From: a virus
Virus record (IMG/VR): IMGVR_UViG_3300035698_003231
Coordinates: 1-36,294 of that record
DNA length: 36,294 bases
Direction: 5' to 3' (one strand)
Positions 1 through 36,294 of this stretch are shown one piece after another; position 1 is the stretch's first letter; the number at the start of each line of letters is the position of its first letter. The position numbers were made by a program, and so were the translations under genes. The notes under the pieces are model-generated. The model saw only the letters and a list, made by a program, of their open reading frames with translations. It did not search any database and had not been told where the DNA came from.

Positions 1-1
1 A

Positions 2-166
2 AAAAAGTATTTAGAGCATAGATTGGTGTGGTTATACACAGAAGGGTATTTCCCAGAAAATGACGTTGGGCACACAAACAGGAATAAAGCAGACAATAGA
101 ATAAAAAACCTTAGAGAAGTTTCAAGACAATGCAATATAAGAAATAATGGTATTTCTAAATTGTAA
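2..166 (+). pseudogene. HNH homing endonuclease, 5'-truncated and degenerate C-terminal piece
   Basis: The reading frame enters from the left edge and ends at TAA 164-166, giving 54 residues. The stretch HRLVWLYTEGYFP followed by NRIKNLREVSRQCNIRN matches the phage HNH family to which the gene at 7451-7996 also belongs. The expected IDH (or LDH) catalytic triplet reads VGH here, so the acidic residue beside the first histidine is missing. The protein stops at NNGISKL, before the C-terminal DNA-binding repeats that the homologue keeps. It is probably a decaying homing gene beside the tailspike. The upstream part is outside the window. Confidence 0.7.
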
Positions 167-213
167 TTCGACATCTTCGGCGTTTATATATTTGAAAAAT
201 AAAGGAGTTTTAA

Positions 214-2130
214 GTGGCTGATATAAGCAAGCAAGTTGATTTTTTACTGGCAGGATATCGACACCCAACTACAGACGAAGTGTTGGCAGGCGGTAAGGTT
301 TATACATATCTTGACGGTACAAGCACCCTGTCAAGCCTGTGGACAGATAGGGACAAGGTTGGAACGGCAGACAACCCGGTGATATTAGATTCAGAAGGGA
401 AGGCAGAAATTTACGGGGAGAATATTTATAAATTCCGTATCTATGATTCTGATGACGTGTTTATTGAGGAAATAACCGGCCTTGAGTATAAGTCTATTTC
501 TGTCGAATTAGGTGAAAATCTGTCTGAATATGATGGCAGTCTTGCGGACGCTCTCACTGCTATTGGGGCAGTAACTAAAACACAATTAAATGTTGATTGT
601 GACCCAGATATCATAGCTGCAAGTGTTGTTGTTACGGATAACATCACGCTCAAATTTATCGTGCCATTCTTATTCGAAGACGACAACAACAACGCAGATT
701 TAACAATAAATGGTGACATAATTGCAACGGAAAGCCAACAAATATTTGATTGGGGGAATGGTACGGGTGATATCTCATACGGTAAAGGATTAACGTCATA
801 CCCTGGGTGGTTTGGTGGTGGTGCAAGCGAGAGTGCTGCGGTAAACAAGGCCGCTATAAATGAATGTTTAAATTCAGCGGCTGGTAAACATGTCCACTTC
901 ATGGCTGGTGATTGGGCCGTAGCAACCGCACTGTCTTATGCAGGGCCGGTTGACATAACGGGTGATCATTGGGATAATACAAACCTAATAATCTCGACTG
1001 ATGCTGATTTGTTTACACATGATATAAGCGATGGTGCATTCTATCTACATAACATAACGCTGAAGAAAGCAACCGCTTATACGTCCACATTTATCGCCTT
1101 TACCTGTACGGCTGCGCCAAGTCCAGTGAAGCATTATATTAACAATGTTGACCTTGATGCTGTAAGATTTATAGCTGTCGGATCTCCATCCCCACCGACA
1201 GGAACAGCAATACACGTTTCTGTTAGCAATACCGCATTTACATTTTTTGGCAAGATTAACGATTGTTGGTTTCAAGATTTGGCAACAGGTGTTTTACTGC
1301 AAGGACAACAGGAAGATTTAGCAGGTAGAACATTCGGTTCAGCTAATGGCTGGCGAGTACAGAGTTGCAATTTCAATGAGTGCCGAACAGGTGTCAGAAC
1401 GAGGGGGGTTGTTTCGACTTTCCTTGCGTCTCTTAACCATCATCAATGTATAACAGTAGCTAATGGGCATGTGGCTATGTATGATGTGGAATACACGAAT
1501 GGTACTTTTATAGGAAACATATCCCACGATTTAGACACGAATGGTGGAGGGAAGGAATATATATTTAGAAACAATTTCGGAGGTGGGACTCAAAACGCAA
1601 TAAGAAACCACGTTGTCGGGTCAATCCAGCCATATGAGAGATCGGTAGACGATGAAACCAGCACAGCAAACCAAAGATACAATACGTTCAGTTCTGGCGG
1701 TATAACAGCAGCAGATCCAGACACCGACTGGCTAACTCAAGTTCAGGATAAAGTAACTGGTGTAAGGTATGATAAATTAGATATTGTAAAGAATTATCGA
1801 GGGCCGCATACAGAATTACGGAAGACGGCAGATTATCAACTGCTTAGTTCTGAAACAGGGGCCTTGTGTTCAAATAGGGGTGATGCAGATGCCATCATTT
1901 GGTCATTACCACCTTCTCCAAATGATGGCGATGAGTATACGTTTGTAAAGGTCGCTGATTTTGACATATCTGTTAACCCTGGAGCCATTAATAGTATAGG
2001 CAGTCTTAGTGTTGATACGGATTGGAAAAACACAACATCTGAAAGATATGTTATGTGTAGGATGCAATATATAACTGCAATAAACAGATGGATTATATTA
2101 AGCCAAACAGGTACGTGGCAGAGCGCATAA
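214..2130 (+). CDS. Tailspike / tail fibre with right-handed beta-helix
   Basis: This is a 638-residue protein with a GTG start at 214, chosen for the AAAGGAG at 201-207. Residues about 10-95 (GYRHPTTDEV, LAGGKVYTYLDG, GKAEIYGENIYKFRIYD) form the N-terminal module common to phage tailspikes that attaches to the particle. From about residue 190 (SYPGWFGGGASESAAVNKAAINECL) to about 480 the sequence is Gly/Asn/Thr-rich with short beta-strands, as in pectate-lyase-like beta-helices that bind or cleave surface polysaccharide. The C-terminus (about 540-638) may be a trimerisation or capping domain. It converges on the leftward operon with only 49 bp between the stop codons. Receptor specificity cannot be read from the sequence. 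Confidence 0.85.
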   Translation: MADISKQVDFLLAGYRHPTTDEVLAGGKVYTYLDGTSTLSSLWTDRDKVGTADNPVILDSEGKAEIYGENIYKFRIYDSDDVFIEEITGLEYKSISVELGENLSEYDGSLADALTAIGAVTKTQLNVDCDPDIIAASVVVTDNITLKFIVPFLFEDDNNNADLTINGDIIATESQQIFDWGNGTGDISYGKGLTSYPGWFGGGASESAAVNKAAINECLNSAAGKHVHFMAGDWAVATALSYAGPVDITGDHWDNTNLIISTDADLFTHDISDGAFYLHNITLKKATAYTSTFIAFTCTAAPSPVKHYINNVDLDAVRFIAVGSPSPPTGTAIHVSVSNTAFTFFGKINDCWFQDLATGVLLQGQQEDLAGRTFGSANGWRVQSCNFNECRTGVRTRGVVSTFLASLNHHQCITVANGHVAMYDVEYTNGTFIGNISHDLDTNGGGKEYIFRNNFGGGTQNAIRNHVVGSIQPYERSVDDETSTANQRYNTFSSGGITAADPDTDWLTQVQDKVTGVRYDKLDIVKNYRGPHTELRKTADYQLLSSETGALCSNRGDADAIIWSLPPSPNDGDEYTFVKVADFDISVNPGAINSIGSLSVDTDWKNTTSERYVMCRMQYITAINRWIILSQTGTWQSA

Positions 2131-2163
2131 TAACTCTTAGAATAATATATTGCATATTTTCTT

Positions 2164-2343
2164 CTTTGCGCCCTGCTATTTAAAATCTATAATACCCATA
2201 CCAATTGTGGGCTGTTTTTGATAATTTAATTACAGTAGATATATTGTAATAAAACTCATATGTGTCCTCGTCACAAAGATAATCACATAATTCAATATTG
2301 TCTCTAATCCACAATTTATACATATTCCTCCTTTGCGCCCTGC
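2164..2343 (-). repeat. 13-bp direct repeat in gene leaders (two exact copies)
   Basis: CTTTGCGCCCTGC occurs at 2164-2176 and 2331-2343, and a looser version lies near 2752 (CTTTTGCGTCTG). Read on the minus strand, each is a TAA-proximal GCAGGGCGCAAAG leading to a ribosome binding site. The left copy lies downstream of the last recognisable leftward gene and heads only a 20-codon ORF that runs into the tailspike end. It may mark a deleted gene or a recombination junction. Confidence 0.6.
2180..2323 (-). CDS. Small hypothetical protein (47 aa)
   Basis: A 47-residue ORF begins at ATG 2323 behind a strong AAAGGAGG at about 2328-2335 and ends at TAA 2180. It starts MYKLWIRDNIELCDYLCDED and is acidic and rich in Tyr and Trp (HNWYGYYRF at the end), with no transmembrane segment or recognised domain. 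It is the last gene of the leftward operon with a good ribosome binding site. Function unknown; expression is supported mainly by the Shine-Dalgarno sequence and operon position. Confidence 0.6.
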   Translation of the reverse strand: MYKLWIRDNIELCDYLCDEDTYEFYYNISTVIKLSKTAHNWYGYYRF

Positions 2344-2365
2344 GCTTATTAAAACTCACAAATAG

Positions 2366-2740
2366 TTATTTTGGTTCTTGTATTCCCTCTTCCGGTATAA
2401 GCCATTCAACCAACTCAAAATTAAATCTGTTGTAAATTTTTGGAAAGGTGTTCTTAAACTCGGTTATAATGTTGGTAATATCAAGTATGTCTTCAACAAA
2501 TAAAACACTATTGCTTCCTGGTCTGCGGTCAAATGAATAATCCCAGAATGCGGCGGCTGTCCATCCACTTTTATGATGAATTTTAACCACGCCTTCTTTT
2601 TGCGTATCTTGTGGACACAACACCCCGTCTATTTGTTGCCTTGGAAGGACTTGTGAATCATAATACTTAACAGGTTTGCCATTATGGTCTTTTAAGTAAT
2701 GGCCCATCATTTCCCAACACCCAAAATAATAAACTCTCAT
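2366..2740 (-). CDS. Hypothetical protein (124 aa)
   Basis: The ATG at 2740 is preceded by AAAGAG. The protein is soluble and aromatic-rich, with no motif I recognise. It contains one Cys only (C8 in YYFGCWEMMGHY), a central KSGWTAAAFWDYSFDRRPGS and an acidic C-terminus (WLIPEEGIQEPK). It sits in a run of small leftward genes, each with its own ribosome binding site, which is typical of phage accessory or host-modifying genes. No function assigned. Confidence 0.65.
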   Translation of the reverse strand: MRVYYFGCWEMMGHYLKDHNGKPVKYYDSQVLPRQQIDGVLCPQDTQKEGVVKIHHKSGWTAAAFWDYSFDRRPGSNSVLFVEDILDITNIITEFKNTFPKIYNRFNFELVEWLIPEEGIQEPK

Positions 2741-2762
2741 TGACTATTCTCTTTTGCGTCTG

Positions 2763-2930
2763 TTAAAAGAACTTTTCTATGTCAACCAACTTAAATGTTG
2801 CACGAATATCTTGACCGCAAGAAGTACATCGGTATATTTCTTTTGTAATTCCGGTCGTTGTGCTTTTCGCTTCGAGGTATTCGTGTGTTAATTCCTTCGA
2901 TTTACAATTAGGACATTTTAATCCATCCAT
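2763..2930 (-). CDS. Zinc-ribbon mini-protein (55 aa)
   Basis: The start is ATG 2930 with GGGAG about 8 nt upstream; the stop is TAA 2763-2765. Two CxxC knuckles (CPNC at residues 6-9, CTSC at 35-38) separated by about 25 residues form a rubredoxin-like zinc ribbon. The layout loosely recalls Ogr/Delta-type phage activators (CPxC, a charged stretch, YRC..C, then an ATF-like segment), but the similarity is too weak to assign that role. It could bind nucleic acid or a host protein. It belongs to the leftward operon. Confidence 0.65.
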   Translation of the reverse strand: MDGLKCPNCKSKELTHEYLEAKSTTTGITKEIYRCTSCGQDIRATFKLVDIEKFF

Positions 2931-2953
2931 GCAAAAGCTCCCTTATGCTTTGT

Positions 2954-3172
2954 TTATCGAATCGGGATACAACCGCCGCCAACACGATATTTTAATTTAT
3001 CTTCTTTTGATAATTTATAGAATTTATCATACATGTTGTAAAACACTCTTCCGGCGCGTTCTCTCTGCTCACCATCCTTTTTTAAAGGCCATGGGCCAGA
3101 ACATGCACTGTCCTCAAAAAACCAACCGTCATATTCGTAGATTCTTGGTCCACATATAAAGCCCGTTATCAT
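2954..3172 (-). CDS. Hypothetical protein (72 aa)
   Basis: The frame is open from an ATG at 3217, but the ATG at 3172 is preceded by CGGAGAA at a good distance and is preferred. The protein begins MITGFICGPRIYEYDGWFFE and has a basic C-terminal half (KDGEQRERAGRVFYNMYDKF). No family recognised. It is in the leftward operon between a zinc-ribbon gene and another small unknown gene. Confidence 0.55.
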   Translation of the reverse strand: MITGFICGPRIYEYDGWFFEDSACSGPWPLKKDGEQRERAGRVFYNMYDKFYKLSKEDKLKYRVGGGCIPIR

Positions 3173-3239
3173 GTTATTTTCTCCGTTATGTTCTGCATTT
3201 ATATAGAACACCCGCATACGTTATAATCAAACTCGTCGG

Positions 3240-3461
3240 CTATTCTTTCGCAGGCCCAACATAGACGCTCATTACCCAGTTTTTTGTTTCTTTTACCGCA
3301 CAAAGTACACATGGTATCTTCTGTGGCTTTACCAACCATGTTGTTGGCTCCGCCTCTGGTGACGTTAAAAACAAAATAGGTTTTGAAAAATTTCCGCGTT
3401 CAAATATAACAAATGAGAGAAAGCCGTCTTTATCTTTTAATTTTTGAACTACCAAGTCCAT
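3240..3461 (-). CDS. Hypothetical protein (73 aa)
   Basis: The ATG at 3461 has a GGAGG right upstream, immediately after the stop of the next gene (3478), so the longer ORF reaching 3512 is not favoured. The sequence starts MDLVVQKLKDKDGF and is mostly predicted beta (FLSFVIFERGNF, PILFLTSPEAEPTTWLVK). It has a single CxxC pair (CVLC) near the C-terminus. One CxxC alone could bind metal only with a partner. Function unknown. Confidence 0.55.
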   Translation of the reverse strand: MDLVVQKLKDKDGFLSFVIFERGNFSKPILFLTSPEAEPTTWLVKPQKIPCVLCAVKETKNWVMSVYVGPAKE

Positions 3462-3477
3462 ACAACCCTCCTTTCCA

Positions 3478-3618
3478 CTAACTAAAAGCAACCACAGTCT
3501 TACATCGGTCACAAGTAAATTGCTTCTGTTTTACGTTTTTGATATAATACTTGTCCTCATGTCCACAGGTTGTGCATTTTAGGGTGTAGATTTTGTCTTT
3601 TTTAGTATCATCTTCCAT
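3478..3618 (-). CDS. Zinc-ribbon mini-protein (46 aa)
   Basis: The start is ATG 3618, with a GGCGG-type ribosome binding site; the stop is TAG 3478. CTTC (residues 15-18) and CDRC (36-39) flank a charged 17-residue linker, a compact four-cysteine zinc ribbon with a short MEDDTKKDK head. The gene lies directly upstream of the 73-aa gene in the same operon. It is one of several tiny zinc-binding proteins in this region; partner unknown. Confidence 0.6.
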   Translation of the reverse strand: MEDDTKKDKIYTLKCTTCGHEDKYYIKNVKQKQFTCDRCKTVVAFS

Positions 3619-3638
3619 TTCAGGTACCGCCTTTTTGT

Positions 3639-3860
3639 CTAGACCCTAATAAACCTCGTAACCAACGCTTTCCGTAAAGAATACAATGGATTATCTGACT
3701 TTTTAGCCGCATCGTATTCATAGAAAAACAACCTTTCTTGACAATATTTATGGAAGATTTGCCACGGTCTACCATGGCTTAAATTGTGGTCATTAGCTGC
3801 CTGCCTCATGCTTTTCCCTGCCAGGATCTCTTCAGCTATTATTTTGTTTTTTTCTATCAT
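3639..3860 (-). CDS. Small helix-turn-helix-like protein (73 aa)
   Basis: The ATG at 3860 overlaps the stop of the upstream HNH gene (ATGA), implying translational coupling. Residues 5-32 (KIIAEEILAGKSMRQAANDH) resemble the first helices of a helix-turn-helix in which AGKSMRQAA is the helix preceding the turn, as in transposase/resolvase-like N-termini and ParB-type helices. The C-terminal half is basic and aromatic. A DNA-binding role is an inference; no family can be named. Confidence 0.55.
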   Translation of the reverse strand: MIEKNKIIAEEILAGKSMRQAANDHNLSHGRPWQIFHKYCQERLFFYEYDAAKKSDNPLYSLRKALVTRFIRV

Positions 3861-4189
3861 TTTAAATAGTCGGTCAAGTATTTAATTATCTGTCTCGATA
3901 ACCATTCGTTTATATAAATCAATTTAAGTTTTTCCTCTACTCCATCAAGACTAACCGCCTGTGACCAGAATGTTATTTTCCCCTTTAAGTGTCTTTCGTT
4001 ATGACAAAACTGACACATCGGAACTGTCTCAGAGTCGTTGCACTTTTTAGACATCCCACGCCCTGCAATTGGTTCGTGGTGGCAATGTATATTGTCTGTG
4101 TCGCAACAATATAGACAGGGGTAAGATCTGACGTGCTTCTTGTATTTCGCTGATGTGAATGCTTTGGGTTTTTGGTAAGATTTAACCAT
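3857..4189 (-). CDS. HNH-type nuclease, recombination-associated
   Basis: This is a 110-residue protein starting at ATG 4189 behind AAAGGAG. It has CLYC (residues 25-28), HCHHEP with GRGMSKKCND, and VPMCQFCHNERH: two zinc-binding CxxC pairs embracing a His-rich HNH/beta-beta-alpha-metal core. Phage recombination cassettes often carry such proteins (P1 Ref-like or DUF968-like; lambda NinG is a functional analogue). It is coupled to the small helix-turn-helix gene downstream and lies in the same leftward operon as the ERF and exonuclease genes, which fits DNA processing. Which subfamily it belongs to is uncertain. Confidence 0.7.
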   Translation of the reverse strand: MVKSYQKPKAFTSAKYKKHVRSYPCLYCCDTDNIHCHHEPIAGRGMSKKCNDSETVPMCQFCHNERHLKGKITFWSQAVSLDGVEEKLKLIYINEWLSRQIIKYLTDYLK

Positions 4190-4214
4190 AACGCTCCTTT
4201 CACTTATTCTTTGG

Positions 4215-4928
4215 TTAGGCGATTGTTCCTACCAATGCTTTTTCTATCACCTCGCTCCTGCCATGTAGGTCTGCAAATATTTCAACATTTTTTCTAACCA
4301 GTTGATATATGTCTTTATAATAAACATTTTTTTTCATTCCATCTTTCAGCCCTTTGGTAATTATTTGTTCTGCCGAACTTACGGTCATAAGCTGCAATGG
4401 TGACATAACGTCTCTTAGGTTTTTAAACCTACCCTCAACTATGAATAAAAGCCCATTCATCATTCTGGTTATTGATGTGTAATAACGATCTCCGTTTTTG
4501 CTTCCTTGTGCCTTTGCGTATGATATGAAATCCTGGATAGTATTTGTTTCTGTTAATCTCGACTGTTTCCCGAAGTCTCTTGCCTGTATGAATTCGGTAG
4601 ATGATTTTTGAGATTGTATTGCTACAAGCAAATCTTTCATCTTAACAAAATCTTTTGAAAGTCTTTCTTTGAAGTCTAAAATAGTATCGTTTGTGTTTCT
4701 GAACAAAGAACCTAAGAAAAGTGCATGCCCTTCATTTAATAAAAGTTCTTCAATAGGCCTTCCTTTTGTCTTAATCTTTCGCCGTTTCAAACGGCCAAAG
4801 TTTATAAATCTGGATTCATATTTTTCTATCAGACCCAAGACGTGTTTGTGTGTTTTGTCGAATCCCTTTGCAATTGAATATGTGCCTACCAATGGTTCGT
4901 TGTCTAAAATAGTAACAACTTCTTTCAT
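4215..4928 (-). CDS. rha: Rha-family phage regulatory protein
   Basis: This is a 237-residue protein with ATG 4928 and AAAAGGA upstream. The N-terminal ~100 residues carry the Rha signature: an early TYSIAKGFDKTHKHVLGLIE, an LLLNEGHALFLGSLFRNT core, and the amphipathic FKERLSKDFVKMKD. The C-terminal part (about 120-237) is a separate alpha-helical domain. Rha proteins are phage regulators that affect growth depending on host factors such as IHF. It has a candidate promoter of its own at 4959-4987 and a 26-bp palindrome further upstream, so it is probably controlled apart from the rest of the operon. Confidence 0.8.
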   Translation of the reverse strand: MKEVVTILDNEPLVGTYSIAKGFDKTHKHVLGLIEKYESRFINFGRLKRRKIKTKGRPIEELLLNEGHALFLGSLFRNTNDTILDFKERLSKDFVKMKDLLVAIQSQKSSTEFIQARDFGKQSRLTETNTIQDFISYAKAQGSKNGDRYYTSITRMMNGLLFIVEGRFKNLRDVMSPLQLMTVSSAEQIITKGLKDGMKKNVYYKDIYQLVRKNVEIFADLHGRSEVIEKALVGTIA

Positions 4929-4958
4929 ATGCCAATCCTTTTGTTAGTGTTTAGAATC

Positions 4959-4987
4959 AACATATGCCTTTTTGTCGCAAGAGTCAA
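4959..4987 (-). promoter_or_regulatory. Sigma70-type promoter for rha
   Basis: On the minus strand TTGACT (4987-4982), a 17-bp spacer and TATGTT (4964-4959) lie just upstream of the rha start, leaving a leader of roughly 20-25 nt. The -35 matches consensus at 5 of 6 positions and the -10 at 4 of 6. Confidence 0.5.
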
Positions 4988-5054
4988 TAACAATCGTAAA
5001 TGTTTTTCAATCTCTTTCCGGTTTTAAAAACGGCAAAGCGCAACATGCCTTAAG

Positions 5055-5080
5055 CTTTTGGCCACATATGTGGCCAAAAG
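5055..5080. promoter_or_regulatory. 26-bp perfect palindrome (candidate operator)
   Basis: Two 13-nt half-sites starting CTTTTGGCCACAT form an uninterrupted palindrome with no loop, between the NinB-like gene end and the rha promoter. There is no T-run on either strand, so it does not read as an intrinsic terminator. A dimeric regulator site controlling rha, possibly autoregulatory, is the simplest idea. An imperfect second inverted repeat lies at about 5014-5038. Confidence 0.6.
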
Positions 5081-5112
5081 ATTCAAATTCACGTTAACGG
5101 CAAGAACTTTTA

Positions 5113-5499
5113 TCAAACTTCTTCAGGATCAGGAAGAACGATCCCAAACTCAATAGCCGCCCACCTAATTATTTTTTCCAAATATTCTATAAACTCTTTT
5201 GTCGAAAGATCGGCAGTGCTTTTCACTGTGTCTGGTAGTTTTCGGTTATCATTTTTGATCTTTAGAAATTCCCACTTCAGAGCCTCATGTGTTTCTTGTG
5301 GTTCATATCCGAAATGATTTCCAAGTTCTTTTATGACCACTCCCCAATAATAAGCGTTCTGTGGCAAAGACCGTTTCTTGCTCCCTGCCTTGAGATCCAG
5401 AACGAAAGGCCCGTCCTTCAGAGATATCTTGAACGTGTCGTATGTCTTCGACTTGAACAGTGTGTATTTGTCGCCTTTTTTTACCCCGTAGAACTTCAC
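5113..5499 (-). CDS. NinB-like recombination protein
   Basis: This is a 128-residue protein. The start is GTG 5499, supported by GGAGG inside the end of the upstream gene. The central RSLPQNAYYWGVVIKELGNH matches the RSxxQNxxxW signature of NinB/Orf-type single-strand binding recombination mediators. The remaining pattern (EALKWEFLKIKN, then STKEFIEYLEKIIRWAAIEF and a closing PDPEEV) is typical of phage versions of that group. The gene follows the exonuclease and ERF genes, so a role in loading or replacing host recombination functions on single-stranded DNA is likely. Assignment rests on the motif only. Confidence 0.6.
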   Translation of the reverse strand: MKFYGVKKGDKYTLFKSKTYDTFKISLKDGPFVLDLKAGSKKRSLPQNAYYWGVVIKELGNHFGYEPQETHEALKWEFLKIKNDNRKLPDTVKSTADLSTKEFIEYLEKIIRWAAIEFGIVLPDPEEV

Positions 5500-5501
5500 T
5501 A

Positions 5502-5678
5502 TTAATCCTCCGGCATCATACTATCCAAAAGTTCATGGTTCTTGAACCGAAAAACCCCTGACTTGTCCAAGTATTTAATTTTCAGAACTGTTTCATAAGC
5601 CAACTTTCCAGCGTTCTTGATTATATTCTGCTCTGTTTTGGCTATGAGTTTTGATATTAGGTCGGCTGTGTTGCTCAT
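5502..5678 (-). CDS. Small hypothetical protein (58 aa)
   Basis: ATG 5678 has AAGGA upstream, and TAA 5502 lies 2 bp from the GTG of the NinB-like gene, indicating coupling. It is helical and lysine-rich, beginning MSNTADLISKLIAKTEQNII, without cysteines or transmembrane segments. It is wedged between the exonuclease and the NinB-like gene, so it may be a cofactor of the recombination cassette, but nothing in the sequence proves this. Confidence 0.6.
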   Translation of the reverse strand: MSNTADLISKLIAKTEQNIIKNAGKLAYETVLKIKYLDKSGVFRFKNHELLDSMMPED

Positions 5679-5682
5679 TCTT

Positions 5683-6282
5683 TTATCCTTGTTTAGATTT
5701 CAAATGTTTAGGCAATCGATCCTGTATTTTTCCCCAAAACGCACAACATGCAGTTTCGAGCTTTTTGAAATACTTTTCGTCAGGAAGTACCCGTAAAATA
5801 TTAATCGCTGTGTCTTCTGTGTATTCATCTTTGTAAAAATCTACAAAGTCTGTCCACTTCCTGCCAGTAATCCACATTTGCCCGTAAACTTGCGGTTTAT
5901 TCGCTGAGGGCAATACAGATTTTATTTGCTCCGGTATTCCCTTGTGGCTCTTTATTTCCAAGTTGCCATCTGGTTTAATATGTCCATCAGGAGAACACCC
6001 GACATATGGTATTTCTGGATGCACAAAAAAGAAATCTTGTTCAACATCCAGTCCAGTTTGGAATTCGTATTCTGCTCTTGCTTGTGCTTCCCATTCTTTG
6101 CCGTGACGGAACCAAGGTTTATCATCATCAAAGTAAGGAACGCCCATAATATTATCAATGATTTCCTGCATGTAATTTTTATATCTTTTGGTGGTGGGTG
6201 CTGCAAGAACGTCACCGAATCTGGACCCGGTAATCTTGCAAGCCCTTATATCATCCCACTCCTTAGTGTTTTGCTCTGGCAT
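5683..6282 (-). CDS. YqaJ / lambda-type 5'-3' exonuclease
   Basis: This is 199 residues from ATG 6282, chosen for GGAGAA upstream; the frame is open further to 6357. The motifs of the PD-(D/E)XK alkaline exonuclease family are present in order. They are WDDIRACKITGSRFGDVLAA near the N-terminus, WFRHGKEWEAQARAEYE, then GCSPDG supplying the metal-binding Asp and LEIKSHK supplying the E-x-K. Such enzymes resect double-stranded ends processively to give 3' tails for the annealase encoded just upstream. The start overlaps the ERF gene end by 20 bp, so the two are probably made together. Confidence 0.85.
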   Translation of the reverse strand: MPEQNTKEWDDIRACKITGSRFGDVLAAPTTKRYKNYMQEIIDNIMGVPYFDDDKPWFRHGKEWEAQARAEYEFQTGLDVEQDFFFVHPEIPYVGCSPDGHIKPDGNLEIKSHKGIPEQIKSVLPSANKPQVYGQMWITGRKWTDFVDFYKDEYTEDTAINILRVLPDEKYFKKLETACCAFWGKIQDRLPKHLKSKQG

Positions 6283-7066
6283 TGATTTTCTCCACTGCTT
6301 TTTCGTACCAGGATAAATGCATGTCTTCAATTTTTGACAGCTTCCAGCTTTCTGCAAGTTTTTGAAGTGTTTTATCAGCCGGGAATCCGTGTCCCTCGCA
6401 AAGAGATCTTAGGTCAATTAGTTGTTCTTTTGAGATTAGTTCGACTGGGGCGGGTTTGCCTGCTTCGTTTCCATCATCATCATCGCCGGTTGGTATATTG
6501 AACACCATGCACGTAAGATATCTTCTCGCATATGAGAAAGTCGAGCCTTTCCCGTGTATATGGGTTTTGTTCACGGTTCCTTTTATCCCCTTATTGTCTA
6601 TCTCAAAATCCATAAATTTCGTTTCTGTGTGACCACCTTCATGGAGAATATCTACATATGTCCTTATCATGCCTTCTTTTGGTGAATCACCCTCATAAAA
6701 AGACAGCGCAATTCCCGCTTCTGTATGTATGGGTGTTACCATTCTGCAAATTGACTCAAGGTCAGCATAGCCACTTTTGGTTTGATCGTTAAATCTGTTT
6801 TTTATACCCTTTTTAATTTTAGATTGAGTTCTGACAATCGCGGCGCTGTATTCTTTTCTTGCATCTTCTTTGTCAATTTTCTGTTGTATCTCCCAGAACT
6901 TTTCGATCTGTTCAGGGGAAAGGTTTCTTTGAATTGCGTATTCCATTATATTTGTCGGCTGAACCGGCGCTGGCTGAATACTTCGCTCATCGAATTTATC
7001 AAGGTCTGTTGTCACAGCTTCCTTGATTGGTTCGGTTTCTTCTGTGGTTTGGCTTTTTTCGCTCAT
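6263..7066 (-). CDS. erf: ERF-family single-strand annealing recombinase
   Basis: This is 267 residues from ATG 7066 behind AGGAGG. A disordered acidic head (about 1-60) is followed by the ERF core. The core shows EYSAAIVRTQSKIKKGIKN, YADLESICRMVTPIHTEAGI, GKGSTFSYARRYLTCMVFNI and the acidic TGDDDDGNEA. A C-terminal helical tail (ISKEQLIDLRSLCEGHGFPA) is typical of ERF proteins. ERF forms rings that anneal complementary single strands. With the exonuclease this makes a Red-like recombination pair, used by phages for circularisation and exchange. Confidence 0.88.
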   Translation of the reverse strand: MSEKSQTTEETEPIKEAVTTDLDKFDERSIQPAPVQPTNIMEYAIQRNLSPEQIEKFWEIQQKIDKEDARKEYSAAIVRTQSKIKKGIKNRFNDQTKSGYADLESICRMVTPIHTEAGIALSFYEGDSPKEGMIRTYVDILHEGGHTETKFMDFEIDNKGIKGTVNKTHIHGKGSTFSYARRYLTCMVFNIPTGDDDDGNEAGKPAPVELISKEQLIDLRSLCEGHGFPADKTLQKLAESWKLSKIEDMHLSWYEKAVEKINARAKH

Positions 7067-7067
7067 T

Positions 7068-7376
7068 CTATACCTCCTTTTCAAAAATTACTTTATGATC
7101 AAAAAGAACCTTAAACACTTCACTTCTACTATCATCGTTAAAGGCAATGCCTGCCCCGTGTTCAGATGGCTCGTATGCACATTCCCCGAAGACTGCTTCA
7201 AGATCATCTATAAGGGCAGATTTTTTCTCGGTAAGTTCGTTTTCTTCTCGATACTCTTTTAGGGATTCGTCGTACCATTCCCAATTATCTACACCGCCTG
7301 CTTCAAGTGCATTTAGTTTTGCTTCTGATCTTTCAAGTTCTTCAAGGCGTTTGTCAGATATCTTATTTTCGCTCAT
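7068..7376 (-). CDS. Conserved phage protein of unknown function (102 aa)
   Basis: ATG 7376 has AGGAG in front. It is strongly acidic and predicted helical, with a probable coiled coil (SDKRLEELERSEAKLNALEA) in the first half and the short DNWEWYDESLKEY. It ends 2 bp before the ERF start, so it is translated with the recombination genes. Small acidic partners of recombinases are common in such cassettes, but a function cannot be assigned. Confidence 0.6.
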   Translation of the reverse strand: MSENKISDKRLEELERSEAKLNALEAGGVDNWEWYDESLKEYREENELTEKKSALIDDLEAVFGECAYEPSEHGAGIAFNDDSRSEVFKVLFDHKVIFEKEV

Positions 7377-7450
7377 ATCATTTCTCCTGTATTATTTTAG
7401 TTTAGAACTTCTCAAAACCAGGCCGTACTTCACCCCATATCTTCTTGCAC

Positions 7451-7996
7451 CTATACTAGATTTTTTTCTTTTAAATATAAATAAGCCGGAGATGTTGTTT
7501 TAGAATTAGGATATCCATATTCTATCTCTGCTTTCCATCTTGCATTTGCAGCCTCTGCTATGGATGTAAAATATCCAAGATTAATATTTCTACAATTTAT
7601 TCTAATTTGAGGATTCCACTTTCCCCTTTTTTTATGCCAACAAATTCCTGTGATTCCAGATTTATTATCTTTTCTAATATCGCAATTCCTCATATTGAAC
7701 TGCCTTGAAACATCTCTTAGATTGGTTAATGAATTATCGTCTCTTGTTCTGTTGCGATGGTCTATCTCAAGTTTTGGTAAATGTCCATATACATATAACC
7801 ACGCCAACCTTGAGGCTTTGTACAGCTCTCCATCTATTCCTATGTATCTATAGCCAGTATCTTTATAGACAGACCCGGCCACATCTCCGGCATTAACAGT
7901 ATTTTTGCAGCTAACCTTCCAAGTAAAAGCACCTGTTTCTGGATCGTAATGTAATAATTCTTTGAGTCTTTCCTGTGTGAGTTTTTTATCAGACAC
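7451..7996 (-). CDS. Free-standing HNH homing endonuclease with AP2-like tail
   Basis: This is 181 residues. The start is GTG 7996, supported by AAGGAGG; the open frame extends further to 8125 but lacks a ribosome binding site there. An N-terminal LKELLHYDPETGAFTWK leads into the HNH core (SRLAWLYVYGHLPKLEIDHR, then NRTRDDNSLTNLRDVSRQ). It ends in an AP2/NUMOD-like DNA-binding region (SGITGICWHKKRGKWNPQIR, YFTSIAEAANARWKAEIEY). Such genes spread themselves between phages. It separates the coiled-coil protein from the recombination genes, carries its own promoter and a leader hairpin, and is intact, unlike its relative at the left edge. Confidence 0.85.
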   Translation of the reverse strand: MSDKKLTQERLKELLHYDPETGAFTWKVSCKNTVNAGDVAGSVYKDTGYRYIGIDGELYKASRLAWLYVYGHLPKLEIDHRNRTRDDNSLTNLRDVSRQFNMRNCDIRKDNKSGITGICWHKKRGKWNPQIRINCRNINLGYFTSIAEAANARWKAEIEYGYPNSKTTSPAYLYLKEKNLV

Positions 7997-8035
7997 ATAA
8001 ACCTCCTTCGAGTTTATTCCTTGAGAAGTATGAGG

Positions 8036-8060
8036 AAAGCTGGCAAGGATTTCCAGCTTT
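8036..8060 (-). other. Leader stem-loop of the HNH gene
   Basis: AAAGCTGG and CCAGCTTT (8 bp perfect) enclose a 9-nt loop between the candidate promoter and the ribosome binding site of the HNH gene. There is no T-run on the minus strand. It could delay or limit translation, as seen in leaders of other phage homing endonuclease genes. Confidence 0.5.
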
Positions 8061-8096
8061 TCGGTAGCTAACCTATTCCTCATTTGTTGAGCTTTC

Positions 8097-8125
8097 AGAA
8101 TACACGATTTATAAGATTTAGTCAA
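8097..8125 (-). promoter_or_regulatory. Sigma70-type promoter for the HNH gene
   Basis: On the minus strand TTGACT (8125-8120), a 17-bp spacer and TATTCT (8102-8097) lie immediately after the stop of the coiled-coil gene and about 100 bp before the HNH start. The layout is the same as the rha promoter, so the homing gene can be expressed apart from the operon. Confidence 0.5.
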
Positions 8126-8128
8126 GAA

Positions 8129-9400
8129 TTACTTCAAAAGCATGGAAATATTGTTAACACTATGCCGCATGTCCAAAATGATACCGCTGATTTTATCCGT
8201 TATTTCTTCGGCGTTCTCACAGGTAAGTTTCGGCAAAGGCACTTCTGTAATAGAAATCATGTAATCTGATAGTTTTTTGCGATCTGGTTTCAATGCTTCG
8301 GCTTTTTTCATTTCAATTTCAAGGTCCTTCTCTTTCTGAACCCTCACGGCTTCATCATGATTGGCCTTTGCTTTTGCACGTTTCTTTTCTGCTTCAATTG
8401 CATCTTCCCGGATCTTGGCTTCTTCGGCATCCTTTTTCTTCCTGGCTATTTCAGCCGCCTCTTTTTCTTTTTCCTGGAAAATCTTACTGGTTTCAGTGAA
8501 AAGTTTTGTGAAAGAATCATCTGGCATCGTTCCGAGATCGTCGAGAGGATATAAAAGGCCAACCTCCTTTAGGGCATCAAATCGGGCATTCTTGGTGCTT
8601 TCTATTTTAAACAACCTTGTGGCTTCTTCTTTCACCTTTCTGTCAGCCTCGTCTTTCCTAGTCTGCTCAATTTCTGCTTTCTGTGCATTTACGATCTTCA
8701 GGTCTGCTTCGATATCATTTTGAATCTTTTTTAATCGATCCGCTTCGCCCTTCTGATCTGCAGCCTGTTTTTTCAGCCTTGCATCCTCTTCTACTCGTCT
8801 CGCTTCCTCCGATTCAACAATTACCTGGTCATTAAAAGCGGTTTGGACAGACATCAAGGCTTCTCTTTTAGCCTCATCCGCTTCCATTTTAAACTCCTGG
8901 TACTCAGCCGATGTGATAACAAGGTCTGAAACATCTGTTGACAATTGCTTCAATTGTGTAGAATCCAGGCCATTGAGTCCAAGAACCATCTTTCGGATAC
9001 AGGTTATGTTGTCCTGGATAGCATCGACCCTATCTCTTTCAATGCGTTCAGCCTCAAGCTTGATTAGTTCCTTTCTGTCCTCCTCTGTCTTAACGATCCC
9101 CTTAAGGTGCGCTTCTCCTGGTGCAAGGATAGCGGTTAGAAACTTTGCAGCATTGTTGTTCATGCCTATTTTTTCTTTATAGCCACTATTCAAAGCCAAC
9201 CTGCGTTTATCGATAGATGTTCTTTGGCTAACAAAAGCCGTTCGATCTTTCTTTGCAGCGTCCAGAGATTTTGTATCTCCTTCCACAACAACCACTTCCA
9301 GGCTTTCTTTTACTCTGTTTTTCAATTCCTCTACGTTGAAATTGTACTTTTCAATTGCTGATCCTTCCCCGATATCAATAACCCGTGCGTTTTCGTTCAT
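8129..9400 (-). CDS. Coiled-coil protein of the recombination cassette (DUF1351-like)
   Basis: This is 423 residues from ATG 9400 behind AAAGGAGG. The N-terminal ~130 residues (FNVEELKNRVKESLEVVVVE, KKDRTAFVSQRTSIDKRRLA) look like the phage DUF1351-type domain usually found next to RecT or ERF. Residues about 190-360 are a long Lys/Glu/Ala-rich coiled coil (EEARRVEEDARLKKQAADQK, AAEIARKKKDAEEAKIRED). A short globular end follows (PDRKKLSDYMISITEVPLPK). It may hold recombination proteins together or act on DNA ends. The family name is a judgement from the N-terminus and context. Confidence 0.6.
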   Translation of the reverse strand: MNENARVIDIGEGSAIEKYNFNVEELKNRVKESLEVVVVEGDTKSLDAAKKDRTAFVSQRTSIDKRRLALNSGYKEKIGMNNNAAKFLTAILAPGEAHLKGIVKTEEDRKELIKLEAERIERDRVDAIQDNITCIRKMVLGLNGLDSTQLKQLSTDVSDLVITSAEYQEFKMEADEAKREALMSVQTAFNDQVIVESEEARRVEEDARLKKQAADQKGEADRLKKIQNDIEADLKIVNAQKAEIEQTRKDEADRKVKEEATRLFKIESTKNARFDALKEVGLLYPLDDLGTMPDDSFTKLFTETSKIFQEKEKEAAEIARKKKDAEEAKIREDAIEAEKKRAKAKANHDEAVRVQKEKDLEIEMKKAEALKPDRKKLSDYMISITEVPLPKLTCENAEEITDKISGIILDMRHSVNNISMLLK

Positions 9401-9411
9401 GCCTACCTCCT

Positions 9412-9645
9412 TTATTTAATTGTCAAAAAAATTGATGTCCCGCCCATAGATTTAGGCGATGCTTTCCAAACAGTTCCATCGTTGCTCTGGATGTCCCATT
9501 CACACGAAAAGTTCGCGTTGTGATCATCGGCGTGCAAATAAACATCTACGGTGATATTCTTTTCTGAATAGCCATCTGGTAAAATCCTTTTAACTCTTTC
9601 GGCAAATAGCCGGCGTTCGGCTTCTATCCTTTGAAGTGTGGTCAT
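9412..9645 (-). CDS. Small hypothetical protein (77 aa)
   Basis: The start ATG 9645 is preferred for AAGGAG upstream (the frame opens at 9663). Residues 1-25 form a basic amphipathic helix (TTLQRIEAERRLFAERVKRI). The rest is beta-rich (ITVDVYLHADDHNANFSCEW, GTSIFLTIK). It lies 11 bp upstream of the coiled-coil gene and is likely co-translated with it. No family recognised. Confidence 0.55.
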   Translation of the reverse strand: MTTLQRIEAERRLFAERVKRILPDGYSEKNITVDVYLHADDHNANFSCEWDIQSNDGTVWKASPKSMGGTSIFLTIK

Positions 9646-9682
9646 TTTATTGCTCCTTAACATACTGTATTAATTAAAAGAT

Positions 9683-9796
9683 AGAGACAGAATCTTACCT
9701 TTCCCCCTGGGGACGACCCGAAGTTTCGCCATGGCCTATGATCTACAGGCACACGCCACGGAAGATATATGAGTTTTTCACGTCCGGACTGTCTCT
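9683..9796 (-). ncRNA. Candidate structured RNA element in a gene leader
   Basis: This 114-nt intergenic stretch contains three nested complementary pairs. The closing pair is AGAGACAG/CTGTCTCT (9683-9690 with 9789-9796). Inside it lies GGACG/CGTCC (9711-9715 with 9781-9785), and within that a 7-bp pair (9729-9735 with 9765-9771). The last pair contains a G-U that forms only in minus-strand RNA, fitting transcription with the leftward operon. It sits upstream of the 77-aa gene. No known ncRNA class is recognised, and the individual stems are short. Confidence 0.4.
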
Positions 9797-9803
9797 TGAT
9801 TAT

Positions 9804-9914
9804 TTACCAGCGCCACAATGGATACCCAAAGAAAACTACAACCATTAACACAAACCCGCACATGTTAATGAAATTGCATGTAGCTTCTATGATAATTCCT
9901 GTTATTTTACCCAT
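9804..9914 (-). CDS. Possible small membrane peptide (36 aa)
   Basis: An ORF starts at ATG 9914 inside the end of the upstream gene (stop 9902) and ends at TAA 9804. It is one hydrophobic helix (CGFVLMVVVFFGYPLWRW) with a polar N-terminus. No clear ribosome binding site is visible, so translation would depend on coupling. A single-span membrane peptide is plausible, but so is chance. Confidence 0.3.
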   Translation of the reverse strand: MGKITGIIIEATCNFINMCGFVLMVVVFFGYPLWRW

Positions 9915-10291
9915 ATCTTACCATCCCATTTCTTTTTGTGTTTCTCCCACATAAAAAGCATTAACCACGCCTTTTCAAACGAATCTATAAAATAATATTG
10001 TATCGGGTCTAACGTGTGCTTTAAAAACATATTTAATTTATGGTTTAAATTGAGGAATGTATTTTTGTTACAGGGAAACATATCCTGTAACTGATCCTGG
10101 CGTGGTAACCATAGCGCGTATTGTCTACATAAAAAAACCTCTGTATAACTATTACGTATATCCAACATATATACATCTACTTTGTTTTTATGTTTTGAAC
10201 TATAAAAATAAAAATCACCGTTTATCGGTATCCACGAACCTTGAATATCATCACAGTCACACATTTTTATGTATTCTTTTGATGTGTCCAT
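9902..10291 (-). CDS. Conserved phage protein (129 aa), YIKMC / WLPRQDQL type
   Basis: ATG 10291 is preceded by GGAGG. The features YIKMCDCDDIQ near the start, the central ALWLPRQDQLQDM and a C-terminal KAWLMLFMWEKHKKKWDG occur together in a widespread family of small phage proteins of unknown role. Two cysteines near the start (CDC) may bind metal. Its leader, between the previous gene and this ribosome binding site, is the tRNA-like element at 10309-10426, which makes RNA-based control of this gene an attractive possibility. Confidence 0.65.
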   Translation of the reverse strand: MDTSKEYIKMCDCDDIQGSWIPINGDFYFYSSKHKNKVDVYMLDIRNSYTEVFLCRQYALWLPRQDQLQDMFPCNKNTFLNLNHKLNMFLKHTLDPIQYYFIDSFEKAWLMLFMWEKHKKKWDGKIWVK

Positions 10292-10308
10292 TTCATTCCT
10301 CCATTAGT

Positions 10309-10426
10309 TGGTCAGGCCAGCCCGTTTTCGAAGCGGGATTCGTCGATCTCAATTCGTGTTAGGACAAACCTCCCAAGTACGCCATGAGTAGCTACAACGA
10401 GTGTTACCAATTACACAACTGGCCTG
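10309..10426 (-). ncRNA. tRNA-like structure with an expanded anticodon arm and encoded CCA
   Basis: Read on the minus strand, an 8-bp acceptor-like stem (CAGGCCAG at 10426-10419 with CTGGCCTG at 10320-10313) is followed 3' by ACCA (10312-10309). After TT comes a canonical D-arm at 10416-10401 (GTGT stem, AATTGGTA loop with A14, A15, G18, G19 and A21). The T-arm-like element at 10337-10321 has the TTCGAAA loop, but the 53-61 pair is C-A. The anticodon stem position holds CGTTG/CGACG (6 bp if extended), yet it encloses 49 nt instead of 7, including a small hairpin. This is not a normal tRNA. It could be an intron-bearing tRNA, an allo-tRNA-like oddity or a leader mimic. Confidence 0.55.
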
Positions 10427-10432
10427 TTAAAA

Positions 10433-10765
10433 TTACCAGGTGGGTTTACTGTCTAAAAAATCATCATAGCTTTGTGCCGACTTATTGTTTAAGGTTACAG
10501 TTTCTCTATTTAAATCCAGAACAACCACCTTGTTTCCGCCATCATGAACAACTTGAGTTATTCCATAACCAGTTAAACTATCAGGATTTTTTTTAACCAT
10601 CTCGCAGAAAACAATGCGTGTGAAATATTGGAAATCATTGAGCCAGTCCTTACCACGATTCATTGCGCCCTGTAATATTTTTGGTAATTTTGATCCGTTC
10701 CAATGTGAATACAAACAAACCTGTTCATCTTTTGATTTAACAATAATATTGCCCCTGTCTCCCAT
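10433..10765 (-). CDS. Conserved phage/plasmid protein (110 aa), MGDRGNIIVK type
   Basis: This is the first gene of the leftward operon, at ATG 10765 behind AAGGAG. The order MGDRGNIIVK, VCLYSHWNGSKLP, a central YFTRIVFCEM and TGYGITQVVHDGGNKVVVLD is characteristic of a conserved accessory family on phages and plasmids with no established function. The protein is soluble and beta-rich. It is preceded by an unusually long leader, about 270 nt from the candidate promoter. Confidence 0.65.
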   Translation of the reverse strand: MGDRGNIIVKSKDEQVCLYSHWNGSKLPKILQGAMNRGKDWLNDFQYFTRIVFCEMVKKNPDSLTGYGITQVVHDGGNKVVVLDLNRETVTLNNKSAQSYDDFLDSKPTW

Positions 10766-11032
10766 TTTTTAATCTCCTTAGTTGGTAAAACCCACTTAAA
10801 CCTCTTTCCACTCCCACCGCATCACAAGCGGCGGGAGGAAACCCAGTGCATATTAATTTCGGTGCCTTAACGAAGTTTCATAAGCGACTCCTTAATAAGA
10901 GGTTAATGGAAAGTTTTTTGAAGCGAATAACAATCTAACCTTACTGATCAATACGCAATGTATATGATGCTTCAGGTTTACGCCTCTTTCGAGGTTTCGG
11001 GCTGGTACTTGGCTGTGATTGTTTTTGATCAT
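10766..11032 (-). promoter_or_regulatory. Long structured leader of the leftward early operon
   Basis: The region between promoter and first gene contains no real gene. At 10811-10837 it has a strong hairpin (CTCCC.CCGC stem of 9 pairs with one mismatch, 7-nt loop) lacking a T-run. At 10867-10881 there is a four-codon ORF (M-K-L-R) behind AAGGAG. CTTTCCA at 10804 and TGGAAAG downstream can also pair. The last part shares ACCAACTAA with the end of the tRNA-like leader, just before the ribosome binding site. Attenuation or antitermination control is possible. Confidence 0.4.
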
Positions 11033-11038
11033 GGGTGA

Positions 11039-11067
11039 AGTATAAAACAATGGAATGTTATTGTCAA
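11039..11067 (-). promoter_or_regulatory. Leftward early promoter (PL-like)
   Basis: On the minus strand TTGACA (11067-11062), a 17-bp spacer and TATACT (11044-11039): full -35 consensus and 5 of 6 in the -10. It points into the recombination operon and faces away from the rightward promoter at 11103-11131. Confidence 0.75.
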
Positions 11068-11086
11068 TAGAAAAAGTGGTTGATGT

Positions 11087-11098
11087 TAAATTAATTTA
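11087..11098. promoter_or_regulatory. 12-bp palindrome between divergent promoters (candidate operator)
   Basis: TAAATTAATTTA is a perfect palindrome lying between the two -35 boxes, 19 bp from the left one and 4 bp from the right one. A Cro-like dimer encoded immediately to the right could bind here and silence both directions. AT-rich palindromes arise by chance fairly easily, so this is tentative. Confidence 0.4.
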
Positions 11099-11102
11099 GT
11101 TG

Positions 11103-11131
11103 TTGACATAAGCATGGTAAATTGCGATAAT
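11103..11131 (+). promoter_or_regulatory. Rightward early promoter (PR-like)
   Basis: TTGACA (11103-11108), a 17-bp spacer and GATAAT (11126-11131) place the transcription start near 11138, just upstream of the Cro-like gene's GGAGG. Eleven of twelve consensus bases match. Confidence 0.8.
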
Positions 11132-11153
11132 GCAGAAAAACATGGAGGTAAAT

Positions 11154-11351
11154 ATGGCTAAGTTAAATGTACCTGAAATAAAAAGACTATTGAAAAAAAT
11201 GGATCGGTCTGAAACGTGGCTTGCGAAACAAATAGGTGTTACGCAGCAAGTGTTTTGGAAAAGGCTTAACTCTGATGCAAGATCAAAAGATGAACTGGCA
11301 ATTGCGAAGTCCTTGAATGTTAATGTTCGTAGGCTGATTATTTTTGAATAG
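11154..11351 (+). CDS. Cro-like helix-turn-helix repressor
   Basis: This is 65 residues from ATG 11154, chosen because it follows GGAGG and because the earlier ATG (11130) would overlap the -10 box. Residues 12-48 (RLLKKMDRSETWLAKQIGVT, then QQVFWKRLNSDARSKDELAI) form an XRE/Cro-type helix-turn-helix. It is the first gene after a strong promoter that diverges from the leftward early promoter, the classic position for Cro. It likely binds between the promoters. No partner CI-like repressor is seen in the window. Confidence 0.75.
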   Translation: MAKLNVPEIKRLLKKMDRSETWLAKQIGVTQQVFWKRLNSDARSKDELAIAKSLNVNVRRLIIFE

Positions 11352-11358
11352 GGGAGAT

Positions 11359-11946
11359 ATGAGTGATACAAGAAGCCCATGCCTTGCCTGCGATTGGCAC
11401 AAGCTCGGTGGTGATAAAAACAGACCCGAATGCATGAGTTGTCATCTACGGAAAAAGCATCTTGAAGATGGGGAGGTTGCCGGTTGCTACACACCTGAGT
11501 TTGTTGCGGAAAATATTAAGAAGCATGTTAAACCTGGCTCTGTGGAACCACCACCTATAAGCTGTGCCTTCCCTGGATGCAGTAAGACATACAAACTATG
11601 TAAGGGGTACTGTGTCCCACATTACGGAAAAGTAAGGTACAGACTGAAAAACAACATACCGATTTACGCTGACGATCAGCGTGGTGGTAAACAAAAACCA
11701 AAAGGGAGGGAAAAAGCTATGTCAAAAAACCAGGACATTCACACCTATAATCCAGGTGTTCTTCAGGACGGATTTAAGGGTACTATGCAAACGCAAGTAG
11801 ATAGGTTTTTTGAGGAACTTGGACACCCTCATCTTCTTGCAGATATCCAAGAAATGGCGAAGGATGGCTTTCGTCCTATCGAATGGGAGATAGCCAGGAT
11901 CATGACAGAGGCGGTAGAGAAACACAAAAGGGGAGGCTTGAAGTGA
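11359..11946 (+). CDS. Cysteine-rich putative zinc-binding protein
   Basis: This is 195 residues from ATG 11359 with GGGGAG. Two CxxC pairs (CLAC, CMSC) near the N-terminus and a second cluster (CAFPGCSKTYKLCKGYCVPH) suggest two zinc sites; the latter resembles the small HNH/zinc fingers found in phage proteins. The C-terminal ~75 residues (ILQ-poor, GFKGTMQTQVDRFFEELGHP) are helical. An internal ATG at 11719, behind GGGAGGG, could make this C-terminal part alone. Function unknown; second gene of the rightward early operon. Confidence 0.6.
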   Translation: MSDTRSPCLACDWHKLGGDKNRPECMSCHLRKKHLEDGEVAGCYTPEFVAENIKKHVKPGSVEPPPISCAFPGCSKTYKLCKGYCVPHYGKVRYRLKNNIPIYADDQRGGKQKPKGREKAMSKNQDIHTYNPGVLQDGFKGTMQTQVDRFFEELGHPHLLADIQEMAKDGFRPIEWEIARIMTEAVEKHKRGGLK

Positions 11947-12116
11947 AAGAAAAAAGAACAGACCACACAACCCGTGATGAAAGAATATATATCAAAGGGT
12001 TGAATAAAAAAGCATTGGTAAAATATATAGACAATTGGCATGTACGTGATGAGTGGCATGGAAAAGATCGCCATAAATGCCTGTATGCTGCGCTGTGTAT
12101 ACTATTAAAGAAATGA
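11943..12116 (+). CDS. Small basic hypothetical protein (57 aa)
   Basis: GTG 11943 overlaps the preceding TGA (GTGA) and has GGGGAGG upstream. This is better than the upstream ATG at 11883, which would start inside the previous gene. It begins VKEKRTDHTTRDERIYIKGL and is basic. HVRDEWHGKDRHKCLYAALC may be a helical segment with scattered Cys/His. No family recognised. Confidence 0.5.
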   Translation: MKEKRTDHTTRDERIYIKGLNKKALVKYIDNWHVRDEWHGKDRHKCLYAALCILLKK

Positions 12117-12123
12117 GGTGTAA

Positions 12124-12285
12124 ATGAAATCAGAAAGGCGAAAGAGCAACATTTCATACATTGATAGAATAACATCCGAGAAAGTAGCTAAGCGTAGGCT
12201 ATTCGATTCTGAATCAATGAAACGTAAGTTATTCTTAGATATTTTTAACATAGTCAAAGAGAAGGCTATAAAAAGAGAGGTGTGA
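12124..12285 (+). CDS. Small basic hypothetical protein (53 aa)
   Basis: ATG 12124 follows GAGGTGTAA, overlapping the end of the prior gene's region. It is a highly basic helical protein beginning MKSERRKSNISYIDRITSEK and ending in a KEKAIKREV tail. Nothing in it identifies a function. Tight spacing and a ribosome binding site support translation. Confidence 0.5.
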   Translation: MKSERRKSNISYIDRITSEKVAKRRLFDSESMKRKLFLDIFNIVKEKAIKREV

Positions 12286-12288
12286 TAA

Positions 12289-12594
12289 ATGACAGACAAA
12301 GAAGCACTGCTTATGATGTTAGAGATTTGGGATTATACGGCGATTCATGGGTGCGATAAACATACTGCTATGGCCGCATTGGGTATAAAATATGCGTGCG
12401 CTGTATGTGTTCTTGCAAACTTTTGTTGCGATACGTGTTTGATAGATTGGGGTGCCTTTTCGTGCACCTCCACTGAATCGCCTTACTATAAATGGGTCAA
12501 CACAGTGAATGAAGCATTAGGAAAGATGTATGCCAGAGAAGTCACAAACCTGGCCCTATCAAAACTAAACGAGCTATACCCTGAAGAAATTTAA
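12289..12594 (+). CDS. Cysteine-rich hypothetical protein (101 aa)
   Basis: ATG 12289 lies 3 bp after the previous stop with GAGAGG upstream. Seven cysteines fall in a ~40-residue central stretch (YACAVCVLANFCCDTCLIDW and FSCTS), possibly a zinc knuckle or cluster. The flanks are helical (EALLMMLEIWDYTAIHGCDK, YKWVNTVNEALGKMYARE). No signal peptide, so it is presumably cytoplasmic. No family recognised. Confidence 0.6.
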   Translation: MTDKEALLMMLEIWDYTAIHGCDKHTAMAALGIKYACAVCVLANFCCDTCLIDWGAFSCTSTESPYYKWVNTVNEALGKMYAREVTNLALSKLNELYPEEI

Positions 12595-12647
12595 CCAAAG
12601 ATGAGTTTGAGAATCTTTAACAACCACAAATGAACAACGGAGGTATT

Positions 12648-12920
12648 ATGAAAAAGATTATGGCCATAGTATTAATAATTAATTTGGTATTGTTATTTGG
12701 GTGTGCAGAAAGAAAAATAATTGATGGTGTTGAATATAACACATACGGACTTTTTAACATGGAAGAACAAAAAAACGAAGACATTAAATATCGGTTAGTT
12801 ATTGGAAATGTTGTGTGGTCAATAATTTTATGTGAAACAATAGTTGCGCCAATTTATTTCTTAGGGTTTTCAATATACGAACCAGTTGGAATTGATAATG
12901 AGGTAAAGGGCGCTTATTAA
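12648..12920 (+). CDS. Phage lipoprotein, possible superinfection-exclusion type
   Basis: This is 90 residues from ATG 12648 (ACGGAGG upstream). The N-terminus MKKIMAIVLIINLVLLFGCA is a type II signal with lipobox LLFGC, predicting a lipid-anchored protein after processing at Cys19. A second hydrophobic stretch (VVWSIILCETIVAPIYFLGF) could span the membrane. Small phage lipoproteins often exclude superinfecting phages or alter the envelope; that role is inference. It is followed by a new promoter at 12924. Confidence 0.6.
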   Translation: MKKIMAIVLIINLVLLFGCAERKIIDGVEYNTYGLFNMEEQKNEDIKYRLVIGNVVWSIILCETIVAPIYFLGFSIYEPVGIDNEVKGAY

Positions 12921-12923
12921 CCC

Positions 12924-12952
12924 TTGACAAACATCTAAAAATTTTATATTGT
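12924..12952 (+). promoter_or_regulatory. Sigma70-type promoter before the replication genes
   Basis: TTGACA (12924-12929), a 17-bp spacer and TATTGT (12947-12952). The predicted start near 12959 gives a leader of about 145 nt that contains the 15-bp inverted repeat. Confidence 0.5.
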
Positions 12953-13019
12953 TAAGAATCTTTTAAAAAAAGCGAATTCTACAGCCATGAAAATCAAACA
13001 AATAAAATTTACTTCTCAA

Positions 13020-13094
13020 ATAGAAAAGCACAGGGCTAAATAGATCTTTAGGGGCATGGCTGCCTATCGCTTGGTCTATCCTGTGCTTTTCTAT
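13020..13094 (+). other. 15-bp inverted repeat / long stem-loop before the initiator gene
   Basis: ATAGAAAAGCACAGG at 13020-13034 is perfectly complementary to 13080-13094, enclosing 45 nt. An inner GGCA/TGCC hairpin (about 13053-13064) lies inside the loop. The 3' arm ends 3 nt before GGGG, the presumed Shine-Dalgarno of the GTG at 13106. It could be an RNA switch gating initiator synthesis, or a DNA cruciform linked to an origin. It has no T-run and is not a terminator. Confidence 0.75.
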
Positions 13095-13105
13095 CCGGGG
13101 TCATT

Positions 13106-13744
13106 GTGTCTGATACGTGGATCAAACTAAAGCGGTCTGAAGCTACTTTCGAATTAATGAAAGACAACAACTCTTTTATTCTTTTAACTCAAATAGCATA
13201 TAGGGCCAGAAGAAAGAAAACATTCAATGTCAATAATCTTGAACCAGGTGAGGCCATGATAGGAGATTTCCAAAACATTGGATTAACAAGACAAAAATAT
13301 AGAGCGTCATTGATTAATCTTGAGGCGTGGGGTTTTGTAACCACAAGGACAACCAACAAAGGAACAATAGCAAAATTAGTAAATTCAGATGTTTATGATA
13401 TAAACACAGACACAGACAACCAGCCAACAACCAGCCAACAACCAACAGACAACCAGCCAACAACCACTAACAAGAAGGTTAAGAAAGAAAAGAAAGAAGA
13501 AAAGCAACCATCAAAGATATTATTTTTAGATTGCGTAAAGATTACAGAAAAACAACACAAGAAATTAATAAGCGATCATGGTGAGCCAACAACAGAAAAA
13601 TTTATTGAAGAATTAAATAATTATAAAATGTCTAATGGGAAAAAATATAAATCAGATTATCATGCGATATTAAGGTGGGTTGTTGGGGAAGTTAAAGAAT
13701 CAAAACCAAAAACAGATATACCAAAATGGAAAAAGGCATTCTAA
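13106..13744 (+). CDS. Replication initiator / helicase-loader-like protein
   Basis: This is 212 residues with a GTG start 13106. Residues 1-100 form a winged-helix (LEPGEAMIGDFQNIGLTRQK, then YRASLINLEAWGFVTTRTTN) of the kind in phage O-like and DnaD/replisome-organiser proteins. Residues about 101-135 are a low-complexity Gln/Pro/Thr/Asn linker plus a Lys-rich run, encoded by the iterons and a purine tract. The C-terminal domain (ITEKQHKKLISDHGEPTTEK, YHAILRWVVGEVK) may contact the helicase. It overlaps the primase-helicase start (TAATG), as expected for an initiator-helicase pair. Confidence 0.7.
   Translation: MSDTWIKLKRSEATFELMKDNNSFILLTQIAYRARRKKTFNVNNLEPGEAMIGDFQNIGLTRQKYRASLINLEAWGFVTTRTTNKGTIAKLVNSDVYDINTDTDNQPTTSQQPTDNQPTTTNKKVKKEKKEEKQPSKILFLDCVKITEKQHKKLISDHGEPTTEKFIEELNNYKMSNGKKYKSDYHAILRWVVGEVKESKPKTDIPKWKKAF
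13416..13470 (+). repeat. Five tandem 11-bp iterons (candidate replication origin)
   Basis: ACAACCAGCCA is repeated head to tail: exact at 13416-13426, 13427-13437 and 13449-13459, degenerate at 13438-13448 and 13460-13470. The 11-nt unit is not a codon multiple, so the protein does not gain a perfect peptide repeat; selection is probably at DNA level. A one-strand purine tract (about 13471-13505) and an AT-rich segment follow, as in lambda ori inside gene O. Confidence 0.7.
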
Positions 13745-16422
13745 TGAATTTCTCAGACTTCAACATAGATATATCCGCTTCTTCTGGTGAGACAAGAGCT
13801 ATTTGTCCACTATGTTCTCATGATAGAAAAAAGAAAACCGATAAGTGTCTTGCGGTAAATGTAGATAAGCAAGTGTGGGAGTGCAAGCACTGTGGATGGT
13901 CTGGTGGGCTGAATAAGGACAATGTTAAACCTATCCCATACAAGACAACAGAATTGCCGAATCCTATAAAAGAATATTTCAAAGGAAGATGTATTCCGAA
14001 CAGCATATTAACTTCCGAGAACATAGGATATGAAACAAAATTTGATAAAACATGGGTTAAGTTCCCGTTTTATAAAGACGGCGTTGTTGTAAATATAAAA
14101 TATCGAACAAGAGAAAAGGACTTCAGGCAAGAAAAGGGCGGGTTTAAATGTTTCTACAGGCTCGAATCTGCCATGAGATCAACAAAAGATACTTTGGTGA
14201 TAACAGAGGGTGAGATTGATGCTTTATCCTGCCTAACAGCCGGTTTCGAATCCGTGAGCATACCAGACGGAGCCCCATCCGAAGGAACAAAGAACTTTAA
14301 TACTAAATTTGACTTCCTGAAAGGCACAGAGAAACTTTTTGAGAAATTTAAAAAGGTCGTAATCGCAGGTGATAATGACGCTCCTGGCAAATTGGTATCC
14401 CAGGAATTAGGTAGACGGATCGGCGTTGAGAAATGCTATCTCTTAAAATATCCAGAAGGATGCAAAGACGCAAATGATATTCTTGTTAAAAAAGGCTTAG
14501 CTGCGGTTGAAACAGCGATAATTAAAGCAAGGCCATTTCCTGTAAATGGAATCTTTTCGTCTGTAGATCTGACAGACGTTCTCTTACATGAATATGATAA
14601 CGGTATTTCTGGTGGCGAGAAAACAGGGTGGGATAGCCTGGACAGCCTTTATACTGTGAGAAAGGGCGAAATGACAATAGTAACAGGAATACCGAGTTCG
14701 GGCAAAGCAATTGCTATCAATACGGATATCCCTACCCCAAATGGGTGGAAAAAAATGTCGGATATTTTAGTGGGGGATGTTTTATTTGACGAGAACGGTG
14801 ACAAGTGTAATGTTATTAATGTTTCTGCAGTTATGAAAAATCACACATGTTATTCTTTAATGTTTAGGGATGGGAGCAATATTGTTGCCGATGCTGATCA
14901 TAATTGGTTAACCAGAGACGACAAAGCAAGAATAAGCAACAGGAATACTATATCAAAGAGGGGTAGTAGAAAAACATTAAAATTAAAAGGTACAGACCAA
15001 ACGTATAAAAAAACATTTCCATCTATAAAAACTACAGAATTAATTTCAAAAACTATGTTTGTTGAAAATGGCAAAAGAAAAAATCATAGCGTACCAATAT
15101 CTAAGCCTATTAAGTGTAATTCTAAAACATTAGAAATAAAGCCATACACATTCGGAGCATGGCTTGGCGATGGAACATCTAAAAATGGTCAAATTACTAC
15201 TGCTGATTACGATATTATATTAAACATTCAAAAAGACGGGTATAAAACAAAAAAATGGTCTGGTAAATATAGTTATGGAATAAGTGGTATTGTTAAGTAT
15301 TTAAGGAAATTAAATACTTATGGCAATAAGCATATCCCAATTAAATATTTAAGATCAGACGAAAAACAAAGGAAAGAATTATTAAAGGGGTTGATGGATA
15401 CGGACGGTTATTGTGGGAAGAAAGGTGGGTGTGAATATTATTCTACAAATAAACAATTGGCATATGATGTTTTGGAGCTTGTTAGGGGTACGGGATGCAT
15501 GGCGAGTATAAGAAAAAAAGTAGCGAAATTAAACGGTAAAGAATGTGGATATGTTTATACTGTAGCATTTTCGCCTATTTTTAAAACATTTAAATTAGAA
15601 AGAAAAATAAAAAGACAAGTATTTTGTAAGAATTATAACAATTGGAATGCAATAATTGGATGTGAAAAAACCAAAAGCGTTCCAGTGAAATGCATCCAAG
15701 TTGATTCTGTTAATAGTTTATTTTTGGCTGGCAGAGGGTTTACTCCAACACACAATAGTAACTTTGTCGATGCTTTAATGACAAATCTAATGTTTCAGAA
15801 AGAATGGCGATTTGGTATTTTTTCCCCTGAAAACTGGCCGATTCAAAGACACGTTCAGACATTGGCAGAAAAATTTATGAACAAATCATTCCATAAATCT
15901 ATGTACGGTCAAAGGATGACAAGGGGTGATGTTTTAAAAACGATAAAATACCTTGAAGATTATTATAAATTTATTGTTCCTGATGATGAATTGTTGTCTG
16001 TAGATACTATATTGAAATATGCAAGGATTTTGTGCCTACAGTACGGTATTAATGGGCTTGTCATAGATCCCTGGAACGAAGTTGAGCATGATTTTAAAAA
16101 CCTTTCAGAGACTCAATACATATCTCAAGAACTCACTAAAATAAGACGATTCGCAAGGTTTAACGGTATACACGTATGGGTTGTTGCTCATCCAACAAAG
16201 TTAAGAAAGAATAATGCCGGGGATTATGACCCACCAACAATGTATGACATATCGGGTGGTGCGAATTGGAGGAATAAAGCTGACAATGGAATATGTGTGC
16301 ATAGAGATTATGACAATAAAACCACAGACGTTTATGTACAAAAGATACGGTTTAAGGAAATTGGGAAGGTTGGACAAATAACTCTAAAATATAAATATAC
16401 AGGTAATTATGAAGAAATCTAA
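13744..16422 (+). CDS. Primase-helicase (T7 gp4-like) interrupted by an intein
   Basis: This is 892 residues before splicing, 542 after. ATG 13744 overlaps the previous stop; the ATG at 13726 lacks a ribosome binding site. The domains, in order, are as follows. A zinc ribbon comes first (C21xxC24 and C47xxC50). A TOPRIM follows (LVITEGEIDAL at about 150; VVIAGDNDAPG at about 205). The RecA-like helicase comes last, with Walker A GIPSSGK at 315-321 split from Ser672 by the intein. Walker B (GLVIDPWNEV) is near 770 and WVVAHPTKLRK near 820. It primes and unwinds DNA at the fork. Splicing is required to rebuild the nucleotide-binding loop, so the unspliced form should be inactive. Confidence 0.88.
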   Translation: MNFSDFNIDISASSGETRAICPLCSHDRKKKTDKCLAVNVDKQVWECKHCGWSGGLNKDNVKPIPYKTTELPNPIKEYFKGRCIPNSILTSENIGYETKFDKTWVKFPFYKDGVVVNIKYRTREKDFRQEKGGFKCFYRLESAMRSTKDTLVITEGEIDALSCLTAGFESVSIPDGAPSEGTKNFNTKFDFLKGTEKLFEKFKKVVIAGDNDAPGKLVSQELGRRIGVEKCYLLKYPEGCKDANDILVKKGLAAVETAIIKARPFPVNGIFSSVDLTDVLLHEYDNGISGGEKTGWDSLDSLYTVRKGEMTIVTGIPSSGKAIAINTDIPTPNGWKKMSDILVGDVLFDENGDKCNVINVSAVMKNHTCYSLMFRDGSNIVADADHNWLTRDDKARISNRNTISKRGSRKTLKLKGTDQTYKKTFPSIKTTELISKTMFVENGKRKNHSVPISKPIKCNSKTLEIKPYTFGAWLGDGTSKNGQITTADYDIILNIQKDGYKTKKWSGKYSYGISGIVKYLRKLNTYGNKHIPIKYLRSDEKQRKELLKGLMDTDGYCGKKGGCEYYSTNKQLAYDVLELVRGTGCMASIRKKVAKLNGKECGYVYTVAFSPIFKTFKLERKIKRQVFCKNYNNWNAIIGCEKTKSVPVKCIQVDSVNSLFLAGRGFTPTHNSNFVDALMTNLMFQKEWRFGIFSPENWPIQRHVQTLAEKFMNKSFHKSMYGQRMTRGDVLKTIKYLEDYYKFIVPDDELLSVDTILKYARILCLQYGINGLVIDPWNEVEHDFKNLSETQYISQELTKIRRFARFNGIHVWVVAHPTKLRKNNAGDYDPPTMYDISGGANWRNKADNGICVHRDYDNKTTDVYVQKIRFKEIGKVGQITLKYKYTGNYEEI
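14707..15756 (+). mobile_element. Class 3 intein with LAGLIDADG endonuclease in the helicase Walker A
   Basis: This 350-residue intein begins with Ala (AIAINTDIPTPNGW) instead of Cys or Ser and ends PTHN before Ser+1. The class 3 WCT triad is visible: Trp in block B (VADADHNWLTR), Cys in block F (VPVKCIQVDS) and Thr in block G (GFTPTHN). Two dodecapeptide motifs of a homing endonuclease lie between (FGAWLGDGTSKNG and LLKGLMDTDGYCG). All blocks look intact, so splicing and homing are probably functional. Insertion at GK/S of a helicase is a known favoured site. Confidence 0.85.
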
Positions 16423-16558
16423 AACAGAAGGCAGTTGTCCTATTTGCTCAAAACCGTATAATTATTTATGTGAATATGAAGGCAAGAAAGAAGTTTGCGA
16501 CGATTGTCAAAAACAAATAGACGAAAATCAGGTGATGTATGAAAAAGATGGTAATTAA
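16409..16558 (+). CDS. Zinc-ribbon mini-protein (49 aa)
   Basis: ATG 16409 overlaps the helicase end by 14 bp. The protein has CPIC (residues 10-13) and CDDC (30-33), four cysteines with a short charged linker, and a basic N-terminus MKKSKTEGS. It is co-translated with the helicase, so it may act at the replication fork. Otherwise it is unassigned. Confidence 0.6.
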   Translation: MKKSKTEGSCPICSKPYNYLCEYEGKKEVCDDCQKQIDENQVMYEKDGN

Positions 16559-16664
16559 ATTTAGATATTGGCTTGCTGGCAAACTAACCTTACTGCCCCA
16601 CAATAGACAACTATCACTTATTGTTGATAAGTTGATTGATGAGGGCATTTATAAAAAACCATAA
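16539..16664 (+). CDS. Small basic hypothetical protein (41 aa)
   Basis: It overlaps the previous gene by 20 bp. It starts MKKMVIKFRYWLAGKLTLLP and has a mildly hydrophobic N-terminal helix, then a polar helix (RQLSLIVDKLIDEGIY). AGGTG precedes the ATG. Possibly membrane-peripheral; no function known. Supported by tight packing and ribosome binding site only. Confidence 0.4.
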   Translation: MKKMVIKFRYWLAGKLTLLPHNRQLSLIVDKLIDEGIYKKP

Positions 16665-16674
16665 AGGGGGAACA

Positions 16675-16968
16675 ATGGGAATTAATTTAGAAGACTTCAG
16701 AATGACGAATACACAGTATCAAGAAGGGATAGCACTGGACACATACGATGGCTTTGCGATTGTAAGGGCGAAGCAAAACGACAAAGGTATATGGGCAGAT
16801 TGGGCGTATCCTCAGTACAACAAAGAGCCATCCGCAAAAGCAGTACCGGTTAAGGTATTCCTGGGCAAAACAAAAGACGAAGCTATTCAGAATTTACGGT
16901 TCATAGCTGAAAAAATCAAAGGGATGCCCGAACAACAAGAACCACAAGATGATGGACCGGACTTTTAG
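16675..16968 (+). CDS. Hypothetical protein with acidic tail (97 aa)
   Basis: ATG 16675 follows AAGGGGG; the frame opens earlier but without a ribosome binding site. The core is beta-rich (LDTYDGFAIVRAKQNDKGIW) and ends with a helix (KDEAIQNLRFIAEKIKGM) and an acidic tail DDGPDF. The tail faintly resembles the acidic C-terminal tips of single-strand binding proteins, but no OB-fold is evident. Position among replication genes suggests a DNA-related role. Confidence 0.55.
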   Translation: MGINLEDFRMTNTQYQEGIALDTYDGFAIVRAKQNDKGIWADWAYPQYNKEPSAKAVPVKVFLGKTKDEAIQNLRFIAEKIKGMPEQQEPQDDGPDF

Positions 16969-16985
16969 GTATAAGGAGCAGTAAC

Positions 16986-17396
16986 ATGGATATTCTCGAC
17001 GAAATGACAAAAAAAGAACTTATTACGTGGGTTCGGGGTCAGGTATCATACATGTACCATCCTCCTAAAAAAAGCGAGATTCTATCTTTACGCTGGAATG
17101 AAAAAGAAAAGAGCTTACAGGAAAGGCGCAGGGCAAATATACAATATGGGGAATCTTTGAACTTTCATAAGCGTGACGAGTATGCAAAAAAATGCAATGC
17201 CACAACCAACACAGAAGAAAAGCTCTATTGGCTAAAAAAGATGGAACCATATGAGAAGAAATGGCGAAAATATCTCAATGAAAGCAAGGCAATAATGAGT
17301 GCTTCTAAAAAAACAGATAATCTTTACAGACAGATAGACATTCAAAGAAAGAAAGAATGTACCCAAAGGAGCAGTAAAAGTGAAACCATACTTTGA
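16986..17396 (+). CDS. Hypothetical basic protein (136 aa)
   Basis: ATG 16986 has AAGGAG. It is very Lys/Arg/Glu-rich and mostly helical with probable coiled coil (NEKEKSLQERRRANIQYGES, KKMEPYEKKWRKYLNESKAI). MTKKELITWVRGQVSYMYHP at the start recalls short DNA-interacting helices. No family recognised. Confidence 0.5.
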   Translation: MDILDEMTKKELITWVRGQVSYMYHPPKKSEILSLRWNEKEKSLQERRRANIQYGESLNFHKRDEYAKKCNATTNTEEKLYWLKKMEPYEKKWRKYLNESKAIMSASKKTDNLYRQIDIQRKKECTQRSSKSETIL

Positions 17397-17409
17397 ACGC
17401 AGCAACTAA
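17380..17409 (+). pseudogene. Nine-codon stub, possible remnant of a DNA methyltransferase gene
   Basis: GTG 17380 sits behind AAAGGAG and encodes VKPYFERSN before TAA. Phage DNA methyltransferases often open with M-K-P-Y-(Y/F)-E followed by an IYHGDC motif. Here the open frame stops at once and the next gene starts 18 bp later. It may be what remains after a precise deletion, or a chance ORF with a good ribosome binding site. Confidence 0.3.
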
Positions 17410-17427
17410 AACTAAAGGGGTTTTGAT

Positions 17428-17769
17428 ATGAAAAACACGAGGCGTTACGCAAGGCCAAGGCAGCAACCAAAGCCCGGACAGATGAACAAAACAGAGGAAA
17501 GGTACTCTGGCCAATTAAAGCAACTTCAGATGATTGGTGGTATTGTTCGATATGAGTTTGAGGCTTTAAAACTCAGGCTTGCCAAAAAAACGTTTTATAC
17601 TCCTGATTTCTATGTGGTTACCAATGAACACATAGAGTTACATGAGGTCAAAGGCTTCTGGGAGGATGATGCCCGGGTAAAGATAAAAATGGCTGCTAAA
17701 ATGTTCCCCGAGTTTAAATTCATTGCAATCCAATGGAAGAATGGGACTTGGCAATATGAAGAATTCTAA
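17428..17769 (+). CDS. DUF1064-family phage endonuclease-like protein
   Basis: This is 113 residues from ATG 17428 (AAAGGGG upstream). It has the family layout: a basic head, MNKTEERYSGQLKQLQ, YEFEALKLRLAKKTFYTPDF, and HEVKGFWEDDARVKIKMAAK. The E, D-F and E-V-K positions match a PD-(D/E)XK-type nuclease core, so Holliday-junction or flap processing is likely, filling the place RusA has in other phages. It overlaps the next zinc protein. Confidence 0.75.
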   Translation: MKNTRRYARPRQQPKPGQMNKTEERYSGQLKQLQMIGGIVRYEFEALKLRLAKKTFYTPDFYVVTNEHIELHEVKGFWEDDARVKIKMAAKMFPEFKFIAIQWKNGTWQYEEF

Positions 17770-17926
17770 AAAGACAAAACGCTGCATAAAAAGAAAATAC
17801 AAAACAAAAGCCGCCGCTCTTGAGTTTGGTATTAAGTTTATGAGGCGAAGGATTTGTAAGTCTAATACTTGTAGGGCTTATCAGTGTAAAGTTTGCCGTG
17901 GTTGGTGGCATTTAACAACTAAATAG
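17756..17926 (+). CDS. Zinc-finger mini-protein (56 aa), YxCxxCxxWH type
   Basis: ATG 17756 overlaps the DUF1064 gene end. It is highly basic, with an N-terminal KRCIKRKYKTKAAALEFGIK and a C-terminal YQCKVCRGWWHLTTK. This arrangement (Cys near the N-terminus, a helix, then CxxC..WH) recurs in a small phage/prophage zinc-finger family commonly next to resolvase-like genes. Nucleic-acid binding is inferred. Confidence 0.6.
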   Translation: MKNSKKTKRCIKRKYKTKAAALEFGIKFMRRRICKSNTCRAYQCKVCRGWWHLTTK

Positions 17927-17934
17927 GGGGGATT

Positions 17935-18360
17935 ATGATACAAGGAATCAAAACCATTAAAGACTTGATTTTTATAAACCCGACAGGTGGTAAAGTCAGA
18001 ATGGATGCCAAGGGTGACGGTCATCACGGAACCGCAAGAGGAACCAGAACTCATAATGGATTAGATTTCGAATGTGAAAAGGGACAATGTATTCTTATGC
18101 CGGTTGATGGGTATATCACCAGGGATTCATATCCTTATTCCGGATCACGTAAATACGGAGGGGTATATATTCATAATCCACAAATAGATATAAAGATTTG
18201 GTATTTTAGCCGAATACATGCCGTGGGTGGGTGACATCAGGCAGGTGACATCATAGGACATGCACAGGATATTGGAGCAAAGTATCATGGCATGACGCCT
18301 CATATACATTTGAGGGTTGTTAACATTGACCCTGAATTATTGTTTAATATAATATGTTGA
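17935..18360 (+). pseudogene. M23 peptidase-like endolysin interrupted by an in-frame TGA
   Basis: The frame runs 142 codons from ATG 17935 (GGGGG-rich ribosome binding site) to TGA 18358, with an internal TGA at 18232-18234. The first part has THNGLDFE, supplying the His and Asp zinc ligands, and a LMPVDGYITRDSYPYSG strand pair. After the stop the same frame continues AGDIIGHAQDIGAKYHGMTP then HIHLRVV, supplying the HxH motif. Both halves are needed for a metallopeptidase that cuts peptidoglycan cross-links. Near the stop, GGTGACATCA occurs twice 14 bp apart, and +1 reading gives the family-like VGDIRQ. Mutation, sequencing error or recoding are all possible. Confidence 0.7.
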
Positions 18361-18385
18361 CTTATTTGGTTTCCCATTATATCAT
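18357..18385 (+). promoter_or_regulatory. Candidate late promoter
   Basis: TTGACT (18357-18362), a 17-bp spacer and TATCAT (18380-18385): five of six matches in each box. Transcription would start near 18392, only about 20 nt before an intrinsic terminator, as in Q-regulated late promoters. Confidence 0.6.
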
Positions 18386-18411
18386 AAAGACTATTTTCTG
18401 TTCTTTTTTAA

Positions 18412-18450
18412 GGCCGGATCGGAGCGACGCCGGTCCGGTCTTTTTATTTT
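18412..18450 (+). terminator. Intrinsic terminator just after the late promoter
   Basis: An 11-bp GC-rich stem (GGCCGGATCGG with CCGGTCCGGTC, two or three G-U pairs), a 7-nt loop and TTTTTATTTT. It would stop transcripts from upstream and also those from the adjacent promoter unless antiterminated. Confidence 0.85.
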
Positions 18451-18459
18451 GGGGGTAAA

Positions 18460-18675
18460 ATGAAACGAATATTATTAACAGTATTGATTTTGTTTATGGG
18501 AAGTGTGGTTTATGCGGAAACAACTATAGTAACTACGCTAACACCAGAAGGTGAAACTCCTGTAATCACATCACAGGTTGTTGAAGGTGAGAGTGTAAAT
18601 GTAAATGTTAGGTTGGTGGAGACAACTGAAACTGTTTTGGTAGACAAGGTAGTAAATGTGCCTTCAAACCCTTAA
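18460..18675 (+). CDS. Small secreted protein with signal peptide (71 aa)
   Basis: ATG 18460 is preceded by GGGGG. MKRILLTVLILFMGSVVYAE is a type I signal peptide with predicted cleavage after AYA-like VYA. The mature ~50 residues are Thr/Val-rich beta (TTLTPEGETPVITSQVVEGE). It is the first gene beyond the terminator. The next gene continues in another frame with similar beta-rich character, so the two may be one split gene. Confidence 0.55.
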   Translation: MKRILLTVLILFMGSVVYAETTIVTTLTPEGETPVITSQVVEGESVNVNVRLVETTETVLVDKVVNVPSNP

Positions 18676-18680
18676 CAATC

Positions 18681-19019
18681 GTGCATAGCTTTAGCGGTAA
18701 CGTATGTACGATTACATTAACCGCAAACAAGCCGGCAAAGGGTTGGGTGACTGAACATTTGCCGATTGGAACTGAGATTGTTGATGTAAAGATTGAAATG
18801 GATTTATGGGAAAAATTTAAAAGTTATTTCGTCGGCTCGGACAAGATAGAGGCATTAGAAACGGCATATGAGTCCATTGAACCTGGGACTTATCCTTGGA
18901 GGTTTGTATTTAACGAAATGACAAATTTAACAATAACCTACCAGACTAATCAACCTATTTCGGATAGTATTTATTATTGGGTTGGTTGGGACGGTGAAGC
19001 GAGTTTTGGGTATAATTAA
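18681..19019 (+). CDS. Hypothetical protein (112 aa), possibly the second half of a split gene
   Basis: GTG 18681 lies 5 bp after the previous stop without a visible ribosome binding site. It begins VHSFSGNVCTITLTANKPAK and ends with aromatic beta strands (YYWVGWDGEASFGYN). Its lack of a start signal, and the absence of a signal peptide of its own, suggest coupling to, or frameshift separation from, the secreted protein upstream. Function unknown. Confidence 0.45.
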   Translation: MHSFSGNVCTITLTANKPAKGWVTEHLPIGTEIVDVKIEMDLWEKFKSYFVGSDKIEALETAYESIEPGTYPWRFVFNEMTNLTITYQTNQPISDSIYYWVGWDGEASFGYN

Positions 19020-19021
19020 TT

Positions 19022-19162
19022 ATGGCATATCAATTATTGGTAAGACTACTCGACAATAAGAATGCACCAAATAAAAAGCGTGGTGATGGACCATATAAGT
19101 ATTTGATTTTAATAAGATGCAGGGAATATAAGTTCAGATTTGCTTGCTGTTTTCATAGTTGA
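19022..19162 (+). CDS. Small basic hypothetical protein (46 aa)
   Basis: ATG 19022 is 2 bp past the previous stop; TGA 19160. MAYQLLVRLLDNKNAPNKKR is followed by a basic Cys-containing tail (CREYKFRFACCFHS). The look is of a phage tail-fibre-assembly or small regulatory peptide, but nothing is diagnostic. No strong ribosome binding site. Confidence 0.35.
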   Translation: MAYQLLVRLLDNKNAPNKKRGDGPYKYLILIRCREYKFRFACCFHS

Positions 19163-19174
19163 AAAAGGATTTTT

Positions 19175-19525
19175 ATGAGTAAAAGATTGGCCAAATTTTC
19201 AGGACACCAAACTTTTTCTTTCAGATATGGGTGGTTGGAAAAAGTTTTTAAACCTCATAAAATTGTTGCTATATTAGCCGCCATTGAGGTTTTAAAAATA
19301 AATGGATTCAAAGACACTAAAATACCGTTTTCCGATGATTTTAAACAGTCTTTTTCTAATATTTTCGCCAATTACGTAACAGAAAGAGAAACACCCAAAA
19401 TAGGTACGGCATATGGTGAAAGCTGGGTTAATTCTGTTTTAACTCTAAACATAACTAATAACTCTGTTAATTCAGCCACAGGGGTTGTTAAGATTTGGGT
19501 TAGAAAAGCTCATATGGGGAGATGA
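19175..19525 (+). CDS. Protein with DUF4007-like N-terminal motif (116 aa)
   Basis: ATG 19175 with AAAGGA. Residues 7-22 (KFSGHQTFSFRYGWLEK) closely match the opening signature of DUF4007 proteins, which occur in phosphorothioate-linked defence systems. The rest does not resemble the remaining DUF4007 domain (IVAILAAIEVLKINGFKDTK, then a beta-rich half). It sits among lysis genes, overlapping the next by 4 bp. It may be a chimera or an anti-defence mimic; this is speculative. Confidence 0.45.
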   Translation: MSKRLAKFSGHQTFSFRYGWLEKVFKPHKIVAILAAIEVLKINGFKDTKIPFSDDFKQSFSNIFANYVTERETPKIGTAYGESWVNSVLTLNITNNSVNSATGVVKIWVRKAHMGR

Positions 19526-19905
19526 TGGAAAAAGAAGAGCATGACTTATTGATAACCGTCTCTACAAAGTTAGATCCATTGATTGCAGATGTGGTAGAGA
19601 TAAAGAAAAATGTCAAAACTTTGCCGTGGCGCGTAAAGATACTTGAAAAAGTCGTGTATGGAGCAATCGCATTGATATTGATCGGGTTTTTAGCATCTCT
19701 CTTGCCTGGTGGGAAAACATCAAAAGCTATTGAAAACAAAATATTACAGGAACAAAAACTAAAAGACAACAGGAGTGTTATTCAAAAGCTTCAAAATCTA
19801 AGGAGATACTATGAAACAAAATTTCTTAGAAAAAGCCAGGCAGTGGTTAGTTGTTGGTATGATAGTCTTTTTCTGTGTCTTGGTATCAGTCGTTATGCAC
19901 ATTGA
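19522..19905 (+). CDS. Holin-like membrane protein (127 aa)
   Basis: The start is ATG 19522 or the adjacent ATG 19525, which is better spaced from GGGGAG. A soluble N-terminal helix (HDLLITVSTKLDPLIADVVE) and LPWRVKILEKVV lead into one transmembrane segment (YGAIALILIGFLASLLPGG), then a charged cytoplasmic tail. This layout is common in class III/XhlA-like holins and holin-associated proteins. Its last ~30 residues overlap the next membrane gene in another frame. Holin function is inferred from position and topology. Confidence 0.55.
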   Translation: MMEKEEHDLLITVSTKLDPLIADVVEIKKNVKTLPWRVKILEKVVYGAIALILIGFLASLLPGGKTSKAIENKILQEQKLKDNRSVIQKLQNLRRYYETKFLRKSQAVVSCWYDSLFLCLGISRYAH

Positions 19906-19936
19906 AACGTATTTAAACGAAAGGATTTATAAATGA
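19811..19936 (+). CDS. Small single-span membrane protein (41 aa)
   Basis: ATG 19811 has a strong AAGGAG and overlaps the previous gene for 95 bp in another frame. MKQNFLEKARQWLVVGMIVF continues the hydrophobic helix (FCVLVSVVMHI) and ends with a polar tail. Together with the upstream protein it could form a holin/antiholin or spanin-like pair. A 12-codon ORF follows at 19934-19972, ending just before the TerS start. Confidence 0.5.
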   Translation: MKQNFLEKARQWLVVGMIVFFCVLVSVVMHIETYLNERIYK

Positions 19937-19974
19937 AGAAAATCAATATATTGAAACTCATTGTGAGGTAAGTA

Positions 19975-20523
19975 ATGGTAGCAAAGAAGAAAAAGACAGC
20001 TCCTAAAAAGAAAGCGGCGCCAAGGAAAAAGGCTGTTAAAAATATCAGAAACACAATATCTAAATCAGGGGGTAGGCCAACCAAACTAACCAAGGAAATA
20101 AAAAGACAACTAAAAGTGCTTGCGGAGAAAGGATTTACAGACAAAGAAATGGCTGAAGTCATTGGTATAACAGAGCAAACCATAAACAACTGGAAGAAAA
20201 GAAGCCAAAAGTTTTTTGAGTCCTTAAAAGATTGGAAGAAAATTGCAGATCATAAGGTTGAGAAATCACTGTACGAAAGAGCCACAGGATACGAACATCC
20301 AGAGGATAAGATCTTCAATGATAGCGGCATTCCTTTGATCGTTCCAACTACAAAGCATTACGCTCCTGATCCAGTATCAATGATATTTTGGTTGAAGAAC
20401 AGGCAACCAGACGTATGGAGAGACAAGAAAGAGGTTGGGTTGTCAATGACTGAAGATATGACAGACGACCAGATTAAAAACAGAATTGAAGTTCTGGAAG
20501 AAAAGATAAATGGCGGCAAGTAG
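19975..20523 (+). CDS. terS: Terminase small subunit
   Basis: This is 182 residues from ATG 19975 (GAGG upstream). A Lys/Ala-rich basic head (KKKKTAPKKKAAPRKKAV) precedes a helix-turn-helix (EKGFTDKEMAEVIGITEQTI, NNWKKR). The conserved SLYERATGYEHPEDKIF follows, with a C-terminal SMIFWLKNRQPDVWRDKKE that is typical of small terminases. It recognises the packaging site and hands DNA to TerL. The end overlaps the TerL start by 14 bp. Confidence 0.85.
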   Translation: MVAKKKKTAPKKKAAPRKKAVKNIRNTISKSGGRPTKLTKEIKRQLKVLAEKGFTDKEMAEVIGITEQTINNWKKRSQKFFESLKDWKKIADHKVEKSLYERATGYEHPEDKIFNDSGIPLIVPTTKHYAPDPVSMIFWLKNRQPDVWRDKKEVGLSMTEDMTDDQIKNRIEVLEEKINGGK

Positions 20524-21232
20524 AAAGGAACAAATTGAGTATTTACTATTGCTTGAAGAATCAGCCAAACGTATCGACCAGAACAAAATAGTAACCCTAT
20601 TCCCGGACGAAGGGCCATTATCAAGACATGAATATAAAAAACATATGGAGTTCTTCGAAGCTGGCATTACGTACCGGGAAAGGTTGCTTATTGCTGCTAA
20701 CCGGATTGGCAAGACTGTTGCGGGGGCTTATGAGTCCACTCTCCATCTTACCGGGAACTATCCCGATTGGTGGCCTGGTAGGAGGTTCAACCATCCTGTG
20801 TCATGGTGGGCAGCAGGAGACACGAGCGAGACTGTTAGAGATATTATCCAGCTCGAACTATTTGGGCCGATTAACGATATCGGAACTGGCATCATTCCTG
20901 GCAGGCTTATTGAGGGATATACAAGACGAATGGGAGTGCCTGACGCGATCCAAAGCGCTGAAATCAAGCATGTCACTGGCGGAGTTAGTAGAATTGGACT
21001 CAAAACATACGATCAAAAGCGAAAGTCTTTCCAAGGCACAAGCAAGCACGGAATTTGGTTAGATGAGGAAAGTAGCATGGAGATATACGCAGAGTGTTTG
21101 CTCAGGACAATGACCACGGAGGGCTTAATGATCTTGACATTTACACCCTTACGCGGTATATCTGATGTAGTAATGGCTTTTTTGCCTTCAGGGAAGTTGA
21201 CAGATGCTAAGACAACAACAGAACAGGATTAA
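20510..21232 (+). CDS. terL: Terminase large subunit, ATPase half
   Basis: This is 240 residues from ATG 20510. Walker A is AANRIGKT (residues about 62-69), WWAAGDTSETVRDIIQ is the adenine-side motif, and Walker B with catalytic Glu is HGIWLDEE (about 183-190). The coupling motif is LTFTPLRG. The frame then reads FLPSGKLTDAKTTTEQD and stops at TAA 21230, just where homologues continue into the nuclease domain. The missing half starts at 22081. It powers DNA packaging. Whether it works as a separate chain or is joined at RNA level is unknown. Confidence 0.85.
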   Translation: MAASRKEQIEYLLLLEESAKRIDQNKIVTLFPDEGPLSRHEYKKHMEFFEAGITYRERLLIAANRIGKTVAGAYESTLHLTGNYPDWWPGRRFNHPVSWWAAGDTSETVRDIIQLELFGPINDIGTGIIPGRLIEGYTRRMGVPDAIQSAEIKHVTGGVSRIGLKTYDQKRKSFQGTSKHGIWLDEESSMEIYAECLLRTMTTEGLMILTFTPLRGISDVVMAFLPSGKLTDAKTTTEQD

Positions 21233-21257
21233 CTCATGTGATATTAACAAAAAGCTT

Positions 21258-21284
21258 CAGTTTGGAGCTTAAAACTCCCAACTG
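21258..21284 (+). other. Hairpin at the start of the TerL insertion
   Basis: CAGTT-T-GGAG, a 7-nt loop and CTCC-C-AACTG form a 9-bp stem with one mismatch. It lies in the 120-bp non-coding stretch between the TerL ATPase stop and the first inserted gene. No T-run. I find no group I P7 or group II domain V sequence around it. Confidence 0.5.
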
Positions 21285-21352
21285 ATCAATTTCACAACCG
21301 ACTGTATTTAAAACGATAAATGCTAAAGTCACACGGGCGGGAGACTTAGGAA

Positions 21353-21634
21353 ATGAGTAGGGAAATACATAACCAAGAACTTCCAGTCCCATGCGATTTA
21401 AGCGAATGGGCAATACAAGAAGCAATTAATATGCTGCCAGAGAGGAAAGATAGATGGCTAATGATTCAGTGTGCTTCTCAGAACGTTCCAACTGCAACTA
21501 TTTTGACACATTATATGGTTGGCTTGGCAGTTGCATTGAATGTTGAATATGATCCCGATGAGTGGTCAATTGAGCTACATGAATTCGAAGACAATATTTA
21601 TCACATTTATAGGGTGCATACGGTAGGTGCATGA
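21353..21634 (+). CDS. Hypothetical protein inserted within TerL (93 aa)
   Basis: ATG 21353 with TTAGGA. Acidic and soluble: MSREIHNQELPVPCDLSEWA, then a helical RKDRWLMIQCASQNVPTATI, ending beta-rich (DNIYHIYRVHTVGA). No nuclease or transposase motif is visible. It is the first of three genes lying between the two halves of TerL. It looks like an ordinary phage accessory protein. Confidence 0.55.
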   Translation: MSREIHNQELPVPCDLSEWAIQEAINMLPERKDRWLMIQCASQNVPTATILTHYMVGLAVALNVEYDPDEWSIELHEFEDNIYHIYRVHTVGA

Positions 21635-21981
21635 TGACAGTAATCACAAAAGGACATTGGCCATGGAATCTTCACCCGACACGAAAAGAAGGCGAAAGAA
21701 TAGAGTGTCCAAAGTGCTATTCTACAGATATCAAAGATGATAAGTGTCAAGGTTGCGGGTATTTTGCTTATCAGGCAATGTCTGAACCCGAAATCGAGAC
21801 ACAAACAATTTACGGTGAAACAGAACTGCTACCAACTGATACCATAAACGCTATCAGATATTATCTACTTGCACATGAAGACGACATTAAGCACAGCATA
21901 AACGATTTTAATATATTGCGGGATGTTTTCGTGGTGTTAATGGGCAGAGAGCCAGAGGACAACAAGGAAGGAATACAATGA
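21631..21981 (+). CDS. Zinc-ribbon protein inserted within TerL (116 aa)
   Basis: ATG 21631 overlaps the previous stop (ATGA). CPKC (residues 26-29) and CQGC (39-42) form a zinc ribbon. The C-terminal half is helical and acidic (IRYYLLAHEDDIKHSINDFN). It is coupled to the gene before and overlaps the next by 4 bp, so the three inserted genes form one translational unit. Function unknown. Confidence 0.55.
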   Translation: MMTVITKGHWPWNLHPTRKEGERIECPKCYSTDIKDDKCQGCGYFAYQAMSEPEIETQTIYGETELLPTDTINAIRYYLLAHEDDIKHSINDFNILRDVFVVLMGREPEDNKEGIQ

Positions 21982-22097
21982 GCAAAAAGAGACACGCCAA
22001 CGAATCACTACAAGATTTCAAAACCCGTAGAAAGGTTGCAAACAGGAAGCGTAGGAATAGGGAGCAGATAAGACGGTGGAATGCCAGCGACAAGTAA
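21978..22097 (+). CDS. Arg/Lys-rich 39-aa protein overlapping the TerL nuclease start
   Basis: ATG 21978 behind AAGGAAGG; TAA 22095 lies 17 nt inside the TerL nuclease half. It is extremely basic, beginning MSKKRHANESLQDFKTRRKV and continuing with a KRRNREQIRRW segment; probably nucleic-acid binding. Because it ends within the next gene, ribosomes finishing it could reinitiate at ATG 22081, which lacks a well-spaced ribosome binding site. Confidence 0.55.
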   Translation: MSKKRHANESLQDFKTRRKVANRKRRNREQIRRWNASDK

Positions 22098-23634
22098 AAC
22101 AAAATACGTGGTGATGGCTACCTGGGATGATAGTCCTCATCTTACAACAGAAATGAAAGAAGAACTATGGGAAGGAATACCACCACACCAAAGAGACGCA
22201 AGATCGAAAGGAATACCTCAATTGGGATCAGGTGCTATATATCCGGTTGTCGAAGAAAGGATCACATGTGATGATTTCGAGATCCCTGCGTTTTGGCCGA
22301 AAGCTTATGCATTGGATGTTGGTTGGAATTGTACAGCTGCTTTGTGGGGCGCATGGGATAGGCAGAGTGATTGTGTTTATCTTTGGTCTTGTTATAAACA
22401 GGCTCAAGCGGAGCCTCCTGTCCATGTTGACGCGATTCAGGCAAGAGGGAAGTGGATACCAGGGGTTATTGACCCGGCAGCAAGGGGCAGAAGTCAGAAG
22501 GATGGACACAGGTTGTTTGACTCTTATATCTCTATGGGCCTCAACCTTGACCTGTCGGACAACGCAGTTGAGGCCGGAATACATGCAGTATTTAGGCGAA
22601 TGGTATCGGGCAGGCTCAAGGTGTTTAAAAGTTTATTACCCTGGTTTGAAGAATATAGGTTGTATAGACGAGATGAAAAGGGTAAGATAGTAAAAGAGAA
22701 CGACCATTTAATGGATTGCCTACACCCGAACACGAGAGTTTTAACAGGCAATGGAAGCGTAAGAATAGTTGACTTGGTTGGTAAAGCCGGTATGGTGTTA
22801 TCTATAAACGGGAAGTGGGTTTCTTTTAAAAACTGTAGAAGGACACACAAAAAAAAGGAAATGGTTAAGGTTTTGTTTGCTACCGGATCTGTCATATGCA
22901 CAAAAGACCATAAGTTTTTAACCGATAAAGGGTGGGTAAAGGCTGTTGACTTAATAGGAAAGAATTGCTATAATGCATTAACTCATACAATCCAACAAAA
23001 GGAGAGTAATGCATGCAAATCACAATCTTATCAGACAAGCAACAAGAGTTTAATGGAGAAGTTTACTGGTTATGTGGAAAGTATTTCCAGAGGTACGGTA
23101 AAAGGCTTCATAGGACTGTCTTTAAATCCCACAACGGAGAGATCCCAAAAGGGTTTCATGTCCACCACAAAGACGACAATCGGTCAAACAACGAGAACGA
23201 TAATCTTGAACTTTTATTCGGTCCTGAGCATATTTCACCACCACAAAGGAATTAGTAAAAAAATGCCGGAGCTTGCGCTTATCAAAGCGGCTGAGTGGCA
23301 TGGTGGGGAAGATGGCAAAGAGTGGCATAAACAACATTACGAGAACTTTAAGCACCTACTTCACCAGAAAGGAACCTTTACTTGTGAATGGTGTGGCTAC
23401 GAATACACAGCCCAAGTCAATGGGAACAATAGATTCTGTTCGAACAACTGTAAGACAAAGTGGCGGTTTAAATCCGGTATTGATGACGAAGAAAGAACAT
23501 GCATTGAATGTGGAACCAAATTCATTAAAAACAAGTATGTCAAAACTAAAACCTGTACCAGGTCATGCGCTGGAAAAGTGTCAAGCCGTAAAAGAATGGA
23601 AAGAGAGCGCAACATATTGCATGGAAGTTCCTGA
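22081..23634 (+). CDS. terL: Terminase large subunit, nuclease half (N-extein) running into the intein
   Basis: From ATG 22081, residues 1-212 are TerL: KYVVMATWDDSPHLTTEMKE, IPPHQRDARSKGIPQLGSGA, then the RNase H-like nuclease with metal ligands in YALDVGWN and in PGVIDPAARG. It breaks at NDHLMD, inside the third acidic motif. Residue 213 is Cys1 of an intein. The frame stays open through the intein's HNH region to TAA 23632, but the intein C-part and TerL end lie one frame over. A +1 shift anywhere between 23228 and 23634 would give a complete protein. Confidence 0.8.
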   Translation: MPATSKTKYVVMATWDDSPHLTTEMKEELWEGIPPHQRDARSKGIPQLGSGAIYPVVEERITCDDFEIPAFWPKAYALDVGWNCTAALWGAWDRQSDCVYLWSCYKQAQAEPPVHVDAIQARGKWIPGVIDPAARGRSQKDGHRLFDSYISMGLNLDLSDNAVEAGIHAVFRRMVSGRLKVFKSLLPWFEEYRLYRRDEKGKIVKENDHLMDCLHPNTRVLTGNGSVRIVDLVGKAGMVLSINGKWVSFKNCRRTHKKKEMVKVLFATGSVICTKDHKFLTDKGWVKAVDLIGKNCYNALTHTIQQKESNACKSQSYQTSNKSLMEKFTGYVESISRGTVKGFIGLSLNPTTERSQKGFMSTTKTTIGQTTRTIILNFYSVLSIFHHHKGISKKMPELALIKAAEWHGGEDGKEWHKQHYENFKHLLHQKGTFTCEWCGYEYTAQVNGNNRFCSNNCKTKWRFKSGIDDEERTCIECGTKFIKNKYVKTKTCTRSCAGKVSSRKRMERERNILHGSS

Positions 23635-23677
23635 AGGAAACGCATTTGCTGTTGAAAATGGTGTTATAGTTCACAAT
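22717..23677 (+). mobile_element. Cys1 intein in TerL nuclease motif, frames out of register
   Basis: It begins CLHPNTRVLTGNG (block A) and has GSVICTKDHKFLTDKGWVKA as block B. It ends in YCMEVPEGNAFAVENGVIVH then Asn, followed by Cys+1 (blocks F and G). The span is 961 nt, one more than a codon multiple, so the two splicing halves are in frames 1 and 2. An HNH gene in a third frame occupies the middle. Loss of one base near 23233 would unite the halves. Alternatively the halves could act in trans as a split intein. Confidence 0.75.
23013..23255 (+). CDS. HNH homing endonuclease nested in the TerL intein (frameshifted)
   Basis: ATG 23013 has its own AAAAGGAGA. YGKRLHRTVFKSHNGEIPKG then FHVHHKDDNRSNNENDNLEL is a clear HNH core with intact His residues. 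The frame stops at 23255, but the family's continuation lies in frame +1 from about 23236 to 23634. That continuation is HHHKGISKKM, AAEWHGGEDGKEWHKQHYEN, then CEWC, CSNNC, CIEC and CTRSC zinc knuckles. Reading ATTTC as ATTC (23232-23236) joins the two smoothly. The nuclease would promote homing of the intein into TerL genes. Confidence 0.75.
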   Translation: MQITILSDKQQEFNGEVYWLCGKYFQRYGKRLHRTVFKSHNGEIPKGFHVHHKDDNRSNNENDNLELLFGPEHISPPQRN

Positions 23678-23797
23678 TGTTGCAGGTATTTAATTCTTTC
23701 AGGCATGGCAATAGCAGTGGACGAAGTAACGGCCACATCTGATTATGTGAAAGAATATAAGCTTAAACAGGGTGGGAATCCGACAACGGGATATTAA
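23228..23797 (+). CDS. terL: Intein C-part plus TerL C-extein
   Basis: This frame is open from 23228 to TAA 23795. It has no evident ribosome binding site; the ATG at 23273 and the ATG at 23537 are possible starts. The last ~45 intein residues (CQAVKEWKESATYCMEVPEG onward) end at 23677. The C-extein is CCRYLILSGMAIAVDEVTAT to GGNPTTGY, matching the end of large terminases after the DHLMDAxRY motif. Its expression needs either frameshifting from the upstream frame or separate translation and trans-splicing. Confidence 0.65.
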   Translation, partial: AYFTTTKELVKKCRSLRLSKRLSGMVGKMAKSGINNITRTLSTYFTRKEPLLVNGVATNTQPKSMGTIDSVRTTVRQSGGLNPVLMTKKEHALNVEPNSLKTSMSKLKPVPGHALEKCQAVKEWKESATYCMEVPEGNAFAVENGVIVHNCCRYLILSGMAIAVDEVTATSDYVKEYKLKQGGNPTTGY

Positions 23798-23799
23798 CA

Positions 23800-23988
23800 A
23801 TGGCTAAAACATTCCAAGAAAAAAGATTAGACTTGGAAACACGGCTTGAAGATATTTTCGTTGAGATATCGGAAGAAGATCCAGGTATTGACATACAACA
23901 TGCTATGAAAACAGTTAACCGGTTATTGTCTGACATAACAGTTAAGAGGCGGTTTAGGAATAATAAATTAGTTAAGAACAAGAAATAA
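23800..23988 (+). CDS. Small hypothetical protein after TerL (62 aa)
   Basis: ATG 23800 is 2 bp after the TerL stop with no clear Shine-Dalgarno, so translation is probably coupled. It is helical and charged: MAKTFQEKRLDLETRLEDIF, a middle acidic section and a strongly basic end (VKRRFRNNKLVKNKK). No family recognised. Confidence 0.5.
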   Translation: MAKTFQEKRLDLETRLEDIFVEISEEDPGIDIQHAMKTVNRLLSDITVKRRFRNNKLVKNKK

Positions 23989-24005
23989 ATAAAAATTTGG
24001 GCTAT

Positions 24006-24034
24006 CTAACCCGGCCAGGTTAGAGACGCTAACC
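24006..24034 (+). promoter_or_regulatory. Mutually exclusive hairpins upstream of a terminator
   Basis: CTAACC (24006-24011), GGTTAG (24018-24023) and CTAACC (24029-24034) allow the middle element to pair with either neighbour, with loops of 6 or 5 nt. They lie 9 nt before the terminator stem. The layout recalls an attenuator or an antitermination site controlling entry into the head genes. Confidence 0.5.
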
Positions 24035-24042
24035 GAACAATT

Positions 24043-24085
24043 AAGGGGCAATACGGTGCCGTATCACTGTATTGCCCCTTTTTTG
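24043..24085 (+). terminator. Intrinsic terminator between terminase and portal genes
   Basis: A perfect 12-bp stem (AAGGGGCAATAC with its complement at 24069-24080) and a run of T residues to 24084. It lies inside an otherwise continuous late operon, so it must be leaky or antiterminated. Confidence 0.85.
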
Positions 24086-24103
24086 TTGCCCAAAAGGAAA
24101 TAT

Positions 24104-26143
24104 ATGCCAACAGCACTCGAAAAACTAATAAAACTGTCAAAGAACAAGAATATTGCCATTGGTAAAGACGAAGACTTCTTGACCCGGCTTGGCAATGATG
24201 TTGTCGAGCTTACCAAAGAGGATGACGGCACCAGGGACGAGTGGAAAAAGATATCAGAAAAGGCAATGAAACATGCCTTGCAGATATCAGAGCAAAAGAA
24301 CACGCCGTGGGAAGGTGCATCGAATGTTAAATACCCTCTTCTTACCATTGCGGCTTTACAGTTCAATGCAAGGGCATACCCGGCAGCTATCCAGGGCCAA
24401 AAGGTTGTAGGTACGAAAACAACCGGTCGTGATCCTGAAGGTGAAAAGGCAGAGCAGGGCAAGAGAATAGAAGAGTTCATGAATTGGCAACTCCTGGAAC
24501 AGAACGAAGAATGGGAGGAACAGCTTGACAAGATACTCCTTGCTTTACCAATAGAGGGTTGTGAGTTCAAGAAAACTTTCTTTTCTCCTGATAAGGGCCG
24601 CAATGTATCTGAGTGGATCCGGCCAATAGATTTAATTGTCAACAACAACAACACAAAGACTTTAGAAACATGCCCCAGGATAACCCATCGGTTTTTTATG
24701 AAACCCCGGGATATCATTGAGCGTCAAAAAATTGGCATATGGTTAGATGTTGACCTAAAGATTGACGCTGATGCAGATAAGAGGGAAACGGATCAAGAAT
24801 TCTATGAGCAACATACGTTCCTTGACTTGGACGGCGACAAGTACAAGGAGCCGTATGCGGTAACTGTTCATGTAGAAACAGCACAGGTGGTTAGGATTCG
24901 GGCTGATTTCATGCCTGAAAACATAACCGTCAAAAAAGACGATAATATCATCCAACTTCAAAAGCTTATATTTGAGGGCAATATAGAAGTTGACCAGCTT
25001 GCAGATGCTTTAAAAGGAGTTTCGATAGTCTCAATAGATCGGTTCACATACTTTGTAAAATATACTTTCTTTCCAAGTCCTGATGGTAAGTTTTATGATA
25101 TGGGATTTGGTCAATTAGTATCTGGGCTGAATGACTCAATTGATACCACGATTAATCAACTGAATGACGCTGGTACATTGGACAACAACCAAACAGGCTT
25201 TATTCGTGATGGGATAGAGGTAGACAATAAACGTGGTGATGTGAAAACCACAATGGGATCATTTAAGAGAATTAAAGTTCCATCTGGAACATCTATTCGT
25301 GATGCAGTATTGCCGCTTCAGTTCGGAGGGTCTTCAGTGGTTCTTTTCAACCTGTTAGGGTTATTAATACAGGGAGTCAAAGACATAACGAGCGTTCAAG
25401 ACATTTTCACAGGCGGTCAACAGCAAAACGAGACAGCAACCACCACGTTAACGAGAGTAGAACAAGGGTTAAAGGTATTTACTGCAATTTATAAGAGGGT
25501 TTACAGATCCCTGAAGAAAGAGTTTAAAATCCATTATCGACTGAATGGGATATTTCTTGAACCGGAAACATATTTTAGGGTTCTGGACAGTGATGAAGAA
25601 CAGGTTATAAAACTCACAGACTTCAGAAACGATGGCACAGACGTTCAGCCGGTTGGTGATCCTCAGATATCAACCTTGACTGAAAAGATAGCCAAGGCTC
25701 AAATTGTGAGAGAAGAGGCGCAGATCAATCCAATAGTCCGTAGAGATGAGGCCACAAAGCGGCTATTTGAGGCCATAGAGATACCAAACATTGACGCTCT
25801 TATAATTCCAGCAGAAGAACGACAACCACCTCCTGATCCTGAAATGATCAGGCTTCAGGTTGAATTACTTAAAGGAAGGGCAGAAACGGCATTAACAGAG
25901 GAAGAAATAAAAAAGACAAAGGCCCAAACGATTGAGACATATGCAAAAGCAGTTGAAGCAATTGCAAATGCAGAGTCAAAGGAAGCAGGTGATCAGCTTG
26001 CACAATATAGATCAGATTTAGAGGGATTATTAAAAATGGTTGAGGTGAAAAATGACGAGAGAAGAACTACAGCGATGGAAGGCGGACCCAACAACCAAGT
26101 GGCTAATAAACAAGCTGGAGAAAGTTCAGTTGCGTTGCCTTAA
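24104..26143 (+). CDS. Portal protein
   Basis: This is 679 residues from ATG 24104 (AAAAGGA); the earlier ATG at 24056 lies within the terminator. Characteristic parts are WEGASNVKYPLLTIAALQFN, ARAYPAAIQG, the wing-domain IRPIDLIVNN, and the long clip/stem segment with YDMGFGQLVSGLNDSIDTTI NQL and TTTLTRVEQGLKVFTAIYKR. The C-terminal ~100 residues are a helical barrel-like region (PDPEMIRLQVELLKGRAETA). It forms the dodecameric DNA gate at the capsid vertex to which TerL docks. Confidence 0.85.
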   Translation: MPTALEKLIKLSKNKNIAIGKDEDFLTRLGNDVVELTKEDDGTRDEWKKISEKAMKHALQISEQKNTPWEGASNVKYPLLTIAALQFNARAYPAAIQGQKVVGTKTTGRDPEGEKAEQGKRIEEFMNWQLLEQNEEWEEQLDKILLALPIEGCEFKKTFFSPDKGRNVSEWIRPIDLIVNNNNTKTLETCPRITHRFFMKPRDIIERQKIGIWLDVDLKIDADADKRETDQEFYEQHTFLDLDGDKYKEPYAVTVHVETAQVVRIRADFMPENITVKKDDNIIQLQKLIFEGNIEVDQLADALKGVSIVSIDRFTYFVKYTFFPSPDGKFYDMGFGQLVSGLNDSIDTTINQLNDAGTLDNNQTGFIRDGIEVDNKRGDVKTTMGSFKRIKVPSGTSIRDAVLPLQFGGSSVVLFNLLGLLIQGVKDITSVQDIFTGGQQQNETATTTLTRVEQGLKVFTAIYKRVYRSLKKEFKIHYRLNGIFLEPETYFRVLDSDEEQVIKLTDFRNDGTDVQPVGDPQISTLTEKIAKAQIVREEAQINPIVRRDEATKRLFEAIEIPNIDALIIPAEERQPPPDPEMIRLQVELLKGRAETALTEEEIKKTKAQTIETYAKAVEAIANAESKEAGDQLAQYRSDLEGLLKMVEVKNDERRTTAMEGGPNNQVANKQAGESSVALP

Positions 26144-26267
26144 CGAGAGTTTGAGGGCTGCGAATAATGATCCAAGTGTAACGCTGAAGATAGTTGCAAG
26201 CTCAGAAGGTAAGTTTGACATGGTGGACGAAATTAAGGAAATCATTAAACAAGGAGATGAGGAATGA
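26052..26267 (+). CDS. Small hypothetical protein overlapping the portal gene (71 aa)
   Basis: ATG 26052 follows GAGGTGAAAA within the portal gene, overlapping it by 92 bp in another frame. MTREELQRWKADPTTKWLIN is followed by a helical body and an acidic end (EIKEIIKQGDEE). A similar short ORF between portal and later head genes is common in podoviruses. Function unknown. Confidence 0.6.
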   Translation: MTREELQRWKADPTTKWLINKLEKVQLRCLNESLRAANNDPSVTLKIVASSEGKFDMVDEIKEIIKQGDEE

Positions 26268-26569
26268 ACAAGTCAGGAATAAACCCGGTAGAGTACAAGG
26301 TTTTAATCGAACCTATCAAGGTGGAGGAAAAGAGCAAGGGAGGTATTATTTTCGTTCCCGAAACCAAGGACAAGGAAAAGTATGCGACAGTAAAGGGAAG
26401 ATTGGTTGCAATTGGCTCAAACGCTTTCACTGCGCCTGATTGGGGATATCGACCGGAAGTAGGTCAAATGGTAATGTTTGACAGATATGCTGGCGGTTTG
26501 GTAATGGGTTCGGATGGTGAAGAATATAGGCTGGTTAACGATAAGGAAGTTTGTGCAGTTCTGACATAA
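26264..26569 (+). CDS. GroES-like co-chaperonin
   Basis: This is 101 residues from ATG 26264 (AGGAGATGAGG). VEYKVLIEPIKVEEKSKGGI and IFVPETKDKEKYATVKGRLV match the N-terminal half of Cpn10, including the KxxGGI(I/V) mobile-loop position. GQMVMFDRYAG and LVNDKEVCAVL match its C-terminal end. It overlaps the preceding gene by 4 bp. Like T4 gp31, it could replace host GroES to help fold the capsid protein made downstream. Confidence 0.8.
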   Translation: MNKSGINPVEYKVLIEPIKVEEKSKGGIIFVPETKDKEKYATVKGRLVAIGSNAFTAPDWGYRPEVGQMVMFDRYAGGLVMGSDGEEYRLVNDKEVCAVLT

Positions 26570-26586
26570 AATAAGGGAGAATGGCA

Positions 26587-27369
26587 ATGCCTGGTGAAAA
26601 AACAGTTGAACAAAAAGCAAAGGAAATGGGACACGTACCCAAGGAAGAATGGAAAGGTGACCCTGCTACATGGCGACCGGCTGAAGAATTCGTTGAGCGT
26701 GGTGAGAACATTATCCCGATTTTAAAGAAGCGCCTTGATGACAATGAAAAGCTTGTGAAAACATATAAGGCCGACCTTGATATCACTCTCAAAGCGAATG
26801 CCAGAGAGGTTGAAGACGCCAAAAAATCAGCCTACGATCTTGCGACGAAAGACTATGAAACGAAACTGAAGGCACTGGACGGGAAAGAGGTTGAAGCCTT
26901 CACAGAGGGTGATGCTGAGAAGTTCACCAAGATCAAGAAAGAGCGTGATGGTTTAGAAAAGCCGGTGGAGCCAAAGAAAACCGAAGCGGCGAAAGATGTT
27001 TCAAATCCTGAATTTGAAGAGTGGCGAGATAAAGAGAAATGGTACGGAGCTGATGAAACATTGACCGCCGAGGCTGACATTCAGGGCAGTGTGCTTGCAA
27101 CAAAGTATAAAGACAAGCCAATGGCTGAGATTTACAAAATGACTGCGGATAACGTCAAAAAGCTTCATCCTGACAAGTTCAAAAATCCCAGGAGAAATGA
27201 AGCGGGATTCGTTGAAGAAGGATCAACCGGGGACTCTGGAAACGGTGACAAAACATTTGCCTCTTTGCCGAAGGATGCAAAAGATTCTTATGCAAGGTTG
27301 GCAGCAAAGTTTAAACTACAGGGTAGGGAGTTCAAAAAAGAAGATTACGCAAAAGATTATCATTCATAA
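26587..27369 (+). CDS. Scaffolding-like protein
   Basis: This is 260 residues. ATG 26587 is best spaced from GGGAG; ATG 26581 is too close. It is highly charged and helical (KKRLDDNEKLVKTYKADLDI, EVEAFTEGDAEKFTKIKKER), with an N-terminal MGHVPKEEWKGDPATWRPAE and a conserved-looking WRDKEKWYGADETLTAEADI. Charged coiled proteins between portal and capsid genes are usually internal scaffolds removed from the procapsid. Assignment from position and composition. Confidence 0.65.
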   Translation: MPGEKTVEQKAKEMGHVPKEEWKGDPATWRPAEEFVERGENIIPILKKRLDDNEKLVKTYKADLDITLKANAREVEDAKKSAYDLATKDYETKLKALDGKEVEAFTEGDAEKFTKIKKERDGLEKPVEPKKTEAAKDVSNPEFEEWRDKEKWYGADETLTAEADIQGSVLATKYKDKPMAEIYKMTADNVKKLHPDKFKNPRRNEAGFVEEGSTGDSGNGDKTFASLPKDAKDSYARLAAKFKLQGREFKKEDYAKDYHS

Positions 27370-27380
27370 GGAGAGGAATC

Positions 27381-27863
27381 ATGGGTAACAGAGACAGGGA
27401 AGAAACAACAGGAAAGGAAAGAAGGGCAAGAACTCCATTGGGCGTCATGCGAAAAAAGATGAGCCTTGATAAAAAAACAATGGATATGCTTGAAAAAGAA
27501 AATCTTGTTCCGAGATGGGTCAATGATGACGACCACGGAATGAGAATTAAAAATGCCGTAGATGGCGGATACGACTTTGTTTCATCTAATGGTGAAATGA
27601 TTGTGGGCGATTCTGTCAAGAAAGAAGATGTGGGCCGACGATTAAGGCATAAAGTAGGCACCCATAAAGACAGTTCAGTCAAATACGCTTATTTGATGGC
27701 AATAAAAAGGGAGTTCTATGAAGAAGATAAGGCCAAAAAGGAAGAAACAAATTTAATGGTAGACGATGCCATTCGGGGAGGAACACCAGGTGGTTTAACA
27801 CCACATGATGTAAAGCCCGAACAAGGCGGTACAACTATAAAAAACATTCAATACAATCCTTAA
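27381..27863 (+). CDS. Conserved podovirus head-region protein (160 aa)
   Basis: ATG 27381 with GGAGAGG. Basic N-terminus (GKERRARTPLGVMRKKMSLD), a central RWVNDDDHGMRIKNAVDGGY with DVGRRLRHKVG, and a C-terminal acidic/Gly-rich tail. In related genomes a protein of this shape sits just before the capsid genes, and may be a minor head component or an assembly factor. Function not proven. Confidence 0.55.
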   Translation: MGNRDREETTGKERRARTPLGVMRKKMSLDKKTMDMLEKENLVPRWVNDDDHGMRIKNAVDGGYDFVSSNGEMIVGDSVKKEDVGRRLRHKVGTHKDSSVKYAYLMAIKREFYEEDKAKKEETNLMVDDAIRGGTPGGLTPHDVKPEQGGTTIKNIQYNP

Positions 27864-27903
27864 AATGGATATAGATACCAGGTAGGTATCGGGGAGAATT
27901 AAA

Positions 27904-28518
27904 TTGAGTAACCAAACAGGGGCCTATGGCCTCAAACCAGATAGACATTTAGACGGTTCTGTATGGAACGGCGCAACGATGCGATGTTACGTATCTGCCA
28001 GCTATGGAACCGCACTATATGTTGGTGATCCTATCCTTTTATCTGCTGTAACGGCAGAGAGGGATCCAAAAGCGTTATATCCGTCCATAAATAAATCAGC
28101 CGGAACAAACGGGGTTATCGTTTTTGGTGTGATTACCGGATTTGAAGTAAACCCGGATGATTTAACAAAGGTTTACAATCCTGCATCAACGGAAGCGATT
28201 GCGCTTGTTGCACCCGCTTCTGATAATCTTATCTTTACAATTCGTGACGATGGCGGGATTCTTGGCACTGTTGGCTGGCCTGGGCTGAATGCTGTAATGA
28301 TAGCGAATACAGCCGGTAATACATCAACCGGCCTTTCTGGCATGATGCTTGACTCTGGCACGACAGATGCACCCGCAGCGGACATGTCCAACACGCTGTT
28401 AATACTTGGCCTTCATCAATCAGAAGACAACGCACTGTTGATCAATGCAGAGTGGGATGTTCTGATTAATACTAACGAAGATACACTTGGCCGTCATCTT
28501 GGCGTAGCTGGGGCATAA
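27904..28518 (+). CDS. Head decoration / structural protein (204 aa)
   Basis: The start is TTG 27904, supported by GGGGAG at the correct distance. NQTGAYGLKPDRHLDGSVWN, then beta-rich sequence (YVSASYGTALYVGDPILLSA) and an LIFTIRDDGG segment. Gly/Ala/Thr/Asn-rich and without helices, it fits a capsid-surface or decoration protein immediately upstream of the major capsid gene. Confidence 0.6.
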   Translation: MSNQTGAYGLKPDRHLDGSVWNGATMRCYVSASYGTALYVGDPILLSAVTAERDPKALYPSINKSAGTNGVIVFGVITGFEVNPDDLTKVYNPASTEAIALVAPASDNLIFTIRDDGGILGTVGWPGLNAVMIANTAGNTSTGLSGMMLDSGTTDAPAADMSNTLLILGLHQSEDNALLINAEWDVLINTNEDTLGRHLGVAGA

Positions 28519-28527
28519 GGGGGAAAT

Positions 28528-29433
28528 ATGACTACTTCAACTGGAAGTCATCCTAAAAATCAGTGGCCCGGTGTAAAAGCACATTTTGGTCACACGTATG
28601 ACGAGCATCCTGAAGAATTCAGCCAGATATTTGATTCTGAATCTTCAGACAAGGGATATGAGGAAAGAGTTCAGTACGTTGGACTCGGATTGGCCCCTGT
28701 AAAAAGCCAGAGCGCTTCGATATCTTTTGAAGACACGAAACAGGGCTACATTTCCCGCATCACCAATGTTGTTTATGGAATTGGTGGGATCGTAACCCGT
28801 GAGGCAATCGAAGATGATCAGTATGAGTCAGTTGCAATGAGAATTGCACGATTTATTGCTTTTTCAATCCGACAGACTGAAGAAAATGTTGGGGCGAATA
28901 TCATCAATCGGGCCGAAACTTCAGGCTATAATGGTGGTGATGGTGTTGTGCTTGCAAGTGCTTCACATCCTGAAACTTCCGGACTTCAAAGCAACGTCCT
29001 GACCGTGGCGGCTGATTTATCAGAGCAGTCTATTGAGGACATGCTTATCCAAATCATGCTTGCAACCGATTCAAGGGGCTTGAAAATTAGTCTTATCGGT
29101 CAAAAGCTGATTGTCCCGCCTCAGTTGTTTTTCGAGGCTTGCAGGATTCTTGATTCAATTCTGCAAAACGATACTGCCAATAATGCCACCAATGCACTAA
29201 GGGCAAAAGGCATGCTGCCCGGTGGAACTGTTGTAAATCATTATCTGACTGACGCTGATGCATGGGGAGTCAAAACAAATGCTCCTGAAGGTTTGATCGT
29301 TCAAAATCGTCGGGCTGTAGAGTTCGGGAAAGACAATGAGTTTACGACCGAAAATGCATTAATGAAAGGCTCAATTCGTAAAGGTTACGGTTGGGGAGAT
29401 TGGAGGGGTTACTTCCATTCAAGTGGTGCATAA
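28528..29433 (+). CDS. Major capsid protein
   Basis: This is 301 residues from ATG 28528 (AAGGGGG). ESSDKGYEERVQYVGLGLAP, the E-loop-like SISFEDTKQGYISRITNVVY, the spine helix MRIARFIAFSIRQTEENVGA and a late GLKISLIGQKLIVPPQLFFE resemble HK97-fold shell proteins of the Mu gpT / podovirus group. It is followed by a hairpin (29448-29467) that may stabilise its mRNA. It assembles into the icosahedral shell around the scaffold. Confidence 0.8.
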   Translation: MTTSTGSHPKNQWPGVKAHFGHTYDEHPEEFSQIFDSESSDKGYEERVQYVGLGLAPVKSQSASISFEDTKQGYISRITNVVYGIGGIVTREAIEDDQYESVAMRIARFIAFSIRQTEENVGANIINRAETSGYNGGDGVVLASASHPETSGLQSNVLTVAADLSEQSIEDMLIQIMLATDSRGLKISLIGQKLIVPPQLFFEACRILDSILQNDTANNATNALRAKGMLPGGTVVNHYLTDADAWGVKTNAPEGLIVQNRRAVEFGKDNEFTTENALMKGSIRKGYGWGDWRGYFHSSGA

Positions 29434-29447
29434 TATTAACAATACTG

Positions 29448-29467
29448 GTGCCGGGTAAAACCGGCAC
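29448..29467 (+). other. Hairpin after the major capsid gene
   Basis: GTGCCGG, GTAAAA loop, CCGGCAC (7 bp perfect). It lacks a T-run, so it is more likely an mRNA stability or processing element than a terminator. Confidence 0.5.
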
Positions 29468-29491
29468 TGCTTCTAAAAAAGGAGTGGTATA

Positions 29492-30472
29492 ATGGGTGGT
29501 TTAACAAATTTTCCAAATGGTATTTCAAGTATGGGTATCCCGGTTGCCGGAGCTGCAAACCTGTTCGGTGGTGTGTGGTTTGTTGGTGGTAGTAATGCGA
29601 GTGATGGTAATAAAGGCACCGATACCAGCAAGTCTTTTGAGACAATAGCGAAAGCTATATCAAAGGGAAAAGCGGGTGATAATATTATCCTCGCCCCTGG
29701 AACGCATTCTGTTGACGTTTCCACTGCTGCGTTGATCCCTAAAGCCGACATGCAGTTTATCGCATCGATTCCCCCATTTGGTGGGAAGCCGAATTCGATT
29801 GTGACGGCTGCTGCAGATGATGGTGCAACACTTGTTGATCTTGATGTGGATGGAACAGGGTGGCATGGCATTGAATTTTTGCTGGTAGCAGGGGCAACCA
29901 CGGCGGTAGATCTCTTTGACATTGCCCAAACTACCGCAGTAAATGGACTTGTATTCAATGATTGCTGGTTTAATCTTAACTCAGTTGACCATGCAACGGC
30001 TATTGTGAGAGCGTTGGCGGTTGATGATGGGACAAACGCAACGACTGGTATGGTTGTAAAGAATTGCCGGTTCTTGGGTGGTGATGCTACCACGACTGAA
30101 TCTGAATATGTTGTGGTTGGAGTTGGTGGTATCCCTGATGCGCTATTTGAGGGTAACATATTTATTCTTGAGTCTATTGATGGAGATGCTTTGGCCTTTC
30201 GTTTCGGAGATCCAGGAGCGGCGGGTGGTTCTTATGCCATGACTATTCGGAACAATGACTTTATTGGTCCGGTAGATGGTGGAGGCGATGCAGCTCCTAT
30301 CGTATTTACGGGCGCAATGACAGAGGATGAAATTGTAGGTATGATCCGCACAAACTGGTTTTCAAACTGTTCAGCTACGCCTATTACACAGGATGAAGTT
30401 AACAACAGCATTGTGCGGAATTATGTTGGTGATGATGCAACCGGAGGTACGTTGGTTGATCCTGGAACCTAA
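29492..30472 (+). CDS. Beta-helix structural protein (head fibre or decoration)
   Basis: This is 326 residues from ATG 29492 (AAAAGGAG). NLFGGVWFVGGSNASDGNKG and TIAKAISKGKAGDNIILAPG are typical of parallel beta-helix coils, repeated later as NGLVFNDCWFNL, GMVVKNCRFLGG and MTIRNNDFIG. Such proteins form spikes or surface fibres. Located between the capsid and later head genes, and followed by a hairpin with a short T-run. Confidence 0.65.
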   Translation: MGGLTNFPNGISSMGIPVAGAANLFGGVWFVGGSNASDGNKGTDTSKSFETIAKAISKGKAGDNIILAPGTHSVDVSTAALIPKADMQFIASIPPFGGKPNSIVTAAADDGATLVDLDVDGTGWHGIEFLLVAGATTAVDLFDIAQTTAVNGLVFNDCWFNLNSVDHATAIVRALAVDDGTNATTGMVVKNCRFLGGDATTTESEYVVVGVGGIPDALFEGNIFILESIDGDALAFRFGDPGAAGGSYAMTIRNNDFIGPVDGGGDAAPIVFTGAMTEDEIVGMIRTNWFSNCSATPITQDEVNNSIVRNYVGDDATGGTLVDPGT

Positions 30473-30484
30473 TTAATATTTAAC

Positions 30485-30502
30485 AAGGGGCTTCGGCCCC
30501 TT
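30485..30502 (+). terminator. TTCG-tetraloop hairpin, partial terminator
   Basis: AAGGGGC-TTCG-GCCCCTT with only three T residues after. Perfect stem; weak T-run, so it likely reduces rather than ends transcription after the abundant capsid genes. Confidence 0.6.
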
Positions 30503-30515
30503 TCAGGATAATATA

Positions 30516-30713
30516 ATGAAAATAACACTGTTCAAACCAAGTTTTTCCGACAAAGATGAAAGCGTTATGTCTATTCGAAACATGGACATAAAGCAGATCC
30601 GGTTTAACCGAGTGTCGAGAGAAATAACCATTTTATATGAAGATGTGATTGATCTTAAGGATGTTGTAAAAAAACCGGCTAAAAAATCGAAACTCAAAAG
30701 AGGTAAATCATGA
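30516..30713 (+). CDS. Small basic hypothetical protein (65 aa)
   Basis: ATG 30516 (CAGGAT). A beta-rich core (MKITLFKPSFSDKDESVMSI, EITILYEDVIDLKDVV) and a KKPAKKSKLKRGKS tail. ATGA overlap with the next gene. Possibly a minor head component. No family recognised. Confidence 0.55.
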   Translation: MKITLFKPSFSDKDESVMSIRNMDIKQIRFNRVSREITILYEDVIDLKDVVKKPAKKSKLKRGKS

Positions 30714-31354
30714 GGCCAAAAACAAAATTGATAGATCCTGTTAACAGTGATCCGAACGGATTAGCAGAAGCACAAGCGGTTGCCGGGGCTGGAGCATTGA
30801 CTCTTGATGGTGTGTTGATAGTTGGTGGGACTTTCACTGTAACTGATGGATTAGCAAAGCGATTGGGTATTTTAAGTGCTGGAAACGATGCCGGTATCAC
30901 ATTTACAGTTGTCGGAACCGATGCAGACGAAAAAGCGTTAACGGAAGTTGTAACTGGCGCGGCGGCTGCTCCTGGCACAGCAGAAACAGCGGGGTATTTT
31001 AAAACGGTTGCTTCTGTCACGGCAAGTGGCGGGGCGGCTGGTAATGTATCAGTGGGTACAGTTGACGAATTTGTAACAAATACAATTCCCATCGAAACGT
31101 CAAACAGTGACCCTGCAACGATATCAATTGAAGGTATAACCGGAACTATTGATATCACAGTTCAGGAAACATTTACAAGGATTCAAGGCGCTGATGCTTT
31201 TACATGGCAGGATGGACCGGCAGCTTTAACAGATATCACAGAAGACACAGCGGACGAAATATCTGCCCATGCCACTGGTATAAGATTGCAAGGTAATTCC
31301 TATACTGATACAGCACTGCTCAGAATGGTTATTAATCAAAACCGGAATTTCTAA
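30710..31354 (+). CDS. Structural protein, Gly/Ala/Thr-rich (214 aa)
   Basis: ATG 30710 overlaps the previous stop; its own stop overlaps the next start. The body is beta-rich and low in charge (LTLDGVLIVGGTFTVTDGLA, TGAAAAPGTAETAGYFKTVA), ending RLQGNSYTDTALLRMVINQ. Its place between capsid and tail-adaptor genes suggests a virion surface or connector protein. The exact role is unknown. Confidence 0.55.
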   Translation: MRPKTKLIDPVNSDPNGLAEAQAVAGAGALTLDGVLIVGGTFTVTDGLAKRLGILSAGNDAGITFTVVGTDADEKALTEVVTGAAAAPGTAETAGYFKTVASVTASGGAAGNVSVGTVDEFVTNTIPIETSNSDPATISIEGITGTIDITVQETFTRIQGADAFTWQDGPAALTDITEDTADEISAHATGIRLQGNSYTDTALLRMVINQNRNF

Positions 31355-31950
31355 TGTCTATTAGGGAAACTCATAGGCCAGATGTCGATGGATTCAGACC
31401 GGGTGATTTCTGGATGGTTTGCGATACATGTGGAATGGATCACAGATATTCAGACATGAAGCAAAGATGGGACAATGCATGGGTCTGTGTTGACTGTTGG
31501 GAGCCACGAAATGTGCAGGAGTCAGTTAGAGGTATTTCGGAAAAAATAGCTGTTCCAGTGGCAAGACCTGTGCCATCTGACAACAACTTAATTGTATCCT
31601 GGGGAGAATCTGCCACATACGAGACATTTACCTCCACATATGAGGACATAACGTCTGCTATTAATACAGCCGGGAATGGATCAGCCAGGACGAATAACAC
31701 AGGTGTTGTGAGTGGAACAAATTACAACATAACTATAATTTTAGATCTGAACTCAGGGCAAGTGCCTTCTTTGACGACTGGTTCGTCTGGTGCGGCTGAT
31801 GGGACCCTTTTAGGGGTTTTAGCCGATGGCGTGAATTCTATTAATTTTGAAGCTGATGCAAGTACCTATTTATATATAACAAATACAGCAGACTCTAATT
31901 TTTCAAGTACCTTTAATTTAACAAAGATTATCACACAGGATGATTTATAA
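31354..31950 (+). CDS. Structural protein with N-terminal zinc ribbon (198 aa)
   Basis: ATG 31354. RPDVDGFRPGDFWMVCDTCG and WVCVDCWEPRN give two CxxC pairs, a zinc ribbon often seen in phage proteins next to head-completion genes. The C-terminal half is a beta-rich Thr/Ser/Asn domain (NYNITIILDLNSGQVPSLTT). Possibly a head-neck component. Starts and stops overlap neighbours by 1 bp. Confidence 0.55.
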   Translation: MSIRETHRPDVDGFRPGDFWMVCDTCGMDHRYSDMKQRWDNAWVCVDCWEPRNVQESVRGISEKIAVPVARPVPSDNNLIVSWGESATYETFTSTYEDITSAINTAGNGSARTNNTGVVSGTNYNITIILDLNSGQVPSLTTGSSGAADGTLLGVLADGVNSINFEADASTYLYITNTADSNFSSTFNLTKIITQDDL

Positions 31951-32642
31951 TGGCAACTTCTTTATCATATGATTTTGATGTCACAGCAATGCAAATCATT
32001 AAAGATGCTTTGTTGTTAAACAGTGCCGGTGATCCTCATAATGATGTTGATGAAAACGACAGGGCTGTTTGTATGCGGTTTCTTAACATGATTATGAAGA
32101 ACATCCAAAAAGATGCTGATTTATGGGTCACAACAGATGTTACACATACGCTGACAGCCGGAACGCAAAGCTATACGGTTGGAACCGGGCTGGATATTGA
32201 TACAGCAAGACCATTGAAGCTGAAGCATTGCCGCAGGACTGATTCAAGCAGCAATGATATACCAGTTGATGTTGTTTCCAGGCAAGACTATATGGATCAG
32301 CCAACAAAATCAACACAGAGTCAAGTGCTAATGGCATATTACGACCCACAGAGAGCCAATGGTGTTTTATACGTATGGCCCACCGGAAGCGCCAATGACT
32401 TGACGCTGGTGCTTACATTTCAAAGGCCAATTCAGGATTTTGACGCAAATGGGAATAATCCAGACCTGCCAGATGAGTGGAACATATGGCTGGTTTATCA
32501 ATTGGCAACTCTGGTTTCCCCAATATATTCAGGCAGTGTTCGGGCTGACCTTGCGGCAGTTGCCGGTGGACTATTGGGACCATTAAAAAACTTTGATACA
32601 GAACAGGTTTCTATAAACTTTCAACCGGATATGGGCAGATAA
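31950..32642 (+). CDS. gp4-like head-to-tail adaptor
   Basis: This is 230 residues from ATG 31950. SYDFDVTAMQIIKDALLLNS, RAVCMRFLNMIMKNIQKDAD and LWVTTDVTHTLTAGTQSYTV match the pattern of P22 gp4-type tail accessory/adaptor proteins, with LPDEWNIWLVYQLATLVSPI near the C-terminus. It would bind below the portal and receive the tail hub encoded next. No muramidase motif was identified. Confidence 0.75.
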   Translation: MATSLSYDFDVTAMQIIKDALLLNSAGDPHNDVDENDRAVCMRFLNMIMKNIQKDADLWVTTDVTHTLTAGTQSYTVGTGLDIDTARPLKLKHCRRTDSSSNDIPVDVVSRQDYMDQPTKSTQSQVLMAYYDPQRANGVLYVWPTGSANDLTLVLTFQRPIQDFDANGNNPDLPDEWNIWLVYQLATLVSPIYSGSVRADLAAVAGGLLGPLKNFDTEQVSINFQPDMGR

Positions 32643-34063
32643 TGGGATTTGTAAATTTACCAATAAACCAACCACTTTATCAAAACGTTGACGAATCAAG
32701 CCTTTCTATTGCTTCTCCTGAGAGACATGATGTTTTCATGGATGAGTCCGGTAGCATGGTAAGAAGGCCGGGGTTAGATGAATTTACAACGGCTGGTAAT
32801 GGGCCAATACATGGGTTTTTTTATTGGAACACTACGAATCTTGTTTATATGGCAAGTGGCAGTGATTTATATTCCATGAACGAAAATGGCGGTACCGTTT
32901 TAGTGGGCACTGACCTGTTTCATCAATTCAATAGAGTTATTTGGGACGAGGCAATCAATCCAACAAGGAAAATATTTGGCACAAATGGCAGCATCCCTGT
33001 CGAATATGATGGAACAACAGCACAGAAATTAACAGATCCCAACGCACCCCACAAGGCAACGCATTTGAGTATATACGATACTTATTTGATTGCAAACCAG
33101 GAAGGTACGCAAAAGATAGAGTATTCAAACGTTGGACAACCGACTGTGTTTAGTGCCGAATTTGCAACCGCAGAGGCACAGTCTGATAATTTGGTTTTTG
33201 TTGGGGTTGGATGGGACGAGATAGTAGCAATAGGGAAAAAAACGCAAGAATTTTTCTATGATGATGGGGTAGAGCCTTTTATTTCAAAACCCGGCGCAAT
33301 TGTTGAGGAAGGGTGTATCGCTCCTTATTCTATTCAACTAATAGATAATGCCTGGTTTTTTCTCAATCATGAACGTAGGGTAATGAGGCTAAACGGAAGG
33401 CAGCCAGAAGTCTTATCTTTTCCCGTTGACAAGGTTCTTTCTGGATTAACAACTGTAACGGATGCGATAGGCGATGAGCTCACGGTTGGAGGTAGAACTT
33501 TTTATGTCTTAACATTCCCAACGGATGAGAAAACAATAGTATTTGATTATGTAAAAAAAGAATGGTGTGGGGAGTGGGGTTCATGGGACACATTCTCAGC
33601 TACTTATAAAAGATGGCGTGGGAATTGTGTTTTATATGTCCCTGAATGGAACACTCATTTAGTTGGGGATTATCAGAATAACAAAATATATAAAGCCAGC
33701 CTTACTAAATACCAAGACGGTTCGGATACGATAAGATCAGCCTGGCTTACCGGTAATATAACACATGGGAACTCACTGCAAAAAAGAAGTATACGGCTTA
33801 GACTGAGAATCAAAAGAGGCGAAGGTGACATAAACACAACCGAGGCACCAGTTTTAATGATTCGATGGCGCGACAATGGCAATAAAGCATGGAAAAACAC
33901 CATAAATATAAACATTGGAAAGGCAGGGGATAACGAGTTTTATAGAGAGATTGGCCCGCTTGGTAGGTATAGATCAAGACAATATGAGGTTTCTATAACT
34001 GATAATGTTCCTTTAACTCTTGTTTCAATAGAAGAGAATGTTTTAGGTGGTGAAAATGCCTAA
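32642..34063 (+). CDS. gp10-like tail hub / packaged-DNA stabilisation protein
   Basis: This is 473 residues from ATG 32642, overlapping the adaptor stop by 1 bp. A repetitive beta-propeller-like body includes FFYWNTTNLVYMASGSDLYS, KATHLSIYDTYLIANQEGTQ, VGWDEIVAIGKKTQEFFYDD and CIAPYSIQLIDNAWFFLNHE. A C-terminal jelly-roll-like region (SIRLRLRIKRGEGDINTTEA) follows. This matches P22 gp10, which plugs the portal and bears the tailspikes. The order gp4-gp10 strengthens the call. Confidence 0.78.
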   Translation: MGFVNLPINQPLYQNVDESSLSIASPERHDVFMDESGSMVRRPGLDEFTTAGNGPIHGFFYWNTTNLVYMASGSDLYSMNENGGTVLVGTDLFHQFNRVIWDEAINPTRKIFGTNGSIPVEYDGTTAQKLTDPNAPHKATHLSIYDTYLIANQEGTQKIEYSNVGQPTVFSAEFATAEAQSDNLVFVGVGWDEIVAIGKKTQEFFYDDGVEPFISKPGAIVEEGCIAPYSIQLIDNAWFFLNHERRVMRLNGRQPEVLSFPVDKVLSGLTTVTDAIGDELTVGGRTFYVLTFPTDEKTIVFDYVKKEWCGEWGSWDTFSATYKRWRGNCVLYVPEWNTHLVGDYQNNKIYKASLTKYQDGSDTIRSAWLTGNITHGNSLQKRSIRLRLRIKRGEGDINTTEAPVLMIRWRDNGNKAWKNTININIGKAGDNEFYREIGPLGRYRSRQYEVSITDNVPLTLVSIEENVLGGENA

Positions 34064-35048
34064 TTCGCCGAAACTTAAAGTCCCGCTTCCACTTGACGAA
34101 AGAGAGATTGAAGACTGGCGCATTAGGTTAGCTGCTGACCTCTCAACGGCTTTAATTAGTGCGGACGTCAAGGGAACTGAAAATCAAATAGTTGTAACTA
34201 TAAACAGTGACAATTCTGTAACGGTAAGTATTTCAGACGATTATATTGAAGGAACGGCAAACCAAATAATTGCAACGAGGAATGCTGATAACTCAATTAC
34301 ATTTAGCTTACCTCAAGATATTGATACAGCAGCGGATTTTATAGTTGGAACAATTAGGATAAACACCACATTAAATCAAGTACCGGTAAACGGAATAACA
34401 ACTACAGCGAAGCTCGTAAGCGTTGTTGATAGTATCGCAACCTGTGTTGCTGGTGCATTTGCGGAGCATGGCACTGTTGCAGCAAAAGGTTGTACGCTAT
34501 ATGGGGCAAGATCAAGAGGGACAGCAGCCGTTCCAGTGATAGTTCAAAGTGGCGATAATGTTTTTGACCTGATAGCGATAGGGTTTGATGGCACAGACTA
34601 CGCTCAATTGGCAAGGATTGATTTTGACGTTGATGGAACTCCTGGATCTAACGATATGCCGGGGAGGATATGCCTAAAAACCAGCGCTGACGGTGGGCAA
34701 ACTCCGCTTGAGGGTTTAAGGGTAGACAGGAACCAAACCGTTCATACGGCAAAGGGTAGAATAGTAAATACAACAAGGATAATAAGCACTGACTCTCCAT
34801 ATGCTGTACTCGTAACCGATCATGTCATATATTGCGATACGGATGGCGGTGATATAGAAATAGATATACCAGCAGGGGTTGAAGGCACAGAATATGAATA
34901 TTATAATGTTGGTAGCTCTGGCAACGAACTAACATCAGACCCTAACGGCACAGAAGCTATACTAGGGGGTGGAGCTGGCGTTGCGGCGACTTTTGCTGAT
35001 GGTGAGGGTGCTATTATAAAATATAATGCAACCGAAGGATGGAGATAA
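34056..35048 (+). CDS. Tail/head fibre protein with internal repeats (330 aa)
   Basis: ATG 34056 (AGGTGG) overlaps the hub gene by 8 bp. Two ~30-residue repeats (GTENQIVVTINSDNSVTVSI and GTANQIIATRNADNSITFSL) are typical of fibre shafts. A beta-rich middle and a C-terminus like a capping domain (GDIEIDIPAGVEGTEYEYYN) follow. TAA 35046 is followed in the same frame by the ATG of the next gene. Confidence 0.65.
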   Translation: MPNSPKLKVPLPLDEREIEDWRIRLAADLSTALISADVKGTENQIVVTINSDNSVTVSISDDYIEGTANQIIATRNADNSITFSLPQDIDTAADFIVGTIRINTTLNQVPVNGITTTAKLVSVVDSIATCVAGAFAEHGTVAAKGCTLYGARSRGTAAVPVIVQSGDNVFDLIAIGFDGTDYAQLARIDFDVDGTPGSNDMPGRICLKTSADGGQTPLEGLRVDRNQTVHTAKGRIVNTTRIISTDSPYAVLVTDHVIYCDTDGGDIEIDIPAGVEGTEYEYYNVGSSGNELTSDPNGTEAILGGGAGVAATFADGEGAIIKYNATEGWR

Positions 35049-35867
35049 ATGGGCGGGTTTTGGAAATTACTAAATGGACGGTGGGGTTCTGGTACCGGAG
35101 AAACGGACGAGGTAAGAATAGATGCATCAACCAATTCTATTCAGACTGTGAACTATGAGCATCATGAAATACATTCAGGAAGTCATTATTATATCGAAGG
35201 GCATGTCGAATTAGACACAGCTGGAGCACTATACTCTATAATAACGACACCAGATACAGGATCGTGGTCTCATTTCACATGGAACATATCAAGCAATGGT
35301 GTTCTTAGCAGCAACTTTTACGAGATACCGACAGGAGGCATGACCGGTGGGCTAAGATCAGTAATTCATGCTAATAACAGAAATAATATAAAGAATTGTT
35401 GGAGTGGAAGGCATGATGGCGCTGCAAATGCGGCAGTGCTAACCGATTCGACTGTTCCAGCAGTAGCCACAGTTCCATGGACTACTGATTCTCTTGTTGG
35501 GTTACAAATATTTAACCAGACTGATGGATCTAGCACAATTATAACAGCGAATACGACAACTACGGTTACGGGTGTGCTAACTGGTGGAACAGATAATGAT
35601 TGGGACGTAGGTGATATATACGAGATTAATAACTCTCAGCTTATAATAGCTGCGGGCGTTGCTGTTGCAACAAGTCTCGGGCTTATGATTTCTGATACCA
35701 GCGTTGGTGGTACAGCGTTCAAGGCCGACGTTGGTGGAGAATCTAAAAGAACAGACGAAATACTTTTGAGACAAAATACAACATATTTGAGAGAGTTTGT
35801 GTCGGGAAGTGATGGAAACATAATTGGCTTTAAGGCAACATGGTACGAACACACCGATAAACACTAA
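35049..35867 (+). CDS. Structural fibre-associated protein (272 aa)
   Basis: ATG 35049 directly follows the previous stop in frame; AAGGATGGAG is upstream. GRWGSGTGETDEVRIDASTN, HHEIHSGSHYYIEGHVELDT and LREFVSGSDGNIIGFKATWY form a beta-sandwich-like sequence seen in many phages as a separate surface protein near tail genes. Stop-codon readthrough of the previous gene would make a fusion. Confidence 0.55.
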   Translation: MGGFWKLLNGRWGSGTGETDEVRIDASTNSIQTVNYEHHEIHSGSHYYIEGHVELDTAGALYSIITTPDTGSWSHFTWNISSNGVLSSNFYEIPTGGMTGGLRSVIHANNRNNIKNCWSGRHDGAANAAVLTDSTVPAVATVPWTTDSLVGLQIFNQTDGSSTIITANTTTTVTGVLTGGTDNDWDVGDIYEINNSQLIIAAGVAVATSLGLMISDTSVGGTAFKADVGGESKRTDEILLRQNTTYLREFVSGSDGNIIGFKATWYEHTDKH

Positions 35868-35878
35868 CGGATAATTAA

Positions 35879-36294
35879 ATGATACGAAAAGCCGAAATAA
35901 AAGATTTACCAAAGCTTTCAGTTCTTGCAAAACAATTCTCTATGTTTTCCGAACATGTAAGTGTTGATATGGAGTATTTCTGCAATAGTTGGAAAAATTT
36001 TATAACCGATGGTTACGGGGTTGTATTTGTTTTTGAAAAGAAATCAAAAATCATTGGAACGATAGGTGGTATAAAATTCCGTGACCCAAATAATGGCGAA
36101 TTGATAGCGTCTGAGTTGTTTTGGATAGTAGATCCAAATAACAGGGGTTTCGGACTTCTGCTCCTTAGAGAGTTTGAAAAGTGGGCAAAAAAGAATAGTT
36201 GTAAAAAAATAACAATGGTTCATTTGTCTGACTGTATGCCCGAAAGAGTTAAGAAAATTTATAATAAAAATGGGTATGGTAAAATGGAAACTCA
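35879..36294 (+). CDS. GNAT acetyltransferase, 3' end outside window
   Basis: Starts ATG 35879; 138 codons are present. MIRKAEIKDLPKLSVLAKQF, GTIGGIKF, and FWIVDPNNRGFGLLLLREFE give the GNAT fold with the acetyl-CoA loop, although the usual R/QxxGxG/A reads NNRGFGLLL. VKKIYNKNGY is the usual late motif. Phages often encode such a protein beside tail-fibre genes; the substrate is unknown. The stop is not included. Confidence 0.8.
   Translation, partial: MIRKAEIKDLPKLSVLAKQFSMFSEHVSVDMEYFCNSWKNFITDGYGVVFVFEKKSKIIGTIGGIKFRDPNNGELIASELFWIVDPNNRGFGLLLLREFEKWAKKNSCKKITMVHLSDCMPERVKKIYNKNGYGKMET

What the first reader, a model, noticed from the sequence alone, without database searches (positions are those of the whole stretch)
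22717..23797. HNH gene overprinted inside the TerL intein, with both genes broken by the same single base
The TerL intein's N-part and C-part are in frames 1 and 2, and its length (961 nt) is one over a codon multiple. The HNH gene inside has its own ribosome binding site and starts in frame 3, then continues in frame 1. Reading ATTTC at 23232-23236 as ATTC repairs the HNH protein and also puts the intein halves and both TerL exteins in one frame. The repaired intein frame would be free of stops over the whole ~207-codon HNH region. By chance that is about (61/64)^207, near 5 in 100,000, ignoring composition. This implies two overlapping coding layers under selection, unlike ordinary inteins where the endonuclease is an in-frame domain. 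The alternative is a fractured gene with a split intein and a free endonuclease.
Basis: partly seen in the sequence, partly recalled or inferred. Interest (0 to 1): 0.92.

Follow-up and report, generated by a model that had tools for sequence, protein, structure and literature searches.

The report
Endonuclease gene overprinted inside phage intein
A phage DNA-packaging gene carries a self-splicing protein insert (an intein) whose DNA, read in a second frame, also encodes the cutting enzyme thought to spread the insert; in this contig one small frameshift breaks both readings, but many intact relatives show that the double-coded arrangement is real and widespread.

Summary
A TerL intein (22717-23677, 961 nt) has its halves in different frames, and an HNH gene (23013-23634) in yet another; one net frameshift at 23229-23255 breaks both. 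Relatives settle what it is. Sampling by intein N-domain alone gave 62 distinct inteins: 58 are one uninterrupted TerL-intein-TerL reading frame with the HNH gene in another frame, 3 are mini-inteins, 1 is split, none carries the HNH in frame. Sampling by HNH gave 76 overprinted inteins with host frame HNH+1, 3 with HNH+2, 32 broken or split, 26 freestanding. They come from metagenomes, annotated phages (TJE1, Highwayman) and bacterial and archaeal contigs. Only the HNH layer is constrained in amino acids; the intein layer is constrained merely to lack stops, and AlphaFold predicts it disordered while the same DNA's HNH frame is confidently folded (pLDDT 92). The window is therefore a damaged or mis-sequenced copy of a conserved overprinted intein, not a fractured gene; true split versions look different. 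Closest published case: an out-of-frame HNH in a phage methylase without an intein. One preprint that may overlap could not be read.

The parts
20510..21232 (+). TerL ATPase part (separate ORF)
   Evidence: Pfam Terminase_6N E 4e-14; PHROG 31467 E 2e-68
22081..22716 (+). TerL RNase H nuclease part, N-extein, ending ...KENDHLMD
   Evidence: Terminase_6C 85-212; intein-free relatives L002-L004 have NDHLMD|C.(R/K)YL at the same place
22717..22968 (+). IntN: Cys1 and block B (CTKDH)
   Evidence: IntN HMM built from homologues E 2e-27
22999..23006 (+). Shine-Dalgarno-like AAGGAGAG, 6 nt before the HNH ATG
   Evidence: sequence; homologues have SD of 4 nt or more at 28 of 61 HNH starts vs 2 of 34 internal controls
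23013..23231 (+). HNH endonuclease, N part, overprinted (intein frame = HNH+1)
   Evidence: HNH_3 E 4e-15; PHROG 15471 profile 1-77
23229..23255 (+). stretch holding the net frameshift that breaks both the HNH and the intein
   Evidence: family HMM scan of possible break points
23236..23634 (+). HNH endonuclease, C part (two zinc-ribbon-like CxxC pairs), in the IntN frame
   Evidence: PHROG 15471 profile 80-179, E 2e-26
23564..23677 (+). IntC, blocks F and G, ending VHN; overlaps the HNH 3' end
   Evidence: IntC HMM E 2e-15; Pfam Intein_splicing 111-147 of P0003 (below cut-off)
23678..23797 (+). TerL C-extein CCRYLILSGM...
   Evidence: aligns with intein-free TerL C termini CTRYLIMSGM

Best explanation
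This is a mobile intein in the nuclease domain of a phage terminase large subunit. The homing endonuclease is not an in-frame domain: it is a separate HNH gene overprinted on the intein's linker in another frame (intein frame = HNH+1), with its own ribosome binding site and a stop at the start of IntC. Inferred working: ribosomes read TerL-intein-TerL as one precursor; IntN and IntC fold into a Hint domain around a roughly 190-residue disordered loop and splice themselves out; internal initiation on the same mRNA makes the free HNH enzyme, which cuts intein-less TerL genes so that repair copies the intein in. Selection keeps the HNH protein sequence and keeps stops out of the intein frame, but not its amino acids. 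In this window a short frameshift at 23229-23255 (mutation or assembly error) interrupts both products. Shown: anatomy, conservation, frame relations, stop avoidance, purifying selection on the HNH. Inferred: splicing, HNH translation, cleavage, homing.
For: Intact homologues at the same TerL site, including phages TJE1 and Highwayman, where the annotated terL CDS is one ORF spanning the HNH. IntN-only sample: 58 of 62 distinct inteins overprinted, 0 in frame. HNH sample: 76 host=HNH+1, 3 HNH+2, 0 in frame. Synonymous-codon shuffles expect 126.7 host-frame stops in 63 genes, 0 seen; the free/split control class shows 257 against 260.7 expected. L/V/I codons that would make a host-frame TAA/TGA: 0 of 311, against 362 of 848 in harmless context in the same genes and 154 of 296 in controls. 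HNH substitutions by codon position equal controls (25.5/22.3/52.2% vs 25.5/22.1/52.4%). AlphaFold: HNH mean pLDDT 92.0; intein ends 77-98, overlap about 26-54; intein model matches solved inteins. L106 differs from L102/L103 by one base and looks broken in the same way.
Against: The window itself does not encode either product intact. No splicing, HNH translation or cleavage was measured. In the HNH-sampled set the overprinted class is partly defined by having no stops, so the and 76 figures are partly circular; the IntN-sampled set and the gap between zero stops and clean split anatomy carry the weight. 14 of 61 overprinted HNH starts have no SD-like match.
Confidence: 0.9

Rival explanations
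1. Fractured gene: TerL is in two pieces carrying a split intein, with a free HNH gene between them; trans-splicing joins the halves.
For: The architecture exists at this same TerL site with this same HNH family, e.g. Lactobacillus phage CL2 (L088), Brochothrix phage BL3 (L094) and many contigs. In the window IntN and IntC are in different frames.
Against: In true splits IntN stops 18-147 nt after its domain, and many IntC have a start with a strong SD just upstream; in the window the IntN frame stays open 666 nt, has no stop before IntC, and has no such start. The HNH is broken too, which a free gene would not need.
Confidence: 0.05
2. Programmed ribosomal frameshifting at about 23235 restores both TerL-intein and HNH, since both need the same shift.
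For: A single shift in one direction would serve both products (sequence).
Against: No relative uses a frameshift there: intact homologues are open in both frames. No slippery heptamer is apparent at the site.
Confidence: 0.02
3. Decayed element: a real mutation has killed intein and HNH, leaving a defective phage or prophage. This concerns the cause of the break and is compatible with the best explanation.
For: Both products are interrupted; nothing excludes a true mutation.
Against: TerL is normally essential; a near-identical contig pair shows that single-base indels at such loci occur in this collection (L106 vs L102).
Confidence: 0.35

Closest known systems
[quoted passage not shown]
   Same: An HNH of about 195 aa with zinc fingers encoded out of frame in an insertion that leaves the host frame open; the host-frame product is poorly structured; disjunct distribution that suggests homing.
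   Different: No intein there: the authors find no splicing domains and propose that the insert stays in the protein. Here the overprinted HNH sits inside an intein with conserved splicing blocks. Homology of the two HNHs was not tested.
Actinobacteriophage inteins with non-canonical architecture (Gosselin et al., bioRxiv 10.1101/2025.01.02.630785)
   Same: Title, and its citation in PMC11855218 for overlapping frames, suggest it may describe out-of-frame endonucleases in inteins.
   Different: Not held in the library, so overlap could not be checked.
Fractured genes with split inteins and free homing endonucleases (Dassa et al. 2009, known here by citation only)
   Same: Endonuclease gene lies between IntN and IntC of a host gene; the SPLIT class here has that anatomy.
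   Different: There the host gene is broken into separate ORFs; in the overprinted class it is one ORF. The endonuclease family in that paper is a different one (from memory).
Canonical large inteins with in-frame endonuclease, e.g. mycobacteriophage TerL inteins (PMC5050341)
   Same: TerL host, Hint splicing blocks, endonuclease at the usual place between IntN and IntC.
   Different: There the endonuclease is reported as a domain of the intein and all sites are in the ATPase domain; here it is in another frame and mostly at the RNase H site.
Freestanding HNH beside terL (e.g. Pseudomonas phage PAE1 Orf3; PHROG 15471)
   Same: Same HNH family.
   Different: Not inside an intein; both other frames carry stops.

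Membership tests
Intein (cis-splicing) | Hint splicing domain with Cys1, block B TxxH and C-terminal (H/S)N followed by Cys, Ser or Thr | tested here: met
   Window has C1, TKDH and HN|C in sequence; IntN and IntC HMMs E 2e-27 and 2e-15. C1, T63, H66 and N320 invariant in homologues; 23 of 24 match Pfam Intein_splicing; fold matches
Intein (cis-splicing) | Single open frame through both exteins | tested here: not met
   Broken in the window at 23229-23255; met in 79 HNH-sampled and 61 IntN-sampled homologues
Intein (cis-splicing) | Self-excision and extein ligation | not testable with these tools
   needs expression
Intein with canonical in-frame endonuclease domain | Endonuclease in the intein reading frame | tested here: not met
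   HNH in another frame in the window and in every overprinted homologue; 0 in frame
Fractured gene / split intein | IntN stop soon after its domain and IntC with its own start | tested here: not met
   Window N-to-stop 666 nt, no stops before IntC; true splits 18-147 nt
HNH_3 / PHROG 15471 homing-type endonuclease | HNH motif with C-terminal zinc ribbons | tested here: met
   HNH_3 E 4e-15, PHROG 15471 both halves; nearest solved structure I-HmuI, weak E 0.009
HNH_3 / PHROG 15471 homing-type endonuclease | Cuts the intein-less allele and drives homing | not testable with these tools
   only indirect: intein-free TerL close relatives L002-L004
ShiLan-type out-of-frame HNH insertion | No splicing domain, insert retained in the host protein | tested here: not met
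   splicing blocks present

The most novel reading that the evidence does not exclude
A large, previously undescribed class of inteins in which the homing endonuclease is overprinted in another frame rather than fused, so one stretch of DNA gives a disordered splice-out loop in one frame and a folded endonuclease in the other, with repeated switches on the tree between overprinted cis-inteins, split inteins and freestanding HNH genes.
Probability: 0.5. Interest if true: 0.87.

Novelty: new variant of a known kind. Interest (0 to 1): 0.77.

Why it matters
Inteins are usually described as one protein with an in-frame endonuclease domain. Here, at a common phage site, the endonuclease is a separate gene in another frame of the same DNA. 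That makes testable how an overprinted gene pair evolves when one layer needs only to stay open, why one frame is preferred (HNH+1 has few intrinsic stops), and how cis-inteins turn into split inteins, which are widely used protein tools. It also means terL annotations miss the endonuclease.

Tried and rejected
Group I/II intron: Rfam finds none in the TerL region. In-frame HNH inteins: none found in either sample. The extra-T lesion as the unique one: other placements fit as well or slightly better. Amino-acid selection in the intein layer: substitution spectrum equals controls. First genome-contig scan with a single HNH found nothing; the alignment query then gave 41 loci. A whole-intein alignment was too diverse to search with, so an IntN alignment was used. 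Foldseek of the HNH model gave no significant PDB match; best is I-HmuI.

Full report
What is in the window. The record is a 36,294-base virus contig. TerL is encoded in two parts: an ATPase ORF at 20510-21232 (Terminase_6N) and a nuclease ORF from 22081 (Terminase_6C). The nuclease part is interrupted after NDHLMD by an intein: IntN 22717-22968, IntC 23564-23677 followed by CCRYLILSGM. The intein is 961 nt, so its halves are in different frames. Inside it an HNH gene starts at 23013 behind AAGGAGAG and is split over two frames; PHROG 15471 covers both pieces in order. The nearest TerL relatives, L002-L004 (terC part 79-80% identical), have no intein, with CTRYL or CLKYL directly after NDHLMD.

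Is it more than chance? Given the HNH protein, the probability that the HNH+1 frame has no stop is 0.0014 with the genome's codon usage (5.0 expected) or 0.037 with the gene's own codons shuffled (2.3 expected). Suggestive, not 5 in 100,000. The homologues are what make it secure.

Homologues. A TerL query found contigs with an intein at the same place (L005, L006, L007/L008, L016), each with one uninterrupted reading frame from N-extein to C-extein and an HNH gene in another frame. Three annotated phage genomes have the same arrangement: Tetrasphaera phage TJE1, Acinetobacter phage Highwayman and Rhodobacteraceae phage LS06-2018-MD07 carry the whole HNH inside the annotated terL CDS. HNH alignments then gave loci in viral contigs and in bacterial and archaeal contigs, including Piscinibacter sakaiensis 201-F6, Thermoplasmatales and Candidatus Nitrosotalea. 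Classified with IntN and IntC HMMs: 76 overprinted with intein frame HNH+1, 3 with HNH+2 (L135, L147, L200), 32 with IntN and IntC in separate ORFs, 26 freestanding, none in frame.

Removing the ascertainment problem. The HNH-sampled overprinted class is partly defined by lacking stops. So I searched with IntN alone. Of 62 distinct inteins, 58 are cis-inteins with an HNH match in another frame (HNH+1 in every case; one, L313, has only a short weak match in a 164-residue intein), 3 are mini-inteins and 1 is split. Many of these contigs also occur in the first sample. An open intein frame is thus the rule, not a product of how loci were chosen.

Two clean architectures, and where the window falls. 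In true splits IntN ends 18-147 nt after its domain, stops litter the region, and many IntC have a start with a strong Shine-Dalgarno just upstream. The window has IntN open for 666 nt, no stops before IntC, and the intein frame at HNH+1 on both sides of the break. L106 looks the same and differs from L102/L103 over the intein by one missing A in a run. L219 is a third such case, sister to the overprinted L221. The window therefore belongs to the overprinted class with one lesion. The lesion lies within 23229-23255; the family HMM slightly prefers two missing bases to one extra.

What selection sees. In 63 overprinted genes, synonymous-codon shuffling expects 126.7 host-frame stops and 0 occur; 41 free or split relatives have 257 against 260.7 expected. 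In 73 overprinted genes, Leu/Val/Ile codons that would create TAA or TGA in the intein frame are used 0 of 311 times, against 362 of 848 in harmless context; controls use them 154 of 296 times. Met before an A-starting codon, unavoidably a stop, occurs 0 times against 43 in controls. Yet substitutions by HNH codon position in overprinted pairs (25.5/22.3/52.2%) match controls (25.5/22.1/52.4%), and identity of the intein frame in the overlap falls as in controls. So the HNH is under protein-level purifying selection, while the intein layer is kept only free of stops. In relatives outside the class the +1 frame holds far fewer stops than +2 (257 vs 677), which explains the preference for HNH+1.

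Structure. The HNH of L007 is predicted with mean pLDDT 92.0. The intein of the same DNA has well-predicted ends (residues 1-90 and 281-320, block means about 77-98) and a disordered overlap (block means about 26-54); its fold matches solved inteins, and 23 of 24 homologues match Pfam Intein_splicing.

Expression. 28 of 61 overprinted HNH starts have a 4-nt or longer SD match, against 2 of 34 internal control codons. Internal initiation is the likely route; this is inference.

Evolution. On a tree of 132 HNH proteins the four classes cluster but need 27 changes (shuffled mean 45.7), with the window HNH among overprinted members. Support is modest and direction is not resolved. Pfam recognises a terminase in L090, L092, L218, L229 and L239, but not in L237, L243, L245, L282 or L301; those hosts were judged from sequence, and L237 and L282 look like other sites.

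Literature. PMC11855218 describes an out-of-frame HNH in a phage methylase insertion that is not an intein. It cites a preprint on non-canonical actinobacteriophage inteins that is not held, so priority is open. Published mycobacteriophage TerL inteins lie in the ATPase domain (PMC5050341). Searches for overlapping or overprinted endonucleases in inteins found only the ShiLan paper as relevant.

Not shown: splicing, HNH production, cleavage, homing, and whether the window's frameshift is biological.

Noticed in passing
window 21232-22081; L002, L003, L004: TerL is split between its ATPase and nuclease parts by about 850 nt with two or three small ORFs and no Rfam intron; in the three nearest relatives the two parts are also in different frames, suggesting a two-gene TerL lineage.
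   Followed up: partly
L010, L011: These relatives have about 870-900 nt inserts within the TerL ATPase part, another insertion hot spot.
   Followed up: no
L243 (Candidatus Nitrosotalea contig): One ORF holds a LAGLIDADG match (residues 420-473) well upstream of an intein with an overprinted HNH, perhaps two inteins of different kinds in one gene.
   Followed up: no
L237, L282: The same IntN/overprinted HNH unit appears at other positions, apparently near the Walker B region of an ATPase; Pfam did not name the host.
   Followed up: partly
L088 (Lactobacillus phage CL2), L094 (Brochothrix phage BL3): Cultured phages whose annotated terL ends in IntN, with the HNH (intact in CL2) and an IntC-TerL piece downstream: split terminase inteins not labelled as such in the records.
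   Followed up: partly
L106 vs L102/L103: Over the intein region these contigs differ by one missing A in a run, which breaks the overprinted pair: a probable sequencing or assembly error.
   Followed up: yes
window 8018-8083, - strand: int-alpA sRNA family match, 46.5 bits.
   Followed up: no
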